From positions 62,001 to 126,000 of the forward strand of contig NZ_BMNZ01000002.1 in assembly GCF_014646815.1 (NCBI RefSeq): a stretch of 64,000 nucleotides of DNA, in the 5' to 3' direction. A model generated the notes under the pieces. That model was not told the origin of the DNA, ran no database searches, and was given only the letters and a program-made list of their open reading frames with translations. The position numbers were made by a program, and so were the translations under genes. This stretch comes from Terrabacter tumescens. Lineage in GTDB: Bacteria > Actinomycetota > Actinomycetes > Actinomycetales > Dermatophilaceae. This document shows positions 1 through 64,000 of the stretch, piece after piece (positions within the stretch are counted from its first letter, which is position 1; each line of letters opens with the position of its first letter).

Positions 1-1691
1 TAGCCCTCCTTGATGTCGTAGACGCCCTGGTCGCTCGTGTTGACGAGGTTCGTGTACTGGTCCATGAGCGTGTTGTCGCGCTCGCGCACGGTCAGGGTGA
101 AGCCGGGGACCGGAGCCTCGCCGGGGTCGCGGCGGCCGTTGCCGTTGTCGTCGACGAAGACGGTGCCGCGCACGTGGGTGAACCAGCCGACGAGCATCTT
201 GTTGCCGACGTCGACGAGGTCGCCACCGGACACCTCGACGTTGAAGCTCCAGAGGATGTAGTCCTGGTCGTCGTCCCAGAGGGTCAGCTGGTAGGTGCCG
301 TCGGGGACGTTCTTGATGTCGAAGGAGCCGTTGGCCGCGCCACGTCCGACGTAGACAGCGGCGTCTCCACGGTTCAGGTCGGACAGGGCCACCCACGGCG
401 AGGCGATCGGGCCGGCCGACTTCGCACCGGCCCAGCCGGTCTCGGGCACGACCTGCCCGTTCTGCCCACCGATGTAGGGCAGTCCGGCGATGACGACGCC
501 CTTGACCTCACCGGTCGCGGAGGAGGCGGGCAGCGCCCGGACCCTGACGAACCCGAACTGGGTCGAGGGGACGGGCTCGGCGCCCTTGAGGAACTCGGTG
601 TCGAGGCCGGTGTCGCCCTCCCGCACCCAGATGTCGTGGTCGTGCCCGCCCTCGAGCGTCGTCGTCTGCACCCAGCCGGACGAGCCGGCCGGCGGGGAGA
701 CCGTGGCGCCGTAGCGGTTCGGGCCGAGGTTGGGGATCGTGATGACGCCTTGGGCGTCGCTCGTGCACTTGCCGGTGGAGCGGGTCGTGTCGACGACGGG
801 CTTGCCGTCAGCGCCGAAGAGCATGCGCCCGTTGGTCCCGTGCTTGTAGACGGTGCACAGAGCGTTGCCGTAGTAGTCGGTCGAGACCGGGCCGAGCACG
901 TCGGAGAGGTTGCCGGTGAAGCCGGCGAGACCCCGCTCGGCGTCGGCCTCGTAGGTGCCGTCGGCGGGGACGTTGTCGTTGAAGACCTGGATCTTGATCG
1001 TCGCGAGCGGGAGGGGCAGCGGCTGCATGCCGACGCTGACGAGGCCCTTCTGGCCGGCCGTCACGATGAAGTGCGCGCCGTCGATCTTGTAGCCGTCCGC
1101 GGTCACGGAGATGAGGTACTTGCCGGGCGCGAGACCCTCGAGGACCTTCGTGCCGAGGTCGCTCTCGTCACCCTGGGCCACGATCTTCGAGTGCCCCGAC
1201 GTCGGCCGCACGGACGGCCAAGGGCAGCTGTCGGCATACGGCTCGGTGGGGTCGCCGGCAGCCGGGCTGGCGGGCTTGGTGCTCCCACCCGGTGCCCGGG
1301 ACGGGAGGCAGCGGTCGAGGAGCGGCGCGGCGGCCGTCCCCGGGTCGCCCGTGCTGTCCTCGTTGATCATCCAGCTGTATGCCGTGACGGCGTCGCCCTT
1401 GTGCGGTGCGTCCGCCGGGCCGACGTCACGAGCGCTCGTGACCGTGAGCGAGATGCAGCCCTTGCCCGCCGCGGTCGTCGACGGGCAGGGACCACCCGTC
1501 GGCGTGGCTGCGGCGGGCGCCGCAGCGCGGGTGGCCGCGGGCGCCGCCGCAGCAGGAGCAGCGGGTGCGGCGGCCGGTCTCGGCGCGGCCGCAGCCGCCG
1601 CCAGCGGCCCACCCACCTGCGCCACTCCGGCGAGGGCGAGCGCGGTCAGAGTGGCAACGATCGGGACGCAACGCCTGCGCAGCTTCGGCAT
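1..1691 (-). CDS. Large secreted protein with SdrD B-like / carboxypeptidase-regulatory-like repeats (3' part outside window)
   Basis: The frame is open on the minus strand from an ATG at 1691 through base 1, so at least 563 residues are present and the C-terminus lies outside. The N-terminus (MPKLRRR, then a hydrophobic stretch ending near residue 25) is a Sec signal peptide, followed by an Ala/Pro-rich linker to about residue 50. Beta-rich modules follow; near residues 505-525 the text FVDDNGNGRRDPGE is the calcium-binding loop signature of SdrD B / SpaA-like domains. A GTG at 1697 is an alternative start. The role is probably a surface or exported structural protein, or the front of a larger enzyme. 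The family call is solid; the function is unknown. Confidence 0.75.
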   Translation of the reverse strand, partial: MPKLRRRCVPIVATLTALALAGVAQVGGPLAAAAAAPRPAAAPAAPAAAAPAATRAAAPAAATPTGGPCPSTTAAGKGCISLTVTSARDVGPADAPHKGDAVTAYSWMINEDSTGDPGTAAAPLLDRCLPSRAPGGSTKPASPAAGDPTEPYADSCPWPSVRPTSGHSKIVAQGDESDLGTKVLEGLAPGKYLISVTADGYKIDGAHFIVTAGQKGLVSVGMQPLPLPLATIKIQVFNDNVPADGTYEADAERGLAGFTGNLSDVLGPVSTDYYGNALCTVYKHGTNGRMLFGADGKPVVDTTRSTGKCTSDAQGVITIPNLGPNRYGATVSPPAGSSGWVQTTTLEGGHDHDIWVREGDTGLDTEFLKGAEPVPSTQFGFVRVRALPASSATGEVKGVVIAGLPYIGGQNGQVVPETGWAGAKSAGPIASPWVALSDLNRGDAAVYVGRGAANGSFDIKNVPDGTYQLTLWDDDQDYILWSFNVEVSGGDLVDVGNKMLVGWFTHVRGTVFVDDNGNGRRDPGEAPVPGFTLTVRERDNTLMDQYTNLVNTSDQGVYDIKEG

Positions 1692-2012
1692 GTCCACGGC
1701 AAACCCCCACGTGATGCTCTGTGACGGCCTCGGTGCGAGGTCGTCGTCCCGCGAAGGTCGCACGCGCGGTCAGGGCACTCCGTCGAGATCGGAGGAGGGC
1801 TCAGGCAACTGTCATCGATCCGGTGGCCGTCGGGTCAGGGACGGGTCACCACCCCGAGAGGCCGCTGTCATGTTCCTGTCATGTTGGCGCCCGGATTGCG
1901 TCGATAGGTACGACTCCGGAACCCCAATCTGCAGTGCTTCTGACGGTTCTCGGTGCCGGGCCTGTGAGCCGAGATCCATACTGATCTGGCATCTCGGGGA
2001 TGGGGGTCTGGC
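1692..2012. promoter_or_regulatory. Divergent intergenic region with tandem 10-bp direct repeat
   Basis: These 321 bp separate the secreted-protein gene (minus) from the response regulator (plus). They contain CTGTCATGTT at 1865-1874 and again at 1876-1885, an 11-bp period, plus a partial copy (CTGTCAT) at 1809-1815. OmpR/PhoB-family regulators bind such head-to-tail half-sites one helical turn apart, so this is a plausible autoregulatory operator. The repeat is seen directly; the binding role is inference. Confidence 0.5.
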
Positions 2013-2684
2013 ATGGCTACTGTCATGGTCGTAGACGACGAGGAGCGCGTCCGCACACTGCTGGCGAAGTCGCTCGCGTCGCAAGGTCACTCGGTGGTGA
2101 CCGCGGGGACGGCGAGCGCTGCCATCGAGCGGCTGGAGTCGAGGGACGTCGATCTCATCGTCCTGGATCTCGTCATGCCGGGCCTCGGGGGCCTGGCAGT
2201 GCTCGACGCGGTCAACGCGCGCAAGAGGTCGACGCCGGTCATCGTGCTGTCCGGCGTCACCGACGTCGGGACCCGGGTCGAGGCGCTCGACCGCGGCGCC
2301 GTCGACGTCGTGGCCAAGCCGTTCAGCCTGACCGAGCTGCTCGCGCGCGTCCGGCGCAACGTCGGCGCGGCGCGCGCACCCGCGGACGACCGCTTCCTCG
2401 ACGTGGGCGGCATACGCCTCGACGTCGGGCGGCGACGGGCGACGTTCGGGTCGGTCAGCGCCTCGCTCACCGAGCGGGAGTTCAGCCTGCTCGCGCACCT
2501 CATGCGCCGCTGCGGGGAGGTGTGCCGCAAGGAGGAGCTGCTCCACGACGTGTGGCACCTCGACTTCGACCCGGGCAGCAACGTCGTCGAGGTCTGCATC
2601 GGGCGGCTGCGCTCCAAGCTCGGCCAGGACATCCCGATCGAGACGCTGCGCGGCGTCGGCTACGGCCTCTACGAGGACGCCTGA
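2013..2684 (+). CDS. OmpR/PhoB-family response regulator
   Basis: A 223-residue two-component response regulator. Residues 1-115 are the receiver: acidic pair D8/D9, phospho-acceptor D52 in LIVLDLVMPG, and the conserved lysine in VVAKPFSLTELL. Residues 125-222 are the winged-helix DNA-binding domain (SLTEREFSLLAHLMRR near its start, IETLRGVGYGLYE at its end). The histidine kinase gene begins 2 bp after the stop, so the two are one operon. The tandem CTGTCATGTT repeat upstream is a candidate autoregulatory site. The signal sensed cannot be read from the sequence. Confidence 0.93.
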   Translation: MATVMVVDDEERVRTLLAKSLASQGHSVVTAGTASAAIERLESRDVDLIVLDLVMPGLGGLAVLDAVNARKRSTPVIVLSGVTDVGTRVEALDRGAVDVVAKPFSLTELLARVRRNVGAARAPADDRFLDVGGIRLDVGRRRATFGSVSASLTEREFSLLAHLMRRCGEVCRKEELLHDVWHLDFDPGSNVVEVCIGRLRSKLGQDIPIETLRGVGYGLYEDA

Positions 2685-2686
2685 CG

Positions 2687-3781
2687 ATGCGCCAGCGGAT
2701 GGTGGTCGTCTGGACCGTGGTCGCGACGCTGTGCGCGGCCGCCATGCTCGCCCTGCCGGGCAGCGAGACCGTGCCCTACCACGTGGGGTGGGCCGCCTTC
2801 GCGCTCTGCTTCGGCCTCGAGCAGTGGAGCCCGCGGGCCACGTGGATCGGCCTCGGTCTCTACACGGTCGTGACGGGCGGGATCCTCGTGACCCGCGTCG
2901 CGAGCGGCGTCCTCGACTGGCAGGAGACGACCGAGATCCCGCTCATGCTCCTGCTCATGGCGCTCATGATCTGGCACGTGCGCCGGCGCCAGCAGGCGCT
3001 GTCGGACCTCACCGAGAACGCGGCGAGGGAGCGCGCCGAGTCGACGATGCGCGAGCTGCTCACGCTGCGGACCTCGCACGAGATGCGCTCGCCGCTCATG
3101 ATCTCGCGCGGCTACATCGAGATGCTCATGGACCGCACCCCGGCGGGCGAGGACCTGGCGGACCTGCAGGTCGTCGACGAGGAGCTCGTGCGCCTCACCC
3201 GGGTGTGCGAGCGGCTCGTGCGCAGCATGCGCGTCGGGGCCGACCTCGAGATCACGGACATCGACGTCGACGCGGTGCTGCGGCAGACCGCCCAGCGCTG
3301 GTCGATGGTGGCGCAGCGGGCGTGGACCGTCGAGTCGTCGGGGATCACCCTGACGTGCTCGGGCGAGCGGCTGCGAGCCTGCCTCGACACCCTCGTCGAG
3401 AACGCCCTGCGCTACACCGAGCGCGACGACGACACGGTGCTGCTCTACGCCCGTCCGATGCGCGACGCCATCGCGCTCGGGGTCGCCGACTCGGGACGCG
3501 GGTTCTCCACGGAGATGCTGCGCACGGCCGCCGGGCACGGCCTCGTCCACGACCACGGGCCCGGCGAGATCCTCGACGGGGTGCGCGACGACCTCTCGCA
3601 GACCGGTCTCGGCCTCTCGCTCGTGCGGGACGTCGCCACCCGGCGCGGCGGCTGGGTGCAGCTGGGCGTGTCCCCGTGGGGTGGCGCCGACGTCGCGATG
3701 ATCCTGCCGCTCGTGCCTCAGGTCCCGGTGGCGCCGATGCTCCGGCCGGTCCAGACCACGGCACCGGCCGGAACTGCCTGA
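2687..3781 (+). CDS. Membrane sensor histidine kinase
   Basis: A 364-residue partner of the preceding response regulator. Four hydrophobic segments between about residues 5 and 95 have short loops and no large extracellular sensor domain, so it probably senses within the membrane. The H-box is SHEMRSPLMISRGYIEML with phospho-acceptor H131. An N-box (LVENALRY), a G1 box (ADSGRGFS) and a G2 box (GLGLSLVRDV) form the HATPase domain. The H-box has MRSPL in place of the usual lrtPL/lrnPL, a minor variation. Start ATG at 2687 follows the regulator stop directly. Confidence 0.9.
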   Translation: MRQRMVVVWTVVATLCAAAMLALPGSETVPYHVGWAAFALCFGLEQWSPRATWIGLGLYTVVTGGILVTRVASGVLDWQETTEIPLMLLLMALMIWHVRRRQQALSDLTENAARERAESTMRELLTLRTSHEMRSPLMISRGYIEMLMDRTPAGEDLADLQVVDEELVRLTRVCERLVRSMRVGADLEITDIDVDAVLRQTAQRWSMVAQRAWTVESSGITLTCSGERLRACLDTLVENALRYTERDDDTVLLYARPMRDAIALGVADSGRGFSTEMLRTAAGHGLVHDHGPGEILDGVRDDLSQTGLGLSLVRDVATRRGGWVQLGVSPWGGADVAMILPLVPQVPVAPMLRPVQTTAPAGTA

Positions 3782-3801
3782 CCGATCCGCTCCGGCGCCC
3801 G

Positions 3802-3844
3802 TGCCGGCCGTGTCCGATGGGCTTGTCCCGATCGGACAGCCGGC
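3802..3844. terminator. Inverted repeat after the two-component operon
   Basis: TGTCCGAT (3811-3818) and ATCGGACA (3831-3838) are perfect 8-bp arms around a 12-base loop, with further GCCGGC pairing outside. The position, about 30 bp after the kinase stop and 50 bp before the next start, fits a terminator. An operator for the downstream gene is also possible. Confidence 0.4.
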
Positions 3845-3890
3845 CGACAGACCGTTGACTGCCGGTCGTGGGCGGCCGAAGGATCACGCC

Positions 3891-6800
3891 ATGACAACGA
3901 CCGTCACCTCTCGCCGTCGGTTCCTCGGGCTCCTCGGAGCGGGAGGCGTCGCGACCTGCCTCCCCGTCGCACAGGCATCCCCGGCCTCGGCGCTGGGCCT
4001 GGCGACCGGCGAGACAGCACTGCTCTCGCCGCCCTCCGGCTGGCTCGATGGCGACGAGGTGGCACAGACCTACCACCGGGCACTGCTGCGACACACGCGC
4101 TGGACGGAGACGCAGTGGGACGCGTCCGCGGGCACCTACCGCAAGGCGGACTTCAACTTCGCCGTCGTCCTCGGCCACGCACTGTTGCTGACCCGGGGCC
4201 ACTACGACGCCGACGAGGCCGGCATCGACGAGGCCACCCTCCGGCAGCGCACCCTGGCCACGATCACGCACTTCGCCGGCACCAACCGCAACGCCGGCGG
4301 CACCGAATGGGGCCGGACCCTCTTCTGGGACAGCACCTTCCAGCTCTACGTCCAGCTCGCCGCACGCCTGCTGTGGGACGAGCTCGACCCACGGACGCGC
4401 GCCCGCATGCAGGCCATCGCCGTCGAGCAGGCGGCCTACACGACGTCCCTCGGCACCTCCGACGACCCCGCCTCCGGATCGTGGAGCCCCAACGGCCTCA
4501 AGGGCGGCTGGGTCGGTGACACCAAGCTCGAGGAGATGGGTGTCTACACCCAGTCCCTCGCCCCGGGCCTGGCGTGGGGGTCCGACGACCCCCGCTGGGA
4601 GAGCTGGATGGCCACCTACGGCCGCTGGAGCCGCAACGAGGCCGGCCTCCCGCAGGCCGACGCGGCCAACCCGGCCCTCGTGGACGGCGTCCCGGTGCTG
4701 ACCAACACCTCCCACAATGTCTACGACACGTTTGTCGTCGAGAACCACGGGTCGTTCGGCCCGCACTACCAGTCCGAGCTCTGGCGCACCTCGGGGCGCA
4801 ACTCCGCCCACTTCATCGTCGCCGGCCGGCCGCTGCCCGAGGTGCTGACCCGCCAGCCCAACGGCGAGCCGCTGTGGAACCGCCTTCTCGGCGTCATGAG
4901 CGACGCGGGCGAGCCACTCATGCCGCTCGTCGACGACCGCGAGCACCTCTACGGCCGCGACGTCATCCCGATCGCCTTCCTCGCGCAGGTGGCCGGTGAC
5001 CGGGCCGCTGCCCGTGCCGAGACCGACCTCGCGGAGCGGCTGCTGCCCTACCTCGCCTACCCGCCGGAATACCGCCTGACCAAGTTCTCCGGCGAGCCGA
5101 AGTACGAGCCCGAGGCGCGCGCCGAGGTCGCGATCAGCTTCCTGCTCCACGAGTGGCGCGCCGCTCATGGCGACGTGCCTGTGCCCCTGACCTCCGAGGA
5201 GCTGTATGCCGCGGGCGCCGGTGCGGTCGACCTGGGCGAGGGTCCCGGCATCGTCTCCCACCAGAGCCGGCGGGCGTGGGCAGGCGCGATCAGCAAGCCG
5301 GGCTTCGTCAAGCTCGCGTGGCAGCCCGACCACGACGACTGGTTCTTCAACCTCGGTGGCAGCTCACCGATGTACCTCCCTCGCACGAACCTCGGAGTGA
5401 CCGGTCGGAACGTGCGCACGTATGCCGCGGCACGCGACGGCTACGACGCGTCGGTCACCGTGCTCACCCTCGGCACGGCCGGGCGGGTCGCGCTGGCAAC
5501 TCTGCCGGGCGGCGAAGTCGTGATGACGAGCTCGGGTGTCGCCGACCGCGAAGGCACGTTCGGCCTGCACAACCTGACGATGCCGGGGGTGCGGGGCCTC
5601 GACGGCACGCGCACCTTCGTCACCGGAGACGGCACTCTCGAGGCCACGGCCGCCGATGCGCAGGGCGACCTGCCGAGCGGGGTCGCCCGCCGCGACGTCC
5701 TCGACGTGTCCGGCTCGGTGACAGCGCGTCATGTCCGGATGCTCGGCGTCACCCCCGACCCGACCTACGGCTACTCCATCATCTCCTTCGAGGTGCGCAC
5801 GGCCGCGGGCGGTGCCGACCTCGCAGCCCGGCGCCCGACCACGGCGTCGTCGAGCGACACGGGGCGCGGGGCTGCTCTCGCCACCGACGCGAGCTCGGCG
5901 ACGCGATGGGCGGTCTCGCGCGGCGACCGATCCCGCACCGACAGCTGGCTCGTGGTCGACCTCGGCACCCCGACCGCTGTGGGTCAGGTGACGATCGACT
6001 GGGAGGCCGCCGCCGGTCGTGCCTACGTCGTGCAGACCTCCGACGACGGCGTCACGTGGACGACGCGCGCGTCCTATCCCCGAGTGCTTCGCAGCTCGCG
6101 ATGGCTCGGCATCGACGACCGCGTCGGTTTCCTCGTGCGCGGCGGGACGAACCCGATCGAGGTCGGTGACAGCATCGTGACCCTGTCTGCCGGCCCCGCG
6201 GCCGGGAGCGCCGGCATGGTCGTCGAAGGCCTTCCGCAGGTGCGGTCCGCCGACCTCGCCCGCCTCGCGGACGATGCCGAGGCCGCAGCCCCCCGGCCCA
6301 GTGCGCCGGGCGTCACTGCCTCTCTCGCCGGCGGTCTGCTCAGCATCTTCAACCTGACTGGCGCCGCAGTGGAGAGCGAGGTCGCGATGGCGGTCGACGG
6401 CGCGGTGCCCTGCTACCAGGGCACGCAGCGGCTGACCGAGAGGGGCAGCATCCTCCAGACGCGACTCGAAACGGCGGACGGCGCCGTGCTTGCAGCACGG
6501 GCCACCATCTCCGCCGTCGGGGGCGGTCGGCCACCGGCGGAGCTCGTCGTCACGGTGGACGATGCGGCCACCCTGCGCCTCAGCGGCATCGACGGTCAGG
6601 TCGACGTCGCCTTTGCTGACGGCCGGCGCCGGCGCGCAACGGTGTCGTCCGGGCGGACGACGACAGTTCGCGGAACCGGGAAGCCCTTCCCGCTGGATGA
6701 TCTCGCCCTCGCCTGCCAGACGTTCCCGACCTCGCCGTTGCCGCCGACGATGACCTCGCCGGCTGCGGCCGTCGATGGGAAGGACTCGACGGCGTGGGAG

Positions 6801-7073
6801 GTGACGGGGTCGGGTCGCATGGTCGTCGACCTCGGCAAGGCGCATGCTCTCGGCAACGCGGTCGTCGACTGGGGCACCGCTCCCGGATTCGGGACTGTCG
6901 AGGTGTCGGACGACGGCATCGACTTCCGTCGCGCCGGCCGCGTCGGTCCGGGCACCCAGCTCGGCTCCGTCGCGCTCGGCACGAACGCCCGCTACGTCGG
7001 CCTGTCGGTCGACTCACCAGGCAGTTCGGACCGGAAGGTCACCGTGGTGTCTCTTCGGGTGACGGCCGGATGA
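3891..7073 (+). CDS. Tat-exported polysaccharide-active enzyme with two F5/8 type C (discoidin)-like domains
   Basis: A 1060-residue exported protein. The start ATG at 3891 places a twin-arginine signal (TVTSRRRFLGLLGAGG) at the very N-terminus. Residues 50-430 are helical and aromatic-rich, with runs such as GTEWGRTLFWDSTFQLY and SHNVYDTFVVENHGSFGPHY, as in alpha/alpha-toroid polysaccharide lyases or glycoside hydrolases. Residues 450-640 look like the beta-sandwich such lyases carry. Residues 640-735 and 955-1057 each contain the discoidin pattern VVDLG...V.DW...Y.V..S.DG..W, typical of carbohydrate-binding modules. I cannot assign a lyase or hydrolase family or a substrate. The convergent GH4 gene could act on imported products. 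Confidence 0.7.
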   Translation: MTTTVTSRRRFLGLLGAGGVATCLPVAQASPASALGLATGETALLSPPSGWLDGDEVAQTYHRALLRHTRWTETQWDASAGTYRKADFNFAVVLGHALLLTRGHYDADEAGIDEATLRQRTLATITHFAGTNRNAGGTEWGRTLFWDSTFQLYVQLAARLLWDELDPRTRARMQAIAVEQAAYTTSLGTSDDPASGSWSPNGLKGGWVGDTKLEEMGVYTQSLAPGLAWGSDDPRWESWMATYGRWSRNEAGLPQADAANPALVDGVPVLTNTSHNVYDTFVVENHGSFGPHYQSELWRTSGRNSAHFIVAGRPLPEVLTRQPNGEPLWNRLLGVMSDAGEPLMPLVDDREHLYGRDVIPIAFLAQVAGDRAAARAETDLAERLLPYLAYPPEYRLTKFSGEPKYEPEARAEVAISFLLHEWRAAHGDVPVPLTSEELYAAGAGAVDLGEGPGIVSHQSRRAWAGAISKPGFVKLAWQPDHDDWFFNLGGSSPMYLPRTNLGVTGRNVRTYAAARDGYDASVTVLTLGTAGRVALATLPGGEVVMTSSGVADREGTFGLHNLTMPGVRGLDGTRTFVTGDGTLEATAADAQGDLPSGVARRDVLDVSGSVTARHVRMLGVTPDPTYGYSIISFEVRTAAGGADLAARRPTTASSSDTGRGAALATDASSATRWAVSRGDRSRTDSWLVVDLGTPTAVGQVTIDWEAAAGRAYVVQTSDDGVTWTTRASYPRVLRSSRWLGIDDRVGFLVRGGTNPIEVGDSIVTLSAGPAAGSAGMVVEGLPQVRSADLARLADDAEAAAPRPSAPGVTASLAGGLLSIFNLTGAAVESEVAMAVDGAVPCYQGTQRLTERGSILQTRLETADGAVLAARATISAVGGGRPPAELVVTVDDAATLRLSGIDGQVDVAFADGRRRRATVSSGRTTTVRGTGKPFPLDDLALACQTFPTSPLPPTMTSPAAAVDGKDSTAWEVTGSGRMVVDLGKAHALGNAVVDWGTAPGFGTVEVSDDGIDFRRAGRVGPGTQLGSVALGTNARYVGLSVDSPGSSDRKVTVVSLRVTAG

Positions 7074-7083
7074 GACGGCTGGA

Positions 7084-8454
7084 CTAGCCCAGCGAGGCGT
7101 AGAAGTCGGGCAGGCGGCGCTCGTAGGCCGTCACGAGCTGCCGTGCCACGGTGACGGAGTCGACGAGCGGGTGGAGCGCAAACGCTTCCACCGCAAGGGA
7201 TCTCGACTGCTCGGCGGCCGCGCGGATGACGAGCTCGTCGACGGCCTTGACCTGCTGCACGAGCCCCAGCGCGTGCCCGGGCAGGGGGCTGACGGCCACT
7301 GGCACGGGCCCGCGGGCGTCGACCCGGCACGGGACCTCGACGACGGCGTCGTCCGGCAGGCCGGCGACCGCTCCGCCGCCGCGGACGTTGAGGATGAGGC
7401 GGGCCGGCTCGTCGCGGGCGATGGCCGCCATGAGCGCGAGTGCGACCCCCTCGTAGCCGCCGCCCTCGACGTCGGCCTCGGCGCGCTCGTGCGCCTCGCC
7501 GTCGTCGGTCTCACGGGTCTCCTGCATGTAGGTCGCGTTGCGCTCGCGGCGCACGGCGTCCCAGCGCTGCCAGGCCTCGTCGGGCGCGCCGGCAACCCCG
7601 GCGTAGAAGGCGGCCTGCTGGTCGAGGAGGTACTCGCCCCGCGTCTGCGGCGCCGCCGTGATCTGCCCGATCGCGTCGCGCGTGAAGTAGTAGTAGTAGA
7701 GGTACTCGTTGGGCAGCGACCCGAGCGTGCGCAGCCAGTCGGGGCCGAAGAGGTGCCCCTCCTCGATCGCCGCGAGCGCCGTCTCGTCGGCGAGCAGGTC
7801 CGGCAGCAGGTCGCGCCCGTCGCGCCGCAGGGCCGTGAGCCAGCCGAGGTGGTTGAGGCCGGCGTAGTCGATCTCGAGGTCGTCGAGGTCGTGGCCGAGA
7901 GCCCCGGCGGCCCGCTTGGCGAGCCCGAGGGGCGAGTCGCAGATGCCGACGACGCGGTCGCCGAGCACCGACTGCATCGCCTGCGTCACGAGACCGGCCG
8001 GGTTGGTGAAGTTGATGACCCACGCGTCGGGCGCCAGCTCGCGTATGCGTGTGGCGACGTCGAGCGCGACCGGGACGGTGCGCAGGCCGTAGCCGACACC
8101 ACCGGGCCCGGTCGTCTCCTGGCCGAGCAGCCCGAGGTCGAGGGCGATCCGCTCGTCGGCGGTGCGACCCTCGAGACCGCCGACCCGCATGGCGGAGAAG
8201 ACGAAGTCGGCGCCGGCGAGCGCCGCGTCGAGGTCGGTCGTGGCCGTGACCGTCGGTGGCGCAGCCGGGAGACCGGGGCCGTCGGCCGCCTGGGCGGCCT
8301 GCGCGGCGAGGACGCGGCGCATGACGTCGAGGCGCGCGAGGTCCGTGTCGTGCAGCACGACCTCGGTGACGCGGCGGTCGGCCGTGTCGCGCAGCAGCGC
8401 ACCGTGGACGAGCGGCACGCGGAACCCGCCCCCGCCGAGGATGACCAGCTTCAT
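7084..8454 (-). CDS. Glycoside hydrolase family 4 (6-phospho-glycosidase type)
   Basis: A 456-residue cytoplasmic GH4 enzyme. The family hydrolyses glycosides, often 6-phosphorylated, by NAD+- and Mn2+-dependent redox elimination. Visible are the N-terminal dinucleotide motif VILGGGGFRVPLV, the block GQETTGPGGVGYGLRTVPV, the conserved INFTNPAG, and a Cys-containing metal loop VGICDSP where other GH4 enzymes have CNVP, CHSV or CHEI. The later LNHLGW histidine is also conserved. The CDSP loop marks a less studied subgroup, so the substrate is open. The gene is divergent from a PfkB sugar kinase and convergent with the exported polysaccharide enzyme. Confidence 0.9.
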   Translation of the reverse strand: MKLVILGGGGFRVPLVHGALLRDTADRRVTEVVLHDTDLARLDVMRRVLAAQAAQAADGPGLPAAPPTVTATTDLDAALAGADFVFSAMRVGGLEGRTADERIALDLGLLGQETTGPGGVGYGLRTVPVALDVATRIRELAPDAWVINFTNPAGLVTQAMQSVLGDRVVGICDSPLGLAKRAAGALGHDLDDLEIDYAGLNHLGWLTALRRDGRDLLPDLLADETALAAIEEGHLFGPDWLRTLGSLPNEYLYYYYFTRDAIGQITAAPQTRGEYLLDQQAAFYAGVAGAPDEAWQRWDAVRRERNATYMQETRETDDGEAHERAEADVEGGGYEGVALALMAAIARDEPARLILNVRGGGAVAGLPDDAVVEVPCRVDARGPVPVAVSPLPGHALGLVQQVKAVDELVIRAAAEQSRSLAVEAFALHPLVDSVTVARQLVTAYERRLPDFYASLG

Positions 8455-8508
8455 GGCACCACCACCCTCGGACCGTACCAAGGCGTGACGACGAGACCAC
8501 GCGACACT

Positions 8509-8599
8509 CGAGTGCCCACCGACCCACGTCGAGAACTGAGCACTCGACCCCACCCACACGTCGAGTGCCCACGAACGCACGTCCGGAACTGAGCACTCG
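8509..8599. repeat. Two 38-bp direct repeats with inverted ends in a divergent promoter region
   Basis: Two 38-bp units at 8509-8546 and 8562-8599 are identical at 33 positions. Each begins CGAGTGC and ends GCACTCG, so each can also form a stem of 7 bp. They lie in the 201 bp between the GH4 gene and the kinase gene. Regulator operators or mobile intergenic repeats are both possible. Confidence 0.6.
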
Positions 8600-8655
8600 C
8601 CGGGTGGGGGCACACGGCATACCTGCTCGGGAATCCCGGTGAGTCGCGCGCGACG

Positions 8656-9798
8656 ATGCGCGATCATGGGTTCGTGCCCCACCACCACCATTCGTTCGAC
8701 CCGCTCGCGTCGCTCCGCGGCGCCGACGAGCCATCGCTCGACGTCTTCGTCTGGGGCACCGTCTTCCTCGACATGATCTTCGCGGGGCTGCCGAGCGCGC
8801 CCAAGCCGGGCACCGAGGTGTGGGCCGAGGGGCTCGCGTCGTGCCCGGGCGGCATCGCCAACCTCGCCGTCGCGACCCGCCGACTCGGGCTGCGCACGGG
8901 TCTCGCGGCGGCGTTCAGCGACGACGACTACGGCGACTTCTGCTGGCGCACGCTCGAGGAGCAGGAGGGCATCGACCTCGCCCGCAGCCGCCGGTTCGCC
9001 GACTGGCACAGCCCGGTCACGGTCTCGATGTCGGTCGACCGCGACCGCAGCATGGTCTCGCACGGCCACCCCTCGCCCGTGCCGGCAGCCGAGCTCATCG
9101 GGACTCCGCCGCGCTCGCGCGCGGTCATGGTGGACCTGGGTGAGGACGAGGTCTGGGGCGCGACCGGGCCGACGTGGGTCGACCGGGCCCGTGACGCCGG
9201 CGCGCTCGTCTTCGCCGACGTCGGCTGGGACCCCAAGGAGCAGTGGTCGCCGCACGTGCTCGAGCGGCTCGACCGGTGCGACGTCTTCATGCCCAACGCC
9301 GTCGAGGCCATGGCCTACACCGGCACCGGCTCGCCCGTCGAGGCCGTCTACGCGCTTGCCGACCGCGTGCCCGTCGCCATCGTCACCAACGGCGCCGACG
9401 GCGCGCTCGGCATCGACGCCCGCACCGGCGAGGAGGCGCGCGTCCCGTCGCTGCGCGTCCAGGAGGTCGACCCGACCGGGGCCGGCGACGTCTTCGGCGC
9501 GGCCCTGCTCGTCGGCACCCTCGCGGAGTGGCCGCTGGAGCAGCGGATGACCTTCGCCAGCCTCTGCGCCGGGCTCGCGCTGCAGCAGTACGGCGGCTCG
9601 CTCGCCGCTCCCGGCTGGGGCGACCTCGCCGACTGGTGGACGGCGCTCGTCTCGGACCGCAGCGCGGACGCCTACCACCGCTCGCTCCGGCGCCGGTTCG
9701 GCTTCCTCGACGACATCGTGCCGCGCGTGCCCGTCCTCGCCTGCCGCCGCGCGACCGCGACCATCGCCAGGCGCGCCGACGTGCAGGACCTCGACTGA
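8656..9798 (+). CDS. PfkB-family carbohydrate kinase
   Basis: A 380-residue ribokinase/PfkB-type kinase. It has an early glycine-rich substrate region (CPGGIANLAVATRRLGL) and the C-terminal signature DPTGAGDVFGAALLVG, which supplies the anion hole and catalytic Asp. The sugar is not identifiable. It is divergent from the GH4 gene, with paired repeats between, so joint control is likely. The N-terminus contains a natural His run (HHHH), and a GTG at 8674 is an alternative start. The C-terminal 35 residues extend beyond the usual kinase fold. Confidence 0.88.
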   Translation: MRDHGFVPHHHHSFDPLASLRGADEPSLDVFVWGTVFLDMIFAGLPSAPKPGTEVWAEGLASCPGGIANLAVATRRLGLRTGLAAAFSDDDYGDFCWRTLEEQEGIDLARSRRFADWHSPVTVSMSVDRDRSMVSHGHPSPVPAAELIGTPPRSRAVMVDLGEDEVWGATGPTWVDRARDAGALVFADVGWDPKEQWSPHVLERLDRCDVFMPNAVEAMAYTGTGSPVEAVYALADRVPVAIVTNGADGALGIDARTGEEARVPSLRVQEVDPTGAGDVFGAALLVGTLAEWPLEQRMTFASLCAGLALQQYGGSLAAPGWGDLADWWTALVSDRSADAYHRSLRRRFGFLDDIVPRVPVLACRRATATIARRADVQDLD

Positions 9799-9819
9799 CC
9801 CCGGCCGCGGCACGGGTTC

Positions 9820-10347
9820 TCAGGCCTGGCGCCTGCTGACCTCCCTGACGTCGCGGGGAGCGGAGACAACCCCGGAGGGCTGTCGCGTGAGGGCGAGCCC
9901 GACGCCCAGCAGCAGCCCCCACACCAGGAACAGGGGATCCCACAGCAGGACGTGCCCGGTCAGCGCCGTCCGGGAGGCGGCATCCGCAGGGCCCTGCACG
10001 ACGCCCAGCAGGGCCAGGCTCCCGACGACGACGTTTGCCGCGCCGTAGAGCACGAGGACCGTGGCCCCGACCCAGCTCAGGCCTCGCCAGAGGCGAGCTC
10101 GTGGCAGGCGTCCTCGAGTGGCGAGCAGCGGCACGATGCCGCCGGCCAGCTTGACGGCGAAGATGCCGACCAGCAGCACGCCGACGAGAACGGGGCTCTC
10201 GGCCCGCCATGCCGGCGCCCACGTGCCCAGCGAGTCCATGCCGAGCGTGCCGCCGACAGCCCAGTAGAGGCTGGGCACCGCGTGCAGGAAGGCCACTCCC
10301 GCCGCCGCAAGGAGGAGCCGCTCACCGGTCGTGTCGGGAATGTCCAC
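9820..10347 (-). CDS. DUF3995 membrane protein
   Basis: A 175-residue integral membrane protein with four hydrophobic helices. The N-terminal pattern FLHAVPSLYWAVGGTLGMDSLG is characteristic of DUF3995 proteins, whose function is unknown. The start is GTG at 10347. It is convergent with the kinase gene, and there is no operon partner. Confidence 0.75.
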   Translation of the reverse strand: MDIPDTTGERLLLAAAGVAFLHAVPSLYWAVGGTLGMDSLGTWAPAWRAESPVLVGVLLVGIFAVKLAGGIVPLLATRGRLPRARLWRGLSWVGATVLVLYGAANVVVGSLALLGVVQGPADAASRTALTGHVLLWDPLFLVWGLLLGVGLALTRQPSGVVSAPRDVREVSRRQA

Positions 10348-10426
10348 ACCTCGACGCTAGACGACGCGCGTCCGAGGGAGGGGGTCGGCGGCGGTGTCGT
10401 CCGGGGCGGGCGGGCACGATAGGGGC

Positions 10427-10792
10427 ATGACCGAGCTGCCGGAGGACGTCCGTGACCTCGTCGCCCTCGACCTGCGGGCCGCCCAGGTGCAGGACTGGTC
10501 GATCGCCGGCGACTCCTTCACGTGGACGCTGCTCACCGGGGACCCCGACCGGGGCCACGAGCTCGCGACCGTGACCTATGTCGGCGCGGTCGTGCTCCAC
10601 ACCAACCGCCGTGACCTCGACCGGGCCGTCGCTGCCGCCGCGGAGGTCGCGCGCGCCGAGGTCGTGCCCACCGGGGAGGGCGGCTTCGAGCACCGGGTCG
10701 TGCTCGCGCCCGACTACCCTCTCGTCGTGCGCTTCTGGAGCGTGGAGGTTCGTCGTATGCCGGCACCCGACCACCTGCGTCGCGTGCGCTGA
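10427..10792 (+). CDS. Hypothetical protein
   Basis: A 121-residue soluble protein with codon use like its neighbours. ATG at 10427 is preceded by AGGGGC. Alternating strand/helix text (FTWTLLTGDPD, ATVTYVGAVVLHTN) suggests a small alpha/beta fold. I recognise no family. It lies upstream of the cupin gene in the same direction, with 66 bp between. Confidence 0.6.
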   Translation: MTELPEDVRDLVALDLRAAQVQDWSIAGDSFTWTLLTGDPDRGHELATVTYVGAVVLHTNRRDLDRAVAAAAEVARAEVVPTGEGGFEHRVVLAPDYPLVVRFWSVEVRRMPAPDHLRRVR

Positions 10793-10858
10793 GCGCGGAG
10801 CCGGGTCCACGGCGCCAGAAGTCTGTCCCGCCGCTCGCGCGAGTGCCATGGTGGAGGC

Positions 10859-11191
10859 ATGGAGAAGTCGTCGTTGACCGCGCTCGCCCGCGAGCTGCTC
10901 GAGCACGCCACCCACGCCTCGAACGGTCGCAGTGCCGACACCGTCTACGGCGGCCACGAGCACGTGCTGCGCCAGACGGTCGTCGCGCTCGCAGCCGGAC
11001 AGGTCCTCGCCGAGCACGAGAACCCGGGCGAGGCCACGGTCCAGGTGATGCACGGGCGCGTGCGGATCAGCGCGGGCGAGCTCTCGTGGGAGGGCGCCCC
11101 GGGGGACCTGCTCGTCATGCCGCAGGCGCGCCACTCGCTCGAGGCGCTCGAGGACTCAGCCATCCTGCTGACCGTCGCCAAGCTGCCCTGA
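10859..11191 (+). CDS. Cupin-fold protein
   Basis: A 110-residue single-domain cupin. The pattern VALAAGQVLAEHENPGEATVQVMHGRVRI followed by APGDLLVMPQARHSLEALEDS covers both cupin motifs, although the first motif has one His and several Glu instead of the usual HxH. Cupins of this size may bind a small molecule or detoxify; no specific role is visible. The heptamer GGCATAC follows its stop directly (11203). Confidence 0.75.
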   Translation: MEKSSLTALARELLEHATHASNGRSADTVYGGHEHVLRQTVVALAAGQVLAEHENPGEATVQVMHGRVRISAGELSWEGAPGDLLVMPQARHSLEALEDSAILLTVAKLP

Positions 11192-11279
11192 CCGGGCCAC
11201 ACGGCATACGTCCTCTGCTCCGAGGACGGGAGTGCGGTGGATCTCCGCCACCAGGCGCCGGCAATCCACCGCGCCGGCG

Positions 11280-11738
11280 TCATGGCCGTGCGAGGCTGCG
11301 GACGAGCGTCCTGCCGTCGCCGAAGAACGGCAGCAGCATGGCGCCGTGCGCGAGGTAGCACCAGCACCACGCCGCCGGCACGCCCAGGGCCCAGAGCGCC
11401 ACGCCGACGAGGACGCACGCCCCCGGGCCCGCCAAGGCCACTGCAGCTGCACGGCTCGGCGTCATCTCGCCGACCGGCACGACGGATACCCGGAGCAGCG
11501 TGCGCTCGACGGCGATGTGCGTCACCCCCGGCGCCCCGCGCAGCGCGACGACGTGGGCGCCCTCGTGCAGCACGAAAGAGCCCACCACGCCGGGACCCGC
11601 GAGCAGGAACAGCCCCCACGACAGCTCGAGCGGCACCCCGTCGCCGGACCGCACGGCATAGGTCAGGGAGGCGGCCACGAGAACGCCGAGGAAGGCGAGC
11701 AGCGGCCACACCTGACCGACCACCGCCCGGGGGACCAC
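11280..11738 (-). CDS. M50-like membrane metallopeptidase of a peptide cassette
   Basis: A 152-residue membrane protein with about four hydrophobic helices. SFVLHEGAHVVAL near residue 58 carries HEGAH, an HExxH-type zinc motif inside a membrane segment, and LLPFFGDGRTL near the C-terminus resembles the second aspartate motif of site-2 proteases. It is the last gene of a minus-strand run with an ABC exporter and two small genes, so it may cut or resist a small peptide. The start is a GTG at 11738 without a clear ribosome site. Confidence 0.65.
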   Translation of the reverse strand: MVPRAVVGQVWPLLAFLGVLVAASLTYAVRSGDGVPLELSWGLFLLAGPGVVGSFVLHEGAHVVALRGAPGVTHIAVERTLLRVSVVPVGEMTPSRAAAVALAGPGACVLVGVALWALGVPAAWCWCYLAHGAMLLPFFGDGRTLVRSLARP

Positions 11739-11775
11739 CCACCACGACAGCTCGTGCCGCGCATGGAGGCGTGCC

Positions 11776-12096
11776 TCAGCTATGGGACCGCTCCGCGATC
11801 AGCTCGGCGCGGTACTGCTTGAGCGCGGCGAACGCGAGCTGGACCAGCACCATGAGCACCGCGAAGCCGAGGAAGACGAACACCAGCGGAACGGGGTTCG
11901 CGAGACCCATCTCGGCCCCGGTCACGCCCGGCCGGACCTCCTTGGTCTCGAAGAAGACCGAGCCGAAGAGCCCGAGGCGGCGCACCGACTCCTCACCGGT
12001 CGACAGCATGAGTGAGAGCAGCGTGGCCGCGGCGCTCACCAAGGTCAGCAGGGCGGCGCCGACCACCGTGTTGACGACCAACAGGGACTTCTTCAT
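11776..12096 (-). CDS. Small two-helix membrane protein
   Basis: A 106-residue protein. The ATG at 12096 has GAGGAG seven bases upstream. The N-terminus MKKSLLVVNTVVGAALL begins a transmembrane helix or signal, and a second helix lies at about residues 65-88. No family is recognised. Its first 104 bp overlap the end of the ABC permease frame, which is unusually long for an operon overlap. It may be an accessory or immunity component of the exporter; this is context only. Confidence 0.65.
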   Translation of the reverse strand: MKKSLLVVNTVVGAALLTLVSAAATLLSLMLSTGEESVRRLGLFGSVFFETKEVRPGVTGAEMGLANPVPLVFVFLGFAVLMVLVQLAFAALKQYRAELIAERSHS

Positions 12097-13510
12097 GACG
12101 TCTCCTCGACTCATCGATGCGAATGCCTTGAACGCTGTACCAGGACAGGAGGGCCAGGCTGGCGACGGCGACGACGCCGAGGACTGCCGGTGGGGCCTGC
12201 AGGATGCCGAGGGAGACACCGACCAGCGCCATCACTGCGGCCGTGACCGAGAGGCCGACGAAGACCGAGAAGGGGTTGTCGTTCTCGGCCGGGAAGATGA
12301 CCCCGATGCCGATCGCGACGACGGCACCGGCAGCCGAACCCACCAGCGCCAGAGGCACGCCCGACAGCTGCTCGGGATCGATCAGCCAGAGCAGTCCCGT
12401 CGCCGGCACCCCGCCCGCGACCACGAGGCCGACGGGTCCGCGGACGAGCCTCCCGTAGACGACCCACGCCGAGGACCGCGAGGCGACGAGCGCGCGGAGC
12501 GGTCCCGTCGCCGCGAACTGGTAGAGCCCGCCGATCGAGAGCAGGGACAGGGCCCACACCGGGTTAGCCAGACCCGAGAGGGCCAGCGCCGCGTAGAGCG
12601 CGGCCGCCACGGCCACGCCGAGCCAGGTCTGGGTGCTCCGCACGAGGCACAGGTCATAGGGGTCGAGGACCGCGCGCAGCCGACTCCCGGTGGGGACGTT
12701 GACGAACCGCGAGTGGCGCACGTGCTCGTTCGGGGTCAGCACGACGGCCAGGGCCACCAGCACGAGCAGCGCGGCAACGGCACAGAGCAGGGCCAGCGGC
12801 GAGCCGATCTCGCCGGACAGCCACGAGAGTGCGGTCACCCAGACGAAGGAGTCCCGGCCCGCGAGGTAGTTGTCCGACACGACTGCCGTGAGGTGCGAGA
12901 GCTGACCGGCATAGGTGAGAAGCAGGGCGAAGACGGCCAGGATCAGCAGGACGTTGCGGATGCGGCGCAGCCCGAGAGCCAGCGCGAGCCGGCCGAGCGC
13001 GAGGTACGCGACGGTCATGACGGCATACGTCAGCATCATCGGCAGCACGACGGACTCGAGCAGCCGGGGCACCACGGCCGGTCCCTGGAGCAGCAAGGCG
13101 GCACCGATGAGCGAGACGAAGCCGGCCGCCGCGACGACCGAGGCCATGACGGCCTCGTAGACGAGGAAGGCCAGGGTGCGTTCCCGGTTCGTCAGTGGCA
13201 GGTGGAAGCTGAGGTCGAGCAGGGCATCCGCGTTGAGGAAGAGCACCTTGACGAGCAGGAACGCCATCTGCGCCCAGAGCACCACCGAGACCGTCGACAG
13301 GTCGAAGAGCAGGCCCCACTGGTTCTCGTCGGCGACCATCGGGCGGAAGAACGCATACCCTCCGGCGACGCCCGCGAGCAGCAGCACGCCGAGGGTCACG
13401 AGGGCCAGCACACGCACCGTGGCCGAGCGGAGCACCCCGAGCCGCAGCACCTTCCGGCTGAAGAAGCGCAGCAGCATGCCGGCCAGCACGAACGAGTGGC
13501 CGAGCCTCAC
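11993..13510 (-). CDS. ABC exporter permease subunit (ABC-2-like)
   Basis: A 505-residue membrane protein with roughly 12 hydrophobic segments, of the large actinobacterial exporter permease type. The GTG start at 13510 overlaps the ATPase stop (GTGA), indicating translational coupling. The last 35 residues (from about HEEVPVGRQH) are polar and read through the start of the next gene in another frame. A single-base shift would end the protein at a TGA just before that gene, so either the overlap is real or there is a frameshift here. The likely role is export of a small peptide or lipid encoded in the same cassette. Confidence 0.8.
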   Translation of the reverse strand: MRLGHSFVLAGMLLRFFSRKVLRLGVLRSATVRVLALVTLGVLLLAGVAGGYAFFRPMVADENQWGLLFDLSTVSVVLWAQMAFLLVKVLFLNADALLDLSFHLPLTNRERTLAFLVYEAVMASVVAAAGFVSLIGAALLLQGPAVVPRLLESVVLPMMLTYAVMTVAYLALGRLALALGLRRIRNVLLILAVFALLLTYAGQLSHLTAVVSDNYLAGRDSFVWVTALSWLSGEIGSPLALLCAVAALLVLVALAVVLTPNEHVRHSRFVNVPTGSRLRAVLDPYDLCLVRSTQTWLGVAVAAALYAALALSGLANPVWALSLLSIGGLYQFAATGPLRALVASRSSAWVVYGRLVRGPVGLVVAGGVPATGLLWLIDPEQLSGVPLALVGSAAGAVVAIGIGVIFPAENDNPFSVFVGLSVTAAVMALVGVSLGILQAPPAVLGVVAVASLALLSWYSVQGIRIDESRRRHEEVPVGRQHGGRRRPADLGERRGHAALTHAVDR

Positions 13511-14229
13511 GACGCCCTCGAGTCCGAGTCGAGCCGGTCGAAGACGAGGTCGGCGAGGGAGCCGTGCTCCGCCACGAGGTCGGCCGTGGGCCCCGCCGCG
13601 ACGACCTCACCGAGGTCGAGGAAGACGATGCGGTCGGCCAGGCGCTCGAGGAGGGTGAAGTCGTGGGTGCACAGCAGGATGGCACGGCCCTCGGCGCGCA
13701 GCGCCCGGAGCTCACGCTCGGCGAGGTGCAGGGCCTCGACGTCGATCCCGTTGAGGGTCTCGTCGATGACGGTGAGGGAGCGCCGGAGCACGAGCGCCGA
13801 GACGAGCTGGGTCTTCTTGCGCATGCCGTGCGAGTAGTCCTCGATGAGGTCGTCGTAGCGCCCCTCCATCGAGAACCGGGCGAAGAGGGCCCGCGCCGCG
13901 TCGTCGTCGACGCGCACGCCGTAGAGCTTCGCGAGCGTCTGGACGTACTCGCGGCCCGTGAGGAACTGGGGCAGGTAGTCGTTGCTCGCGAGGTAGGCCG
14001 CCTCGGCCCGGGCGGCAGTGCTCGTATGCGGGTGGCCCCCCAGGGTGACCGTCCCCGACTGGCTGCGGAGCAGGTCGAGGACGTTCTTGATGAGGGTGGA
14101 CTTGCCGGACCCGTTGGGCCCGATGAGGCCGACGATCGTGCCCGCCTCGACCTGGAGGCTCACGTCGTCGAGCACGGGCGTCACGCCGTCGTAGGAGTAC
14201 GACAGGCCTGCCACGTCTAGGATGGTCAT
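13507..14229 (-). CDS. ABC transporter ATP-binding protein
   Basis: A 240-residue ATPase with Walker A LIGPNGSGKST, a Q-loop region, signature DYSHGMRKKTQLVSAL, Walker B LTVIDETLNGID and an H-loop (LLCTHD). The signature (YSHGM) is the exporter type found with ABC-2 permeases. The start ATG at 14229 gives MTILDVAGLSYSYDG; longer readings have no better start. It is separated from the 88-residue gene upstream by a strong hairpin and overlaps the permease by 4 bp. Confidence 0.92.
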   Translation of the reverse strand: MTILDVAGLSYSYDGVTPVLDDVSLQVEAGTIVGLIGPNGSGKSTLIKNVLDLLRSQSGTVTLGGHPHTSTAARAEAAYLASNDYLPQFLTGREYVQTLAKLYGVRVDDDAARALFARFSMEGRYDDLIEDYSHGMRKKTQLVSALVLRRSLTVIDETLNGIDVEALHLAERELRALRAEGRAILLCTHDFTLLERLADRIVFLDLGEVVAAGPTADLVAEHGSLADLVFDRLDSDSRAS

Positions 14230-14313
14230 GCGTGTGGTTCCTTCCTCGCCCTCCGAGCGAACCTGCGGCCGACCCTGCACCGTTGCTGCGGTCGGGCCGG
14301 CCACAGGTTCTAG

Positions 14314-14346
14314 GACGTCGGAGATCGTTGGCCGATCTCCGACGTC
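14314..14346 (-). terminator. Perfect 14-bp hairpin after the 88-residue gene
   Basis: GACGTCGGAGATCG (14314-14327) and its exact complement (14333-14346) flank a 5-base loop. It sits at the stop codon of the 88-residue gene and ahead of the exporter genes. It fits a terminator, a partial terminator or an mRNA-stabilising end that would let the small genes be expressed above the exporter. No T tract follows on either strand. Confidence 0.65.
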
Positions 14347-14611
14347 ACACGCACTCGAAGTAGACGCTGAGTCCGAAGTTGCGGAACGACCAGCGGCCGG
14401 TGAAGCGCTTGCCCTGCTTGACGACGCACCAGATCGCCATGCCGGTGATGAGGACGGCGCCGAGCGCCAGGATGACCGCGACGAACACGAGGAACCACGC
14501 GTCGTACCGCACGAGCGCGTCGTCGAACTTGGCGCGGGCCGCGGTCATGGCACGGGCCGACGACTCGTAGGTGCGGGTCGAGAGCGTGTCGTTGACGTGG
14601 GTCAGGGACAT
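14345..14611 (-). CDS. 88-residue single-helix membrane protein of a peptide cassette
   Basis: A small protein with a good ribosome site (GGAAGGAAG, eight bases before ATG 14611). Residues 1-37 are polar with many Ala/Arg/Thr, residues 38-64 form one transmembrane helix (WFLVFVAVILALGAVLITGM), and the tail KRFTGRWSFRNFGLSVYFEC is basic and aromatic. It is unlike any family I know. It lies between a 43-codon peptide gene and an ABC exporter, with hairpins on both sides. It could be a peptide precursor, an immunity protein or a membrane partner. Confidence 0.65.
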   Translation of the reverse strand: MSLTHVNDTLSTRTYESSARAMTAARAKFDDALVRYDAWFLVFVAVILALGAVLITGMAIWCVVKQGKRFTGRWSFRNFGLSVYFECV

Positions 14612-14708
14612 GGGTGCACTTCCTTCCACTGCTGTTCTGTGGCCGGCCACCGGGAGTCCGGGACCGTGTCGCGGTGCTGCGTGGTGCGACATGACCGACC
14701 GAACCAGC

Positions 14709-14772
14709 AGGGGCCGCGGTCGGACAATGGGGAGTCGGCCCCTGCGCCTGTCCCTTTCGTGCCGCGGCCCCT
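14709..14772 (-). terminator. Hairpin after the 43-codon gene
   Basis: AGGGGCCGCGG (14709-14719) pairs perfectly with CCGCGGCCCCT (14762-14772). The stem begins 10 bp after the stop of the 43-codon gene and encloses further short complementary segments. It is probably a terminator or attenuator between the peptide gene and the rest of the minus-strand run. Confidence 0.6.
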
Positions 14773-14782
14773 ACCTGCCAGC

Positions 14783-14914
14783 TCAGCGCCAGCAGTCGAT
14801 GCACGGAACGGCGGCCCGCGCCGTCGCGATGCCCTCCGAGCCCTCCGCGCGCTCCGCGGCGGACGGGAGCGAGATGCCGACGACGACGGCGACGGTGAGA
14901 ACGATCTTGCGCAT
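14783..14914 (-). CDS. Candidate secreted small peptide (43 codons) ending in a CxxC motif
   Basis: An open frame starts at ATG 14914, with AAGGGGAAGG eight bases before it, and ends at TGA 14783. The protein has a short signal-like N-terminus (MRKIVLTVAVVVGISLPSAA), an acidic then Ala-rich middle, and the C-terminus VPCIDCWR with two cysteines three residues apart. Cleavage after LPSAA or later at TARAA would release a peptide of about 10-23 residues. It is followed by a hairpin and then by membrane and exporter genes, and is divergent from a LuxR-type regulator. No homologue is known to me; coding status rests on the start site, context and signal-like text. Confidence 0.6.
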   Translation of the reverse strand: MRKIVLTVAVVVGISLPSAAERAEGSEGIATARAAVPCIDCWR

Positions 14915-15116
14915 GGTGGAGCCTTCCCCTTGACCGGTTGCGCACCCGGGACCCCGGGCGCACCGTCACCCTCGCAGAGCGCCGCCGCGGCGACAGGAGG
15001 CATTTGGTGCCATGGCATGAACTAGCCCCGTCGGACCCGTGACGCCTAGGGTGAGGGCGGGGACGAGGGCCCGCGAGGCCCCGTCCCTCGTGTGACGGCC
15101 AGGCGCAGGGGGACTC
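14915..15116. promoter_or_regulatory. Divergent promoter region with a 10-bp palindrome
   Basis: 202 bp lie between the 43-codon peptide gene and the divergent regulator. TGCCATGGCA at 15008-15017 is a perfect palindrome in a less GC-rich patch and is a candidate operator for the regulator encoded next door. No confident -10/-35 pair was seen. Confidence 0.4.
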
Positions 15117-16157
15117 GTGGACGACAGGGTGTGGGGCATCGACGCAACCGGCGAGACCGGGCTCGCCCCGACCTCGCTGGTGTCACCGTTGGAGCTGGCC
15201 GCGTACGAGCACCTCGCGTTCACGCCCGACTGGACGCCCGAGACGCTCGCCGGCGCACTCGGCGACTGCGCGGTCGACGAGGTCCCGCCGCTGCTCGAGC
15301 GACTGCGGGCGCACGGCCTCGTGCGGCCGTCCCAGCAGGACGCCGACCGCATCGTCGCCGTCTCGCCCGTCGTCGGCCTGGGGCGCCTCGCGGGCGACGC
15401 CGAGCAGGGGCTGCTCGAGCAGAGCCAGTACGTGCAGCGGCTGCGGCTGCTCACCAACTCCTTGAGCGAGCGCTACGCCCAGCTGCGGGCGGACCGCGCG
15501 CAGGACTCCGAGTCCGAGGTCGTCTCCGGGCGCGATGCCGCCGTCGTGCGGGTGGGCGAGCTCCTCCGCGACTGCACCGAGTCCGTCGACTCCGTCGTCG
15601 CCGCGGCACCGACGCCCCAGGCCCTCGAGCAGGCCCGGGTCGGTGACGCCGGGCTGCTCGCCCGCGGCGTGCGGGTGCGGGCGATCTACCAGGAGGGCCA
15701 TCCGCGCCAGTCACGCGCCCTGCAGGAGCACCTGCGCTGGCTCTCGGAGCACGGCGCCCACGTCCGCCTGGCCGGCATCACACCGGTCCGGCTCATGGTC
15801 TTCGACGGCACGGTCGCGGCCGTCGCGCTCGACCCGGGCCAGCCCGGATCCGGAGCGCTGGTGCTGCGCAGCCCGGGCGCCGTCCACGCCATGACGGCCC
15901 TCTTCGACCTGCTGTGGGACTCCGCGCGACCGGCCGGCACGGCGCCGACGGCGGGCGCGCAGGAACAGCCGCTCACCGAGCTCGAGACAGCCGTCGTCCG
16001 GCTGCTGGCCCGGGGCAACAAGGACGAGGCGATCAGCCGCCGCACCGGGGTCTCGGTGCGGTCGGTCCGCCGCATCATCGCCGGCCTCATGGACACCATG
16101 AACGCCGCCAGCCGCTTCGAGCTGGGCCTGCGCTGCCGGGACCGCGGCCTCGTCTGA
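15117..16157 (+). CDS. LuxR/TrmB-like transcriptional regulator of the peptide cassette
   Basis: A 346-residue regulator starting at GTG 15117 after CAGGGGGA. The N-terminal 75 residues resemble a TrmB-like winged helix (LSPLE-type start, PPLLERLRAHGLVRPS). The middle (about 130-270) is a PLD-like/TrmB-C ligand domain (RVRAIYQEGHPRQSR, RLMVFDGTVAAVAL). The C-terminal 65 residues are a LuxR helix-turn-helix (LTELETAVVRLLARG, ISRRTGVSVRSVRRIIAGLM). It is divergent from the peptide/exporter genes, so it is the obvious candidate controller, possibly sensing the peptide. Confidence 0.85.
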   Translation: MDDRVWGIDATGETGLAPTSLVSPLELAAYEHLAFTPDWTPETLAGALGDCAVDEVPPLLERLRAHGLVRPSQQDADRIVAVSPVVGLGRLAGDAEQGLLEQSQYVQRLRLLTNSLSERYAQLRADRAQDSESEVVSGRDAAVVRVGELLRDCTESVDSVVAAAPTPQALEQARVGDAGLLARGVRVRAIYQEGHPRQSRALQEHLRWLSEHGAHVRLAGITPVRLMVFDGTVAAVALDPGQPGSGALVLRSPGAVHAMTALFDLLWDSARPAGTAPTAGAQEQPLTELETAVVRLLARGNKDEAISRRTGVSVRSVRRIIAGLMDTMNAASRFELGLRCRDRGLV

Positions 16158-16190
16158 GACGCGGCCACACGGCATACGCCCTCGGTGGGC

Positions 16191-17042
16191 TCAGTCGCCG
16201 GCGATGCCGGTGCGCTCGACCCCCTCGACGATCCAGCGCTGGAGGAAGAGGAACATCAGCAGCAGCGGCACGATCGCGACGAGCGCGGCCATGAACAGCT
16301 GGCTGACCTGCACCGACTGCGCCGTGAGGAAGGTCGACAGCGCGATCTGCACCGTCCACGACTCCTGGTCGCGGCCGATGACGAGCGGCCAGAGGAAGGC
16401 GTTCCACGAGCCGATGAAGGTGATCGTGCCGATGGCCGCGACGAAGCCCATCGAGTTCGGCACGACGATCTTCCAGAACGTGCCCCAGTAGCCGAGGCCG
16501 TCGATGAAGGCTGCCTCCTCGATCTCCTTGGGGAAGCCGAGGAAGAACTGCCGGAAGAGGAACGTCGCGAGCGCTTGGAAGAGGCCCGGGATGATGAGGC
16601 CGCGCAGCGTCGAGATCCAGCCGAGGGTCGAGACGAGCACGAAGCTCGGCACGAACGTCACGGCCGCGGGGATGAGCAACGTGGCGGTGATCGTATAGAA
16701 GACGGCGTTGGACCAGCGGTAGGGGATGCGCGCGAGGCCGTAGCCGGCGAGGCCCGAGATGACGAGCACCCCGACCGTCTGGGTGACGGCGATGAGACCC
16801 GAGTTGAGCAGGCTGCGCGCCATCGGGATCGCCGGGTTGTCGAAGAGGCCGGTGAGGTTGGAGGTCTCCCAGACCGGCGGCAGCCAGTGGAAGTCCGGTG
16901 AGCCGAGGTCCTGCTCGCGCATGAACGCGCTGCGGATGAGCAGGTAGAAGGGGATGAGGAAGAGGAGCGCCGCCACGACGAGGGCGCTGTAGCGGGCCCA
17001 CCCCGTGACGCGGGACTGGCGCTTGCTGCGCACGATGGCCAT
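16191..17042 (-). CDS. Carbohydrate ABC transporter permease (MalG type)
   Basis: A 283-residue inner-membrane permease with six hydrophobic segments and the cytoplasmic EAA loop EEAAFIDGLGYWGTFWKIVVP, which docks the ATPase. It is the last gene of the operon binding protein - permease - permease. The start ATG at 17042 directly abuts the TAG of the preceding gene. No ATPase gene is in the operon, so a shared MsiK/UgpC-type ATPase elsewhere is expected. Substrate unknown. Confidence 0.92.
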   Translation of the reverse strand: MAIVRSKRQSRVTGWARYSALVVAALLFLIPFYLLIRSAFMREQDLGSPDFHWLPPVWETSNLTGLFDNPAIPMARSLLNSGLIAVTQTVGVLVISGLAGYGLARIPYRWSNAVFYTITATLLIPAAVTFVPSFVLVSTLGWISTLRGLIIPGLFQALATFLFRQFFLGFPKEIEEAAFIDGLGYWGTFWKIVVPNSMGFVAAIGTITFIGSWNAFLWPLVIGRDQESWTVQIALSTFLTAQSVQVSQLFMAALVAIVPLLLMFLFLQRWIVEGVERTGIAGD

Positions 17043-18050
17043 CTACTCGCCCCTGTCGCCGAGTCGGAGGATGCGGCCCTGCACCACCGCGACGATCGCG
17101 ATGATGAGGGTGAGGATGACGGCGCCGGCGGACCCGTGGCCGAAGTCCTGACCCGACCCGAGCGCCGTGTAGTAGAGGTAGACGAGCGGCGGGCGCGCGT
17201 AGGGCGGGTAGGTGCCGAACGTCGACAGGATGTTGTAGAACTCGTCGAACGCCTGGAACGCGTTGATGAGCAGGAGCAGCAGCACCGCCGTCGACGTCGC
17301 GCGCAGCTGCGGCAGGGTGATGTGGCGGAAGACCTTCCACCCCTCGGCGCCGTCGATCGCGGCCGCCTCGTAGAGCGTCGGGCTGATCCGCTGGATGCCG
17401 GCGAGGAACAGGATCATGTAGAAGCCGACCTGCAGCCACAGGCGCGCCGTGACGATGACGAGCCAGTACCACGGCGGGTCGGCGAGGCTCAGCCACGGGA
17501 TCGAGTCGACGCCGAACCAGCCGAGCACCCCGTTGGCCAGGCCCGAGCGGATGCCGCTGAAGATCGACATCTTCCAGATGAGCGACGCCACGACGTAGGA
17601 GCAGGCGGTCGGGAGGAAGAAGACCGACCGGAAGAAGCTCTGCATGACCCGGGTGCGCGCGACGAGCAGCGCTGCGCCGAGCGAGATGACGAACGTCGTC
17701 GGCACGATGAAGACGGCGAAGGCGAGGAACGTGACGAGGCTGCTGCGGAACGCCGGGTCGCTCAGCATGTCGAGGTAGTTGCCGACTCCGACGAACTTCG
17801 TCGGCGTCACCGTGTTGTAGGACTCGAAGAACGACAGGTAGATCGACCAGGCGATCGGGATGTAGACGAAGACGATGAGCCCGATGACGAACGGCCCGAC
17901 GAAGACCCAGAACCACAGGTTGCGGTCCTGGCGCCCGCGCAGGCGCCGACCGAGCGACGGCCTCCCGTCCGTGGGAGGCGGCGTCGTCCGGTCGGTCGCC
18001 GTCCGCTGCGCGGCGTGGTCGTATGCCGCCGGGTCGGCCTGCGCTGTCAG
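17043..18050 (-). CDS. Carbohydrate ABC transporter permease (MalF type), apparent CTG start
   Basis: The frame encodes six membrane segments and the EAA loop EAAAIDGAEGWKVFRHITLP. The first transmembrane helix (FWVFVGPFVIGLIVFVYIPI) lies upstream of the first in-frame ATG/GTG/TTG, which is GTG 17810. A start there would remove that helix. The best upstream candidate is CTG at 18050-18048, whose bases overlap the TGA of the binding-protein gene (CTGA), the geometry of translational coupling. The protein would then be 335 residues with a Pro/Thr-rich N-terminus. A sequencing error creating the missing start is the alternative. Confidence 0.85.
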   Translation of the reverse strand: MTAQADPAAYDHAAQRTATDRTTPPPTDGRPSLGRRLRGRQDRNLWFWVFVGPFVIGLIVFVYIPIAWSIYLSFFESYNTVTPTKFVGVGNYLDMLSDPAFRSSLVTFLAFAVFIVPTTFVISLGAALLVARTRVMQSFFRSVFFLPTACSYVVASLIWKMSIFSGIRSGLANGVLGWFGVDSIPWLSLADPPWYWLVIVTARLWLQVGFYMILFLAGIQRISPTLYEAAAIDGAEGWKVFRHITLPQLRATSTAVLLLLLINAFQAFDEFYNILSTFGTYPPYARPPLVYLYYTALGSGQDFGHGSAGAVILTLIIAIVAVVQGRILRLGDRGE

Positions 18051-19372
18051 GCGAGGACCCGCTTCAGCTCGGGATCGGCCACGGCCTTGACCTTGGCGAT
18101 CTCGCCGGCGGGGTCGGCGCCCTCCTTGACGATGCGGTTCATCGCGTCACCGAAAGCCGTGGCGCACTTGGGAGTCCACAGGATCGGGCTCTGCGCGTGG
18201 CCGACGTCGGTCGCGAGCTTGGCCGCGTCGGCGGCCTGCCCGCTCTTGAGCGTGGAGGCCTGGCTGATGAGGCTCGTGCGCGAGGGGATGTGGAAGCCGT
18301 AGGAGGTCGCGAAGTCGAGCTGGTCCTGGGTCTGGTCGATCCAGAGCCACTTGACGAACTTCTTGGCCGCCTCGACGTCCTTGCTCTTGGCGCTGACGCA
18401 CGAGCCGTAGGCACCGACGGGCACCGAGGCCTTGCCGCTGCTGTCGAGGGCCGGCCAGGGCAGCACGCCGAAGTCGTCGCCGAGGCCCTTCTTGATGTCG
18501 GGGAAGGTCCACAGGCCGGTGAACTGCATCGCCGTCAGCCCGGAGGTGAGCGCGGACGCGTCGAACCAGTCCTTGGGGGCGCCGAGGAGCAGCACCTTGG
18601 CGTCCCACATCTCGCGCAGCTTGCCGAGGGCGGTCGCCGCGCGCGGGTCGTCGAAGCCGAACTGGTTGTCCTTGGTGAGGTAGTCGAGCCCGGCCGACCA
18701 CAGCATCGGGCCGCCCATGAGGCCGGCGCCGCCGTCGTTGCCGAGGAAGAGGCCCTTGACGTTGCCCTGGGTCAGCTTCTTCGCCGCGGCGATGAGCTCG
18801 TCGATGGTCTGCGGCGGCTGGATGCCGGCCTTGTCGAGCATCGACTTGCGGTAGACGAGCAGCTGCATGTCGACGACCTGCGGCACGGCATACGTCTTGC
18901 CCTGGTAGGTCATCCGCTCGAGGATGCTCGGGTTGAAGTCGGACTTCGTGTCGCCGATGAGGTCGGTGAGGTCGACGACCTGGCCGCCCTTGATCATGTC
19001 GATGGTCGGGCCGTTGCCGTACTCGAAGACGTCGGGGCCGGCGTCGGTGAGCAGCGAGGCGGCCGTGGACTGGTCGTAGTCGCCGGGCTTCCAGCTGACC
19101 TTGACGGTGGCGTCCTTGTAGGCGGCGGCGTACTTCTCGACGGCCTGCTGCGTGCCGGCCTCGCCGTACTGGTGGTACCACTGGTTGAGCGTGACCCCGC
19201 TGCCGCCGCTGGCACCGCCGCCGGTCGCTGCCGGCTCGCGCCCGGTGTTGCTGCCGCAGGCGGCGAGCGCGCCCGTGACCGCCGCCGCCCCGCCGAGCGC
19301 GAAGAGCGAGCGCCGGGTGAGGTTGGCCCCCAGGGCCTGGCCGATCTCGCGGCCGATCTGCTTGTCAGACAT
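18047..19372 (-). CDS. Sugar ABC transporter substrate-binding lipoprotein
   Basis: A 441-residue family 1 extracellular solute-binding protein. The N-terminus has LTRRSLFALGG followed by a lipobox (ALAACG), so it is a lipoprotein possibly exported by Tat. The mature part has the two-lobe periplasmic-binding pattern (GGQVVDLTDLIG, PQVVDMQLLVYRKSML, AAKKFVKWLWI). It is the first gene of the importer operon; ATG 19372 is preceded by GGGGAACCT. Mono- or oligosaccharide uptake is expected; the ligand is unknown. Confidence 0.92.
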   Translation of the reverse strand: MSDKQIGREIGQALGANLTRRSLFALGGAAAVTGALAACGSNTGREPAATGGGASGGSGVTLNQWYHQYGEAGTQQAVEKYAAAYKDATVKVSWKPGDYDQSTAASLLTDAGPDVFEYGNGPTIDMIKGGQVVDLTDLIGDTKSDFNPSILERMTYQGKTYAVPQVVDMQLLVYRKSMLDKAGIQPPQTIDELIAAAKKLTQGNVKGLFLGNDGGAGLMGGPMLWSAGLDYLTKDNQFGFDDPRAATALGKLREMWDAKVLLLGAPKDWFDASALTSGLTAMQFTGLWTFPDIKKGLGDDFGVLPWPALDSSGKASVPVGAYGSCVSAKSKDVEAAKKFVKWLWIDQTQDQLDFATSYGFHIPSRTSLISQASTLKSGQAADAAKLATDVGHAQSPILWTPKCATAFGDAMNRIVKEGADPAGEIAKVKAVADPELKRVLA

Positions 19373-19521
19373 AGGTTCCCCTGCGTCCTTCCTGCCCGGG
19401 GTGCGGGCACCGTTGACGACGGCGGGCGTCCGGCCAGTCTGCTCGACCTCGCCCACCCTGCGATCGTATGCCCGCAACCTCCGGGTATGCCGGATGGCCC
19501 GCTCCGCGACGCCGGCGCGGT

Positions 19522-19998
19522 TCAGATGGTGGCCGGCGAGTTGAGCGGGTTGTCGCTCAGGGTCTCGGGTGCGGTCTGGAGCAGCTGCTCGACGAGCAGG
19601 AGGGTCTGCTCGTCCTCGAGGGTCATGCGCCGCCCGAAGTGGCCGCGGGCCAGGGCGACGCCGGCGCCGACGCGCAGGATGCTCGTTCGGACGTCGGCCC
19701 GGGTGTCGGCGTCCATGCGTTCGAGCAGCCGGGTCACGGAGAGCAGGCCCGAGACGACTGGACGGCCGTCGAGCTCGAACTCGTCGAAGAGCCAACGCCT
19801 TTCGGCTGCGGCGGTGCCGAGCAGGTCCCGGCCGGGGCCGGTGCTGCGCAGTGCCGCGTCGGTGACGGCGTCCCAGAACGCGCCACGCTCGTCGTCGTCG
19901 AAGCGGATGCGGCCGGCAAGCGCGCTCAGCACCCAGACCGGGGCGAGCCGGAGCGTGACCCACTCCTGCTCCGACCACTGCTCTCGCCACTGCGACAT
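19522..19998 (-). CDS. Hypothetical protein
   Basis: A 158-residue soluble, mainly helical protein starting at ATG 19998 (MSQWREQW), codirectional with the importer operon and 149 bp upstream of it. Text such as LAPVWVLSALAGRIRFDDDERGAFW suggests a small helical bundle. No family is recognised. It ends the native-looking region: the GGCATAC motif is absent from here to 28.69 kb. Confidence 0.65.
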   Translation of the reverse strand: MSQWREQWSEQEWVTLRLAPVWVLSALAGRIRFDDDERGAFWDAVTDAALRSTGPGRDLLGTAAAERRWLFDEFELDGRPVVSGLLSVTRLLERMDADTRADVRTSILRVGAGVALARGHFGRRMTLEDEQTLLLVEQLLQTAPETLSDNPLNSPATI

Positions 19999-20744
19999 GC
20001 CCGCGACACCGCCTCTCGTCCGCTGCCGGACCCCACCAGCGTACGACCGGTCCGGTCAGGCCGGTCCGGTCAGGCTCGCCCGGTCAGCGGCACTCGCGGG
20101 CGGCGACTACCGGGCGCAGCACGGCGTCGACCTCGGGGGTCGAACCAGCGGCGGAGGTAGTCGTCGGCGAGCACGTTGGCCAAGGACCCGAGCGCCATCG
20201 ACTGGTCGAGCCACGGGTGACGCCCAGCGTGCCGCCCGGTCCGCGTGCCGACGGCGTCGATGAAGCCTCGGGACCGTAGGGCGCCGAGGTCACGCTAGGT
20301 CTGGACGAGTTGTCGGCGGCGGCTCGGCCTTCGCCTCGGCCATGAGCGCCATCGCCGAGCGTGCGGCGTCAGGAAGACCGCGCGGTTGCGCTCACGCGGG
20401 TAGCCGTCGGTCTCCCCCGCGATGGGAGGCACCCCGAACGGAGTAACCCTCGGCCGGACAGGACGACGGGCTGAGTCCTCAGTGGCCGTAGCCCGTCTCC
20501 TGGAGCGCGTACTCGCGCTGCAGGGGCCACGGTCCATGCCTACGTCGACTCGGGGACCGGTGATCGTCAGCACCGCGGCCTCAATTATCGAGCCGGTCAA
20601 GGTCGGCGCGACGTTCCGGCCGCGCTAGTGCCGGGCCCGCCCACCTGTAGCCCATCCCGCCCAGATAGAGCTGGGATTCGGCGCCCAGAATTGCGCGTAC
20701 CGACAACGCTGTCTGAATCACAGGAGACGCGCGCCAAGAATGGT
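19999..20744. other. Gene-poor, apparently degenerate stretch at the island edge
   Basis: These 746 bp show no gene with convincing length and start. A minus-strand fragment at about 20110-20290 reads coherently (HPWLDQSMALGSLANVLADD, then DYLRRWFDP) and looks like a broken coding remnant with an in-frame stop upstream and no start. The rest shows nothing recognisable. It marks the left edge of an island with foreign composition. Confidence 0.5.
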
Positions 20745-22238
20745 TCATCGCTTACGTTTGGGCCGCTTCTTCGCCTTTGCCTTCCGCTTGGGCTTGGGCC
20801 TGGCCGCTGGAGGCCGAGAAGGTGATGACCTCGCGCGTGAAGGGGCCTTCTTCGCGTTCGGGTGAAGCCGACCATGTAACGCCTCGATCGGCTTCAGAGT
20901 TGTCAGTCGGGCACTTTCCTGGGCAGTCAGCTCACCGATATGACCGTTGTAGATCACGTCCTCAAGGGCACCGGTGTCCTCGTCGTAGATGAAGGCCACG
21001 CCTCGCGGCACCCCGAGTTGGTACTTCTTGGCGCGGAGGTGTTCCTCGGCCGCTCGCTTGATCTGAACCAGCGTGTGCCCAGTCGGCCTAGTCCACCATA
21101 CGAGCACCCACCCTTCAGCGGGGTTCACTGTCGAAGTGATGGGCACAGTCAAGTTCCGAGGTGCTCCGGTGGCAGACGGGTTCTTGAGTAGGTCTTTCGA
21201 GTTCCCAAGCATCTTGTGCTGGGCTGTGGATGACCCCTCAAGCATGGTGGCTCCGATGCTTAACCATCCGTAGGTGCCGCGCGCCTGGATCTCGTCCACG
21301 AGAGCGGCGAGAGGCGAAGGCGTAGAGCTCGGTTTGGGGGCTTTTACTACTCCCGGGTCGGCAGAGTCCTTCGTGTAGAACCACGCGTCGAGCGGGTCGG
21401 TGCGGCTCGTGATGTAAGCCGGCATTTGTTCGCGGTAGCGGCGCATTTCCCCGGTCGTGGGGGCCTGCATCCACGGGAATGCGACCCGCACTTGTTCAGG
21501 GTCTGGTTCCACCCACAGCCCAGCTTCCAGAAAGTGAAGAAACAGATCGAGTTCATCTGGGGCCGTGAACATCACGGTCGTGTCTGGGTTGCGACGCCTT
21601 CGCAGGTACAGGAGGAACTGGGCGGGTCGCTCGACGAGTTCGGCGATGAGGTCGAGATCATGGATGGACACCGTCCAAGGGATGTTGTCTAGATCCAGGA
21701 GACCAGCTCGAACGAGGTCTGCGGTGGCGGTCGCTACGCTCGTCAGGTCGTCGAGGCTGACGGCGATGGTGTGAATCTCCCGAATGTGACTGAGATCCAC
21801 CAGACCCTCGCCGTGGATGCGTACAACGCCGTCTCGTTCGATGAGCTCTCGCAGCCGTCCTGACTGTTCGGCGGCCTTGGTGACCATCCCGGTCAGGTCG
21901 TTCTTGATGCGGGCGGTCTTGCCACCCTTCGACAGCGCGCTGAGTGCGACGGCCTTATCTTCCACAATGACCGCGAGGTCGTCGAGGATAACGAGGTGGT
22001 CGCCCTCGACCCGCTTGGTGTACTGAAGTGGATCGGCCGAGTTCAACTCCCGCTCGTTTGCGGGAATGTAGTACTGGAGCCCGTCTCGATGGACCGCCCC
22101 AGGCAGGAGCCTGTCGAGGACGTCGTGGGTGCGACTCTCCAGCAACGGGAGCGTCAATGGCCCACGTGGCACTAGTACCTCAAGCGGCGACTTGTGCTGC
22201 CCACGGGTACCGTGAGCCAAGTCCGGCGGTCCAGTCAC
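20745..22238 (-). CDS. Putative PD-(D/E)XK-like nuclease protein, island gene
   Basis: About 497 residues if started at GTG 22238; the frame is open further up but runs into the divergent gene. Near residues 80-130, LVILDDLAVIVEDKAVAL contains D...ExK spacing like a PD-(D/E)XK or NERD nuclease core. The centre is helical (PAQFLLYLRRRRNPD, LDLFLHFLEAGLWVEPDPEQ), and the last 45 residues are a Lys/Arg/Pro-rich tail (RPKPKRKAKAKKRPKRKR) likely to bind nucleic acid. It is divergent from a GIY-YIG gene. A defence or DNA-processing role is inferred, not shown. Confidence 0.65.
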   Translation of the reverse strand: MTGPPDLAHGTRGQHKSPLEVLVPRGPLTLPLLESRTHDVLDRLLPGAVHRDGLQYYIPANERELNSADPLQYTKRVEGDHLVILDDLAVIVEDKAVALSALSKGGKTARIKNDLTGMVTKAAEQSGRLRELIERDGVVRIHGEGLVDLSHIREIHTIAVSLDDLTSVATATADLVRAGLLDLDNIPWTVSIHDLDLIAELVERPAQFLLYLRRRRNPDTTVMFTAPDELDLFLHFLEAGLWVEPDPEQVRVAFPWMQAPTTGEMRRYREQMPAYITSRTDPLDAWFYTKDSADPGVVKAPKPSSTPSPLAALVDEIQARGTYGWLSIGATMLEGSSTAQHKMLGNSKDLLKNPSATGAPRNLTVPITSTVNPAEGWVLVWWTRPTGHTLVQIKRAAEEHLRAKKYQLGVPRGVAFIYDEDTGALEDVIYNGHIGELTAQESARLTTLKPIEALHGRLHPNAKKAPSRARSSPSRPPAARPKPKRKAKAKKRPKRKR

Positions 22239-22276
22239 GGGTGCTACGTTGCCGCTGCCGATGAAAGGGGAGACTT

Positions 22277-22804
22277 GTGCTGGTTGGAGCTTATGGCGTC
22301 TTCTGGGATGCCAATCTGATCGACTGGAATGCCTACGGTTGGCGCCTGCTCGGTCGTCAGGGAATGAACGCACAAACGCTCAAAATTGCTGACTTTCGTA
22401 AAGCACGCGGAGTCTACGTCATGTACTCGGACACTGGCATCTACTACGTGGGTCTGGCCTCTGGGGCCAACGGAATCGGCGGTCGCCTTAAGGACCACCT
22501 GTCCGATGTGCACAGCGGGCGTTGGACTCGTTTCTCTTGGTTCGCTTTCGATGGACCGTCCGAAACAGACGTATATCCGGACGGAGTGCTCAAGGATGAC
22601 GAGTGGGCGGGCATCGAAGAGGCCACCGACAAGTTGGTCATCCGTGAGATGGAGGCCTTACTCCTCGCGGTCACCTCGCCTCCCGGCAACACTCTGAAAA
22701 CGAACTTTCAGGAAGCGACCGCCTGGCTGCAAGTCGCCGATCACGCGCCGACCGTTCGTACCTTCTCAAGCCTGAAGGAACGGTTACAGCCGTCCGCTGA
22801 CTGA
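22277..22804 (+). CDS. GIY-YIG nuclease-like protein, island gene
   Basis: A 175-residue protein starting at GTG 22277, with AAAGGGGA before it. Residues 45-80 (RGVYVMYSDTGIYYVGLAS and RLKDHLSD) match the GIY-YIG core: GVY...YYVG, then the conserved arginine region and a histidine. Residues 105-145 are acidic and could hold the metal-binding Glu (VIREMEALLL). G+C is lower than the window average. It is divergent from the putative PD-(D/E)XK gene, with the start regions almost touching. Confidence 0.75.
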   Translation: MLVGAYGVFWDANLIDWNAYGWRLLGRQGMNAQTLKIADFRKARGVYVMYSDTGIYYVGLASGANGIGGRLKDHLSDVHSGRWTRFSWFAFDGPSETDVYPDGVLKDDEWAGIEEATDKLVIREMEALLLAVTSPPGNTLKTNFQEATAWLQVADHAPTVRTFSSLKERLQPSAD

Positions 22805-23046
22805 TGCTCCACGTCGTCGGCAAGGCACCGAGAGTTGCCGGCCACGGGTCAGGCTCCCCGCGGAGTTGCGTCACACCGCCGCCTGTGGACGCTCGGGACG
22901 CCACCTGCGTTGATCATTCCTCGGCAAAGTAGAATTGCCTCGGACAGCCCGCCGAGTCTGGCTTGGACCTCCAGGTGTCAGCTAAACATAGATCGCCGGC
23001 CTGTCACCAAGTCATGGTCGAAGATGTCAGCAGAGTCACATGTCCG

Positions 23047-23832
23047 TCAGGTACGCGACTGCGGCGGTTCGTCAAGGATGCGCTTGGCGATCGAGAGGCT
23101 ATTTTGGTCCTTGCCGAGTGCGCCAGAATCGAACTGACTACGCACCGCTTGTTGAATGCGCTTTCGGGGCCATTCTCGGACATCAGGTAGCGCGAGGTAT
23201 CGCTCTGCAAGGAGTAACGCTTGGTACTGGTCAAACATCTGGTCTGGGCGTATCACCGCCTCCAGAACAGCTCTGACTGTCGCGATCTCCGGTCTCTCTT
23301 GAAGAACGCCTAGCGCCCAAACGCGGGCACCCTCCGAGCCCGTCCACAAGAGTCCCAGCACGTGCTCCTCATCCAGATCGGGGTCGTGCGCGTCGGCACG
23401 CGCATCCCTGATGATTCGGTCCATCAGAGCAGTACGTTGTGCTCCAGACGGCATATTGGTTCGGACTGCCTGGTAAGAGCGTTGAATTTCCTTTACTCGG
23501 CCGCCGATACGATCGGCCGCCATTTGCAGGACCTCGGCGGTCTCCGTTTCGCCCTTCTTGGCCGCTTCTTTAGCCTTGCGGCGCAAGACGACCTCCAGGT
23601 CGCCGTACCGCAGGGACTCCAAGCGGTCCCCCATGGCGCCGAGCACAAAGAGGACCCCCCCGAACGAGAGGAGGGCCGCTGAACCGACGTCGTTTGTGGT
23701 GCGGAACACCGCCACCACCCCAGCACCGATAAGAGCGATTCCCAGGAAGATCAGGGCGGACGTCACGACCGCTTTACTCTTCGTCGTCGAGCTGGAACTG
23801 TCTTTACCAGCGCTTGTCACGCTCTCGGTCAT
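23047..23832 (-). CDS. Two-helix membrane protein with cytosolic helical domain, island gene
   Basis: A 261-residue protein. After a Ser/Thr-rich N-terminus, two transmembrane helices lie at about residues 23-42 and 50-67 (VVTSALIFLGIALIGAG; AALLSFGGVLFVLGAMG). The remaining 190 residues are a cytosolic helical domain (RRKAKEAAKKGETETAEVLQ first, likely coiled coil). No family is recognised. Two short helices plus a large soluble domain is common among membrane effectors of defence loci, but nothing specific is visible. ATG 23832 is preceded by GGGCTTCCT. Confidence 0.65.
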   Translation of the reverse strand: MTESVTSAGKDSSSSTTKSKAVVTSALIFLGIALIGAGVVAVFRTTNDVGSAALLSFGGVLFVLGAMGDRLESLRYGDLEVVLRRKAKEAAKKGETETAEVLQMAADRIGGRVKEIQRSYQAVRTNMPSGAQRTALMDRIIRDARADAHDPDLDEEHVLGLLWTGSEGARVWALGVLQERPEIATVRAVLEAVIRPDQMFDQYQALLLAERYLALPDVREWPRKRIQQAVRSQFDSGALGKDQNSLSIAKRILDEPPQSRT

Positions 23833-24250
23833 AGGAAGCCCACCACACTCACATCACCCGATGTTGGCCGCTCCAGTATCGCCCAATGTTGACAGAAATC
23901 AGAGTGAACAAGCAGTGTCAGGGCATAGCCCTTTTCAGTCGGACCTCCGGAGGCGTATTGCTCCTGCGGCCTCGAGACCTCGAGGAACGCCAGCAGGCTT
24001 GGACGCCTTGGCGATTGACGGCCCTCGGGGCGCAGTCGGCGCAGGGCCAGACGCCGGCGGGCCAGCAGTGCCGAAGTGGGTCCATAGTCGCTCCTACTGC
24101 TCAGGTGGCGGCCCCCGTGAGCTGCGTCCTATCGCCGCCTGCAGACGCACGCGATGGAGGGGTCTAGTGTCGATGCGGTCCAGGTGCCCGGCCGTGTTGG
24201 CGGCGAGCGGGGTCTGGTCCGGTAGCCGGTCGCCGCGTGAGGTGACTGCC
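23833..24250. other. Intergenic stretch upstream of the recombinase
   Basis: 418 bp without a supported gene. The first 100 bp are relatively AT-rich and probably hold the promoter of the minus-strand membrane-protein gene. I looked for attachment-site repeats and inverted repeats near the recombinase and saw none that is convincing. Confidence 0.5.
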
Positions 24251-25165
24251 ATGTCCGCTCCCACGACGCTCCTTCCGTTCCAGCCCGCGACGATTTCGAC
24301 GGCTCAGCTGGCGGCGGTGTCCTACCTAGCCCGCTACTCCGGCCGCACGCACATCCTGTACTCATTCCAGCTGCGGGAGTGGTTCTCCTGGTGCGACCGC
24401 AACAAGCTCGACGCCCTGACCGGGATCCAGCGAGCCCACGTCGAGCTCTACATCCGCCACCTCGGCGACCGGGGGCTAATGGACTCCTCGGTCAACACGA
24501 TGATGCACGCCGTCCGCGGCTACTTCCGCTTCGCCCACATCGACGGGCTCATCACTGCCGACCCAGCCGTCTACGCCCGCCTGCCCAAGATCCACCGCGA
24601 CGAGTCCCGTACCCAAGGACTGGATCGGCTCGAGCTGATCCGGTTCCTGCAGGTCGCTCAGAGCATCACCGTCCACCACGGCGCCCTGGCCTACCTGCTC
24701 GGCATCAACGCCCTGCGCGCCTCCGAGGCGGCGGCCGTGCGGATCGAGGACTACGCCGATACCCTCCGCGGTCACCGCGTCCTGCACCTAGTCGGCAAAG
24801 GCAACAAGCCTGCCACCATGCCCGTGACCGTCCCCGTGCTCCGTGCACTCGAGGCCTGCCGCGGCCAACGAACGGCGGGGCCGCTGGTCCTAGGGCCGGT
24901 CTCCGGCAAGCCGGTCGACCAACGCGACGTGTACCGGATGGTCGCCCGGATCGCGAAGAGCGCCGGGATCCCGCGGCACATCAGCCCCCACTCGCTACGG
25001 CACGCCGCCATCACCAACGCCCTCGACGCCGGCGTGCCTCTACGCGACGCACAGATTCTCGCCCGGCACGCCGACCCGCGAACCACTGAGCACTACGACC
25101 GCGCCCGCGGCAACCTCGACCGACACGGCGTTCACTTCCTCACCGCCTACGTCGCAGGCGTCTGA
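24251..25165 (+). CDS. Tyrosine recombinase / integrase
   Basis: A 304-residue site-specific recombinase. Residues 10-100 are a SAM-like core-binding domain (TAQLAAVSYLARYSGRTHIL; VNTMMHAVRGYFRF). The catalytic domain shows R156 (NALRASEAAAVRIED), K186 in the beta hairpin, H247-x-x-R250 (HSLRHAAITN), H273 (LARHADPRTTEHYDR) and nucleophile Y282, so it looks intact. ATG 24251 is chosen; in-frame starts near 24169 are alternatives. It probably drove integration of the surrounding island, but no tRNA or att repeats were found beside it. Confidence 0.92.
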   Translation: MSAPTTLLPFQPATISTAQLAAVSYLARYSGRTHILYSFQLREWFSWCDRNKLDALTGIQRAHVELYIRHLGDRGLMDSSVNTMMHAVRGYFRFAHIDGLITADPAVYARLPKIHRDESRTQGLDRLELIRFLQVAQSITVHHGALAYLLGINALRASEAAAVRIEDYADTLRGHRVLHLVGKGNKPATMPVTVPVLRALEACRGQRTAGPLVLGPVSGKPVDQRDVYRMVARIAKSAGIPRHISPHSLRHAAITNALDAGVPLRDAQILARHADPRTTEHYDRARGNLDRHGVHFLTAYVAGV

Positions 25166-25267
25166 CTTGCGGTGCGACACCAGCGTCAACTCCGCCGCGA
25201 GACGGGCGTCGCTCAACTGTGCCGTGCGCGGTCGTTGGTGTCCCGCGGCGACGCGCGGCGCGGTCAC

Positions 25268-25852
25268 TTACGCGATGGGGGTCGGTTTGGTGGTTCCAAG
25301 AGGCCCGGACAGCAGCTTCGGGATGTACTCGAGGAGCTGGATGCGACCATCGAAGGTGCGACTCTCGACCAGGTCGAGGGCCACGTCGGGGTAGCCGTCG
25401 TAGATCCTGTCCGTCCCGGTGCTGCCCGTGATGACGGGGAAGATGCCCACGCGAAAACGATCCACCAGGCCAGCCTTGAGCAGAGCACGGCAGAGGGTCA
25501 GGCTGCCCAAGGTCGTCAACGGCCGGTTGCCCGAGACCTTCATCTCACGAACAGCCACCACCGGGTCGCGGGAAACCAGCTCCGTGTTCGGCCAGGCCAG
25601 CGGCTCGGTCAAGGTGGTCGAGAAGACGACCTTCGGCCGTCCCGCGAGGACCTCCGTCCCGGGCTCACCCCCGCTGGCCAGTTCCGACATGAGCCTGTAG
25701 GTGGTCGCACCCATGAGCACGATGGAGTCGTCCGACTGCTGCTGCAGCCAAGCGAGGTACTCGGGCCCTTCCAGCCCCCACCAGCCGGGCCAGCCCTCGG
25801 CGGCCCCGTAGCCGTCGAGTGAGGCGATGAAGTCGACGAGCAGTTCCTGCAT
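25268..25852 (-). CDS. RibD C-terminal / dihydrofolate reductase-like protein
   Basis: A 194-residue NADPH-dependent reductase-fold protein. VDFIASLDGY at the start, VLMGATTYRLM, GSLTLCRALLKAGLVDRFRV and FPVITGSTGTDRIY are the standard blocks of this family. It acts in the cytoplasm; the substrate is unknown. It is convergent with the recombinase. Its composition is closer to the chromosomal average than the nuclease genes, and it still lies in the motif-free interval. Confidence 0.88.
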   Translation of the reverse strand: MQELLVDFIASLDGYGAAEGWPGWWGLEGPEYLAWLQQQSDDSIVLMGATTYRLMSELASGGEPGTEVLAGRPKVVFSTTLTEPLAWPNTELVSRDPVVAVREMKVSGNRPLTTLGSLTLCRALLKAGLVDRFRVGIFPVITGSTGTDRIYDGYPDVALDLVESRTFDGRIQLLEYIPKLLSGPLGTTKPTPIA

Positions 25853-26496
25853 GGTGTCCCCTCTGCCGGGTCAGTGAGTGGCGGTCCGGTGCTCCACCGA
25901 CTTCCAGAGTGCCAACGCTCACCTCGTGGCGCCAGTGACCGCCGCCGACCTGCCGGGTGCCTGTCACCTACTTGGCCGAGTGAATGCATGCCTGTTCGCG
26001 TTGCGCTCCTATTCCAGGCGGGACCGCGGTCGCGACTGAATGTGCCGGCGGCCGGCTCAGAGCGTGCCTTCCTGAGCTACGCACGCCAGCGCGGGTTGTT
26101 CGCCGACGCTGATAACGAGGTCGCAATGCAATGGCGTCCGGGATGCCGCCATAGTGTGCGGCTTCGCATCGCCATCCGCGCGCACGTGACGGGGCCCGCT
26201 GGGTCAACATTTGCAGGACGAGGCGGGTCGGTCGATGTGGCGAGTGTCCATGAGGGGGACGAACCGTCCCCACGGTCGTCATCGATGGCGTCCCGCACCA
26301 AACCCCCGCCAGCTCGTCAAGGCAGCCTTGTCGCATTGAGCTTGGCGGTGGGCAGATCGGACTGCTGTGTCTGCGGACGCCGCCTGGCGTCCCGGCCCGG
26401 GAATCGCCGGGGATCAATTGCTCAGGTGAGTGCGGCGGCGGCTGGTTGACGAGCGAATGGGCGTTGGCTCAGCCGCTCGACGGGCCCTTGGTTGCC
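25853..26496. other. Gene-poor stretch
   Basis: 644 bp between the reductase gene and the damaged chimeric gene. Several overlapping short frames are open here, but none has coherent codon bias, a ribosome site or family resemblance, so I call no gene. It may be degenerated DNA. Confidence 0.5.
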
Positions 26497-27732
26497 TCAA
26501 GGAACCGTTTTCGCCGCGCTACCCCCGTGCGCGCGCCACGGCGGACGCGACAGTTTCGGGCTCAGCCCAAAACCGATCCCCAGGCACCGTGTCGGGCGAT
26601 CCCCAGGCACCGTGTCGGGCCAGGGCCAATAGACGACGACTTCGTCGTAGTCTGCCCGGGCGGCGTGCTCCAGCGTGTCCAGATAGGCCTCCTCGCTAGC
26701 CAGCGGCTGCATGGACCCATAGCCGACGAGCAGCGACCGGCGTAGCGTCCCGGGGTCTCTCCCGACTCGCTCGCAGGCGCGCGTCACCTGTTGCGACTGC
26801 TGGGTGACGAGCGCCCAGAAGTCGCGTTCAGGAAGAGCGGGGGCTGTCACACCGCCATAAGTACTCCAACCATCTCCCAGTCTCGCCACCAGGTCGTAGC
26901 CGCGTGGGCCGTGCGCGCTGATCATCAAGTGGGGCGGCGCTTGCCCCGGCACCAAAGGAAGGGGAACCACTCCCTCGACGCGGACACGGCTCCCTGACCA
27001 CGATGCAGCGCCGCGCCACAAGGCCGTAAGCGCTTCCACGGTCTCCGTGAAGACCTGAAAACGCTCCGCGCTCTGGCTCGCAACCCCCGACACGACCTTC
27101 TCATCACCGGGCACACCGGCGCCGATGCCGAGCACGAAGCGGCCCCCGCTGAGATCTTGCAGGGTCGCCGCGACGCGGGCCAGCGGGGCCGGGCCACGGA
27201 GCACGGTCGAAGCCACCAAGGTGCCGAGCTCCAAGCGAGTCGTCACTTGAGCCACCGCCATCGCGTGCTCCTCGCGCTGAAGTCGGTAGATGAGCCCAAC
27301 CAGGATCAGAAGGAAGCACGCAGCGGTGCCCACCCAGTTCCCGAGCATCAGTCCACAGCCGAGGAACGCCGCCAGGAGGCCGGCGTAGCTGGGGTGCCGC
27401 AGTATCCGATAGGGGCCGCGTTCGACGACCACCTGATCGGAAGATGTCTTCACCACGGTCGTGAAGTACGTGCCCAAGGTGGCGAACGACCACCATCGCA
27501 GCAGCAGGCCGAGCCAACAGATCACTGTGCCCAGTACGAACACCCCGGCACCATCGAGGACGGCTTCGGGCGCGAGGGCCTGGGCGAGCGGCAGCATGAG
27601 GATGCCCGCGAAGAAGATCACCCGGAACACCACTTCACCTCGGACGTCCGTGCGCGAGCCACCGCAACGCCATTTCACCACCTGAGAGAACTCGCCTACA
27701 GCGAACGCAGCGACGCTGATGCCGAACCCCAT
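26497..27732 (-). pseudogene. Chimera of an isoprenylcysteine methyltransferase-like protein and a truncated luciferase-like monooxygenase, 3' frameshifted
   Basis: One open frame of 411 codons joins two unrelated parts. Residues 1-158 are an ICMT/PEMT-like membrane methyltransferase (VVERGPYRILRHPSYAG, ending LQREEHAM, where the usual C-terminus is missing). From about residue 165 it is an F420/FMN luciferase-like oxidoreductase (SGGRFVLGIGAGVPG) lacking its N-terminal segment. A perfect 23-bp tandem duplication at 26575-26620 shifts the frame near the end. Removing one copy restores DRFWAEPETVASAVARARG and a TAG. Both halves are probably non-functional; ATG 27732 (MGFGISV) is the likely start. 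A true fusion is possible but less likely. Confidence 0.75.
26575..26620. repeat. Perfect 23-bp tandem duplication
   Basis: Units at 26575-26597 and 26598-26620 are identical (GATCCCCAGGCACCGTGTCG followed by GGC). Because 23 is not a multiple of three, the duplication frameshifts the overlying minus-strand gene. It is typical of slippage or a sequencing/assembly artefact. Confidence 0.9.
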
Positions 27733-27951
27733 CCGAGCCCAGGCTTCCTGTTGAATCAAGGGCGACGCCACGCGAACCAGTCTCCCAGTGATAGCGCGTC
27801 CGGGCATGCCACGCGGAGGAGGAGACATCCGTCCATGCGCTGATGCCCGCCTTGACGACCGGGCGTCACACTCCCGCCTGCCGGCCGCACGGTGTTTAGC
27901 GAGTTTGCCGCAAAGGGTGAATCGCTCTACTGAGTCACCTCGTCCGGATGG

Positions 27952-28137
27952 TCAAGCCTCGTCCGGCGTTTGCGTGGACTCTTCCCGAGTGCGTTCAGGG
28001 TGCTCGGTGCGCGCCTCTGACTCCGCGAGTATCGCGCGGGCCTGCATCTCGGGGTCGTCGCTGCCGGCCGCCTGTTCCTCCGGCAAGAGCTCAGCACGGC
28101 TTTGGATCGGGTCCTTCGCGTGACGTCCTTGGCTCAT
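27952..28137 (-). CDS. Small acidic hypothetical protein
   Basis: 61 residues, ATG 28137. The text DPIQSRAELLPEEQAAGSDD followed by ILAESEARTEHPE is a pattern I associate with short conserved actinobacterial proteins of unknown function. It is soluble, acidic and probably partly disordered. It has no operon partner. Confidence 0.6.
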   Translation of the reverse strand: MSQGRHAKDPIQSRAELLPEEQAAGSDDPEMQARAILAESEARTEHPERTREESTQTPDEA

Positions 28138-28329
28138 TGCCCGACGATACCCGCGCAGATGCCGCCAACCGCGGACTTCCCGGTGCGGGCGCGAACCTGC
28201 CGCACCGACACAGCACCTGGCCCCTCACGGTCGCGAGAACGTCCACGCGAAGTCGGGTCCGTAGGTTGTGGCGGGCACAGCAAGGGCTGCTTCAGATGGG
28301 CGTTGCGCTGCGGGCCGTGCTGGGCCAGC

Positions 28330-29097
28330 TCAAGCCGGTTGCAGCACGAGCATCCGGCCGCGCACCTCACCGGCAGCAAGCAGCGACCCCATCCGCCTCG
28401 ACTGCTCCTCCGCCGTGCGCCAACGGGGATCGTCGCCATGGCGGCGCTCGAGCTCGGCCTGGACGGTCGCCATGGCATCCTCCCAGTCGGCTGGGAACTC
28501 GGCGAAATGGTCGGTCCAGCCACTGGTGAGCACTCGCAGCGACGCCCGCTCAAGGAGCTCGTCCAGTGCCTCCACGGTGGGAAAGGTGTTGCCCTCCGGC
28601 GGCTCGATGCCGAAGTCGCCGGGTTGCGCTGCGCAGTAGACGATCAGACCGAACCGTGCTCCCGGCCGCAGCACCCGTCGCACCTCGGCCAGGTATGCCG
28701 GCTGGTCGTCGACGGTGCACAGGACGCCGAGACTCCACCCGACGTCTATCGCCCCAGTCGCGATCGGCAGCTGGCTGCCGGCCTGAAGAGCCGGCAGGTC
28801 GAACATCGAGCGAGCGGCTCGACACGCCCCAGACTCAGGATCGGTGAGCAGGGGGCGCACCCCGGTCTCTCCCGCCGCGAACGCGGCCGGGCCTCCCACC
28901 CCCGCGCCGCAGTCCAGGAAGATGGCGCCCTTCTCCGGCCGTATGTGGTCAAGCAGCCAGTGCAGCGCACCGGGGCTGCCGCTGCCTCGGCATCCCGCGG
29001 GGATCCGGTAGGCCGGGTCGAGCCCGGCCACCACATCGGCCGTCCACGCCGCGACGGTGTCGAACTCGGCGTCCATCGAGTCGGCAGAGCCGCTCAT
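28330..29097 (-). CDS. SAM-dependent methyltransferase
   Basis: A 255-residue class I methyltransferase. Motif I is FLDCGAGVGGPAAFA, followed by an acidic residue (LLTDPE) and the post-I/II region GAIDVGWSLGVLCTVDD. Motif III is LRPGARFGLIVY. The ATG at 29097 overlaps the TGA of the upstream folate-reductase-like gene (ATGA), so they are co-translated. Substrate unknown; the pairing suggests a C1 or methyl-transfer role. Confidence 0.85.
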   Translation of the reverse strand: MSGSADSMDAEFDTVAAWTADVVAGLDPAYRIPAGCRGSGSPGALHWLLDHIRPEKGAIFLDCGAGVGGPAAFAAGETGVRPLLTDPESGACRAARSMFDLPALQAGSQLPIATGAIDVGWSLGVLCTVDDQPAYLAEVRRVLRPGARFGLIVYCAAQPGDFGIEPPEGNTFPTVEALDELLERASLRVLTSGWTDHFAEFPADWEDAMATVQAELERRHGDDPRWRTAEEQSRRMGSLLAAGEVRGRMLVLQPA

Positions 29098-30128
29098 CGT
29101 GGATCCCCTTGCGCCGCTCGGATTCGACGTCCTACCTCGGCCTGTATCTCGGCAGCCGCGTGCACGCTGCGGGCCGACGCCAGCCCAGAGAGATTCACCC
29201 CAGCCACCCCCTTCACCCTGAGAAGTTGGAGTGCCTCGTCCACGGCCGCTGCGATGCCGGCCTCGACCGGGTCGTGGGCTGTCAGCACCGCCTCCTGACG
29301 TTCGGGAGCGATGTCGAGACCGGGCAGCGCAGCCAGCGCAGCCGCCGACTGCTGGTCGGTGAAGACGACAACGGACGCAATCACGGGCATCACCAGCCCC
29401 ACCTCGTGGGCGGCGTGGAGGAACTCGACGAGCTGGGCAGTGGCGGACACGTGGTTCAGGACACCCACCTGGGCGCCGACCCGCTGCTTGTGCACCAGCC
29501 GGCGGGGTCGTAACGCCACCGGACGCGCGGTCGGCGTCTCCGCCACCGCCACGGGCAGTCCGAACGACCCGGCGAGCGCCGCCAGCCGGGTGCCGTCCAG
29601 GTCGAAGGCCTGGGTCACGTCGGTGCGGACGTCGTAGGCCCGGCCGTCGCCCGTGACGCACAGGACCGTGGCCAACCGGTCGAGCGCGAGAGCGTGCAGC
29701 TCCTGCTCGAGGGTGATCCTGTTCCGATCACGGCAAGCGAGGGTCACCCACGGGACAGCGCCGGCGTCCGCGATCAGCCGGGCCAGCGTGCTGGGTGGGA
29801 AGTCGGGCCGGTCCTGGTGGTCGCCGACCAGGACAGCGTCGCAGCTCGGGGCCAGCAGCCGGACGGTCGAGCGGAGCGTGGCCGCGTCGGCCGGCGGGAC
29901 ACTCAGATCGGTCAGGACCATGGGCACCACCGGGATCGGGGTGGACTGCTCCGAGGGGCGGTTGAGGCCCCGTGGGACAGGACCATCGAGGAAGGACTGC
30001 GGTTCGATCAGCTCGTCGAAGACACAAGGGGCCGGCACCATCTCGCACTCACCGTCGGCGCGGACCCCTCCGCACGGGCCGTACACCATCCGCTTCGGAC
30101 AGCCCGGGGCCCGCTGCTCGGACAACAA
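29094..30128 (-). CDS. Methylenetetrahydrofolate reductase-like protein with N-terminal Cys-rich MTHFR-C domain
   Basis: About 344 residues. The first 45 contain the Cys-rich motif CPKRMVYGPCGGVRADGECE, the MTHFR C-terminal (MetV-like) iron-sulfur-type domain, here at the N-terminus. The remainder follows the MetF TIM barrel (VLVGDHQDRPDFP, WVTLACRDRN, TVLCVTGDGRAYDV, LNHVSATAQLVEF, GVAGVNLSGL). TTG 30128 is chosen because GAGGAGG lies seven bases before it and the longer ATG at 30194 would overlap the preceding gene by 40 bp. It overlaps the methyltransferase by 4 bp. It may reduce or degrade a folate-bound C1 unit; exact reaction unknown. Confidence 0.8.
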   Translation of the reverse strand: MLSEQRAPGCPKRMVYGPCGGVRADGECEMVPAPCVFDELIEPQSFLDGPVPRGLNRPSEQSTPIPVVPMVLTDLSVPPADAATLRSTVRLLAPSCDAVLVGDHQDRPDFPPSTLARLIADAGAVPWVTLACRDRNRITLEQELHALALDRLATVLCVTGDGRAYDVRTDVTQAFDLDGTRLAALAGSFGLPVAVAETPTARPVALRPRRLVHKQRVGAQVGVLNHVSATAQLVEFLHAAHEVGLVMPVIASVVVFTDQQSAAALAALPGLDIAPERQEAVLTAHDPVEAGIAAAVDEALQLLRVKGVAGVNLSGLASARSVHAAAEIQAEVGRRIRAAQGDPR

Positions 30129-30154
30129 CTGCACACCTCCTCGCGGGGCTGAGA

Positions 30155-30352
30155 TCAGGATTCCCCACCCTCGTCTGCCGGCCCACGTGCCCAACCCGGC
30201 AGCTCCTCATGACTGATGCGCAGCCGCCTCAGGTCGTCCTCGTGCTGCTCGAGGTCCACCGGGTCCGGGAGCTCGGCCTGCGCCTTCTGCGCTTGCTCGT
30301 GGTCGCCCCTGTTGTTGAGGATCTCGATGATGTGTTGCCTGGGGATCTCCAT
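30155..30352 (-). CDS. Small hypothetical protein (DUF2795-like length)
   Basis: 65 residues from ATG 30352, preceded by GAGGAGGAACC. IIEILNNRGDHEQAQKAQAE followed by LPDPVDLEQHEDDL resembles short conserved actinobacterial proteins with a basic-acidic helical pattern. It is probably the first gene of the folate/methyltransferase run (26 bp gap). Function unknown. Confidence 0.65.
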   Translation of the reverse strand: MEIPRQHIIEILNNRGDHEQAQKAQAELPDPVDLEQHEDDLRRLRISHEELPGWARGPADEGGES

Positions 30353-30498
30353 GGTTCCTCCTCGTCCTCCTGTCGGGCCGTCGTAGCGTCGACTCCCCGT
30401 GTCACTACCCGTTCGGACGTTGTCCAAATGACAGCCATCGGATTGGCGAGCACCAGCACGACATGGAGGGTGTGGTGATGGGCTGAGGCAGGCAGGTC

Positions 30499-31059
30499 TC
30501 AGAGGAAGTCGGCCGGGTCGAAGTCCTCGATGGCGATGATCCGTATGCGCGGCAGCGACTCTCGGAAGGCCTGCACGTCGTACTCGAGGTCGAAGGTGGC
30601 CAGTCCCTGAGTGGTGAGCTCCAGGAACGCGCTGCTGCGGAACTCCTGGAAGCCGACGACGCCCACTCGCCGCCCGTCGAGCAGGTCACCCATCTGGTCG
30701 ACGAAGTCGCCGTCGTTGCTGACGAGGAGCACGTCGGCTCGGCGCTGGCGGATCTCGACCAGCGTGCGCTGGATGGCGATGTCGACGACCTTCTCGCCAG
30801 CCGCACCGGACAGGGGCACGGGTCGGTAGCCGATGGCCATGAGGGCCTGGACGAACGGCATCGGGAGCTCGTTGTTGGCCGCGAGGAAGAAGAGGCCCAC
30901 AGCCGGCTGCCTCCACAGCTCCTCCGCGAACTGCAGCAGCCGTTCCCATCGCGGGCGCTCCTCAGGACGGGGACGCCGCCCGAGGATCGAGGTGCCGAGC
31001 GTGGCATCGATGTTCTCCCCGTCGACGAGGACGTAGGTGATCCGGGGAGCGTCAGCCAT
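30499..31059 (-). CDS. NYN domain (PIN-like) ribonuclease-type protein
   Basis: 186 residues with the NYN core: an aspartate in TYVLVDGENID, KVVDIAIQRTLVEI, and the acidic pair in LLVSNDGDFVDQM, as in LabA/DUF88 proteins that bind metal and may cleave RNA. It acts in the cytoplasm. The gene stands alone between the folate operon and a rearrangement junction. ATG 31059. Confidence 0.88.
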   Translation of the reverse strand: MADAPRITYVLVDGENIDATLGTSILGRRPRPEERPRWERLLQFAEELWRQPAVGLFFLAANNELPMPFVQALMAIGYRPVPLSGAAGEKVVDIAIQRTLVEIRQRRADVLLVSNDGDFVDQMGDLLDGRRVGVVGFQEFRSSAFLELTTQGLATFDLEYDVQAFRESLPRIRIIAIEDFDPADFL

Positions 31060-31091
31060 GACCGGAGCCTACGTGCTGAGCAGCTGCGCCT

Positions 31092-31190
31092 TCAGCGGAT
31101 GAGGCCGGAAGTGCCGTCCATCGCGACGAAGCGATATCCCCGAGCCTTGTACCAAGCGATGATCCTGCCGAGCGGCTCCCCAGTCCCGCT
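31092..31190 (-). pseudogene. 3' remnant of a polysaccharide deacetylase gene
   Basis: On the minus strand the last 25 codons before TGA 31092 read GRIIAWYKARGYRFVAMDGT then SGLIR, the typical C-terminal end of NodB-type polysaccharide deacetylases. Upstream of about 31185 the frame loses any resemblance and the plus-strand M16 sequence begins. Only this tail survives. Confidence 0.55.
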
Positions 31191-32094
31191 CCCCAGCGCC
31201 CCGCACGTCGACCTTCGACTCCCCGGGCTCATCGCCGCGGACCACTTCCCCGTGGTCGCGCTCTCGGGCGTCGTGGACGGGAGCGAGAACGACTCGGCCG
31301 CGGCCTCTGTCACCGCGTCGATCCTCAAGGAGCGTCTGGAGGACGAGCTCCGCGGCCGTCACGGCATCTCGTACGACGTCGGATTCGGCGGGGCATCGAT
31401 CCGGTTGGGCCAGTCGATGCCCGTGGTCTGGGCCGACGGGCACGACGACAAGTGGCAGGTGGTCGTCGACACCCTCTGGACGGCACTGAAGACGCTCGCC
31501 GACGACGGGCCCACCGCCGAGGAGCTCGACCATGCCCTCGCCGTCGCCCGCGCCGAGCTCGAGGATCCCCGGGCCATCGCCGGCTGGCTCGTCTTCCAGG
31601 CGGCCCGGACGCTGAACGGGCGAGAGCCCCGCACCCGTCAGGAGCAGGCCGAGCTCGAGCGCACCCTCGACGCCGCGACGATCCAGGCCTGCGCACAGCA
31701 GATGCTGGACACGGCACTGCTCCTGGCGCCCGACGCGCGCGTGCACCTCGACGACGTGCCGGACATCACCGAGGACGACCCGCCGACATCCGACCCGATC
31801 GACGGCCACCTCTACCGGCGGAAGGTCCTCGCGATCGCGCCTCGCGACCTGGCCGTCCGCGTCAGCGACCAGGGCATCTCCGTGACGGCACGCGGAGTCA
31901 CCGGCCGCGTCGACTGGTCTGACACCGTGGGCGTGGCCTCGGCTCCCGGAGTGCGCGGCATCATCGCCTCCGACGGCCGACAGCTCTCCCTCATCGCCAA
32001 GTGCCTGCGCGACGGTGACGAGATGCTTGCCCAGATCGACGGCTACACGTCCGGCCTGGCCTTCGACGCCGACCCGGACGAGATCCTCGCCTGA
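31159..32094 (+). CDS. 5'-truncated M16 (insulinase-like) peptidase, C-terminal half with PH-like tail
   Basis: About 311 residues. From near 31190 the text follows the C-terminal half of M16B peptidases (PHVDLRLPGL, ASVTASILKERLEDELRGRH, GISYDVGF, TAEELDHALAVARAELEDP). The N-terminal catalytic half with HxxEH is absent. The last 100 residues (RKVLAIAPRDLAVRVSDQGI) look like a PH/YcxB-type beta domain. The 5' end abuts an antisense deacetylase remnant, so the gene probably lost its start by rearrangement. It may be a pseudogene or a shortened expressed protein; ATG 31159 is arbitrary. Confidence 0.6.
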   Translation: MILPSGSPVPLPSAPHVDLRLPGLIAADHFPVVALSGVVDGSENDSAAASVTASILKERLEDELRGRHGISYDVGFGGASIRLGQSMPVVWADGHDDKWQVVVDTLWTALKTLADDGPTAEELDHALAVARAELEDPRAIAGWLVFQAARTLNGREPRTRQEQAELERTLDAATIQACAQQMLDTALLLAPDARVHLDDVPDITEDDPPTSDPIDGHLYRRKVLAIAPRDLAVRVSDQGISVTARGVTGRVDWSDTVGVASAPGVRGIIASDGRQLSLIAKCLRDGDEMLAQIDGYTSGLAFDADPDEILA

Positions 32095-32118
32095 TCACGT
32101 CCTCGTCGGCAGCGCCCA

Positions 32119-34704
32119 TCAACCCTGACGAGCACGTATGCCGTCGAGCCACGCGCGCAGCAGCTGCTGGGCCCCAGCCCGATCGGCTTGCGTCTGCGCG
32201 AAGAGCGTCGAGTCGTTCGTCTCGTAGGCGCGGGCGAAGTTCTCGAAGGCGCGGCGGGTGCCCTGCAGCCCGGCGACGAGTGTGGCGTGGAGCTGGACCA
32301 CGGACTCCTCGGCCGGCGTCACTGCCGCCGCCTGCCTCAAGGCAGCGTCCAGAGGAGCCACGAGGTCGACCCGGATGCGCTGGGCGCGCTCGGTCGGGGA
32401 CAGCTGGTGATCCGCGTCGATGGCGACAGCCGCCTGGTCGATCCCGGACACCACCGCGGCGACCGTCGGGGCGTACGTCGTGACGTAGTCGTGCGTGGAG
32501 AGTCCGGCGGGTGCGCTCGGCTGGAGCGGGCTGATGGTGTCCCGGTTGACGATGGCGGCGGTGGCGGCCAGGCCGCCGAGCAGGGCCGCGACCGCGACGA
32601 GGACCACGACCGGTCGACGGCCTCGCGCGTCGCGGATCGGCAGCGCGGCGAGCAGCGAGACGAGCACGAACAGCACGAGGCCCAGCGGCAGTCCGGGACC
32701 GACCACACCGCCGACGAAGTCGAGGGTCACGTCCCCTCCGAAGCCGGCGTTGATGACGACGAAGCCCAGCGCCGCGACGCACGAGGCGAGCGCGCCCGCC
32801 GTGACTCCGGCCCCCGCACCACGCAGGCCGTGGAGCACGATGAGCGACAGTCCGGCAGCCACCCCGGCGCCAGCGAAGAGCCAGACGTAGGCGTCGAACC
32901 GCTGGGTCTGCTCCTCGAACGTCGTGGCCGGTCCTGCGACGAGGCGGAACGCGAGGATGGAGAGCGCGGCGGCCACCCCGGAGACGAGCCCGACGACGCT
33001 CACCTCACGCAGGCCCACCGAGTGTCGATCCAGCACGGGCACCACAGGCGCCTCACCCTCGAACGCCCACGCCGGAGCCATCTCGGCCGGCCGGATCGCC
33101 ACCAGCGCGAGGACGACCGCGGCGAGGACCGCGACGACGGCGACGGCCGCCGGTTGGGTCAGGAGGGTGACGCTGGTGAGCGCCGCCAGCCGCCCACCGC
33201 CGAGGTCGAGAGTGCTGCTCAGCATCGTCGCGGCCCACAGCACGAACGCGAAGACAATCGCGGACAGGGCGATGGCGAGCGTGGTGTAGCCACGCGCAGA
33301 CAGGTGCCTCGACCGGTCTGCAGCGATCCTTCCGAGGCCCGCGACCACGACGGTGGTGCCGCCGAGGGCCAGCGCACCGAGCAGGGGCAGCAATGGCGAC
33401 CGGGTCCCGGTCAACGTGTCAGAGCCGACGGCGGCCAGCGAAGCCACCTGTCCCACAAGGAAGCCCGCAAACACTCCAGCAGCCACGCGACGCGCCGCGC
33501 CGCCGAGTCCAGACGTCGCTTGAGCCAGGTCGACCACCGCGAGACGCCACAGCGACAGACCCACGGTCACCCCCATCAAGGGACCCACGAGAGCCGCCGG
33601 GACGGCATACGCCCAGCTGGTGAGCGAGGGCACCGTGGCGAAGACGGAGACCAACAGCGGAAGGGTCACTGCCGCAAGGAAGCCCGCGATCGCCGCGTCG
33701 ACCGCGGAGGCGCGGGCCAGGCGGGCGGGGTCGCCGAGCATCCGCACGCGCTCTAAGGGGTCCGGGTGCAGCGCGACGACGCGCCGCCAGCCCGTGCTGG
33801 CCGCACGGCCCGACGTGCCGAGCAGCGTGCTCAGGGCGTCTCGCCGAGCGGCCGTGCGGGCGGAGCCGAGATCCGCGTCGAACTCGCGCGACCGAAGGAT
33901 GCCGGCTGACGCGAGCATCGCGGCCACCAGGAGCAGCGCCGCCCGCCAGACGTAGGACGGCAGGATGCTGAGGTCCGCCCGCGCGAGCGCCACGACGACG
34001 GGGAGGGCCAGCAGGGCGATCAGGACGTACCAGAGGGCACGGGCCGACCAGGCGATGAGCACGTCCCGGCGCGCCACGTGAGCCAGCTCGTGCCGCACGA
34101 GCGACTCGAAGGCGACACCGGTGCTGCGGACCGCCACGGCGGGCGGCAGCGCGACCGCGTAGTGCCCGGGGAGTCCGAAGCTGAAGGCGTCGTGGAGCTT
34201 CGACGTCCCGACCATCGTGTCGGGTGAGCGACGCAGGCCGCCCTCCTCGGCGAGAGCAGCCACGCGCTCCGACGCGGCTGCGAGCTTCGGGCCGGCGAGG
34301 CGCAGCGCCCGTCGGCGGACGATGAACCGCGGCACGACGGCCAGCACCACACCGGCCGCGACGAGCGTCAGGGCGACGCCGCCGAGGGCGAACCATGCCA
34401 GCCTCTGCTGCGCCCCCTCGACGCACTGCAGCACGGACTGCTGCGCGGCGAGGATCGCGTCGCCACCGGCCCCGCTCGGCACGGAGGGTCGCTGGCGCTC
34501 GCACTCGGCGACCCTCGCCAGCCAGTCGTCACCGACGGCCGTCTGGTTGTGCACCCACGTCCCGACGAACAACCCCGAGCTGAGCAGCGCGCCGAGGAGC
34601 AGGACGAACCTCGCGACGGTCGGCGACGGCAGCGCGAGCACGTCGAGGCGCACGTCGACGGGCGCGGGTGGAGCAGGCGCGTCGCTGACGAGTGGGCCAG
34701 CCAT
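32119..34704 (-). CDS. M48-type membrane metallopeptidase, multi-helix
   Basis: 861 residues. After one N-terminal helix and an extracytoplasmic loop, residues near 205 contain VRHELAHVARRD (HExxH-type zinc site) and near 273 SREFDADLG supplies the third ligand, as in HtpX/Oma1-like M48 peptidases. The following 400 residues add about 12 hydrophobic helices, far more than usual for M48, and the last 150 residues form a helical domain (LSPTERAQRIRVDLVAPLD). It is co-transcribed with the 164-residue gene 16 bp upstream. It may cleave membrane proteins; substrate unknown. Confidence 0.82.
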   Translation of the reverse strand: MAGPLVSDAPAPPAPVDVRLDVLALPSPTVARFVLLLGALLSSGLFVGTWVHNQTAVGDDWLARVAECERQRPSVPSGAGGDAILAAQQSVLQCVEGAQQRLAWFALGGVALTLVAAGVVLAVVPRFIVRRRALRLAGPKLAAASERVAALAEEGGLRRSPDTMVGTSKLHDAFSFGLPGHYAVALPPAVAVRSTGVAFESLVRHELAHVARRDVLIAWSARALWYVLIALLALPVVVALARADLSILPSYVWRAALLLVAAMLASAGILRSREFDADLGSARTAARRDALSTLLGTSGRAASTGWRRVVALHPDPLERVRMLGDPARLARASAVDAAIAGFLAAVTLPLLVSVFATVPSLTSWAYAVPAALVGPLMGVTVGLSLWRLAVVDLAQATSGLGGAARRVAAGVFAGFLVGQVASLAAVGSDTLTGTRSPLLPLLGALALGGTTVVVAGLGRIAADRSRHLSARGYTTLAIALSAIVFAFVLWAATMLSSTLDLGGGRLAALTSVTLLTQPAAVAVVAVLAAVVLALVAIRPAEMAPAWAFEGEAPVVPVLDRHSVGLREVSVVGLVSGVAAALSILAFRLVAGPATTFEEQTQRFDAYVWLFAGAGVAAGLSLIVLHGLRGAGAGVTAGALASCVAALGFVVINAGFGGDVTLDFVGGVVGPGLPLGLVLFVLVSLLAALPIRDARGRRPVVVLVAVAALLGGLAATAAIVNRDTISPLQPSAPAGLSTHDYVTTYAPTVAAVVSGIDQAAVAIDADHQLSPTERAQRIRVDLVAPLDAALRQAAAVTPAEESVVQLHATLVAGLQGTRRAFENFARAYETNDSTLFAQTQADRAGAQQLLRAWLDGIRARQG

Positions 34705-34720
34705 GGTGCTCGCCTGCCTC

Positions 34721-35215
34721 TCAGCTCGAGGGTGCCACCGAGATGCCGCCCGCGATGGCGTCGGCGAGCAGCTCCGCGCGATCGGCCTTGAGGCCGATCA
34801 GCCGGCCCCTCTCGACCGCGACCTTGCGCACGAGGGCCAGCTGGTCGGGAGTCAACGTCTCCGGAGCCGACGGACCCTGCTCGCGGCGGCCGAAGAGGCG
34901 CCGGATGAAACTGTTGACCGACGGCTGCCCCTCCTTCTTGACCGCGTCGCCGACCATCGAGGCCAGCAGCTGGACCACCGTCTTGGCCACCGCGAGGATG
35001 TAGGGCGTGAGCAGCGCCAGCTCCACGCCGAAGCCCACGGCCTCGTCACGGCTCTTCGCGTCGAGCACGCCCTGCGGATCGGCGAAGTACTCGTCCGCCG
35101 TCTCGTCGAAGACGGCGAGCTCCTCCGGCGCCGTGGTCTCCAGCACCTGCTGGGCCAGCTCACGCACGAGGGCGTCCTCGTCGTGCTGCGTCAGGCTCTC
35201 GGGATGGCTGGACAT
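34721..35215 (-). CDS. Hypothetical partner of the M48 peptidase
   Basis: 164 residues from ATG 35215, with GGAGGAGGAT before it. It is mostly helical, with an acidic N-terminus (LTQHDEDALVRELAQQVLE) and a hydrophobic segment at about residues 65-90 (FGVELALLTPYILAVAKTVV). The C-terminal half carries RRLFGRREQ and ends in an amphipathic helix. No family is recognised. It lies 16 bp upstream of the M48 gene in the same operon, so it could be a regulator or substrate. Confidence 0.7.
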   Translation of the reverse strand: MSSHPESLTQHDEDALVRELAQQVLETTAPEELAVFDETADEYFADPQGVLDAKSRDEAVGFGVELALLTPYILAVAKTVVQLLASMVGDAVKKEGQPSVNSFIRRLFGRREQGPSAPETLTPDQLALVRKVAVERGRLIGLKADRAELLADAIAGGISVAPSS

Positions 35216-35378
35216 GGCATCCTCCTCCACCAGTTCCCTCATTTCAGCGTAGGCACCGGGGGGTGGGGCCGCAGGTTTTCAACGCAAAGAGGGACTTTTG
35301 CCTCTGTCGGCCTCATCACGGACCTCGGGACACTCGTCGGGAGAGGCGAATTCAGCCACCGACACAGGAGGCGACGGG

Positions 35379-35987
35379 ATGGGCAGGAGCGCGTGGTCAC
35401 GCCGACGGGGGGCATCGGTCGTCTCGATCCTGGGTCTCGCGCTCAGCCCGCTCGTCGCCGGGTGCGCCGGCGGGCCGGGCCCGGCTCCGCCGACCACGAC
35501 GACGGTCACCTCCGAGGTCACGCAGACCCTGCCGCAGGCTGAGATCTGGCAGTGGGCGCTCGGCCGGAACGCCTGGGCGGACCCCACCCTCACGGGGCTC
35601 GCCTCGTCGCTGGGGCGCTCCTCGAAGACGAACATCCTCGCTCACGCCAACGGCTTCGAGCTCGACCTCGACGACGCGGGCACGGTCGTGGCGGTGGTGC
35701 TCTACAACGACGAGGACTCCTTGGGGCTCCCGTCGTCCGACACGAGCTTCAGGGCGTATGCCGGCACCTTGCCTGCCGGACTCACGTGGCGGGACACGTA
35801 CGGCTCGGTCGTCACCCGGTACGGCCCGGGCGACCAGCAGACCGGTGGATGGGGGACTGAGCACACCGTCTCGTACGTGACCACGGACGGTCGCCGACTC
35901 GAGGTGACGTATGCGGCCAGGCACTCGGCCGAGCTGCCCACCTCAGCGATCCACACGATCACCGTGCGGCTCACCGCCCAGGGCTGA
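35379..35987 (+). CDS. Putative lipoprotein
   Basis: 202 residues from ATG 35379, preceded by AGGAGGC. Signal peptide with lipobox SPLVAGCAG, then a Pro/Thr linker and a compact beta-rich domain (NGFELDLDDAGTVVAVVLYN, LTWRDTYGSVVTRYGPGDQQ). No family is recognised; it is probably attached to the outer face of the membrane. Divergent from the M48 operon, convergent with the acetyltransferase. Confidence 0.75.
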   Translation: MGRSAWSRRRGASVVSILGLALSPLVAGCAGGPGPAPPTTTTVTSEVTQTLPQAEIWQWALGRNAWADPTLTGLASSLGRSSKTNILAHANGFELDLDDAGTVVAVVLYNDEDSLGLPSSDTSFRAYAGTLPAGLTWRDTYGSVVTRYGPGDQQTGGWGTEHTVSYVTTDGRRLEVTYAARHSAELPTSAIHTITVRLTAQG

Positions 35988-35988
35988 G

Positions 35989-36573
35989 TCAGGCCGTGAA
36001 GCCCGTGGGCCGGATGGCTCGGGCTGGGACTCCTGCCGCGACGGTGTCTGCCGGGACGTCCTTCGTGACGACGGCTCCGGCACCGATCACCGCGCCGTCG
36101 CCGATGGTCACTCCCGGCACGACGGTGACACCGGCTCCCAGCCACACGTTGCGGCCGATCACCACCGGAGCCGGCTCCATGTCGGCACGGCGAGCCGGGT
36201 CCATCGAGTGGTTCAGGGTCGTCAGCGTGCTTCCGTGGCCGATGAGCGTGCCGTCGCCGATGGTGATGCCGCCGGTGTCCTGGAAGCGGCAGCCCATGTT
36301 GATGAAGACGCCCTCGCCGACGGTGAGGTTCTTGCCGAACTCCGAGTAGAACGGCGGGAAGACGGTCACCGACCCAGGCACCTCCCGACCGGTCAGCCGG
36401 GACAGGAGCGCCCGCACCTCGTCCGGCGTGCGGTAGGCGCCGTTCAGCTCGGCGAGCGTCCGCATCGCCTCCTGCGACGCCGCGTGCATGAACTCGTGCG
36501 CCTCCGACCCGCCCTCGATGAGGCGTCCGCGGTTCACGTGGTCGAGGAACTCCTCCAGCGTCACCGCGCTCAC
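35989..36573 (-). CDS. Hexapeptide-repeat O-acetyltransferase (LacA/Maa type)
   Basis: 194 residues. The left-handed beta helix is shown by hexapeptide repeats such as ITIGDGTLIGHGSTLTTLNH and VTIGDGAVIGAGAVVTKDVP. The catalytic His is in TTLNH, and the end AAGVPARAIRP is typical of maltose/galactoside acetyltransferases using acetyl-CoA. Cytoplasmic. The start overlaps the stop of the cyclophilin-like gene (ATGA), so the two are coupled. Confidence 0.9.
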   Translation of the reverse strand: MSAVTLEEFLDHVNRGRLIEGGSEAHEFMHAASQEAMRTLAELNGAYRTPDEVRALLSRLTGREVPGSVTVFPPFYSEFGKNLTVGEGVFINMGCRFQDTGGITIGDGTLIGHGSTLTTLNHSMDPARRADMEPAPVVIGRNVWLGAGVTVVPGVTIGDGAVIGAGAVVTKDVPADTVAAGVPARAIRPTGFTA

Positions 36574-37109
36574 CGGGCCTCGACGGTCACCGTGACGGGA
36601 CCGTCCTGCTCGCGGACCTGTCGCGCCGCGTCGTCGTCGAGCCGGCCGAGGACGACGATGCCGGCGAAGTACGACTGGTCGCCGTAGTAGAGGACGAGGT
36701 CGTTGCCGGGGGCGTAGTAGCCCACGTCCCCGACGTCCGGGTCCGCTCCCTCCGGTTGCCCGTCCAGCGACAGCGGTGACGGCAGCGGTCCGGTCTTCTC
36801 GACGCCGCCGTGGTCGACCATGTCGACGGTCACGGGCAGCTGCCGCAGCAGGTCACGCGAGGCGGCACTGTCGTCGAGCACGGCGCCGAAACGCTTGTCT
36901 CCCAATCTGATCACGATTTTCATCTCGTCCTTCACCGGGTTCGATTGTGTATGCCGTGTGGTCGCGGTCGCCGTGCCGTGCGCCCGGTGGGGCGTGGGCT
37001 GGGCATCCACGGCCTTGGGCGCCGTGCCGCAGCCCGCAGCCAGGACCGCTGCCAGCCCAAGCCCCGCCACGGCACCGGGCGTCCTGGCCGACGACGTCAC
37101 GTTTCCCAT
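36570..37109 (-). CDS. Cyclophilin-like fold lipoprotein
   Basis: 179 residues from ATG 37109. Signal with lipobox (AAVLAAGCGT), a spacer of 40 residues, then a cyclophilin-like domain (MKIVIRLGDKRFGAVLDDS, DVGDVGYYAPGNDLVLYYGD, SYFAGIVVLGRL) as in the DUF369/TM1367 group. This family has no proven isomerase activity. Export is unusual, since the family is mostly cytosolic. It is paired with an O-acetyltransferase through a 4-bp overlap. Confidence 0.8.
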   Translation of the reverse strand: MGNVTSSARTPGAVAGLGLAAVLAAGCGTAPKAVDAQPTPHRAHGTATATTRHTQSNPVKDEMKIVIRLGDKRFGAVLDDSAASRDLLRQLPVTVDMVDHGGVEKTGPLPSPLSLDGQPEGADPDVGDVGYYAPGNDLVLYYGDQSYFAGIVVLGRLDDDAARQVREQDGPVTVTVEAR

Positions 37110-37224
37110 CACCACACGAGTCAAGCCGCCGCCGACACCCGGTGGAAGTCCCTGTCGAGGCACGTACTGACAGGGCACCTCTCACGGCTCCGCCACCGCC
37201 CCGACCCGGCCTAGTCTCGACAGC

Positions 37225-38148
37225 GTGGACAACCGCCGAGAGGTGCGCGAGTTCCTGACGACCCGGCGCGCCCGCATCACCCCCGACCAGGTCGGCCTGC
37301 CCGTCGGCAGCGGCAGACGCGTGCCCGGCCTGCGCCGCAGCGAGGTCGCGACGATCGCCGGGCTCAGCGTCGAGTACTACGCCCGGCTCGAGCGCGGCCA
37401 GATCGCCGGAGCCTCGGCCGGGGTGCTCGACGCCCTCGCTCGCGCGCTGCAGCTCGACGACACCGAACGCGCCCACCTGCTCGACCTCGCAAGGGCAGCG
37501 GACGGCATACCAACGTCCGGACGCCCGCGTCGCCGCGCGGCCGGCAAGCCGGCCTCACGACCCAGCCTGCAGTGGGCGCTCGAGTCGATCCGCGACGCGG
37601 TGGCCTTCGTCCGCGACCCGCACCAGAACCTGCTCGCCACCAACTCCCTCGGCCGCGCCTTCTACTCGCCCGTCATCGGCGAGGGCGGCCGGATGCCGAA
37701 CCTCGCGCGCTTCCAGTTCCTCGACCCGGCCTCGCGCGACTTCTACCCCGACTGGGAGCTCTTCGCCGGGATGTGTGTCGGCATCATGCGCACCGAGGCC
37801 GGCCGCGACCCGCACGACCGCGGCCTGCAGGACCTCGTCGGCGAGCTCTCGACGCGCAGCGAGGTTTTCCGCCGCCTGTGGAGCGCCCACGACGTGCGCA
37901 CCCACGGCACCGGCACCAAGCGCTTCAACCACCCCGTCGTCGGCGAGCTGACCCTCGCCTACGAGGAGCTCGCGATCACCGCCGAGCCCGGCCTCGTCCT
38001 CATGGTCTACACCGCCGAGCCCGGCTCGCCGTCGGCCGAGCGCCTCCAGATGCTCGCCTCCTGGGCGGCCGACACCCCGAGCCCCACCGCCACCACCGAC
38101 ACCCCGATCCCGAACAACGAGAAGGAAACCCATGCAGATCACCCGTAG
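37225..38148 (+). CDS. XRE-family regulator with MmyB-like ligand domain
   Basis: 307 residues starting at GTG 37225. Residues 30-75 are the helix-turn-helix (GLRRSEVATIAGLSVEYYAR) and residues 105-270 the MmyB-like PAS domain (DPHQNLLATNSLGRAFY, FNHPVVGELTLAYEEL). The downstream cupin gene starts inside its last 17 bp, so the two are co-translated. It probably regulates its own operon in response to a small hydrophobic ligand; target unknown. Confidence 0.9.
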   Translation: MDNRREVREFLTTRRARITPDQVGLPVGSGRRVPGLRRSEVATIAGLSVEYYARLERGQIAGASAGVLDALARALQLDDTERAHLLDLARAADGIPTSGRPRRRAAGKPASRPSLQWALESIRDAVAFVRDPHQNLLATNSLGRAFYSPVIGEGGRMPNLARFQFLDPASRDFYPDWELFAGMCVGIMRTEAGRDPHDRGLQDLVGELSTRSEVFRRLWSAHDVRTHGTGTKRFNHPVVGELTLAYEELAITAEPGLVLMVYTAEPGSPSAERLQMLASWAADTPSPTATTDTPIPNNEKETHADHP

Positions 38149-38548
38149 CTCCCTCGACACGGCCAAGGGCCCGAGCGACTGGTTCACCGGCGACGTCTAC
38201 ATCGACGCCATGGCCGCCGCGCCCGCCCCCTCGCGCGTCTCCGCCAACCTCGTGCACTTCATGCCCGGCGCCCGCACCCACTGGCACCGCCACCCGCTCG
38301 GCCAGACCGTCTTCGTCACCGAAGGCGTCGGCCTGTGCCAGCGCCGCGGCGGGCCGATCGAGGTCATCCGCCCCGGCGACCGCGTCCTCTTCGAGGCCGA
38401 CGAGGAGCACTGGCACGGCGCCGCGCCCAGCCGGCTCATGGTGCACGTGGCCATCAACGAGGGCGACGCCGACCATGACGTCGTGCACTGGCTGACCGCC
38501 GTCACCGACGAGGAGTATGCCGCCGCACCCTCGGTCACCGACGCCTGA
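38132..38548 (+). CDS. Cupin-domain protein
   Basis: 138 residues. The metal-binding motif THWHRHPLGQTVFVTEG gives two or three His and a Glu, and a later DEEHWHG gives the fourth ligand. The pattern is that of the carboxymuconolactone-decarboxylase-associated cupins often paired with MmyB-type regulators. ATG 38132 overlaps the regulator gene. It may be a small quinone- or aldehyde-related enzyme; unproven. Confidence 0.88.
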   Translation: MQITRSSLDTAKGPSDWFTGDVYIDAMAAAPAPSRVSANLVHFMPGARTHWHRHPLGQTVFVTEGVGLCQRRGGPIEVIRPGDRVLFEADEEHWHGAAPSRLMVHVAINEGDADHDVVHWLTAVTDEEYAAAPSVTDA

Positions 38549-38593
38549 GTCGCCAGGTCGCCGTCAGTTCTCGGGGTCGCCACCTCGCGCGCG

Positions 38594-38998
38594 ATGAGGA
38601 TCCTCGCGGCGGCGAGTGTTCGGGAGCAGTGCACGGGCACGGCGGAAGCACCGAATAGCATCCGTGGACTTCACCCAGGGAGGCTCAAGAGCGACGCCGA
38701 CACCACTGTCGTGCCCTTCTGGACGCTGTCGAAGGCCGACACCCCGGCACTACCGGTACCGTCCTTCAACGAAGCGCTCACCCCTGCTCGTCTGGGGGAG
38801 CTGCGCACAGCACTGGCCAACTTTGCCTCCGCACCACTGGTCACGCGGGAAGCTCACCCGCTGCCGAAGAAGAGGGACCGCTCCGCGGGCCTCCCGCTCG
38901 ATGCCGTGAGCCCACTCGCCCAGGAGCTGTCTCGTGACTGGACCCTGTTGGCGGGGCATGGGTACCGCGCCACTACTCTCCTCACGATGTATCGGTGA
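38594..38998 (+). CDS. Hypothetical protein, translationally coupled to next gene
   Basis: 134 residues if begun at ATG 38594; a later start is equally possible because the first 40 codons lack strong bias. The second half (LTPARLGELRTALANFASAP, LDAVSPLAQELSRDWTLLAG) looks like a small helical protein. The TGA overlaps the next gene's GTG (GTGA). G+C is lower than the surroundings. No family recognised. Confidence 0.45.
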   Translation: MRILAAASVREQCTGTAEAPNSIRGLHPGRLKSDADTTVVPFWTLSKADTPALPVPSFNEALTPARLGELRTALANFASAPLVTREAHPLPKKRDRSAGLPLDAVSPLAQELSRDWTLLAGHGYRATTLLTMYR

Positions 38999-39885
38999 GT
39001 GACAAGTCGATTGGGGCCGGGAGCCAGGTGGCTGAGGACGCGCAGTACGAGCACAACGAGGTGCGGGCAATCAGGGGGACCGAAGCAAGCAACATTGCAA
39101 AGTGGGAGAAGGACGGCTGGGAGCTCCTCAGCCAAAACCCCGGGCTGTTGTGGACGGAGCTGACCTTCCGCCGCCCCAAGCCGAAGACGGCTGGCACCTA
39201 CCTCAAGGCGTTCGCCCTTCAGAGCTATGCGGCATTCCGCCGCCTGGAGCCGCTGACCCAGAAGCGCGCGATGGCAGTGTGCGGGAGCTTGGTCCTGCTC
39301 CTGGTGATCGCAGGCGTCGCCGTCGGGATCCACAGTGACAGTGGCAGCTCCACACCGATCGCAGCTCCAAACAAGGCGGTGGTGTCGGCGAGCGAAACGC
39401 AGTTGGAGGAGCCGAGCCAGACCGCGACATCGACCGCGCCCGTAGCCGAGGCGTACACCTACCACGGGCCGAAGTACGAGATCGTCGCGCGCGACGAAGA
39501 GCAGACCGTGGCCAAGCTGGACCAGTACTGGATCTACACGAGCAAGCTCGACCGCTCGACGGCCGCATACAAGGACCAGGTCAAGCTGATCATCGCCGAC
39601 ATCGCGCGCGACCAGGCCACTGACAAGTTCTTGCTTGAGGTCGTCACCAACAAGGAGATCGCCCTGGCGGAGTCCCCTTCCACGATGGAGAGCTTCATTG
39701 CGGAACACGGGATTGATTACTTCCAGAAGACCATCCCCAAGAAGGAGAAGACCGAGTGGGTCGCGTCCTACACAGGTGGGTTTGACTCCAACGCCGTGGA
39801 ACCGAGCGACACTGCTTTCGAGATCGTCTGGGTGCCCGCCGGGCACCCGACATTCGAGAAGTGGCGACCCGAAACCGCGGACTGA
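38995..39885 (+). CDS. Single-pass membrane protein with DUF4177-like N-terminus
   Basis: 296 residues from GTG 38995. Residues 17-60 (YEHNEVRAIRGTEASNIAKW then EKDGWELLSQ) resemble DUF4177. One transmembrane helix lies at about residues 94-111 (VCGSLVLLLVIAGVAVGI), followed by a Thr/Ser/Ala linker and an extracytoplasmic domain rich in Lys/Asp/Tyr (QYWIYTSKLDRSTAAYKDQV). G+C is lower and no GGCATAC site is present, suggesting more recent acquisition. Function unknown. Confidence 0.7.
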   Translation: MSDKSIGAGSQVAEDAQYEHNEVRAIRGTEASNIAKWEKDGWELLSQNPGLLWTELTFRRPKPKTAGTYLKAFALQSYAAFRRLEPLTQKRAMAVCGSLVLLLVIAGVAVGIHSDSGSSTPIAAPNKAVVSASETQLEEPSQTATSTAPVAEAYTYHGPKYEIVARDEEQTVAKLDQYWIYTSKLDRSTAAYKDQVKLIIADIARDQATDKFLLEVVTNKEIALAESPSTMESFIAEHGIDYFQKTIPKKEKTEWVASYTGGFDSNAVEPSDTAFEIVWVPAGHPTFEKWRPETAD

Positions 39886-40006
39886 CGCCGCACGGCGCCC
39901 GTTTCCCACCTGTCGGGCTGGGATGCGGTCTTCAGGTCGTCCGGGTATCAAGGATCAGTAGGGTCACCCCGACCCTGTGGTTCCCCGTCCCGAGAGCGAC
40001 ACGACC

Positions 40007-41503
40007 ATGACGACGCAGACCCAGGCACCCGCCCCCACGCGGGCACGCCTGCTGCCCTCCGCGCCGCCGCGCCGCTACCTCGTCCCCGCCACCCTCGCCG
40101 TCGCGTTCCTCGTGACCCAGGCCGTCGCGCAGGCCGTCACACCGTTCATCCGCCAGGACGACTGGCCCTTCCTGCTCCCCGACGGCACGAAGGGCGTGCT
40201 CCCGCCGGCGTACTACAACAGCAGCGAGGGCCGCTGGCTCAACACCCTCTGGTGGCAGGTCGTCGGCCAGCACGGCACCCCCACGACCGCCTCGATGACG
40301 TATGCCGTGGGCTACCTCGCGCTCGTCGCCGGCCTCTGGCGCCTGCTGCACCTCTCAGGCATCCGGCCGCGTCCCGTCGCCGACGTGCTCCTCGGCCTGG
40401 CGCTCTACGCCTCGGCCGTGTGGGTGCAGCTGCTCTACTGGCCCGGCGCGCTGACGCCGTCGGTGCTCGTCGCCGCGGCCGCCGCGTGGCTGCTGCCGTG
40501 GGCCGCTCGCTCGCGGGTCCGGCTGGGCCTATGGCTCCTCGTCGCCGAGGCCGCAGCCGTCATGACCTACCCGCCCGTCGGGGTGGTGCTGCTCGTCTTC
40601 ACGGTGGTCCACCTCCGCGAATCCCCCTGGCGGCGTGTGCTGTCCGTCATCGCTGCCTGGGTCGCTGCGTTCGCCGTCGGGGTTGCCATCAGCTACACCC
40701 TCAACTGGCTCGTCTACGGGCACTTCGGCCTCGACCTCCCGGCCTGGCGCCAGTCCAACCCGATGACCTCCGTCGACGCGTTCGTCACCAACGCGGGCCG
40801 CTGGCTCTCCGCGACCGGCGCTATGTGGGCCGCCCAGTGGTGGGTCGCCGCCGTGGGTCTCGTCGCCGTCGTCCTCGGCTGGCGCGACCGCGCGGTGCGC
40901 CCCCGCCTGCAGCGCCTCCTCGTCGTCCTCGCCGTCGCCTGCGGCCTCGACGCCGCCCAGACCCTCGCGACCGGCATCGTCACCGAGGCCCGCGGACAGC
41001 TGTGGACGTGGCTCGTGGCGCTGCTGCCGGTCGCGCTGCTCCTGCTCGACCGACCCCGCGACGAGGGGGACGCACCCGAGGGGGCACACGGCATACGCCA
41101 TCCCCGCATCGGGCACGTCGCGACCGCGCTGCTCGCAGTGCTCGCCGTTGCGGGAGTGCTCTCCTGGCGCGCGGACATCGGCGCCCACCAGGCCACCCGC
41201 ATGGAGTTCGCCGCCATCGCCGAGCAGGCGACCGCCCACGCCCCGGGGACCACGGTGCCGACGATCGTCCTGTGGCAGGACCCCGCCGCCCGGAACTCGC
41301 GCGACGGGCGGCTCATCGCGAGCACCATGGTCATGGCGGTGCGCGAGCAGACCGGCGGCATCCTGCCCCGCATGTGTCGCGGCCAGGAGTGCATCGACCT
41401 GTCCCAGCTCGCGGCAGCCGGCCCGGTCGTCCGGCTAGACGTCCCGGGCGGCTCCGGCCACGTCGTCGCGATCATCATGCCGCCCACGCCCGGCTGGGTC
41501 TGA
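40007..41503 (+). CDS. Polytopic membrane protein, glycosyltransferase-like topology
   Basis: 498 residues with roughly ten transmembrane segments and a polar C-terminal extracytoplasmic domain (TRMEFAAIAEQATAHAPGTT, PRMCRGQECIDLSQ with two Cys). The first loop after helix 1 has acidic residues (FIRQDDWPFLLPDGTKG), reminiscent of GT-C catalytic loops, so a lipid-linked sugar transferase is possible. ATG 40007 is chosen over an upstream in-frame ATG because it begins a typical Thr/Gln/Pro-rich cytosolic N-terminus. Confidence 0.7.
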   Translation: MTTQTQAPAPTRARLLPSAPPRRYLVPATLAVAFLVTQAVAQAVTPFIRQDDWPFLLPDGTKGVLPPAYYNSSEGRWLNTLWWQVVGQHGTPTTASMTYAVGYLALVAGLWRLLHLSGIRPRPVADVLLGLALYASAVWVQLLYWPGALTPSVLVAAAAAWLLPWAARSRVRLGLWLLVAEAAAVMTYPPVGVVLLVFTVVHLRESPWRRVLSVIAAWVAAFAVGVAISYTLNWLVYGHFGLDLPAWRQSNPMTSVDAFVTNAGRWLSATGAMWAAQWWVAAVGLVAVVLGWRDRAVRPRLQRLLVVLAVACGLDAAQTLATGIVTEARGQLWTWLVALLPVALLLLDRPRDEGDAPEGAHGIRHPRIGHVATALLAVLAVAGVLSWRADIGAHQATRMEFAAIAEQATAHAPGTTVPTIVLWQDPAARNSRDGRLIASTMVMAVREQTGGILPRMCRGQECIDLSQLAAAGPVVRLDVPGGSGHVVAIIMPPTPGWV

Positions 41504-41608
41504 GCCCCTAGAGCAGCACGAGAGCAGCACGAGACCCGCCCCGACACGCGGCACCCGCGGCTAGCCTTGCTGGAGAGGGAAGGTCAGACGCGGAGCAGGA
41601 GGTTGGTC

Positions 41609-42070
41609 ATGGCATACGACGTGGACTTCGCCGAGGTCTCGACGGTCGGGCTCGAGTCGTCACCGCACGCCGAGGCGCTGGCGGGTCTGCGCGCCAACGA
41701 GGCCCGCTACTTCAAGAACAAGTACGACCACACCTTCAGCACGCAGCCGGCGCACGAGGCGGACGACGTCGTCGACCACGTCGCCCGCATCCTCAAGGAG
41801 GAGCGCGACATCGTCATCGGCTCGCCCGCGCTCGAGGCGACGCAGTTCGAGGTCGACGGCGTGCGCTGGTCCTACGTCTTCTACGCGTCCGGGCTGTCGA
41901 TCAACGTGCTCTGGACGATCGCCGACGGCGGCAAGCGCGCCGTCGGCTTCAAGCTCTGCGACGGGATGGACGTCCCCGACGAGCTCGCGGCCTTCAAGTT
42001 CGCGCGGCAGAGGTCCAAGCTCGCCGGGACGATCCGCGGCTCCTACTTCGTCATCAAGGGCGACTACTGA
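41609..42070 (+). CDS. Hypothetical soluble protein
   Basis: 153 residues from ATG 41609, with AGGAGG eight bases before it. Strand/helix text (EARYFKNKYDHTFST, VRWSYVFYASGLSINVLWTI) suggests a small alpha/beta protein. No family recognised. It is convergent with the importer permease gene. A GGCATAC site overlaps codons 2-4. Confidence 0.65.
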   Translation: MAYDVDFAEVSTVGLESSPHAEALAGLRANEARYFKNKYDHTFSTQPAHEADDVVDHVARILKEERDIVIGSPALEATQFEVDGVRWSYVFYASGLSINVLWTIADGGKRAVGFKLCDGMDVPDELAAFKFARQRSKLAGTIRGSYFVIKGDY

Positions 42071-42094
42071 GGTCGGCCGCCCGGCTCGACCGAC

Positions 42095-42991
42095 CTACTT
42101 GACCGAGCCCGCCGTCAGGCCGCCGACGAGGTGCTTCTCGATGACGGCGAAGAGGATGACGACCGGCACGACCGCGATGACCGACGCCGCGAAGAGCTGG
42201 TCCCAGTGCTGCTCGTAGCCGGTGATGTAGGCGCGCATGCCCACGGTGAGCGGCTTCTTGTCGTCGTCGATCATCAGCGTCAGCGCCACGACGTACTCGT
42301 TCCACGCCGCGATGAACGTGAAGATCGTCGCCGTGACGAGCCCCGGCAGCGTCAGCGGCAGCATGACCCGGCGCAGGATCCCGAAGCGGCTCGCGCCGTC
42401 GAGCGCCGCGGCCTCCTCGACCTCGAGCGGGATCGATGAGAAGAAGCCGTGCAGGATCCAGATCGCGAAGGCGAGGTTGAACGCCGCGTTGGTGAGGATC
42501 AGCGCCCCGTAGGTGTTGATCATGTTGAGCTCGAAGAACTGCCGGTAGAGGCCCACGACGAGCGAGGTCGGCGCGAACATCTGCGTCACGAGGACGAGCA
42601 GCAGGAAGGCGCCGCGCCCCGGGAAGCGATGCCGGGCCGTCATGAAGGCGGCCGGGATCGCGACGAGGATGACGATGACCGTCGAGCCGGCCGCGACGAT
42701 GAGCGAGGTCTTGAGCCAGTTGAGGAAGCGCTCGTCGCCGAGGATCTGGGCGTAGGTGTCCCACTGCCACACCTTCGGCAGGAAGGACGGCGGCGTGCTC
42801 TTGACGTCGCTGCTCGTGCGCAGCGAGTCGAGCACCATGACGACATAGGGGGCGACGAAGGCGAACGCGACGAGCACGCCGCCGATCGCCATGAGCGTGC
42901 GCTTGCGCCGCCGCGGGTCGGTGGTGTGCCGGTTGCCCTGCGGCTCAGGGCCGTCGGGCCTCACGGGCGCGGCGGCCGTGGTCGTGCTCAT
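42095..42991 (-). CDS. Carbohydrate ABC transporter permease (MalG type)
   Basis: 298 residues, six membrane segments, EAA loop EEAAALDGASRFGILRRVMLP. The ATG overlaps the upstream permease stop (ATGA). It is the last gene of a DeoR-linked importer operon. As in the first importer of the window, no ATPase gene is present, so a shared ATPase elsewhere is expected. Confidence 0.93.
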   Translation of the reverse strand: MSTTTAAAPVRPDGPEPQGNRHTTDPRRRKRTLMAIGGVLVAFAFVAPYVVMVLDSLRTSSDVKSTPPSFLPKVWQWDTYAQILGDERFLNWLKTSLIVAAGSTVIVILVAIPAAFMTARHRFPGRGAFLLLVLVTQMFAPTSLVVGLYRQFFELNMINTYGALILTNAAFNLAFAIWILHGFFSSIPLEVEEAAALDGASRFGILRRVMLPLTLPGLVTATIFTFIAAWNEYVVALTLMIDDDKKPLTVGMRAYITGYEQHWDQLFAASVIAVVPVVILFAVIEKHLVGGLTAGSVK

Positions 42992-43983
42992 CGGCTCGTC
43001 TCCTCGCGCCAGTTGATGATCTTGAGGTAGATCCCCACGACGACGAGGATCAGCACGACGTTGAAGATGCCCGCCGCGGCCGACATGCCGACGTCGTGCT
43101 CCTGGCTCTTGAAGGCCAGCTTGTACATGAATGTGATCGTCGTGTCGTGGGCGTAGCCCGGGTTGCGGTCGTTGAGGGTGTAGATGATCGGGAAGCTGTT
43201 GAAGACGTAGATGACGTTGAGCACCGTCGCGATCATCAGCGCCGGGCGCATGAGCGGCAGCGTGATGTTCCAGTAGCGCTGCCACGGGCTCGCGCCGTCC
43301 ACGGTCGCCGCCTCCATGACGTCGTCGGGGATCGCGCCGAGTCCGGCGATGAACACGAAGATCGTGAACGGCAGCGACACGAAGACACCGACGACCACCA
43401 TCGAGAACATCGTCCAGCTGTCGTTGCCGAGGAAGTCGATGGGCTGGTCGATGAGCCCGAGCCCCTGCAGGACGTGGTTGATGATCCCGTAGTTGTAGTC
43501 GTAGAGCAGGACGAAGAGCTGGCTCGTGATGACGAGCGACGCGGCCCACGGGATGATGACCGCCCACCGCACGAAGCGCCGGCCAGGGAAGCTCTTGCTG
43601 AGGAACTGCGCCAGCGCCAGGCTGAGCACGATCGTGATCGCCACAACCGCGACGACCCAGATGACGGTGTTGCGCAGGACCGTGCCGAGGTCCGGGTGCT
43701 CGAGCACCTTGACGTAGTTGCCCCAGCCGGCGTCACCCTTGCGCAGCCCGGTGATCGAGTACTCCCCGCGCGAGGCGTCGAAGAGCTTGATCGCCGGGTA
43801 GAGCACGACCCCGAGGATGAGCGCGAGTGCCGGCGCGAGCCAGAGCAGCGCCACGACGGGGTGGACCTGGCCGATGCGGCCCGCACCTCGGCGACGGCCC
43901 GCGCGTGACGGCATACGGGAACGGGGGTGCCCCGACCCCGCCGAGGTGGCGGGGTCGGGGGTCACCGTGGAGCTCTCGGTCAT
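42988..43983 (-). CDS. Carbohydrate ABC transporter permease (MalF type)
   Basis: 331 residues with a basic N-terminal arm, six membrane segments and the EAA loop MEAATVDGASPWQRYWNITL. It sits 13 bp after the binding-protein stop and overlaps the next permease by 4 bp. Part of a sugar importer likely feeding the amino-sugar/tagatose-type pathway encoded at 46-50 kb. Confidence 0.93.
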   Translation of the reverse strand: MTESSTVTPDPATSAGSGHPRSRMPSRAGRRRGAGRIGQVHPVVALLWLAPALALILGVVLYPAIKLFDASRGEYSITGLRKGDAGWGNYVKVLEHPDLGTVLRNTVIWVVAVVAITIVLSLALAQFLSKSFPGRRFVRWAVIIPWAASLVITSQLFVLLYDYNYGIINHVLQGLGLIDQPIDFLGNDSWTMFSMVVVGVFVSLPFTIFVFIAGLGAIPDDVMEAATVDGASPWQRYWNITLPLMRPALMIATVLNVIYVFNSFPIIYTLNDRNPGYAHDTTITFMYKLAFKSQEHDVGMSAAAGIFNVVLILVVVGIYLKIINWREETSR

Positions 43984-43996
43984 CGGGGCGTATGCC

Positions 43997-45259
43997 TCAG
44001 CCGCCGTTTTCGGCAGTCTGCTGCAGCTTGTCGAGGGTGGCCTTGGGGGAGCCGTTGATGCCGCCGCCGAGGTTCTGCTGGACGGCGAGCTTGACCTTGT
44101 CCCACGTCGGGTCGTCGGTCGGCGTCAGCTGCGCGTTGGGCAGCGTGTCGAGGTAGACCTTGAGCTTCGGGTCGCTCTGGAACTGCTGGACACCCGTCTT
44201 CGTGACCGGCAGGAAGCCCTCGGCCTTGATGAAGGTGTTGACCTGGTCGGGCTGGTAGTAGAGGTCGTAGAAGGCCTTGACCGCCTTCTCGTTGCCCGGC
44301 TTCTTGAAGGCCATGAGGTAGTCGGTGACGCCGAACGTCTTGCTCTCGGAGCCGTCGTTGGTCGGGAACGGCGCGACGCCGTAGTCGACCTTCTTGTCCT
44401 GGTCGAGCGCGCCGGCCAGCGGGCTGAAGCCGATGACCATGCCGGCCTTGCCCGACTTGAACAGGTCGAACGCGTCGGCGCGGTTGGTGCGGGCCGGGTT
44501 GTTCTGCGTCAGCTTCTCGTCAGCGAGCTTCTTGAGGAAGGTCAGCGTCTCGACGTTCTTGTCGGAGTTGATCGTCCACTTGTCGCCGTCCTTCCACGTG
44601 CCGCCGTTGTTGAACAGCCACATGGAGAACTCACCCTGCGACTCCTCGGGACCGAGGGGGAGGGCGTAGCCGACGTTGCCGTTGCCGAGCGCGGTGATCT
44701 TCTTCGCGTCGGCCTCGAGCTCGGTCCACGTCTTCGGCGGCTCGTTGATGCCGGCCTGCTTGAAGAGCGTCTTGTTGTAGAAGAAGGCGCGCGCCGAGGA
44801 CAGGTCCGGGAAGCCGTAGAACTTGCCCTGGTAGGTGCCGTACTTGACGAACGTGTCGAGGATGTCGCTCTTGACGGCCGCGGGCAGCACCGCGTCGGAG
44901 TCGTAGAGCAGCCCGTCCTTGGCGTAGCTGGCGTACGCGTTGAGGTTGAGGATGTCGGGCGCCTGGTTGTTCTGGATCATCGTCGAGGACTGCTGGTCGA
45001 TGTTGTCCCAGCTGACGACCTGCACCTCGAGGGTGTAGCCCGTCTTGTCCTTGTACGTCTTGGCGAACGCGTCCCAGAACGCCTTGGTGTGGTCCTTGGA
45101 GTACTCGGCCGCGACGAGCTTGATCGTCTTGACCTCCTGGCCGCTGCCCCCGCTCGCGCCCGCGGTCGTGCCGGCCCCGGTGCCCCCACCGCACGCGCCG
45201 AGGGCGAGGCCCGCGATGGCCAGGCCCGCGACGACCGCAGACTTCTTCGTCGACGTCAT
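43997..45259 (-). CDS. Sugar ABC transporter substrate-binding lipoprotein
   Basis: 420 residues; N-terminus MTSTKKSAVVAGLAIAGLAL with lipobox ALGACGG. The mature text follows family 1 solute-binding proteins (DILNLNAYASYAKDGLL, FYGFPDLSSARAFFYNKTLF, MVIGFSPLAGALDQ). First gene of the importer operon; the 156-bp upstream region holds GAGCAAT, shared with two other promoters of this locus. Ligand unknown. Confidence 0.93.
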   Translation of the reverse strand: MTSTKKSAVVAGLAIAGLALGACGGGTGAGTTAGASGGSGQEVKTIKLVAAEYSKDHTKAFWDAFAKTYKDKTGYTLEVQVVSWDNIDQQSSTMIQNNQAPDILNLNAYASYAKDGLLYDSDAVLPAAVKSDILDTFVKYGTYQGKFYGFPDLSSARAFFYNKTLFKQAGINEPPKTWTELEADAKKITALGNGNVGYALPLGPEESQGEFSMWLFNNGGTWKDGDKWTINSDKNVETLTFLKKLADEKLTQNNPARTNRADAFDLFKSGKAGMVIGFSPLAGALDQDKKVDYGVAPFPTNDGSESKTFGVTDYLMAFKKPGNEKAVKAFYDLYYQPDQVNTFIKAEGFLPVTKTGVQQFQSDPKLKVYLDTLPNAQLTPTDDPTWDKVKLAVQQNLGGGINGSPKATLDKLQQTAENGG

Positions 45260-45357
45260 GTCTCTCCCTTGGTTCGGTGCCGGGGTGCTGGCGGCGCGTG
45301 CACACGCCGACCCGGCCACGTGACGCCCAACCTAGAGCGGCGTCTGGGCCTCCGCAA

Positions 45358-45364
45358 GAGCAAT
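45358..45364 (+). promoter_or_regulatory. GAGCAAT element upstream of the importer operon
   Basis: GAGCAAT lies about 100 bp before the binding-protein start. The same heptamer occurs in the promoters of the DeoR/SIS pair (46240) and the ROK-kinase operon (50133). The three are the same orientation on the plus strand. A candidate DeoR-family operator half-site; inference. Confidence 0.35.
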
Positions 45365-45415
45365 GATGACCGAAACTTCGTCGATCCGATCACAATCACG
45401 CAAAGGCGTGCGCGC

Positions 45416-46216
45416 TCAGACCTCGTGGACCTCGACGCCCGCCTCGCGCAGCGCGTCCACCTCTTCGCGGTCTGCGCCCACGCTAGTGACGAGATGGTCG
45501 ATGCGCTCGGCGGGACAGATCGAGGCGAAGGTGCGCAGGCCGAGCTTCTCACCGGTGGCCACGCAGATGACCTGCTTGGAGCGCTCGATCATCGTGCGGA
45601 TGATGGCGGCCTCCTCCTCGTGCCGGCACGTCGCGCCCTCGCGGGCCGAGAGGGCGTTGACGCCGACGATCGCGACGTCGAGCCAGAGCTGCTGGAGCAC
45701 GAGGGTCGCGAGGGGGCCGGTGACCTCGTAGGACTCCGGCCGGGCGACGCCGCCGAGCGAGACGCACTGCACGTGCGAGCGCAGCACCGCCTCGGTCGCG
45801 ATGTTGAGGGCGTTGGTGACGATGGTGATCTCGCCGTCGGCGGCGAGGTCCTCGCGGGCCGTGATGGCGCGCGCGGTCGCCGTGGTCGTCGTGCCGCCGT
45901 TGAGACCGATGACCTGGCCGGGCTGCACGAGCGCGGCAGCCGCCTCGGCGACGCGGGTGCGGTCGTCGTCGGCCATGCTGCTGCGGTAGCGGTAGGGCAG
46001 CTCGTAGGCGACGCTCGTGGCGACGACGCCGCCGTGGTTGCGTGCGACGAGCTGGCGCTTGGCGAGCTCGGAGAAGTCGCGCCGGATCGTGGCCTCGCTG
46101 ACGCCGAGCAGCTCGGCAGCCTCGCCGACCCCGAGCCGGCCCGTCGTCGCGAGCCGGTCGAGCATGACCGACCAGCGGCTGGCGCGGTTGCGGGCGGGAT
46201 CGATCTCTTCGGTCAC
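45416..46216 (-). CDS. DeoR-family transcriptional regulator
   Basis: 266 residues if started at GTG 46216; ATG 46252 is an in-frame alternative. Residues 18-70 are the DeoR winged helix (RLGVGEAAELLGVSEATIRR). The DeoR C-terminal sugar-phosphate sensor shows IGLNGGTTTTATARAI and LDVAIVGVNALS. It is between the importer genes and the SIS gene, so it probably represses the locus and is released by a sugar phosphate. Confidence 0.9.
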   Translation of the reverse strand: MTEEIDPARNRASRWSVMLDRLATTGRLGVGEAAELLGVSEATIRRDFSELAKRQLVARNHGGVVATSVAYELPYRYRSSMADDDRTRVAEAAAALVQPGQVIGLNGGTTTTATARAITAREDLAADGEITIVTNALNIATEAVLRSHVQCVSLGGVARPESYEVTGPLATLVLQQLWLDVAIVGVNALSAREGATCRHEEEAAIIRTMIERSKQVICVATGEKLGLRTFASICPAERIDHLVTSVGADREEVDALREAGVEVHEV

Positions 46217-46239
46217 GCGCTGACGATACCGCGCACTTC

Positions 46240-46246
46240 GAGCAAT
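46240..46246 (+). promoter_or_regulatory. GAGCAAT element between regulator and SIS genes
   Basis: Second of three GAGCAAT copies in this locus, in the 126-bp divergent region between the DeoR gene and the SIS gene. See the copies at 45358 and 50133. If the regulator begins at ATG 46252 this site would be inside its coding region. Confidence 0.35.
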
Positions 46247-46342
46247 GGACATGTGCATCTCTGCGCGTTTAGGGTTGGTTTCGCGCACACACAAGCACCA
46301 TCGTCGGGCGACCTCCGCCCGCCACCACTCGCGGGAGAGCCC

Positions 46343-47242
46343 ATGTCGCAGTCCACCCACCTCGCCCAGGAGATCGCCACCCAGCCGGACGACTGGGAGC
46401 GCGTCGCCGGTCGCCTCGACGAGCTCTCGCCCCACCTCCCGCGCCCCGGCGAGCGGGTCGCGACGATCGGGTGCGGCACGTCGTGGTTCATGGGCCAGGC
46501 GTATGCCGCCCGCCGCGAGTCGCTGGGGCAGGGCGCCACCGACGCGTACGCCGCCTCCGAGCACCGTCTGGCCCGTGGCTACGACCGCGTGGTGCTGATC
46601 TCGCGGTCGGGCACCACGACCGAGGTCATGGCGGTCGTCGAGGAGCTGCGTGCTGCCGGCACACCGCACGTGTCGTTCGTCGCGACGCCCGGCACGCCGG
46701 TCGCTGAGCGGTCCGAGGCCCTGGTGCTGCTCGACGACGTCGACGAGCAGAGCGTCGTGCAGACCCGGTTCGCCACGACCACCCTTGCGCTGCTTCGCGC
46801 CTCGCTCGGTGAGGACCTCGCCCCCGTCGCCGAGCAGGCGCGCGCGGTGCTCGCGGAGGACGCCGACACGGCATACGGCCCCCTGCTCGACACCGAGCAG
46901 GTCACCTTCCTCGGGCGCGGGTGGAGCAACGGCATCGCCAACGAGGCCGCGCTCAAGCTGCGCGAGTCGGCGCAGTTCTGGTCCGAGTCCTACCCGGCGA
47001 TGGAGTACCGCCATGGCCCGATCAGCATCGCCGCGCCCGGGCGCGCCGTGTGGGCGTTCGGCGAGGTGCCGGAGGGGTTGCGCGAGCAGGTGGAGGCGAC
47101 GGGCGCGCGGTTCGAGCACCGGGACCTCGACCCGCTCGCCGACCTCGTCCGGCTGCACCGGCTGTGCCTCGGCAAGGCCGACGCCGCGGGCCTCGACCCC
47201 GACGCCCCCCGCAACCTGACGAGGAGCATCGTCCTCACCTGA
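46343..47242 (+). CDS. SIS-domain sugar-phosphate isomerase/deaminase (AgaS-like)
   Basis: 299 residues with two SIS domains. VATIGCGTSWFMGQAYAARR and LISRSGTTTEVMAV mark the first, VTFLGRGWSNGIANEAALKL and YRHGPISIAAPG the second. AgaS-type enzymes convert galactosamine-6-phosphate to tagatose-6-phosphate and ammonia. The Glu in the second domain (AALKLRE) fits isomerase-type SIS proteins. Start ATG 46343 follows GGGAGAG. With the aldolase and kinases nearby this supports an amino-sugar pathway. Confidence 0.85.
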   Translation: MSQSTHLAQEIATQPDDWERVAGRLDELSPHLPRPGERVATIGCGTSWFMGQAYAARRESLGQGATDAYAASEHRLARGYDRVVLISRSGTTTEVMAVVEELRAAGTPHVSFVATPGTPVAERSEALVLLDDVDEQSVVQTRFATTTLALLRASLGEDLAPVAEQARAVLAEDADTAYGPLLDTEQVTFLGRGWSNGIANEAALKLRESAQFWSESYPAMEYRHGPISIAAPGRAVWAFGEVPEGLREQVEATGARFEHRDLDPLADLVRLHRLCLGKADAAGLDPDAPRNLTRSIVLT

Positions 47243-47260
47243 CCCACCCTCAACCGCCCG

Positions 47261-47434
47261 ACCCTGAACCGTCGAAAGGCCAAACTTCGCGGGTGTCGAG
47301 CGGTCGAGAGGCCAGAGTTCGTGAATCAGTCTGACGAACGCTGGCCTCTCGATGTGCGGGCACCCACGAACATTGGCCACTCGACGTGGAAAGACCCGCA
47401 AACATTGGCCTCTCGACGGTTGGGGTTCAGGGGT
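47261..47434. repeat. Nested inverted-repeat cluster between converging genes
   Basis: Five copies of a motif close to TCGAGAGGCCANNGTTCG lie here, two forward and three reverse. The central stem pairs 47304-47322 with 47334-47352 (18 of 19 positions, 11-base loop). An outer imperfect stem pairs about 47261-47294 with 47394-47434 and overlaps the aldolase stop. It could serve as a bidirectional terminator, or be a proliferated intergenic repeat related to the one at 8.5 kb. Confidence 0.7.
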
Positions 47435-48260
47435 GGGCTAGGAGGTGCATCAGGCGGGCGGCCTCGTCGGTGACGGCGTCGCGGGCGGCGCCGAGGTACT
47501 TCCTCGTGTCGACGGTCGGTGACGCCTCGAGCCGGGCCGTCATCGCGCGGGTGAACACCTGGTTGAGGTGCGTGGCGATGTTGACCTTCGTCATGCCGGC
47601 GCGCACCGCGGCCACGAGCCCGGCGTCCGGCACCCCGGACGAGCCATGAAGCACGAGCGGCACGGGCACCGAGTCCCTCAGCGCCGCAATGAGATCCGTG
47701 TCGAGCTCGGCCGTGCGGTCGGTCATCGCGTGGCTGCTGCCGACGGCGACGGCGAGCGCGTCGACGCCGGTGTCGGCGACGAAGCGTGCCGCGTCAGCAG
47801 GGTCGGTGCGCACCCCGGGCGCGTGCACGCCGTCCTTGCCGCCGACCTCACCGAGCTCGGCCTCGACCGACACACCTGCTGCACGGCACAGCTCGACGAC
47901 CCGCCTTGTCTCCGAACGGTTCTCGTCGTCAGGGAGCGTCGAGCCGTCGAACATCACCGACGTCAGCCCGAGCCGGACGGCCTCCTCGACGAGACCGACG
48001 TCCTCGGCGTGGTCGAGGTGCACGACGACCGGCTGGCTGCACGCGTCGGCGATGGCGAGTGTCGCGGCCGCGATCGGCGCGAGCGACCCGTGGTAGCGCA
48101 CGCAGTTCTCCGAGATCTGCATGACGACAGGCAGACTCACGCGCTCGGCCGCAGCGGCATACGCCTCGGCGTGCTCGAGCTGGATGACGTTGAAGGCGGC
48201 GACGGCACGACCGGCGGCGAGCGCCTCGGCGAGGACGGGCGTCAGGGCGGAGCGGGTCAC
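47427..48260 (-). CDS. Class II fructose/tagatose-bisphosphate aldolase
   Basis: 277 residues starting at GTG 48260. Zinc ligands are in VVVHLDHAED and VPLVLHGSSG, and ELGEVGGKDG carries the conserved Glu. The length and the end match GatY/KbaY-type aldolases that split tagatose- or fructose-1,6-bisphosphate. It overlaps the PfkB kinase stop by 4 bp (GTGA), so kinase and aldolase are co-translated. Substrate is inferred from neighbours. Confidence 0.9.
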   Translation of the reverse strand: MTRSALTPVLAEALAAGRAVAAFNVIQLEHAEAYAAAAERVSLPVVMQISENCVRYHGSLAPIAAATLAIADACSQPVVVHLDHAEDVGLVEEAVRLGLTSVMFDGSTLPDDENRSETRRVVELCRAAGVSVEAELGEVGGKDGVHAPGVRTDPADAARFVADTGVDALAVAVGSSHAMTDRTAELDTDLIAALRDSVPVPLVLHGSSGVPDAGLVAAVRAGMTKVNIATHLNQVFTRAMTARLEASPTVDTRKYLGAARDAVTDEAARLMHLLAHP

Positions 48261-49213
48261 GAGCGGAGCTCCTCGATTTCGACGGCGGGGAGCAGCCGCT
48301 CGACGTCGGCCTCGTCGACGGTCCCGGCGACGGGCTGCAGCACGGCGGCGGCCGCCCAGGCGACACCTCGACGCAGCACGGCAGCCCACGCCTCCGCACC
48401 CTGCGGCAGGTCGGCGATGCCGTCGAGGTCGGCCGCGAGCGCCGCCGTCAGGGCGTCGCCCGCGCCGGTCGGGTTGCCGGAGAGCGGGCGTGGCAGGTGG
48501 GCGCGGAGCGCGACGTCGCCGTGCACGAGGACGAGGCCGTTGGTGCCGTCGCTGACGATGGCCGACCGGGCGCCCGCCGCGACGAGCGCTCGGGCCGCTC
48601 CGGGCACCGACGGCACCTCACCGCGGCCGAGCCCGGTCAGCGTCTGTGCCGCCTCGACCCGGTTGGGCTTGACGAGGTCGGGACCGAGCGCGAGCACGCG
48701 CGACAGGTGCACGCCGCTGACGTCGAGCACGACCCGCAGCCCGGCCTCGTGCGCGAGCCGGGTCAGCGTCCGCACGAGGTCGGCGTCGGCCCCGGGCGGG
48801 AAGCTGCCCGAGACGGTCAGCACCGAGGCCGTCGGCGCGAGCGTCGCCACCTCGTCGACGACGCGGTCCCAGACCCGCTGCGACTGACCGATGCCGGGCT
48901 CGTTGAAGAGCGTCGCGCGACCGCTCGCCTCGACGACGGCGACGGAGCGCCGGGTCGGGCACGGGGAGGGCACGAGGCGGTGCAGCACGCGACGTGCGCC
49001 GAGGTCCGAGCGGAAGAGGTCGATGTCGGTCTCGCCGACGGGGGCCACGGCGACCGCGCCGTGCCCCATCGTCGCGAGGACCGAGGCGACGTTGAGGCCC
49101 TTGCCGCCGGCGCGTTCGCTGACCGAGGCGACGCGGTGGGACTCGCCGAGCGCGACGACGGGCACGGCATACGTGATGTCGAGCGCGGGGTTCGGGGTGA
49201 CGGTGACGATCAT
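48257..49213 (-). CDS. 1-phosphofructokinase / tagatose-6-phosphate kinase-type PfkB kinase
   Basis: 318 residues. The start MIVTVTPNPALDITYAV and SERAGGKGLNVASVLA are the hallmark of the FruK/LacC subgroup, and SGNPTGAGDALTAAL is the C-terminal PfkB signature. It phosphorylates a hexose phosphate to the bisphosphate used by the coupled aldolase. It overlaps the ROK gene by 4 bp (ATGA) and the aldolase by 4 bp. Confidence 0.92.
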   Translation of the reverse strand: MIVTVTPNPALDITYAVPVVALGESHRVASVSERAGGKGLNVASVLATMGHGAVAVAPVGETDIDLFRSDLGARRVLHRLVPSPCPTRRSVAVVEASGRATLFNEPGIGQSQRVWDRVVDEVATLAPTASVLTVSGSFPPGADADLVRTLTRLAHEAGLRVVLDVSGVHLSRVLALGPDLVKPNRVEAAQTLTGLGRGEVPSVPGAARALVAAGARSAIVSDGTNGLVLVHGDVALRAHLPRPLSGNPTGAGDALTAALAADLDGIADLPQGAEAWAAVLRRGVAWAAAAVLQPVAGTVDEADVERLLPAVEIEELRS

Positions 49214-50115
49214 CGACCGACGAGGTCCAGCGCGATCGTCGCGGCGCCCAGCGAGCCGGCGCGCGAGCCCAGGGCGGCGGCCTCGACGGTGACGTCGTCG
49301 CGTCCGCCGAGGCGTCCCCTCAGGGCGGTGCGCAGCGGCTCGAGGAGCGTGTCGCCGGCGTGCACGAGCCCGCCGCCGATGAGGACGAGCTCGGTGCCGG
49401 CGGCCGCCACGACGGGCGCCACCATGATGGCGAGCGCGTCGATGGCCTCCTGCCAGATGCGGCGGGCCACCTCCTCACCGGCCTCGGCACGGCGGGCCAC
49501 CTCCTCGGCGTCGCCGACGAGCCCCGTCGCCTCGGACCAGCGGCGGCCGATCGCCCCGGCGCTCGAGAGCGCCTCGAGGCAGCCGCGCTGACCACAGCCG
49601 CACAGCGGACCGTCGGGCACGACGACGATGTGGCCGATCTCGCCGGTCCACAACGAGCCGGTGACGAGCTGGCCACGGCAGAGGATCGCGCTCGCGAGGC
49701 CGGTGCCGAGCGGCACGAAGAGCACGTTGTCGGCGTCACGCGCGGCGCCGAGACGGTGCTCGGCGAGCAGGCCGGAGCGCACGTCGTGACCGACGGCGAC
49801 CGGGACGTCGACGTGGGCGGCGACCGTGCCACGCAGGTCGAGGTCGCGCCAGCCGAGGTTGGCCGACCAGACGCCGACCCCGCGCACCTCGTCGACGAGC
49901 CCGGGGACCGCGACGCCGACGGCGAGCAGGTCGATGGCGTCGCCGGCCCGCGCCGTCAGCTCGACGACCTCCTTGGCGGCCACCTCGCCGAGGTGGTCAC
50001 CGACGCGGTCGGGGGTGGGGCGCGCCGTCTCGGCGAGCACCTGGCCGTCGGGGGTCACGAGGGCCGACTTGATCCGGGTGCCCCCGACGTCGATCCCGAC
50101 CACTGCTTCGCGCAT
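49210..50115 (-). CDS. ROK-family sugar kinase
   Basis: 301 residues, ATG 50115 (GTG 50118 is just upstream). It has the ATP phosphate motif VVGIDVGGTRIKSALV, the catalytic/sugar region VPLGTGLASAI and GEIGHIVVVPDG, and the ROK zinc motif CGCGQRGCLEALSS. Cytoplasmic sugar kinase, plausibly for N-acetylhexosamine or hexosamine given the locus. First gene of the kinase-kinase-aldolase operon, with GAGCAAT upstream. Confidence 0.92.
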   Translation of the reverse strand: MREAVVGIDVGGTRIKSALVTPDGQVLAETARPTPDRVGDHLGEVAAKEVVELTARAGDAIDLLAVGVAVPGLVDEVRGVGVWSANLGWRDLDLRGTVAAHVDVPVAVGHDVRSGLLAEHRLGAARDADNVLFVPLGTGLASAILCRGQLVTGSLWTGEIGHIVVVPDGPLCGCGQRGCLEALSSAGAIGRRWSEATGLVGDAEEVARRAEAGEEVARRIWQEAIDALAIMVAPVVAAAGTELVLIGGGLVHAGDTLLEPLRTALRGRLGGRDDVTVEAAALGSRAGSLGAATIALDLVGR

Positions 50116-50132
50116 CACGGTGCGCAGTCTAT

Positions 50133-50139
50133 GAGCAAT
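50133..50139 (+). promoter_or_regulatory. GAGCAAT element upstream of the ROK operon
   Basis: Third copy of the heptamer, 18 bp before the ROK start, followed by an AT-richer stretch (TGAACACCCGATCAATCACA). Part of the proposed DeoR regulon signal. Confidence 0.35.
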
Positions 50140-50251
50140 CGTGCACGGTTGAACACCCGATCAATCACATTCGGACAGGCACTCGTACCTGCTGGGGCCC
50201 AGCCTGCCACCGGTCGCCGCACACCGCTCGCGGAGCGAGGCCGCCGCGCCG

Positions 50252-50530
50252 TCAGCGCAAGTAGAGCGCCCGGGCGGGGCACAGCCGCACGGCCAGGTCG
50301 ACGAGCTCGCGCCCGTCCTCCCCGCCGGCGGTGGCTCGGTCGTCGCCGACGACGGGGTAGCCCCACTCGTCGAGCGTCACTCCGGCCAGCAGCTGCGCGC
50401 ACACGCCGTGCCCGGTGCAGGCGATCCGATCGACGGCCAGGCGGGGCTCGTGGGCGAGCCCGAGCCGGCGTCGGGTGTGGTCGTCGACGTCGCTCGGAAC
50501 CTCAACGGTTCGGTCACTGGGCGTGGACAT
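50252..50530 (-). CDS. Ferredoxin ([3Fe-4S]-type pattern)
   Basis: 92 residues from ATG 50530. RIACTGHGVCAQLL has C-x5-C and VRLCPARAL has the third CP, the pattern of [3Fe-4S] or degenerate [4Fe-4S] single-cluster ferredoxins. The start overlaps the NuoF-like gene by 17 bp. It is the last gene of the redox operon and is the likely electron donor or acceptor of the flavoprotein. Confidence 0.85.
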   Translation of the reverse strand: MSTPSDRTVEVPSDVDDHTRRRLGLAHEPRLAVDRIACTGHGVCAQLLAGVTLDEWGYPVVGDDRATAGGEDGRELVDLAVRLCPARALYLR

Positions 50531-51632
50531 CGGTCCTCCTCGGGGTGGTGCGCAGGTCGGCGGCGTCGCACCGGCCGGCGCGGTGCTGCTCGAGGTGCTC
50601 GGCGAAGACGCGCAGGGCCGACCCTGCGAAGCCGGCCACGCCGTCGGGGAAGCGGCACGCGCCGCGTCCCGGGAGCAGGCCCACCCGTGCACGCACGCGG
50701 TCGTATGCCGCGTGGTCACCTCCCGCGGCCAGGGCGCGCCAGTCGGTGGCCAGGGCGGGCAGCCCGAACATGCACGGTCCGCACTGGCCGGCGGACTCGC
50801 CCGCGGCCCAGGTGAGGCAGCGGTCGACGAAGCCGAGCGGGCAGTCCCGCGGGTCGAGGGCCTCGAGCACGCCGGGCCCGGTGCGGGCACCGACCCGAGC
50901 GAGGTCGGCGTCGGACCACCGCAGCCCCGGCACGTCGGCCGCGCGGACGAAGCTGCCGCCGAGCCCGCCGACGAGCACGGCTCCGGAGTCGCCCGAGTCG
51001 CCGGGCAGACCGCCGGCGAGGTCGAGCAGGTCGGTGACGCGAGCCCCGGCGGCCGTCTCGACGACGACGCCACGAGCCGACGGCGTGCTGACGGCGACGA
51101 GCCTCGGCCCCGGCTGCTCGGGCGTGCCGTACGAGCGGAACCACGTCGCGCCGTGCCGCGAGACCTGCGCGGCGCGCCAGACCGTCTCGGCGTTGAGCAC
51201 GACCATCGGGCGGATCCGGCGGCCGTCGGAGTCGCGGCCGCCGCGGACGAAGGGCTGGCGCTTCGTCATCGGTCGCGCGAGGCCGCCCTGCGCGAGCGAG
51301 ACGATCGCCGACTCCTCCGACGAGACGTAGCGCGGCGGCACCACGAGCAGGCGCAGCCCGGCCGAGCGCAGCAGGTGCGCGGTCTCGGAGCCGCGGTGGG
51401 CGGCATACGTCACCCTGGCGCCGTCGGCGATCTCGCTGGCGCCGTCGATGAGCTCGCCGAGGCGGTTGGCCACGACCCAGGCGTCCTTGGTCGCACCGAG
51501 CTCGCCGTCGCAGGCGTTGACGACGAGCTCGGCGTCGTGGGCGTGGGCGGCGGCGACCTTCGTCGCGGTGCTGAAGCCGGCGCCGCCGCGGCCGGTCAGG
51601 CCGGCCTCGGCGAGCAGGGACACGATGGTCAT
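50514..51632 (-). CDS. NuoF-like NADH/flavin Fe-S oxidoreductase subunit
   Basis: 372 residues. The FMN-binding motif is TGRGGAGFSTATK, with VVNACDGELGATKD next, matching the FMN/NADH site of NuoF and related SLBB proteins. The C-terminal part has the iron-sulfur helix domain (SAGQCGPCMFGLPAL, then GACRFPDG), giving at least three Cys. The protein is shorter than NuoF. ATG 51632 overlaps the membrane-protein stop (ATGA). With the ferredoxin and ferric-reductase-like protein it may form a membrane electron-transfer chain. Confidence 0.85.
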   Translation of the reverse strand: MTIVSLLAEAGLTGRGGAGFSTATKVAAAHAHDAELVVNACDGELGATKDAWVVANRLGELIDGASEIADGARVTYAAHRGSETAHLLRSAGLRLLVVPPRYVSSEESAIVSLAQGGLARPMTKRQPFVRGGRDSDGRRIRPMVVLNAETVWRAAQVSRHGATWFRSYGTPEQPGPRLVAVSTPSARGVVVETAAGARVTDLLDLAGGLPGDSGDSGAVLVGGLGGSFVRAADVPGLRWSDADLARVGARTGPGVLEALDPRDCPLGFVDRCLTWAAGESAGQCGPCMFGLPALATDWRALAAGGDHAAYDRVRARVGLLPGRGACRFPDGVAGFAGSALRVFAEHLEQHRAGRCDAADLRTTPRRTDVHAQ

Positions 51633-52192
51633 GACCACTCCTGTGCTGCGACGGCGACCCGTCGCCGTTCGTCGTGATGGGTGGAGGTGTAGCGCCAGGC
51701 GATGGCGCCGACGCCGACGACCGCGCACGCGATCGTCGTGCCGCGCAGCAGCAGCTCGCCGCTCGTGCCGAGGGCCAGGCCGTGGACGATCGCCATCGGC
51801 CACAGGGCGTGCGAGAGCAGGTGCACCCGGCGCCACGTGCGCTCGGCGAGGCGGTGCCGGAGCAGCGAGGTCACGACGACGGCGAGCAGGACGTCGAAGG
51901 CGAGGGTCCCGAGGCCCACCCAGAGCGCCTCGTAGCCCGACGTGAAGGGCAGGACCGCCGAGACGAGGTCGATCGACACGTACGTCTCGGCGACTGCCGT
52001 CGCGATGTGCGCGAGGAGGAAGACGCTCGTGCCGAGGGAGAGCCAGCGGTGCAGCGCCATGACGACCGTCGCGGAGTCACCGGTCGGTCGACGGCGGCCC
52101 GCGGTGACGAGGCCGAGCACGACGACGACGGTGAGCAGCACGATGCTGACGACGCCGGTGGCGCGCGAGACGTACCAGAGCAGCTCGTTCAT
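51629..52192 (-). CDS. Ferric-reductase-like transmembrane protein
   Basis: 187 residues, about five transmembrane helices. Histidines fall in two helices (VMALHRWLSLG...LLAHIA and RRVHLLSHALWPMAIVHGLA), as expected for heme b binding in ferric-reductase-like domains. The start at 52192 overlaps the ApbE stop (TGATG). It likely moves electrons across the membrane to or from the NuoF-like protein. Confidence 0.85.
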   Translation of the reverse strand: MNELLWYVSRATGVVSIVLLTVVVVLGLVTAGRRRPTGDSATVVMALHRWLSLGTSVFLLAHIATAVAETYVSIDLVSAVLPFTSGYEALWVGLGTLAFDVLLAVVVTSLLRHRLAERTWRRVHLLSHALWPMAIVHGLALGTSGELLLRGTTIACAVVGVGAIAWRYTSTHHDERRRVAVAAQEWS

Positions 52193-53139
52193 CAGGCGGC
52201 CCTGCGTGCCTCGTCGGGCCACCCCGGCGTCGTGAGGACCCGGCCGTCGCGGGTCTCGAGCCGGGCCGGAACGCCCTGCTGGGCAAGCCATTCCGGTGCA
52301 TCAGCGCCGAGCACGATGGCTGCCGTGGAGGCGGCGTTGGCCTCGAGGCACGTCGCCGCGGCGCAGGAGACCTGAGCCCAGACCGCGGGCGCGGTGTGGC
52401 CGGTGCGGGGGTCGACGATGTGGTGGCGCGGGCCGTCGTCGGTGTCCCAGACCCGCAGCTGCGTCGACGACGTGGCGATCGCCTGGCCGGTGCTCGTCAC
52501 GACCTGCCGGACGGCGCCAACGGCGTCCTCGACACCGATGGCCCAGCCGTGCTCGGGGAGGTCGCCGGACACGGCGACGTCGCCGCCGAGGTTGACGGCG
52601 AAGCCGCCCGGCAGCGACTCGGCGAGGAGGTCGGCGATGCAGTCGGCGGCATACGCCTTCGCGGAGGCGCCGAGGTCGAGGAGCGTGCCGCGGGCGACCG
52701 AGACGCGGCGGGCCGAGACGTTGAGGTGCACGGTGTGCCAGCGCGGCACGCCGGCGACGCGCACCTGGTGGAAGCCGGCCCGGCTGCGCACGAGGTCGAG
52801 GTCGCCGTCGTAGCCCTCGGCGACGAGCGCCGAGCCCACGGTGGGGTCGACGAGCCCGCCGGTCAGCCGGGCGACGCGCAGCGCCGCCTGGAGGTATGCC
52901 GTGAAGACCGGTGACGCGAACGCCTCCGCGGGTGCCCGGCTGGCCCGCGCCGCAAGGAGACTCACCTCGGAGTCGGGCCGGAAGCGGCTGACCGCGCGGT
53001 CCACCTCGCGCAGGTGGCGCTGGGCGATCTCGACCGCCTCGGGGAGCACCTCGGGACGCGTGACGAGGACGGCGTTCGACGTGCCGATGGCCCGGAACGT
53101 GCCGGTCGCGACCGGCGCTGGCGTCAGGGTGTCCATCAC
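52192..53139 (-). CDS. apbE: FAD:protein FMN transferase (ApbE)
   Basis: 315 residues. The core is SRFRPDSEVSLL, FAVNLGGDVAVSGD, then AIATSSTQ and HHIVDPRTGHTA, the standard ApbE blocks. It attaches FMN covalently to Ser/Thr of target proteins outside the membrane and needs Mg2+. No signal peptide is evident. Start GTG 53139 overlaps the Ser-rich gene stop. Its flavinylation target is not obvious in the operon: no clear FMN-binding domain is present. Confidence 0.92.
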   Translation of the reverse strand: MMDTLTPAPVATGTFRAIGTSNAVLVTRPEVLPEAVEIAQRHLREVDRAVSRFRPDSEVSLLAARASRAPAEAFASPVFTAYLQAALRVARLTGGLVDPTVGSALVAEGYDGDLDLVRSRAGFHQVRVAGVPRWHTVHLNVSARRVSVARGTLLDLGASAKAYAADCIADLLAESLPGGFAVNLGGDVAVSGDLPEHGWAIGVEDAVGAVRQVVTSTGQAIATSSTQLRVWDTDDGPRHHIVDPRTGHTAPAVWAQVSCAAATCLEANAASTAAIVLGADAPEWLAQQGVPARLETRDGRVLTTPGWPDEARRAA

Positions 53140-53447
53140 GAGCCGCCCGAGCTCGTCTGTGCCTGGGCGTTGCTGCCGCTCACCGGGGCCACAGCGCTGA
53201 AGCCCGAGCTCGAGGCCGAGTCGTCCGAGGAGCCGCTGTCATCCGAGCCCGAGGAGCCGGACGAGCTGGAGGAGCTCGACGTGCTGTCGCTCGACCCGGA
53301 CGACGTCTGGGTCGCGACGGTCTGGGCGGCGGTGGTCTGCGCGTCGGCGAGGTGGATGCCGATGGCGCCGACGAGGACGGTGGAGGCGGTCATCAGGCCG
53401 GCGGTCCAGAGTCGGGCTCGGCGCAGGGCGCGGGGGACGGTGCTCAT
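53136..53447 (-). CDS. Small Ser-rich exported protein at the head of the redox operon
   Basis: 103 residues from ATG 53447. A basic start (MSTVPRALRRARLW) and one hydrophobic helix to about residue 35 are followed by about 65 residues of Ser/Gly/Asp/Thr repeats. It is anchored or secreted and disordered. No DGxxGAT-type flavinylation motif is seen, although it precedes apbE where an FMN-binding target often stands. Its stop overlaps the apbE start. Confidence 0.7.
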   Translation of the reverse strand: MSTVPRALRRARLWTAGLMTASTVLVGAIGIHLADAQTTAAQTVATQTSSGSSDSTSSSSSSSGSSGSDDSGSSDDSASSSGFSAVAPVSGSNAQAQTSSGGS

Positions 53448-53546
53448 CGGGACTCCTTCGGTGGGGATGACTCCACCGTCGCGAGCGCCGCTGTGGGGCC
53501 GCTGTGCCGGCCCGATGACCTCGGCATGCATCGCCCGGAGCGCGGG

Positions 53547-54161
53547 TCAGCCGCCGGGACAGTCGATCTCGTGGCCCCTTGGCCACACGGGGTCGACGCC
53601 CGAGCCGGACACCTCGAGGTAGCCGCGCTCACCGGTCCAGGTGAGGGAGAACGACCCCGCATCGACGGGTCGGTAGCCGTCGTCCATGCTGTAGCGGCTC
53701 ACGCGTGGGGCCACGAGACCGTCCGCGGGCAGGGCGAAGACGGCGCCCCGGCCGCCCATGAGGAACGAGTGCTCCTGCACCACGACCCGGCACCCGGCGG
53801 CACTCGCCGGCTCGAGCACGACCGCGACCGACGTGCTGTCGAGCGCCCAGGCGAAAGCCGCGACAGCGCCTGCGCCGACGACGAGCAGCCCCACGCCCAA
53901 CCCTCGGCCCGGACTCCGGCGATGTCCGCCCTCTCCGAGCGGGGAGGCGCCTCGCCGCCGCTCGACGCGGCCGAGCACCCGCGCGAGGACCAGGAGGCCG
54001 AGGCCACCCCCGACGAGGCCGGTCGCGGCGTCGCCCACGCTGGTCACGCCGTCGCCGAGGACGAGCACGGCCGGCCGGACGACCGTGCCCACGACGAGCA
54101 CCAGCGTCGCCGCCAGTAGCGCGATGCCGCCTCGTCGTGCGATGGCCTGCGCCCTGCCCAC
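53547..54161 (-). CDS. Hypothetical membrane protein
   Basis: 204 residues. Three hydrophobic segments (GIALLAATLVLVVGTVV; GLVGGGLGLLVLARVLG; GLGVGLLVVGAGAVAAFAW) are followed by an exported domain with two Cys and the run DDGYRPVDAGSFSLTWTGE. No family recognised. It is upstream of the redox operon by 99 bp. Confidence 0.7.
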   Translation of the reverse strand: MGRAQAIARRGGIALLAATLVLVVGTVVRPAVLVLGDGVTSVGDAATGLVGGGLGLLVLARVLGRVERRRGASPLGEGGHRRSPGRGLGVGLLVVGAGAVAAFAWALDSTSVAVVLEPASAAGCRVVVQEHSFLMGGRGAVFALPADGLVAPRVSRYSMDDGYRPVDAGSFSLTWTGERGYLEVSGSGVDPVWPRGHEIDCPGG

Positions 54162-54237
54162 GCCGAACCCCCCCGTGTCCTCGTCTGATGGTCGAGCCCG
54201 AACCTAACCGCCGCGGCGGTGCCGTGACGCCGGCCGC

Positions 54238-54277
54238 GTGTGCAGATCTCGGGGTCCTGACCCCACGCGATGCACAC
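54238..54277. promoter_or_regulatory. Inverted repeat in a divergent region
   Basis: GTGTGCA (54238-54244) and TGCACAC (54271-54277) are perfect 7-bp arms around 26 bases that themselves hold GGGGT/ACCCC. It lies in the 262 bp between the membrane-protein and VOC genes. A candidate operator or hairpin. Confidence 0.35.
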
Positions 54278-54423
54278 ATTCCGCCGCAGGTCAGAAGGCG
54301 GTGACGTCCTCACTGCGCGGATCGCCCGCAACCCGGCTGGACGCATACAGGCCGTCCTTCGCGCGGCGGCGCACGACCGGAATCCGCTTGCCCCGCACCA
54401 GGGCGGGCAGGACGCTTGCCACC

Positions 54424-54831
54424 ATGACGCTGCACATCCACAACGTGACCTTCGACTGCACCGACGCCCGCGCCCTCGGCACCTTCTGGGCCGAGCTGCT
54501 CGGCTGGAACGTCTACTACGACGACGACCCCGAGGTCGTCGTCGCCGCGTCGTTCCCGAGCACGAGCCTGGGCCTGCTCTTCATCCCCGTGCCCGAGGGC
54601 AAGACGGCCAAGAACCGCCAGCACCTCGACCTCACCCCCGATGCAGGCACCCGCGACGAGTGGGTCGAGCGCGCGCTCGCCCTGGGCGCGACCGTCGTCG
54701 GCGACCACCGCACGCCCGAGGGCACCGGCTGGGTCACGTTGGCCGACCCCGAGGGCAACGAGTTCTGCATCGAGCGTGGCGCAGCCGAGACGGGGCCGCG
54801 ACACTCGCGCGCCTTCCGCATCACCACGTGA
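54424..54831 (+). CDS. VOC-family glyoxalase-like protein
   Basis: 135 residues from ATG 54424. NVTFDCTDARALGTFWAELL is a hallmark start of glyoxalase-like VOC proteins, and QHLDLTP and LADPEGNEFCIE supply the metal-ligand positions. Cytoplasmic, substrate unknown. Convergent with the YjbR-like gene with 2 bp between. Confidence 0.88.
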   Translation: MTLHIHNVTFDCTDARALGTFWAELLGWNVYYDDDPEVVVAASFPSTSLGLLFIPVPEGKTAKNRQHLDLTPDAGTRDEWVERALALGATVVGDHRTPEGTGWVTLADPEGNEFCIERGAAETGPRHSRAFRITT

Positions 54832-54833
54832 GC

Positions 54834-55175
54834 TCAGCCGTCGGCGCTGTGCGCGAGCGCGACGGTCTTGGGCACGACGAGCCGCCAGGCGTCGACGACG
54901 ATCTCGCGCATCCGGTCCTCGTCGATCGCGTCGAGCCGCACCTCGACCCAGTTGAACCGCAGGTCGGACCGTCGCGGCATGAGGAAGACCTCGGGCTCGC
55001 TCGCGACGAGGACGTCGCGCTCCTCCTTGGGGAAGGCGAAGCCCATCTGCGTCTCGTCCGCGGAGAAGGCGAGCCACACGATCCTGCCGACGCGGAACTT
55101 CACGCGGTCACGGACGAGCACCTCGTAGGAGCGGGGCAGCTGCTCGGCCACGCGCCGCACGTCCTCGATGGTCAC
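54834..55175 (-). CDS. MmcQ/YjbR-family (CyaY-like fold) protein
   Basis: 113 residues starting at GTG 55175, spaced six bases from GGAGGGG. VRRVAEQLPRSYEVLVRDRV, GRIVWLAFSADE and LRFNWVEVRLDAI are the family blocks. Function of the family is unclear; DNA-binding-like fold reported for homologues. Monocistronic. Confidence 0.8.
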   Translation of the reverse strand: MTIEDVRRVAEQLPRSYEVLVRDRVKFRVGRIVWLAFSADETQMGFAFPKEERDVLVASEPEVFLMPRRSDLRFNWVEVRLDAIDEDRMREIVVDAWRLVVPKTVALAHSADG

Positions 55176-55388
55176 GGGCACCCCTCCAGCCTGCCACGTG
55201 CCCGCCTGCGACACACCATCCGAAGCCTCTGGATCCGAGGCAGTGCCGACGTCCGCGGACCCGACCCGGCACCCGCCGAACCCCTTCCGCCCACCCACGT
55301 GACGGCATACCCTGCCTCTGTCGCGACCCCGACGGACGTGTGCCGGGCGGGCTGAAACGTCGACTCCACCACGACAAGGAGACGACGT

Positions 55389-56225
55389 ATGCCGTCAGCA
55401 CCCACCCAGCCCACCATCCCTCAGCGCCTGCTCGCCTTCCTCGACCGCCTCGGCGCCGAGCTCGACCGTCGCGGCGACGCCGTCGCGCTGCTCGGCCTCG
55501 GCTCCGTCGGCCGGGACCTGCACCGGCTCGACGAGCACTCCGACGCGGACTTCTTCGTCGTCGTAGACGACGCAGCCGCGCGCGACCGCTACCTCGCCGA
55601 CATCGACTGGCTCGAGGCCGCGCAGCCGGTCGTGTGGTCGTTCGAGAACAGCGACGCCGGCCGCAAGGCGCTGCTCGAGGACGGCCTTTTCGCCGAGTAC
55701 GCCGTCTTCTCGCTCGCCGAGATGGAGACCGCTGGCTACCCGCCGGGCCGCCTGCACTGGAGCCGCGCCGACGCGCCCTCCGGCCTCGAGGTGCCGAAAG
55801 TGCCTGTGCCGCAACCGCTCCCGATCGAGCACCACGTCGGCGAGGCGATCACGAACCTCTACGTCGGGCTGCACCGCGACCTGCGCGGCGAGCGCCTCAC
55901 GGCCTCGCGCTTCATCCAGGGGTATGCCGTCGACCGCTGGATCACGATCCTCGGCCACCTCGGGCTCGGTCGCGGCGCGCAGCAGGACGTCTTCATCATC
56001 GACCGGGGTGCGGAGCGGCGGTTCGGCCCCGAGCTGCTCCCGCTCGCCGACCTCGTGCCGGGCTACGAGCGCAACGCGCACGCGGCGGCCACCCTGCTCG
56101 CCCTGCTCGAGGCGCACGTCGACCTCGACCCGACGATCGTCGCCGCCGTGCGCGACCTCATCGGACGCGCGGCCGCAGACGCTCAGTCGCGGACAGCCGC
56201 GTCGGGGGACAGCTCGAGCTCGTAG
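55389..56225 (+). CDS. Nucleotidyltransferase-fold protein
   Basis: 278 residues. LLGLGSVGRDLHRLDEHSDA followed by DFFVVV gives the GS...DxD metal site of the nucleotidyltransferase superfamily near residue 40-55. The C-terminal 180 residues are helical, as in LinB/AadA-type antibiotic nucleotidyltransferases, but resistance is not shown. Its last 43 bp overlap a convergent GNAT gene. A GTATGCC site overlaps its start codon (55386). Confidence 0.75.
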   Translation: MPSAPTQPTIPQRLLAFLDRLGAELDRRGDAVALLGLGSVGRDLHRLDEHSDADFFVVVDDAAARDRYLADIDWLEAAQPVVWSFENSDAGRKALLEDGLFAEYAVFSLAEMETAGYPPGRLHWSRADAPSGLEVPKVPVPQPLPIEHHVGEAITNLYVGLHRDLRGERLTASRFIQGYAVDRWITILGHLGLGRGAQQDVFIIDRGAERRFGPELLPLADLVPGYERNAHAAATLLALLEAHVDLDPTIVAAVRDLIGRAAADAQSRTAASGDSSSS

Positions 56226-56707
56226 ACGAGCAGCGTGAGGGTGTCGATGGGTGACCAGTCGCGCTCGGGGGCGCGGGTGAAGCCGAACCGCTCGTAGACG
56301 CGGTGCGCGGCGTGCATCATCGGCTGCGTCGAGAGCACGACGCGCTTGCGCCCGAGAGCTCTCGCGCGGTCGATGCACTCGCGGACGAGCGCCGTGCCGA
56401 CGCCACGACCGCGGCCGTCGGGCGCGACGGCGAGCGTGCGGAACTCCGCCTCACCCTCGCGGGCGACGTCGGCGAACGGCCCCGGGCCGGGCACGAAGGC
56501 GACCCCGCCGAGCACCGTGCCGGACGCGTCGGCAGCGACGAGCACCTCGGCATGCTCGGCCCGACGCGCGACGTCCCGCAGCACCTCGAGGTAGGGGTCG
56601 TCGGCGCCGAAGTCGAGCAGCCCGTCGTCGAGGTAGGCGGCTGCCGTCAGCTCACCGAGCCGCTCGTGGTCCTCCGGCCGCGCCGGGCGGATCGTGAAAC
56701 CGTCCAT
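56183..56707 (-). CDS. GNAT-family acetyltransferase
   Basis: 174 residues from ATG 56707. AEFRTLAVAPDGRGRGVGTA followed by LVRECI is the acetyl-CoA binding motif A, and RVYERFGFTRAP motif B. A typical single-domain N-acetyltransferase; substrate unknown. Overlaps the 3' end of the convergent nucleotidyltransferase gene by 43 bp. Confidence 0.88.
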   Translation of the reverse strand: MDGFTIRPARPEDHERLGELTAAAYLDDGLLDFGADDPYLEVLRDVARRAEHAEVLVAADASGTVLGGVAFVPGPGPFADVAREGEAEFRTLAVAPDGRGRGVGTALVRECIDRARALGRKRVVLSTQPMMHAAHRVYERFGFTRAPERDWSPIDTLTLLVYELELSPDAAVRD

Positions 56708-56869
56708 GCGCGCAGTCTCCCGCACCGTCGCGGCGTCTCCCGCCGCCTCGCCCCCGGCGTCACCTCCCATGGGATCGGCAGGCGACGTTCAGGCGGTTCG
56801 CAGACACCGTACCTACGTTCCGAGACGGCCCGAGTGGGTCGTCTCGGGGCGAACAGGGAGAGGGGCACC

Positions 56870-58225
56870 ATGCGTACACATTCCAGACGCAGGCGGACAT
56901 CGGTAGGGATCGGCCTCACGGCGACGGCCCTCGCGCTCGGGACGAGCCTCGTCGCCGGCTCGGCCACGGCGACCGCCGCCGGGACCGACAAGAGCGACAT
57001 CGTCTACACCGTCCACCCGCTGACGAAGCAGTACTCGACCGGCACCCACCCGGGCGCCCTGCCGGCGCCGTCGCAGTGCATCGCGCGCATCGGACTCGCC
57101 TGCTACACACCGGCGCTCATCCGCAAGGCGTACGACATCCCGGCCGGCTGGACCGGCAAGGGCCAGCGCATCGTCATCGTCGACGCCTACGGCAGCCCGA
57201 CGGTGCGCCAGGACCTCGACGTCTTCAGCCAGACCTTCGGCCTGCCCAAGGCCGACCTCAACGTGTACTACCCCGGAGGCGCACCCCAGACGAGCACGGC
57301 CCACAAGGGCCAGCCGCTCGGCTGGGCCGGTGAGACGAGCCTCGACGTCCAGTGGGCGCACGCCATCGCGCCGGACGCGACGATCAACCTCGTCGTGGCA
57401 CCGAACAACTACGGCAACGCCCTCAACGTGGCCGTGAAGTACGCCGTCGACCACGACCTCGGCGACGTCCTGTCGATGAGCTACGGCGCCGACGAGGCCG
57501 CGATCAAGGGCAAGGGCAACAACCTGCAGCTGCAGCAGTCGCACGCGAACTTCGCGGCGGCGGCGGCCAAGGGGATCTCGCTCTTCGCTTCGTCCGGTGA
57601 CGACGGCGCCTCGAACGGCGGCCCGGCCCTCGCGGCCGGCTACCCGGCGTCCGACCCGCTCGTCACGGCGGTCGGCGGCACCAACCTCTTCGCGAGCGAC
57701 ACCGGCGCCTACGAGGGCGAGACGGTGTGGGGCGACCAGGCGTCGTGCGCCGTGCACGAGCCGTTCGGCTGCACCCTCGGCCCGATCGGTGCGACGGGTG
57801 GCGCCCCGAGCACGATCTTCCCGGCGCCCGCCTACCAGGCAGCCGTCAACGGCAACCCGATGCGCACGACGTCGGACGTGTCCTACAACGCGTCGGTCTA
57901 CACCTCGGTCTTCGTCTACGTCGGCTTCAACGCCAACCCCGACGACAACGGCTTCTACTTCTACGGCGGCACGAGCTCGGGCTCGCCGCAGTGGGCTGCG
58001 ATCGGCGCCCTCGCCGACCAGCAGGCGGGCCACCGCCTCGGCCAGCTCAACCCGGCGCTCTACGCGATCGGGGCGGGTGCCACGCACGCACTCGCCTTCC
58101 ACGACGTCACCTCGGGCAACAACGCCTGGGACGGACCGGGCCTCGACGCCAAGGCCGGCTACGACGACCCGACGGGCCTCGGCTCACCGGACGTCTCCAA
58201 CCTCGTGGGCCAGCTCGTCCACTGA
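56870..58225 (+). CDS. Secreted sedolisin-like (S53) serine peptidase
   Basis: 451 residues from ATG 56870. Signal peptide to about residue 36. No large pro-domain is present. Catalytic residues line up with sedolisins: E155 and D159 (GETSLDVQWAHA), D244 in ASSGDDGASNGG, and S369 in GGTSSGSPQW. The end DPTGLGSPD is part of the family's calcium site. It acts outside the cell at acid pH in characterised members. A strong terminator follows. Confidence 0.88.
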   Translation: MRTHSRRRRTSVGIGLTATALALGTSLVAGSATATAAGTDKSDIVYTVHPLTKQYSTGTHPGALPAPSQCIARIGLACYTPALIRKAYDIPAGWTGKGQRIVIVDAYGSPTVRQDLDVFSQTFGLPKADLNVYYPGGAPQTSTAHKGQPLGWAGETSLDVQWAHAIAPDATINLVVAPNNYGNALNVAVKYAVDHDLGDVLSMSYGADEAAIKGKGNNLQLQQSHANFAAAAAKGISLFASSGDDGASNGGPALAAGYPASDPLVTAVGGTNLFASDTGAYEGETVWGDQASCAVHEPFGCTLGPIGATGGAPSTIFPAPAYQAAVNGNPMRTTSDVSYNASVYTSVFVYVGFNANPDDNGFYFYGGTSSGSPQWAAIGALADQQAGHRLGQLNPALYAIGAGATHALAFHDVTSGNNAWDGPGLDAKAGYDDPTGLGSPDVSNLVGQLVH

Positions 58226-58254
58226 CGCCCATCACCGACGGCGTATGCCGTGAC

Positions 58255-58285
58255 GTGGCCACCCAGCACCTCGCTGGGTGGCCAC
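58255..58285 (+). terminator. Terminator-like hairpin after the sedolisin gene
   Basis: GTGGCCACCCAGC (58255-58267) pairs perfectly with GCTGGGTGGCCAC (58273-58285) over a 5-base loop, 30 bp after the stop. No T run follows, as is common in high-GC genomes. Confidence 0.75.
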
Positions 58286-58394
58286 GCCGTCGTCCACAAG
58301 CAGTGAGCACCGGTATGCGGCTTGTGCCGGTCTTGCGGAGTTCTTGCCGCTCTGCGCCCCGGTCCCTTGCACGGCGCCGGGCAGAGTTCACGAC

Positions 58395-58697
58395 ATGAAC
58401 TCGGTGACCCTCGACGACGCGGCCTCGCTGCTGGCCGCCTGGCCCCTCGTGCTCCTCGCGCTCGTCATCGGCTCGCTCGTCGGCACGGCCTTCGTGCGGG
58501 CCGGGCGTCCGACCGCCGTCGCCGGTGCCGGGCGGGCTGCGGCCGAGGCCGGCCGCTCCTGCCGGTCGGCGGGGCACCACTACCTCAAGGACGCCGCCGG
58601 CTGGTGCTGCTCGCACTGCGGTGACGAGATCGTCCACCCCGGCCACTCGGCCCACTCGGCCCACCCGAACCGCAGCCGCGAGGCCGTCGCCGTCTGA
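58395..58697 (+). CDS. Small membrane protein with C-terminal Cys/His cluster
   Basis: 100 residues from ATG 58395. One hydrophobic helix at about residues 11-34 (LAAWPLVLLALVIGSLVGTA). The C-terminal third contains CRSAGHHYLKDAAGWCCSHC then HPGHSAHSAH, a possible metal-binding knuckle. No family recognised. The downstream gene is 64 bp away. Confidence 0.55.
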   Translation: MNSVTLDDAASLLAAWPLVLLALVIGSLVGTAFVRAGRPTAVAGAGRAAAEAGRSCRSAGHHYLKDAAGWCCSHCGDEIVHPGHSAHSAHPNRSREAVAV

Positions 58698-58761
58698 CGT
58701 GCCGTCTGGCTCGTCGCTCGACCCGTCGCGCCGGCCCGAGGGACGGCGTAGCGTCGGAGAC

Positions 58762-59340
58762 GTGACCGAGCAGCAGCGCTACGAGGTGGTGCGGCGCCAC
58801 CCGCAGTTCGAGCTGCGGCGCTACGCCCCGCACCTCGTGGCCGAGGTCGTCGTGACCGGCTCCTTCGAGGACGCGGGCAACCGGGCCTTCCGCACCCTCC
58901 TCGGCTACATCACCGGGCAGAACCGCTCCGCGACGAAGGTCGCCATGACCGCGCCCGTCATCCAGAGCGACTCGACGACGATGGCGATGACCGAGCCCGT
59001 GCAGCAGACCCGCACGCCCGAGGGGTCGTATGCCGTGGCATTCGTCCTGCCCGCGTCGATCACGCTCGAGGACGCCCCCGTGCCGACGAGTCCGGAGGTC
59101 CGGCTGCGCGAGCGACCCGCCACCCTCGGTGCGGCGCGGCGCTACGGCGGCCGGTGGACGGAGTCCTCCTTCGAGGAGCACCGCAAGGCGTTGGACGCGG
59201 CGGTCCGGGAGGCGGGACTGACCCCGGTGGGCGCGCCGCGGTGGGCCCGCTTCGACCCGCCCTTCATGCCGTGGTTCCTGCGCCGCAACGAAGTCGTGCA
59301 GGACGTCGTCGACCCGACGGTCCCGGAGACCGACGACTAG
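58762..59340 (+). CDS. SOUL-family heme-binding protein
   Basis: 192 residues starting at GTG 58762. RYEVVRRHPQFELRRYAPHL is the family start, and NRSATKVAMTAPVIQ and MAMTEPVQQTR are the SOUL repeats. The end RNEVVQDV is characteristic too. Binds heme or another hydrophobic ligand; role in bacteria unknown. Confidence 0.88.
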   Translation: MTEQQRYEVVRRHPQFELRRYAPHLVAEVVVTGSFEDAGNRAFRTLLGYITGQNRSATKVAMTAPVIQSDSTTMAMTEPVQQTRTPEGSYAVAFVLPASITLEDAPVPTSPEVRLRERPATLGAARRYGGRWTESSFEEHRKALDAAVREAGLTPVGAPRWARFDPPFMPWFLRRNEVVQDVVDPTVPETDD

Positions 59341-59417
59341 CAAGGTCGAGCCGAGCGAAAGGACGCCCAAGGCGAGCCGGGCGAGCCGGCCGAACCGGGC
59401 GAGCCCGACGAGGAGCG

Positions 59418-60266
59418 TCAGGCGGCGAGACGCCAGGCCAGCACGCCGAAGAGGACGCCGAGCGCGTTGGTCGCCCAGTGCATGCCGACGCTGGCGAAGA
59501 GGCTGCCGCTGCGGCGGCGCAGCTCGCCCGCGAGGACGCCACCGAGGGCTGTGAACAGCACGGTGCCGCCGACGACGGCGACCTTGGCGAAGGGGCCGAG
59601 GCCCGCGACCGCCGAGCCGATGGCGGCGTTGCCGGTGGCGGAGGCCATGGCCGGGAAGACGTGCCACAGTCCGAAGAGGAGCGAGGACCCGACGAGGACC
59701 TGCCACATGCGGGCGTGCCGGGACAGGAAGCCCCACAGCACGGAGCGGAAGGCGACCTCCTCGAGCAGGATCGTGCCGATGGGGATCATCACGAACGCCG
59801 TGAGCAGGGCGCCGGCCGGCGGCAGGTGGTAGCGCACGTCGAGGAAGGCGGTGCGCGTCGAGGGCAGCAGGATGCCTACGAGGTAGACGGCCCCGACGAC
59901 CGCGATGACGCCGAGGCCCCACCGGATGCCGCGTGCGTGCGTGTGCCGGGCGAGACCGAGCTGGTGCCAGGTCAGGCCCTGCCACCGCGCGAAGGCGAGG
60001 AGGGTGACGGCCCCGAGCGGGCCGAGCCACATGGTGTCCCAGCCGAGCACGTGGTTGGCGACGTTGAGCCCGACGAGCGCGAAGACGACTGCCACCGTGG
60101 CCGCCAGTCGAGCGCGTCGACCGCGGGCGATGAGGGCCAGACGGTGTCGCCGCACCGGGTCGTGCAGCGTGTCGTGCGGGTCGGCGGCCGGCACGGGGAC
60201 GCCGCCGGGTGTTGGCTCGACGGCGACGGCAGCAGGGCGCAGGACAGGGAGGCTCATCCCCTCCAT
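59418..60266 (-). CDS. CPBP-family intramembrane metalloprotease
   Basis: 282 residues if started at ATG 60266; ATG 60257 and GTG 60272 are alternatives. About eight hydrophobic segments. The CPBP/Abi motifs are EEVAFRSVLWG (EExxxR-like), FGLWHVF and MHWATNALG. Such proteases cleave prenylated or peptide substrates, and some give bacteriocin immunity. Convergent with the SOUL gene. Confidence 0.88.
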   Translation of the reverse strand: MEGMSLPVLRPAAVAVEPTPGGVPVPAADPHDTLHDPVRRHRLALIARGRRARLAATVAVVFALVGLNVANHVLGWDTMWLGPLGAVTLLAFARWQGLTWHQLGLARHTHARGIRWGLGVIAVVGAVYLVGILLPSTRTAFLDVRYHLPPAGALLTAFVMIPIGTILLEEVAFRSVLWGFLSRHARMWQVLVGSSLLFGLWHVFPAMASATGNAAIGSAVAGLGPFAKVAVVGGTVLFTALGGVLAGELRRRSGSLFASVGMHWATNALGVLFGVLAWRLAA

Positions 60267-60270
60267 TTTC

Positions 60271-60284
60271 ACAGGTCAACCTGT
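60271..60284. promoter_or_regulatory. Short palindrome upstream of the CPBP gene
   Basis: ACAGGT-CA-ACCTGT is a perfect 6+6 inverted repeat just upstream of the CPBP start region. A candidate operator; it is short, so chance is possible. Confidence 0.3.
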
Positions 60285-60349
60285 GGAACGACTGTGCTCC
60301 GGGCGCAACGTGACCACGTTCACCACGCCGGTCACTCGGGTCACAGGAG

Positions 60350-60880
60350 TCAGCGGCGACGCTCGACGAGGCCCCTGACGTACTCCGCCTGGCCGAGGTG
60401 CTTGGCCGCGTCGTCGAGCACCGACACGATGCGGACCGCAACGGTGACGGGCGGGTCCCAGTGCGCGTCGATCACCCGGTCGTAGCCCTCGGTGTCGAGG
60501 CCCTGCACGAGCGCGGCCGTGCGGTCGTGGACGGCCGCGTGGTAGTCGCCGAAGAGGCCGGGATCGGCGACGGTGAACCGGCCGACGTCCTTCGAGGTCA
60601 TGCTCCAGCCGTGCGCGTCGGGCGGGTAGGGCAGCCCGAAGCGGTCCACCCAGCCGTCGCCGAGCCATGCGGACTGCTCACCGGCCAGGTGCGCCACCTG
60701 GTCGTCCTGCTGGCGGGCGAGGTGCCAGACGAGCCAGGCGATGTGGTTCGCGTCGGCGTCGGGTCGCCACAGCAGCTCGTCGACGGAGAGCCCGTCGACG
60801 ACCTCCGGCACCCCGTCCCGGATGCGCCCGAAGCCGTCGAGCAGAAGGTCCCGTGCCGTGTCCGTCATCGCGTCGTCCAT
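60350..60880 (-). CDS. DinB-like (mycothiol-dependent enzyme family) protein
   Basis: 176 residues from ATG 60880. A four-helix-bundle pattern with NHIAWLVWHLARQQDD and a conserved C-terminal HLGQAEYVRG His gives the DinB metal site (DUF664 type). In actinobacteria such proteins often use mycothiol. Divergent from the FAD oxidase gene with 210 bp between. Confidence 0.8.
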   Translation of the reverse strand: MDDAMTDTARDLLLDGFGRIRDGVPEVVDGLSVDELLWRPDADANHIAWLVWHLARQQDDQVAHLAGEQSAWLGDGWVDRFGLPYPPDAHGWSMTSKDVGRFTVADPGLFGDYHAAVHDRTAALVQGLDTEGYDRVIDAHWDPPVTVAVRIVSVLDDAAKHLGQAEYVRGLVERRR

Positions 60881-61090
60881 CTGCCCAGCATGCACCTCGG
60901 GCCTGGCCCACGGCGGCGAAGCACCCGGCCGGCTGATGACACGGCACTCGAATCCGATTCGTGCACAAGCGTCCCCGGACGAAACGGACGTTTCGCGCGG
61001 CATGTATCTGAGCGCCGCCACAGCGCTCTTACCCCTCGCGCCCACCACACACACGCAATGACGCAGGGTGCCTTGACCCAGGAGAAGCGC

Positions 61091-62506
61091 ATGACCCTCA
61101 ACCTCACCCCCACCGCCCGACGGGCCACGAGCCTCGCCGGACTCTGCGACGGTGCGGTCCACCTCCCCGGCGACCCCGGCTACGACGCGGCACGCCTGCC
61201 GTGGAACGTCGCGCTCGACCAGCGCCCCGCCGCCGTCGCCCTGCCCACCACCGTGGCGCACGTCCAGGAGGTCGTCCGCGCCGCCGCGGCCGCCGGCCTG
61301 CGCGTCGCGCCCCAGAGCACCGGGCACAACGCCGGTCCGCTCGTCGACCACGGCCTCGACGACGTCGTCCTCGTGCGCACCGAGCGGATGCGCGGCGTCA
61401 CCGTCGACGCGACCCGCCGCATCGCCCGCGTCGAGGGCGGCGCGCTCTGGATCGACGCGACCGAGCCTGCCGCGGACCACGGTCTCGCGGCGCTGCACGG
61501 CAGCTCGCCCGACGTCGGCATCGCCGGCTACAGCCTCGGCGGCGGGATCGGCTGGTACGCCCGCAAGCTCGGGCTCGCCTCCAACAGCCTCACGGCCGTC
61601 GAGCTCGTCACCGCCGACGGCGAGCACGCGCGCGCCGACGCGACGCAGAACGTCGAGCTCTTCTGGGCGCTGCGCGGTGGCGGTGGCAACTTCGGGGTCG
61701 TCACGGCCCTCGAGTTCCGCCTCTACCCGATCGAGACGGCGTATGCCGGCATGCTCGTCTGGGACCGCGACCAGGCCGAGCGCGTGCTGCGCCGCTGGGC
61801 CGACTGGGCTCCGGAGGCCCCGGACTCCGTCACGACGGCGTTCCGCTTCCTCAACCTGCCGCCGCTGCCGATGATCCCCGAGCCGTTGCGCGGCCGGTCG
61901 CTCGTCGTCATCGACGGGGCGGTGCTCGGCTGCGACGCCGAGGCGCGCGGGGTCCTCAGCCTGCTGCGCGGCCTCGGGCCCGAGATCGACACGTTCGACC
62001 GCGTGCCCGCCCGCACCCTGACCCGTCTGCACATGGACCCGGAGGGCCCCTCGCCCGCCGTCTCGGACGGGACCCTGCTCGGCGAGCTCGGTGACGCGGC
62101 CATCGACACGATCCTCGAGCAGGTCGGGCCCGGCTCCACCTCGTCGCTGCTCTCGGCCGAGCTGCGGCAGCTCGGGGGCGCGCTCGGCCGGGCACCCGAG
62201 GGCCACGGTGCCCTCGCGACGATCGACGCGGCATACGCAGGCTTCGCTGTCGCGATCGCGGCCACCCCGGAGATGGCGATGCAGGGGCAGCTCGACGCCC
62301 ACCAGTTCACGGCGGCGCTCGAGCCGTGGTCGACGGGCCGCAGCTACCTCAACTTCGCCGAGAACGCGGTCGACGCCCGCACGGGCTACACCGAGTCGGC
62401 GTGGCTGCAGCTCAAGGGCATCCGGTCGGCCTACGACCCGGACGACCGCTTCCTCGCCAACCACCGCGTGCCGCGCCTCTTCGAGGACGGCAAGGTCACC
62501 GCCTGA
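61091..62506 (+). CDS. FAD-linked oxidoreductase (BBE/PCMH type)
   Basis: 471 residues from ATG 61091, preceded by CAGGAGAAG. The FAD-binding PCMH domain shows PTTVAHVQEVVRAAA, then APQSTGHNAG with the probable flavin-linking His, and GYSLGGGIGWYARKLGLASN. The C-terminal BBE motif is YLNFAEN and YDPDDRFLANH. It oxidises an alcohol or sugar-like substrate and gives H2O2 in many relatives. A terminator follows. Confidence 0.9.
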   Translation: MTLNLTPTARRATSLAGLCDGAVHLPGDPGYDAARLPWNVALDQRPAAVALPTTVAHVQEVVRAAAAAGLRVAPQSTGHNAGPLVDHGLDDVVLVRTERMRGVTVDATRRIARVEGGALWIDATEPAADHGLAALHGSSPDVGIAGYSLGGGIGWYARKLGLASNSLTAVELVTADGEHARADATQNVELFWALRGGGGNFGVVTALEFRLYPIETAYAGMLVWDRDQAERVLRRWADWAPEAPDSVTTAFRFLNLPPLPMIPEPLRGRSLVVIDGAVLGCDAEARGVLSLLRGLGPEIDTFDRVPARTLTRLHMDPEGPSPAVSDGTLLGELGDAAIDTILEQVGPGSTSSLLSAELRQLGGALGRAPEGHGALATIDAAYAGFAVAIAATPEMAMQGQLDAHQFTAALEPWSTGRSYLNFAENAVDARTGYTESAWLQLKGIRSAYDPDDRFLANHRVPRLFEDGKVTA

Positions 62507-62522
62507 CCCGGCGGACCCTGTT

Positions 62523-62564
62523 CGAGGTGATCCCGGCACCGACGACGGTGCCGGGATCACCTCG
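62523..62564 (+). terminator. Strong terminator between FAD oxidase and aminotransferase genes
   Basis: CGAGGTGATCCCGGCACCG (62523-62541) pairs perfectly with CGGTGCCGGGATCACCTCG (62546-62564) around ACGA: a 19-bp stem, the strongest hairpin in the window. Confidence 0.85.
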
Positions 62565-62592
62565 ATCCCGAGGCGTGGGTGAGAATCAGGGC

Positions 62593-63816
62593 ATGACACA
62601 TCCCGGCTACGACGTCGACCGGATCCGGTGGCACTTCCCGGCCCTGCGCGAGGGCGCCGCGCACTTCGACGGACCCGGCGGGTCCCAGGTGCCCGACACC
62701 GTCGCGACCGCCGTCGTCGAGACCCTGACCTCGGCCATCTCGAACCGCGGCACGGTGACACCGGCCGAGCGTCGCGCCGACCGCATCGTCGTCGAGGCCC
62801 GAGCGGCGATGGGCGACCTGCTCGCCATGGACCCGCGCGGCATCGTCTTCGGGCGGTCCGCGACCGAGCTGACCTTCCACCTGGCCCGCACCCTGTCCAA
62901 GGACTGGGGCCCGGGCGACGAGGTCGTCGTCAGCCGCCTCGACCACGACGCCAACATCCGCCCCTGGGTGCTGGCGGCCGAGGCCGTCGGCGCCACCGTG
63001 CGCGGGGCCGACTTCGACCCGGCGACCGGCGAGCTGGCCCCGGAGGCGTTCGCGGCCGTCGTCACGGACCACACCCGGCTCGTCGCCGTGACCGCCGCCA
63101 GCAACCTCATCGGCACGCGCCCCGACCTCCCGGCCATCGCCGAGATCGCCCACGCCGCAGGGGCGCTCGTCTGGGTCGACGGCGTGCATGCGACGGCCCA
63201 CGTGCTCACCGACGTGCCGGCGAGCGGCGCCGACTTCTGGGTGTGCTCGCCCTACAAGTTTCTCGGCCCCCACCTCGGCGTGCTCGCGGCCTCACCCGAG
63301 CTGCTCGAGTCGCTGCACCCCGACAAGCTCGTCCCGTCGTCCGACGCCGTCCCCGAGCGGTATGAGCTCGGGACGCTGCCCTACGAGCTGCTCGCGGGCA
63401 CGACCGCAGCCGTCGACTTCCTCGCCGACCTCGCCCTGACCGACCCCTCGCTCCCACGCCGCGAGCGCCTCGTCGCCTCCTTCGCCGCGCTCGAGGAGCA
63501 CGAGGACGGCCTGCTCGCCACGCTGGAGGAGCGGCTGCGCGCGATCCCCGGCCTCACGGCATACAGCACCGCGAAGCACCGGACGCCGACCCTGCTCGTC
63601 ACCGTCGAGGGACGCGACCCGCAGGAGCTGCGCGCGGCCCTCGCGGAGCGCGGCGTCAACGCGCCGGCCGGCCACTTCTACGCCTGGGACTGCAGCCACC
63701 ATCTCGGGCTGGGCGCTACCGGCGGTCTGCGGATGGGCCTCGCGCCCTACACGAACGCCGACGACATCGACCGGCTGGCCACCGGCCTCGAGGAGATCTG
63801 CGGGGGCGAGCGGTGA
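62593..63816 (+). CDS. Class V aminotransferase, cysteine desulfurase-like
   Basis: 407 residues from ATG 62593. HFDGPGGSQVP at the start, VVSRLDHDANIRPW, LVWVDGVHATAHV, and WVCSPYKFLGPHLG with the PLP lysine, are typical of the SufS-like TIGR01976 group. Many members may not be true desulfurases. The stop overlaps the next gene's GTG, so the two are coupled. Confidence 0.9.
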   Translation: MTHPGYDVDRIRWHFPALREGAAHFDGPGGSQVPDTVATAVVETLTSAISNRGTVTPAERRADRIVVEARAAMGDLLAMDPRGIVFGRSATELTFHLARTLSKDWGPGDEVVVSRLDHDANIRPWVLAAEAVGATVRGADFDPATGELAPEAFAAVVTDHTRLVAVTAASNLIGTRPDLPAIAEIAHAAGALVWVDGVHATAHVLTDVPASGADFWVCSPYKFLGPHLGVLAASPELLESLHPDKLVPSSDAVPERYELGTLPYELLAGTTAAVDFLADLALTDPSLPRRERLVASFAALEEHEDGLLATLEERLRAIPGLTAYSTAKHRTPTLLVTVEGRDPQELRAALAERGVNAPAGHFYAWDCSHHLGLGATGGLRMGLAPYTNADDIDRLATGLEEICGGER

Positions 63817-64000
63817 GCCGCCCGGTGCCGCTGCCGGCCGGTCCCGGCCAGGAGTCCGTCTGGGACTACCCGCGGCCGCCCGCCGTCGACCCGAGCGGCG
63901 AGCTCGTCGAGGTCCACCTCGGCGGGGAGGTCGTGGCGCGCACCCGGTCGGCGCTGCGGGTGCTGGAGACGAGCCACCCGCCGACGTACTACCTGCCCCT
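63813..64000 (+). CDS. DUF427 protein (5' part, cut by window end)
   Basis: 62 codons from GTG 63813. VWDYPRPPAVDPSGELVEV then HLGGEVVARTRSALRVLETS is the DUF427 start; the rest is beyond base 64000. The GTGA overlap with the aminotransferase gene indicates an operon. Function unknown. Confidence 0.85.
   Translation, partial: MSRPVPLPAGPGQESVWDYPRPPAVDPSGELVEVHLGGEVVARTRSALRVLETSHPPTYYLP

Follow-up and report, generated by a model that had tools for sequence, protein, structure and literature searches.

The window analysed here is a stretch of 64,000 nt from Terrabacter tumescens. It contains a compact block with the five genes of a putative TMcin core operon (tmcA, tmcB, tmcC, tmcE and tmcP, all present), a 43-codon gene and a regulator gene divergent from it (Table 1). 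The base composition points to an actinobacterium, as does a sugar-permease gene nearby, for which the nine best matches on plasmids all come from Streptomyces and other actinobacteria. All open reading frames named in an earlier sequence-only reading of this DNA were found where it had placed them. The 3′ end of tmcC overlaps tmcE by 104 nt, and the first two bases of the stem-loop lie in the tmcA stop codon.

Table 1. Features of the block and its flanks, with positions in the window
Feature	Position	Strand	Remarks
Left copy of 26-nt direct repeat	11190–11215	+	88% identical; carries over-represented word CACGGCATACG
4917-bp segment that sister genome G006 lacks	11273–16189		Whole cluster, 43-codon gene and regulator
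tmcP, site-2-protease-like leader peptidase homologue (HEGAH...PFFGDGR)	11280–11738	-	Homology, motifs
tmcE, two-helix escort protein homologue	11776–12096	-	Homology
tmcC, 505-aa exporter permease	11993–13510	-	Homology
tmcB, ABC ATPase of TMcin exporter	13507–14229	-	PF00005, E 2.3e-23; homology
14-bp perfect stem-loop between tmcA and tmcB	14314–14346	-	Arms 14314–14327 and 14333–14346
tmcA, TMcin precursor, 88 aa	14345–14611	-	Homology to mature TMcin-G1905; W, C, FTG and C conserved
Predicted mature core of TmcA (residues 38–88, after leader residues 1–37)	14348–14500	-	Alignment with TMcin-G1905
43-codon small secreted peptide, tail CIDCWR	14783–14914	-	Sec-like signal peptide (predicted)
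Regulator, 346 aa, C-terminal LuxR-type HTH	15117–16157	+	Divergent from 43-codon gene; GerE below cut-off
Right copy of 26-nt direct repeat	16158–16183	+	4968 bp from left copy

TMcins are described in the available text of PMC12328743 as pore-forming antibacterial peptides, a bacteriocin class published in 2025. They are presented there as antimicrobial peptides with a pore stability otherwise known only for protein toxins. Their biosynthesis is described in a 2026 preprint (PMC13252029, available in part), and the staphylococcal TMcin is the only member tested in the available parts of both papers.

From residue 38 onwards, the 88-aa protein of the window aligned with the published mature TMcin-G1905 (22 of 51 residues identical), with the cysteines in register. 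C62 and C87 correspond to Cys25 and Cys50 of the core, the same positions as in TMcin-G1905, and tryptophans at core positions 2 and 24 flank the helix. Conservation was checked in an alignment of 23 cores (that of G1905 and 22 of the window and the other loci, leaving out a decayed copy in G023): W2, F34, G36 and the final C were found in 23/23 and W24 and C25 in 22/23. In the structural model, a helix spans residues 38–66, starting exactly at residue 38, followed by strands at 70–77 and 80–87 that form a beta-hairpin; the strands come from a model built on a two-row alignment, with a block pLDDT of 63–71. The mature window peptide would keep its one helix. Release of the tail by a cut within the helix was also considered and gave way to the published mode, in which the helix is retained. 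The tail as an independent peptide, an idea taken from a 34-aa tail-only ORF in G023, was dropped because the G023 copy is decayed.

The assignment of tmcB, tmcC, tmcE and tmcP relies on the gene set and its order, on protein size and motifs, and on homology to a staphylococcal plasmid (pHOB2, see below), and not on alignment with the G1905 proteins. For tmcC, the G034 homologue aligned across the full 505 residues; the ORF in G834 likewise comprises 505 aa. In the TmcP family, HExxH and the distal P and D were present in 18/18 aligned members. These features are shared with the site-2 protease clan (DUF3267/PF11667; Methanocaldococcus jannaschii S2P, 3b4r), as is a pair of strands that follows the HExxH helix in the low-confidence TmcP model (pLDDT 57.6). 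In contrast to the clan, the window TmcP is short (152 aa). No Pfam or NCBIfam model matched it by itself, and a scan with DUF3267 gave no match for it or for three other homologues. Only the G107 homologue reached this model, below the cut-off (16.7 versus 27.1 bits, E 0.0096). In a Foldseek search with the TmcP model, 3b4r ranked second, which is not significant alone; no match reached E 0.001.

The stem-loop had a z-score of −5.8 in the window. A stem at the same place after tmcA (z ≤ −2.9) was found in 12 of 19 clusters, the remaining seven lying between −2.1 and 1.6. It probably acts as a partial terminator or RNA-stabilising stem, letting tmcA outnumber the other genes and so raising expression of the precursor over that of the exporter.

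The window shares with TMcin-G1905 (plasmid pCT545 of Staphylococcus aureus G1905), as far as the published descriptions are available, a one-helix precursor with a leader, two tryptophans flanking the helix, Cys25/Cys50 and the beta-hairpin. Moreover, both clusters encode an ABC ATPase, a permease, a two-helix escort protein and a membrane protease of the HExxH/PxxxDG type. The gene order differs: A-B-C-E-P in the window versus tmcB to tmcA in the S. aureus core operon, according to the part of PMC13252029 available. Regulation differs as well, with a LuxR-type HTH protein and a divergent CIDCWR peptide in the window and a bicistronic HTH operon in staphylococci. Neither that operon nor a DsbA-like tmcD was present among the ORFs of the block; tmcD is given as missing outside staphylococci in the available text of PMC13252029. 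A VKOR is encoded elsewhere in the strain's own genome (E 5.7e-32), which suggests that disulfides are made in trans.

All five genes are also shared with pHOB2 of Staphylococcus epidermidis 14.1.R1 (NZ_CP018844), together with the TmcA core residues W, WC, FTG and final C. This 9.3-kb mobilisable plasmid differs in its gene order (B-C-E-P-A), a small HTH regulator and a TmcA tail reading AKCAK. No DsbA-like gene was found among its 13 annotated features. An inhibition assay with Cutibacterium acnes has been published for S. epidermidis 14.1.R1. Peptide systems of the YydFGHIJ and Eep type combine a membrane metalloprotease, an ABC exporter and a small peptide, as in the window. The window block differs from them in its precursor and comprises neither a radical SAM enzyme nor a lipoprotein or pheromone precursor.

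The A-B-C-E-P order was found in the window, at 14 other cellular loci of the taxonomic order, including a decayed one, and on a single contig of a viral collection. Relatives of TmcA were found on six Bacillota plasmids; none were found on phages. The five-gene set recurs in other genera, other families and Bacillota. Presence in the family is patchy: a TMcin was accepted in 4/186 genomes, after 22 of 26 genomes of the family search had been left out before counting, with G915 later readmitted as a divergent relative. Also left out before the counts were G1037, G1266, 13 of 19 places of a second search and 39 of 40 genomes of a third. A script-based screen of 54 left-out loci, 29 of them from the 40-genome search (its other places had no locus), identified no TmcA-like tail. 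Four of them (L030, L061, L083 and L088) encode an ATPase related to TmcB at 24–40% identity, L061 being the divergent tandem cluster of G915. Scans of genome contigs gave no match, either for the permease or for a degenerate tail pattern. A literature search on M50/bacteriocin systems returned nothing useful.

The decayed locus is that of G023, where the TmcA helix is lost and a transposase-like ORF splits tmcC. It was judged decayed because the precursor of the same-genus G834 is intact and because of this ORF inside tmcC. Such decay, or silence, could also apply to the cluster of the window strain, and a sigma-70 scan found no promoter-like site, the scan being weak for a high-GC genome. 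However, each of the five genes has an open reading frame in the window and is about as long as its homologues, and we consider a silent or decaying cluster quite improbable.

The segment missing in G006 was also missing in two other sister genomes. In G008, the join lay within a base or two of that in G006, and in G003 it lay at 11206. The three genomes thus show a clean empty site, from which the segment is gone as a block. As the gene set recurs elsewhere and three sister genomes lack it as a block, it is more than a chance assembly. No mobility gene was found within the segment. The 26-nt direct repeat is possibly incidental; a literature search on DNA uptake sequences in Actinobacteria returned nothing useful.

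The 43-codon gene is preceded by GGGGAAGG a few bases upstream of its ATG. It is probably real, because similar signal-peptide ORFs ending in CIECW occur at G024 and G034. The regulator had been read as LuxR/TrmB-like; its LuxR-type HTH scored just below the Pfam cut-off (GerE, 22.3 versus 23.5 bits), and no TrmB model was matched. The closest homologues of the regulator are in G034, where it adjoins the TMcin cluster, and in G024, where it adjoins the CIECW peptide. The latter is the closest homologue having no TMcin beside it, and the 38-codon ORF there (MRK...VCIECW) is divergent from it. In G025, a 46-codon ORF ending in CPNC is divergent from a remoter homologue. In G034, the ORF ending in CIECW lies 6.7 kb beyond the regulator.

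The comparison of regulators covered 23 loci, including the G024 region, which has no tmcA. Among the 22 other tmcA loci (5–18 kb around each), a single one had a regulator homologue, and the peptide-type ORF was near that same locus only; apart from this G034 case, no signal-peptide ORF with a CxxC tail was found in these stretches. Judged by this distribution, the regulator and the 43-codon peptide are not general parts of TMcin clusters. The expected pairing of a small ORF with a divergent regulator finds some support in G024 and G025. Within the stretches compared, no such ORF adjoins the exporter and protease of other tmcA clusters. The CIxCW-stop pattern had five matches in viral contigs, but none of these belonged to an open reading frame encoding a signal peptide, and no relatives of the small peptide were found on plasmids. 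Literature on TrmB or LuxR proteins with small secreted peptides yielded nothing useful.

The 43-codon peptide had been proposed to be exported and/or sensed. By homology, the processed and exported product is the 88-aa protein, and the 43-codon peptide is not the TMcin precursor. In the opposite assignment, the ABC exporter would carry and the membrane protease would cut the 43-codon peptide, with the 88-aa protein as an accessory; this could draw on the 43-codon gene being probably real and coming first among the minus-strand genes of the block. We find it scarcely credible, as the five-gene cluster occurs without such an ORF in the other stretches compared, the peptide-type ORF in G024 adjoins the regulator where the cluster is lacking, the 43-codon peptide carries its own Sec-like signal and, in the available part of PMC13252029, exporter and protease of the S. 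aureus homologue work on TmcA. The peptide may serve the regulator as a signal or as a sensor partner. From their divergence and joint presence, the regulator probably controls both the cluster and the 43-codon peptide. A bolder proposal is that the small secreted MRK...CI(D/E)CW peptide and the divergent LuxR-HTH regulator form an undescribed peptide- or redox-sensing switch of this actinobacterial family. The switch would travel as a module and would here have become linked to a TMcin cluster, making bacteriocin production a response to the CxxCW peptide that the producer itself secretes. We regard this as speculative and unlikely.

Taken together, the gene set and its synteny, the conserved residues, the predicted fold and the empty site indicate that the block is a probably chromosomal TMcin biosynthetic cluster tmcA-B-C-E-P, located on a 727-kb contig, with a linked small-peptide/regulator pair (probability roughly 0.88). 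If the working of the S. aureus G1905 system is transferred to the window, TmcA would insert by its single helix into the producer's membrane, and a disulfide would form between core residues Cys25 and Cys50. TmcE would take TmcA to TmcP, which would cut before Ala38 to give a 51-residue product. TmcBC would draw this product from the membrane and then release it. In Gram-positive targets, the product would oligomerise to a beta-barrel pore ringed by helices. Cleavage site, disulfide, export, pore formation and killing are thus predicted for the window TMcin by analogy. A homologue serving another use, e.g. as a membrane-active signal or in protection against other TMcins, would suit the large contig and the adjoining regulator/peptide pair. 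We consider it very improbable, as the residues of the published pore-former are kept (two W, two C, FTG and the beta-hairpin), and the patchy presence and plasmid relatives fit a bacteriocin.

For the earlier reading, this means that "bacteriocin-like" was right and "undescribed" was not, TMcins being already published (PMC12328743; PMC13252029, each as far as available). It had itself named an exporter from a known, unrelated system as evidence against it, and for the exporter this is what was found, since the system is TMcin, with the 88-aa protein as cargo by homology. The peptide-regulator pair is the sole part of the block for which no named counterpart was found.

The locus represents an intact high-GC member of the TMcins, with a clean presence/absence contrast among sister species. 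It also brings to the class a regulatory partner of another kind and a peptide open to testing. Some actinobacterial loci comprising a membrane protease, an exporter and a small protein can now be named and are no longer unknown cassettes.

The seven ORFs of the locus, all of which the sequence-only reading had described with exact coordinates, are listed below; NCBIfam added nothing decisive to the Pfam results. The cluster is a well-formed new member of the TMcin class of pore-forming bacteriocins, which was named in 2025 and had already been reported from this phylum. In the available portions of PMC13252029 and PMC12328743, TmcA is a one-helix precursor whose leader is cut by the S2P-like protease TmcP, the mature peptide carries a disulfide (Cys25-Cys50), its partners are the two-helix escort TmcE and the exporter TmcBC, and homologues are reported from Bacillota and Actinomycetota. 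The window locus is like this feature by feature (precursor helix, cysteines, protease, escort, exporter). It also has no tmcD, as the accessible part of PMC13252029 states for non-staphylococcal clusters.

Genes of the window locus, in transcription order where applicable
Gene	Coordinates	Strand	Remark
Small peptide, 43-codon ORF	14783-14914	-	first
tmcA, 88-codon ORF	14345-14611	-	second
tmcB, ABC ATPase	13507-14229	-	third; the only one of the seven ORFs with a clear Pfam match
tmcC, permease, 505 residues	11993-13510	-	fourth
tmcE, two-helix protein	11776-12096	-	fifth
tmcP, HEGAH membrane protein	11280-11738	-	sixth
Regulator, 346 codons	15117-16157	+	opposite to the other six ORFs

From residue 38 onwards, the predicted core of the 88-residue protein is identical at 22 of 51 positions to mature TMcin-G1905, the type member from S. 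aureus G1905, with the cysteines in register. The earlier proposal of a bacteriocin was right, but the precursor is this protein and not the 43-codon peptide then chosen, and the system taken for unnamed is one that PMC12328743 and PMC13252029 describe in their available parts. The AlphaFold model of TmcA (window protein and one homologue only; mean pLDDT 67.5) has residues 38-66 as a helix and residues 70-77 and 80-87 as strands. In the TmcP family, HExxH, P and D were kept in 18 of 18 aligned members. TmcP itself gave a poor model (pLDDT 57.6). The highest-ranking informative PDB entry was 3b4r, a site-2 protease of M. jannaschii (rank 2, E 0.58), a match that is not significant alone.

The 88-residue protein matched in 3 of 58 relatives (own genome included). 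Its C-terminal tail matched 19 places in 17 of 396 genomes of the order at E <= 1; six were accepted, in which a same-family ATPase adjoins, and these were used for seed alignments. In the own family, the TmcA profile matched 26 of 186 genomes at E <= 0.1; four were accepted, and G915, another match, later proved to be a divergent relative. The family of G298 gave 4 matching genomes out of 189 at E <= 0.001 (three accepted), that of G345 gave 9 out of 213 (eight accepted) and that of G107 gave 1 out of 13. In a phylum-wide set of 396 genomes, 40 passed E <= 0.1, and only the own genome was convincing. The six records on public plasmids were all from Bacillota: S. epidermidis, Paraclostridium bifermentans (three), Roseburia and Peribacillus. 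The 23 aligned cores follow the plan [AG]-W-x(21)-[WY]-[CR]-x(7-8)-F-[TS]-G-x(13-14)-C, in which the second W was once Y and the first C once R. A pattern of this type, derived from the accepted loci themselves, was found in 20 of these 21 loci and in none of 54 weak-match loci.

Synteny was compared across 23 loci. The order A-B-C-E-P in a single direction was found in 16: the window, L005, L084, L006, L026, L027, L028, L029, L139, L140, L141, L142, L144, L145, L148 and L100. L006 (G023) is decaying (9535-13624), the TmcA helix being gone and tmcC split by an opposite-strand transposase-like ORF. L100 is from a 53-kb contig of a viral collection (IMGVR_UViG_2868695505_000001), which has a complete cluster close to one of its ends. 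G298 carries two different clusters, L029 and L139, on two contigs. The order was B-C-E-P-A on pHOB2 (L101) and A-E-P-redox genes-B-C in Roseburia (L103). In P. bifermentans (L102), A and B were assigned by homology and the following permease-like, protease-like and two-helix proteins by annotation and sequence reading. L143 has tmcA without the remaining genes behind it, L146 is cut by a contig end, L147 has no recognised tmcE and a tmcP match within a long fused frame, L104 matched A and B only, and L138 has no TMcin gene.

The P. bifermentans plasmid CP124688 encodes a TmcP-like protease with an N-terminal PqqD domain (L102:10496-11389; PF05402, E 1.2e-13). We know of no earlier case in which an intramembrane protease carries a fused RiPP-recognition-type fold. 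The same run holds a thioredoxin/DsbA-like gene (L102:11663-12073; PF13462, E 1e-11), in contrast to the statement in the available part of PMC13252029 that tmcD is missing outside staphylococci. Inside the Roseburia cluster (NZ_CP135163, L103:9158-10666), a single protein combines two thioredoxin stretches with a DsbD-like membrane part (below the Pfam cut-off) and is a further thiol-redox partner outside staphylococci.

The 9.3-kb plasmid pHOB2 of S. epidermidis 14.1.R1 (NZ_CP018844.1, L101:728-3964) carries a complete cluster. This strain has an unexplained anti-Propionibacterium acnes activity that is proteinaceous, heat-labile and vessel-adsorbing (PMC5347227 and the available part of PMC4770681), for which a type VII system was proposed (PMC5347227). 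The activity could be that of a TMcin. G915 carries a divergent TMcin-like cluster (L225:5298-8296, minus strand). It comprises a tandem pair of TmcA-like peptides (77 and 78 aa) with no FTG motif and with the two C-terminal cysteines spaced 23 residues apart, both counted, followed by an ATPase like TmcB, a two-helix protein and a permease-like protein of 492 aa. A tblastn search of 12.4 kb of this locus found no relative of TmcP; the cluster may be a two-peptide version of the class.

Window positions 8600-20100 were searched against the genus (nine genomes, counting the own one), and the flanks were then aligned. Three sister genomes had a clean empty site: G006 joins 10843-11272 to 16190 onwards with 1 base between, G008 resumes at 16191 onwards after 2 bases, and G003 joins 10843-11206 to 16191 with 7 bases between. 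The difference is therefore ~4.9 kb, from tmcP to the regulator, and the join falls between a stem after the upstream gene and the stop codon of a convergent transporter-permease gene (PF00528). In the other five of the eight genomes the join was not clean, and tmcA was found in none of the eight. Loss of the segment from the sister genomes would also give these joins; gain in the own strain explains them more simply. The segment lies between the copies of a 26-nt direct repeat, which may be incidental because its core word is common in the own genome.

Among the 9-mers that occur at least 12 times in the window, ACGGCATAC is the most enriched (22 copies versus 0.32 expected; e.g. at 11200, 16168, 18884, 40299, 41087, 46867, 49163, 58242 and 59027). 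It also ranks top in 140 kb of the own genome (42 versus 0.65; strands 22/20). In genome samples it was enriched in G006, G001 and G025, had two copies in G035 and was absent from G034, G024, G107 and G032. It looks like a DNA-uptake-type signal; to our knowledge, none is known in actinobacteria.

In the window, the tmcA-tmcB gap contains two stems in succession, the first a perfect one of 14 bp (z -5.8). Gap folding gave z <= -2.9 in 12 of 19 clusters, with differing sequences, and -2.1 to 1.6 in the other seven; the pieces include the tmcA end and, in short gaps, the tmcB start, and the tmcB start positions were in some cases estimates. Behind a bacteriocin structural gene is the usual place of a partial terminator, and we therefore infer an excess of tmcA transcript. 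By analogy with G1905, TmcA would insert into the membrane and the disulfide of the core would form; it would be escorted, cleaved before Ala38, extracted and released, and would make a pore in the target. The own genome encodes a VKOR, which could drive the oxidation.

In 57 other genomes, no match to the small peptide (tail CIDCWR) fell below E 0.06. The C-terminal HTH of the divergent regulator scored slightly below the Pfam LuxR cut-off. Members of the regulator's family are common, with matches in 32 of 58 genomes at E <= 1e-10, and lie near tmcA at two loci only, the window and G034. The surroundings of its closest homologues, those of G024 and G034, were more informative. G024, in which no TMcin was found, has a 38-codon ORF (MRKLTT...KVCIECW) divergent from its homologue (50% over residues 16-271). 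G034 has a 40-codon ORF (MRKITV...KPCIECW), at distances of 6.7 kb from its homologue (51%) and of 7.9 kb from tmcP. On one flank both ORFs have an aminotransferase-like and an ATPase-like gene, and on the opposite flank a DUF427-like gene, the Pfam names coming from the G024 copies (the G034 ATPase-like protein itself has no Pfam match). G025 has a 46-codon ORF ending in GGCPNC, divergent from a 32% homologue. Of 42 regulator-homologue regions given, one had no match; among the 41 read, the filters passed the ORFs of the window, G024, G025 and L160 (without cysteine tail), and none in the other 37. A signal-peptide plus CxxC-tail filter over 974,016 bases (overlaps included) returned four distinct places and one chance ORF; as G034 had been fetched by the 43-aa query and two places by the regulator, this is support and not an unbiased test. 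We conclude that the small peptide and the regulator form a pair distinct from TMcin, with which they share this locus; the residual novelty is the CxxCW peptide with its regulator.
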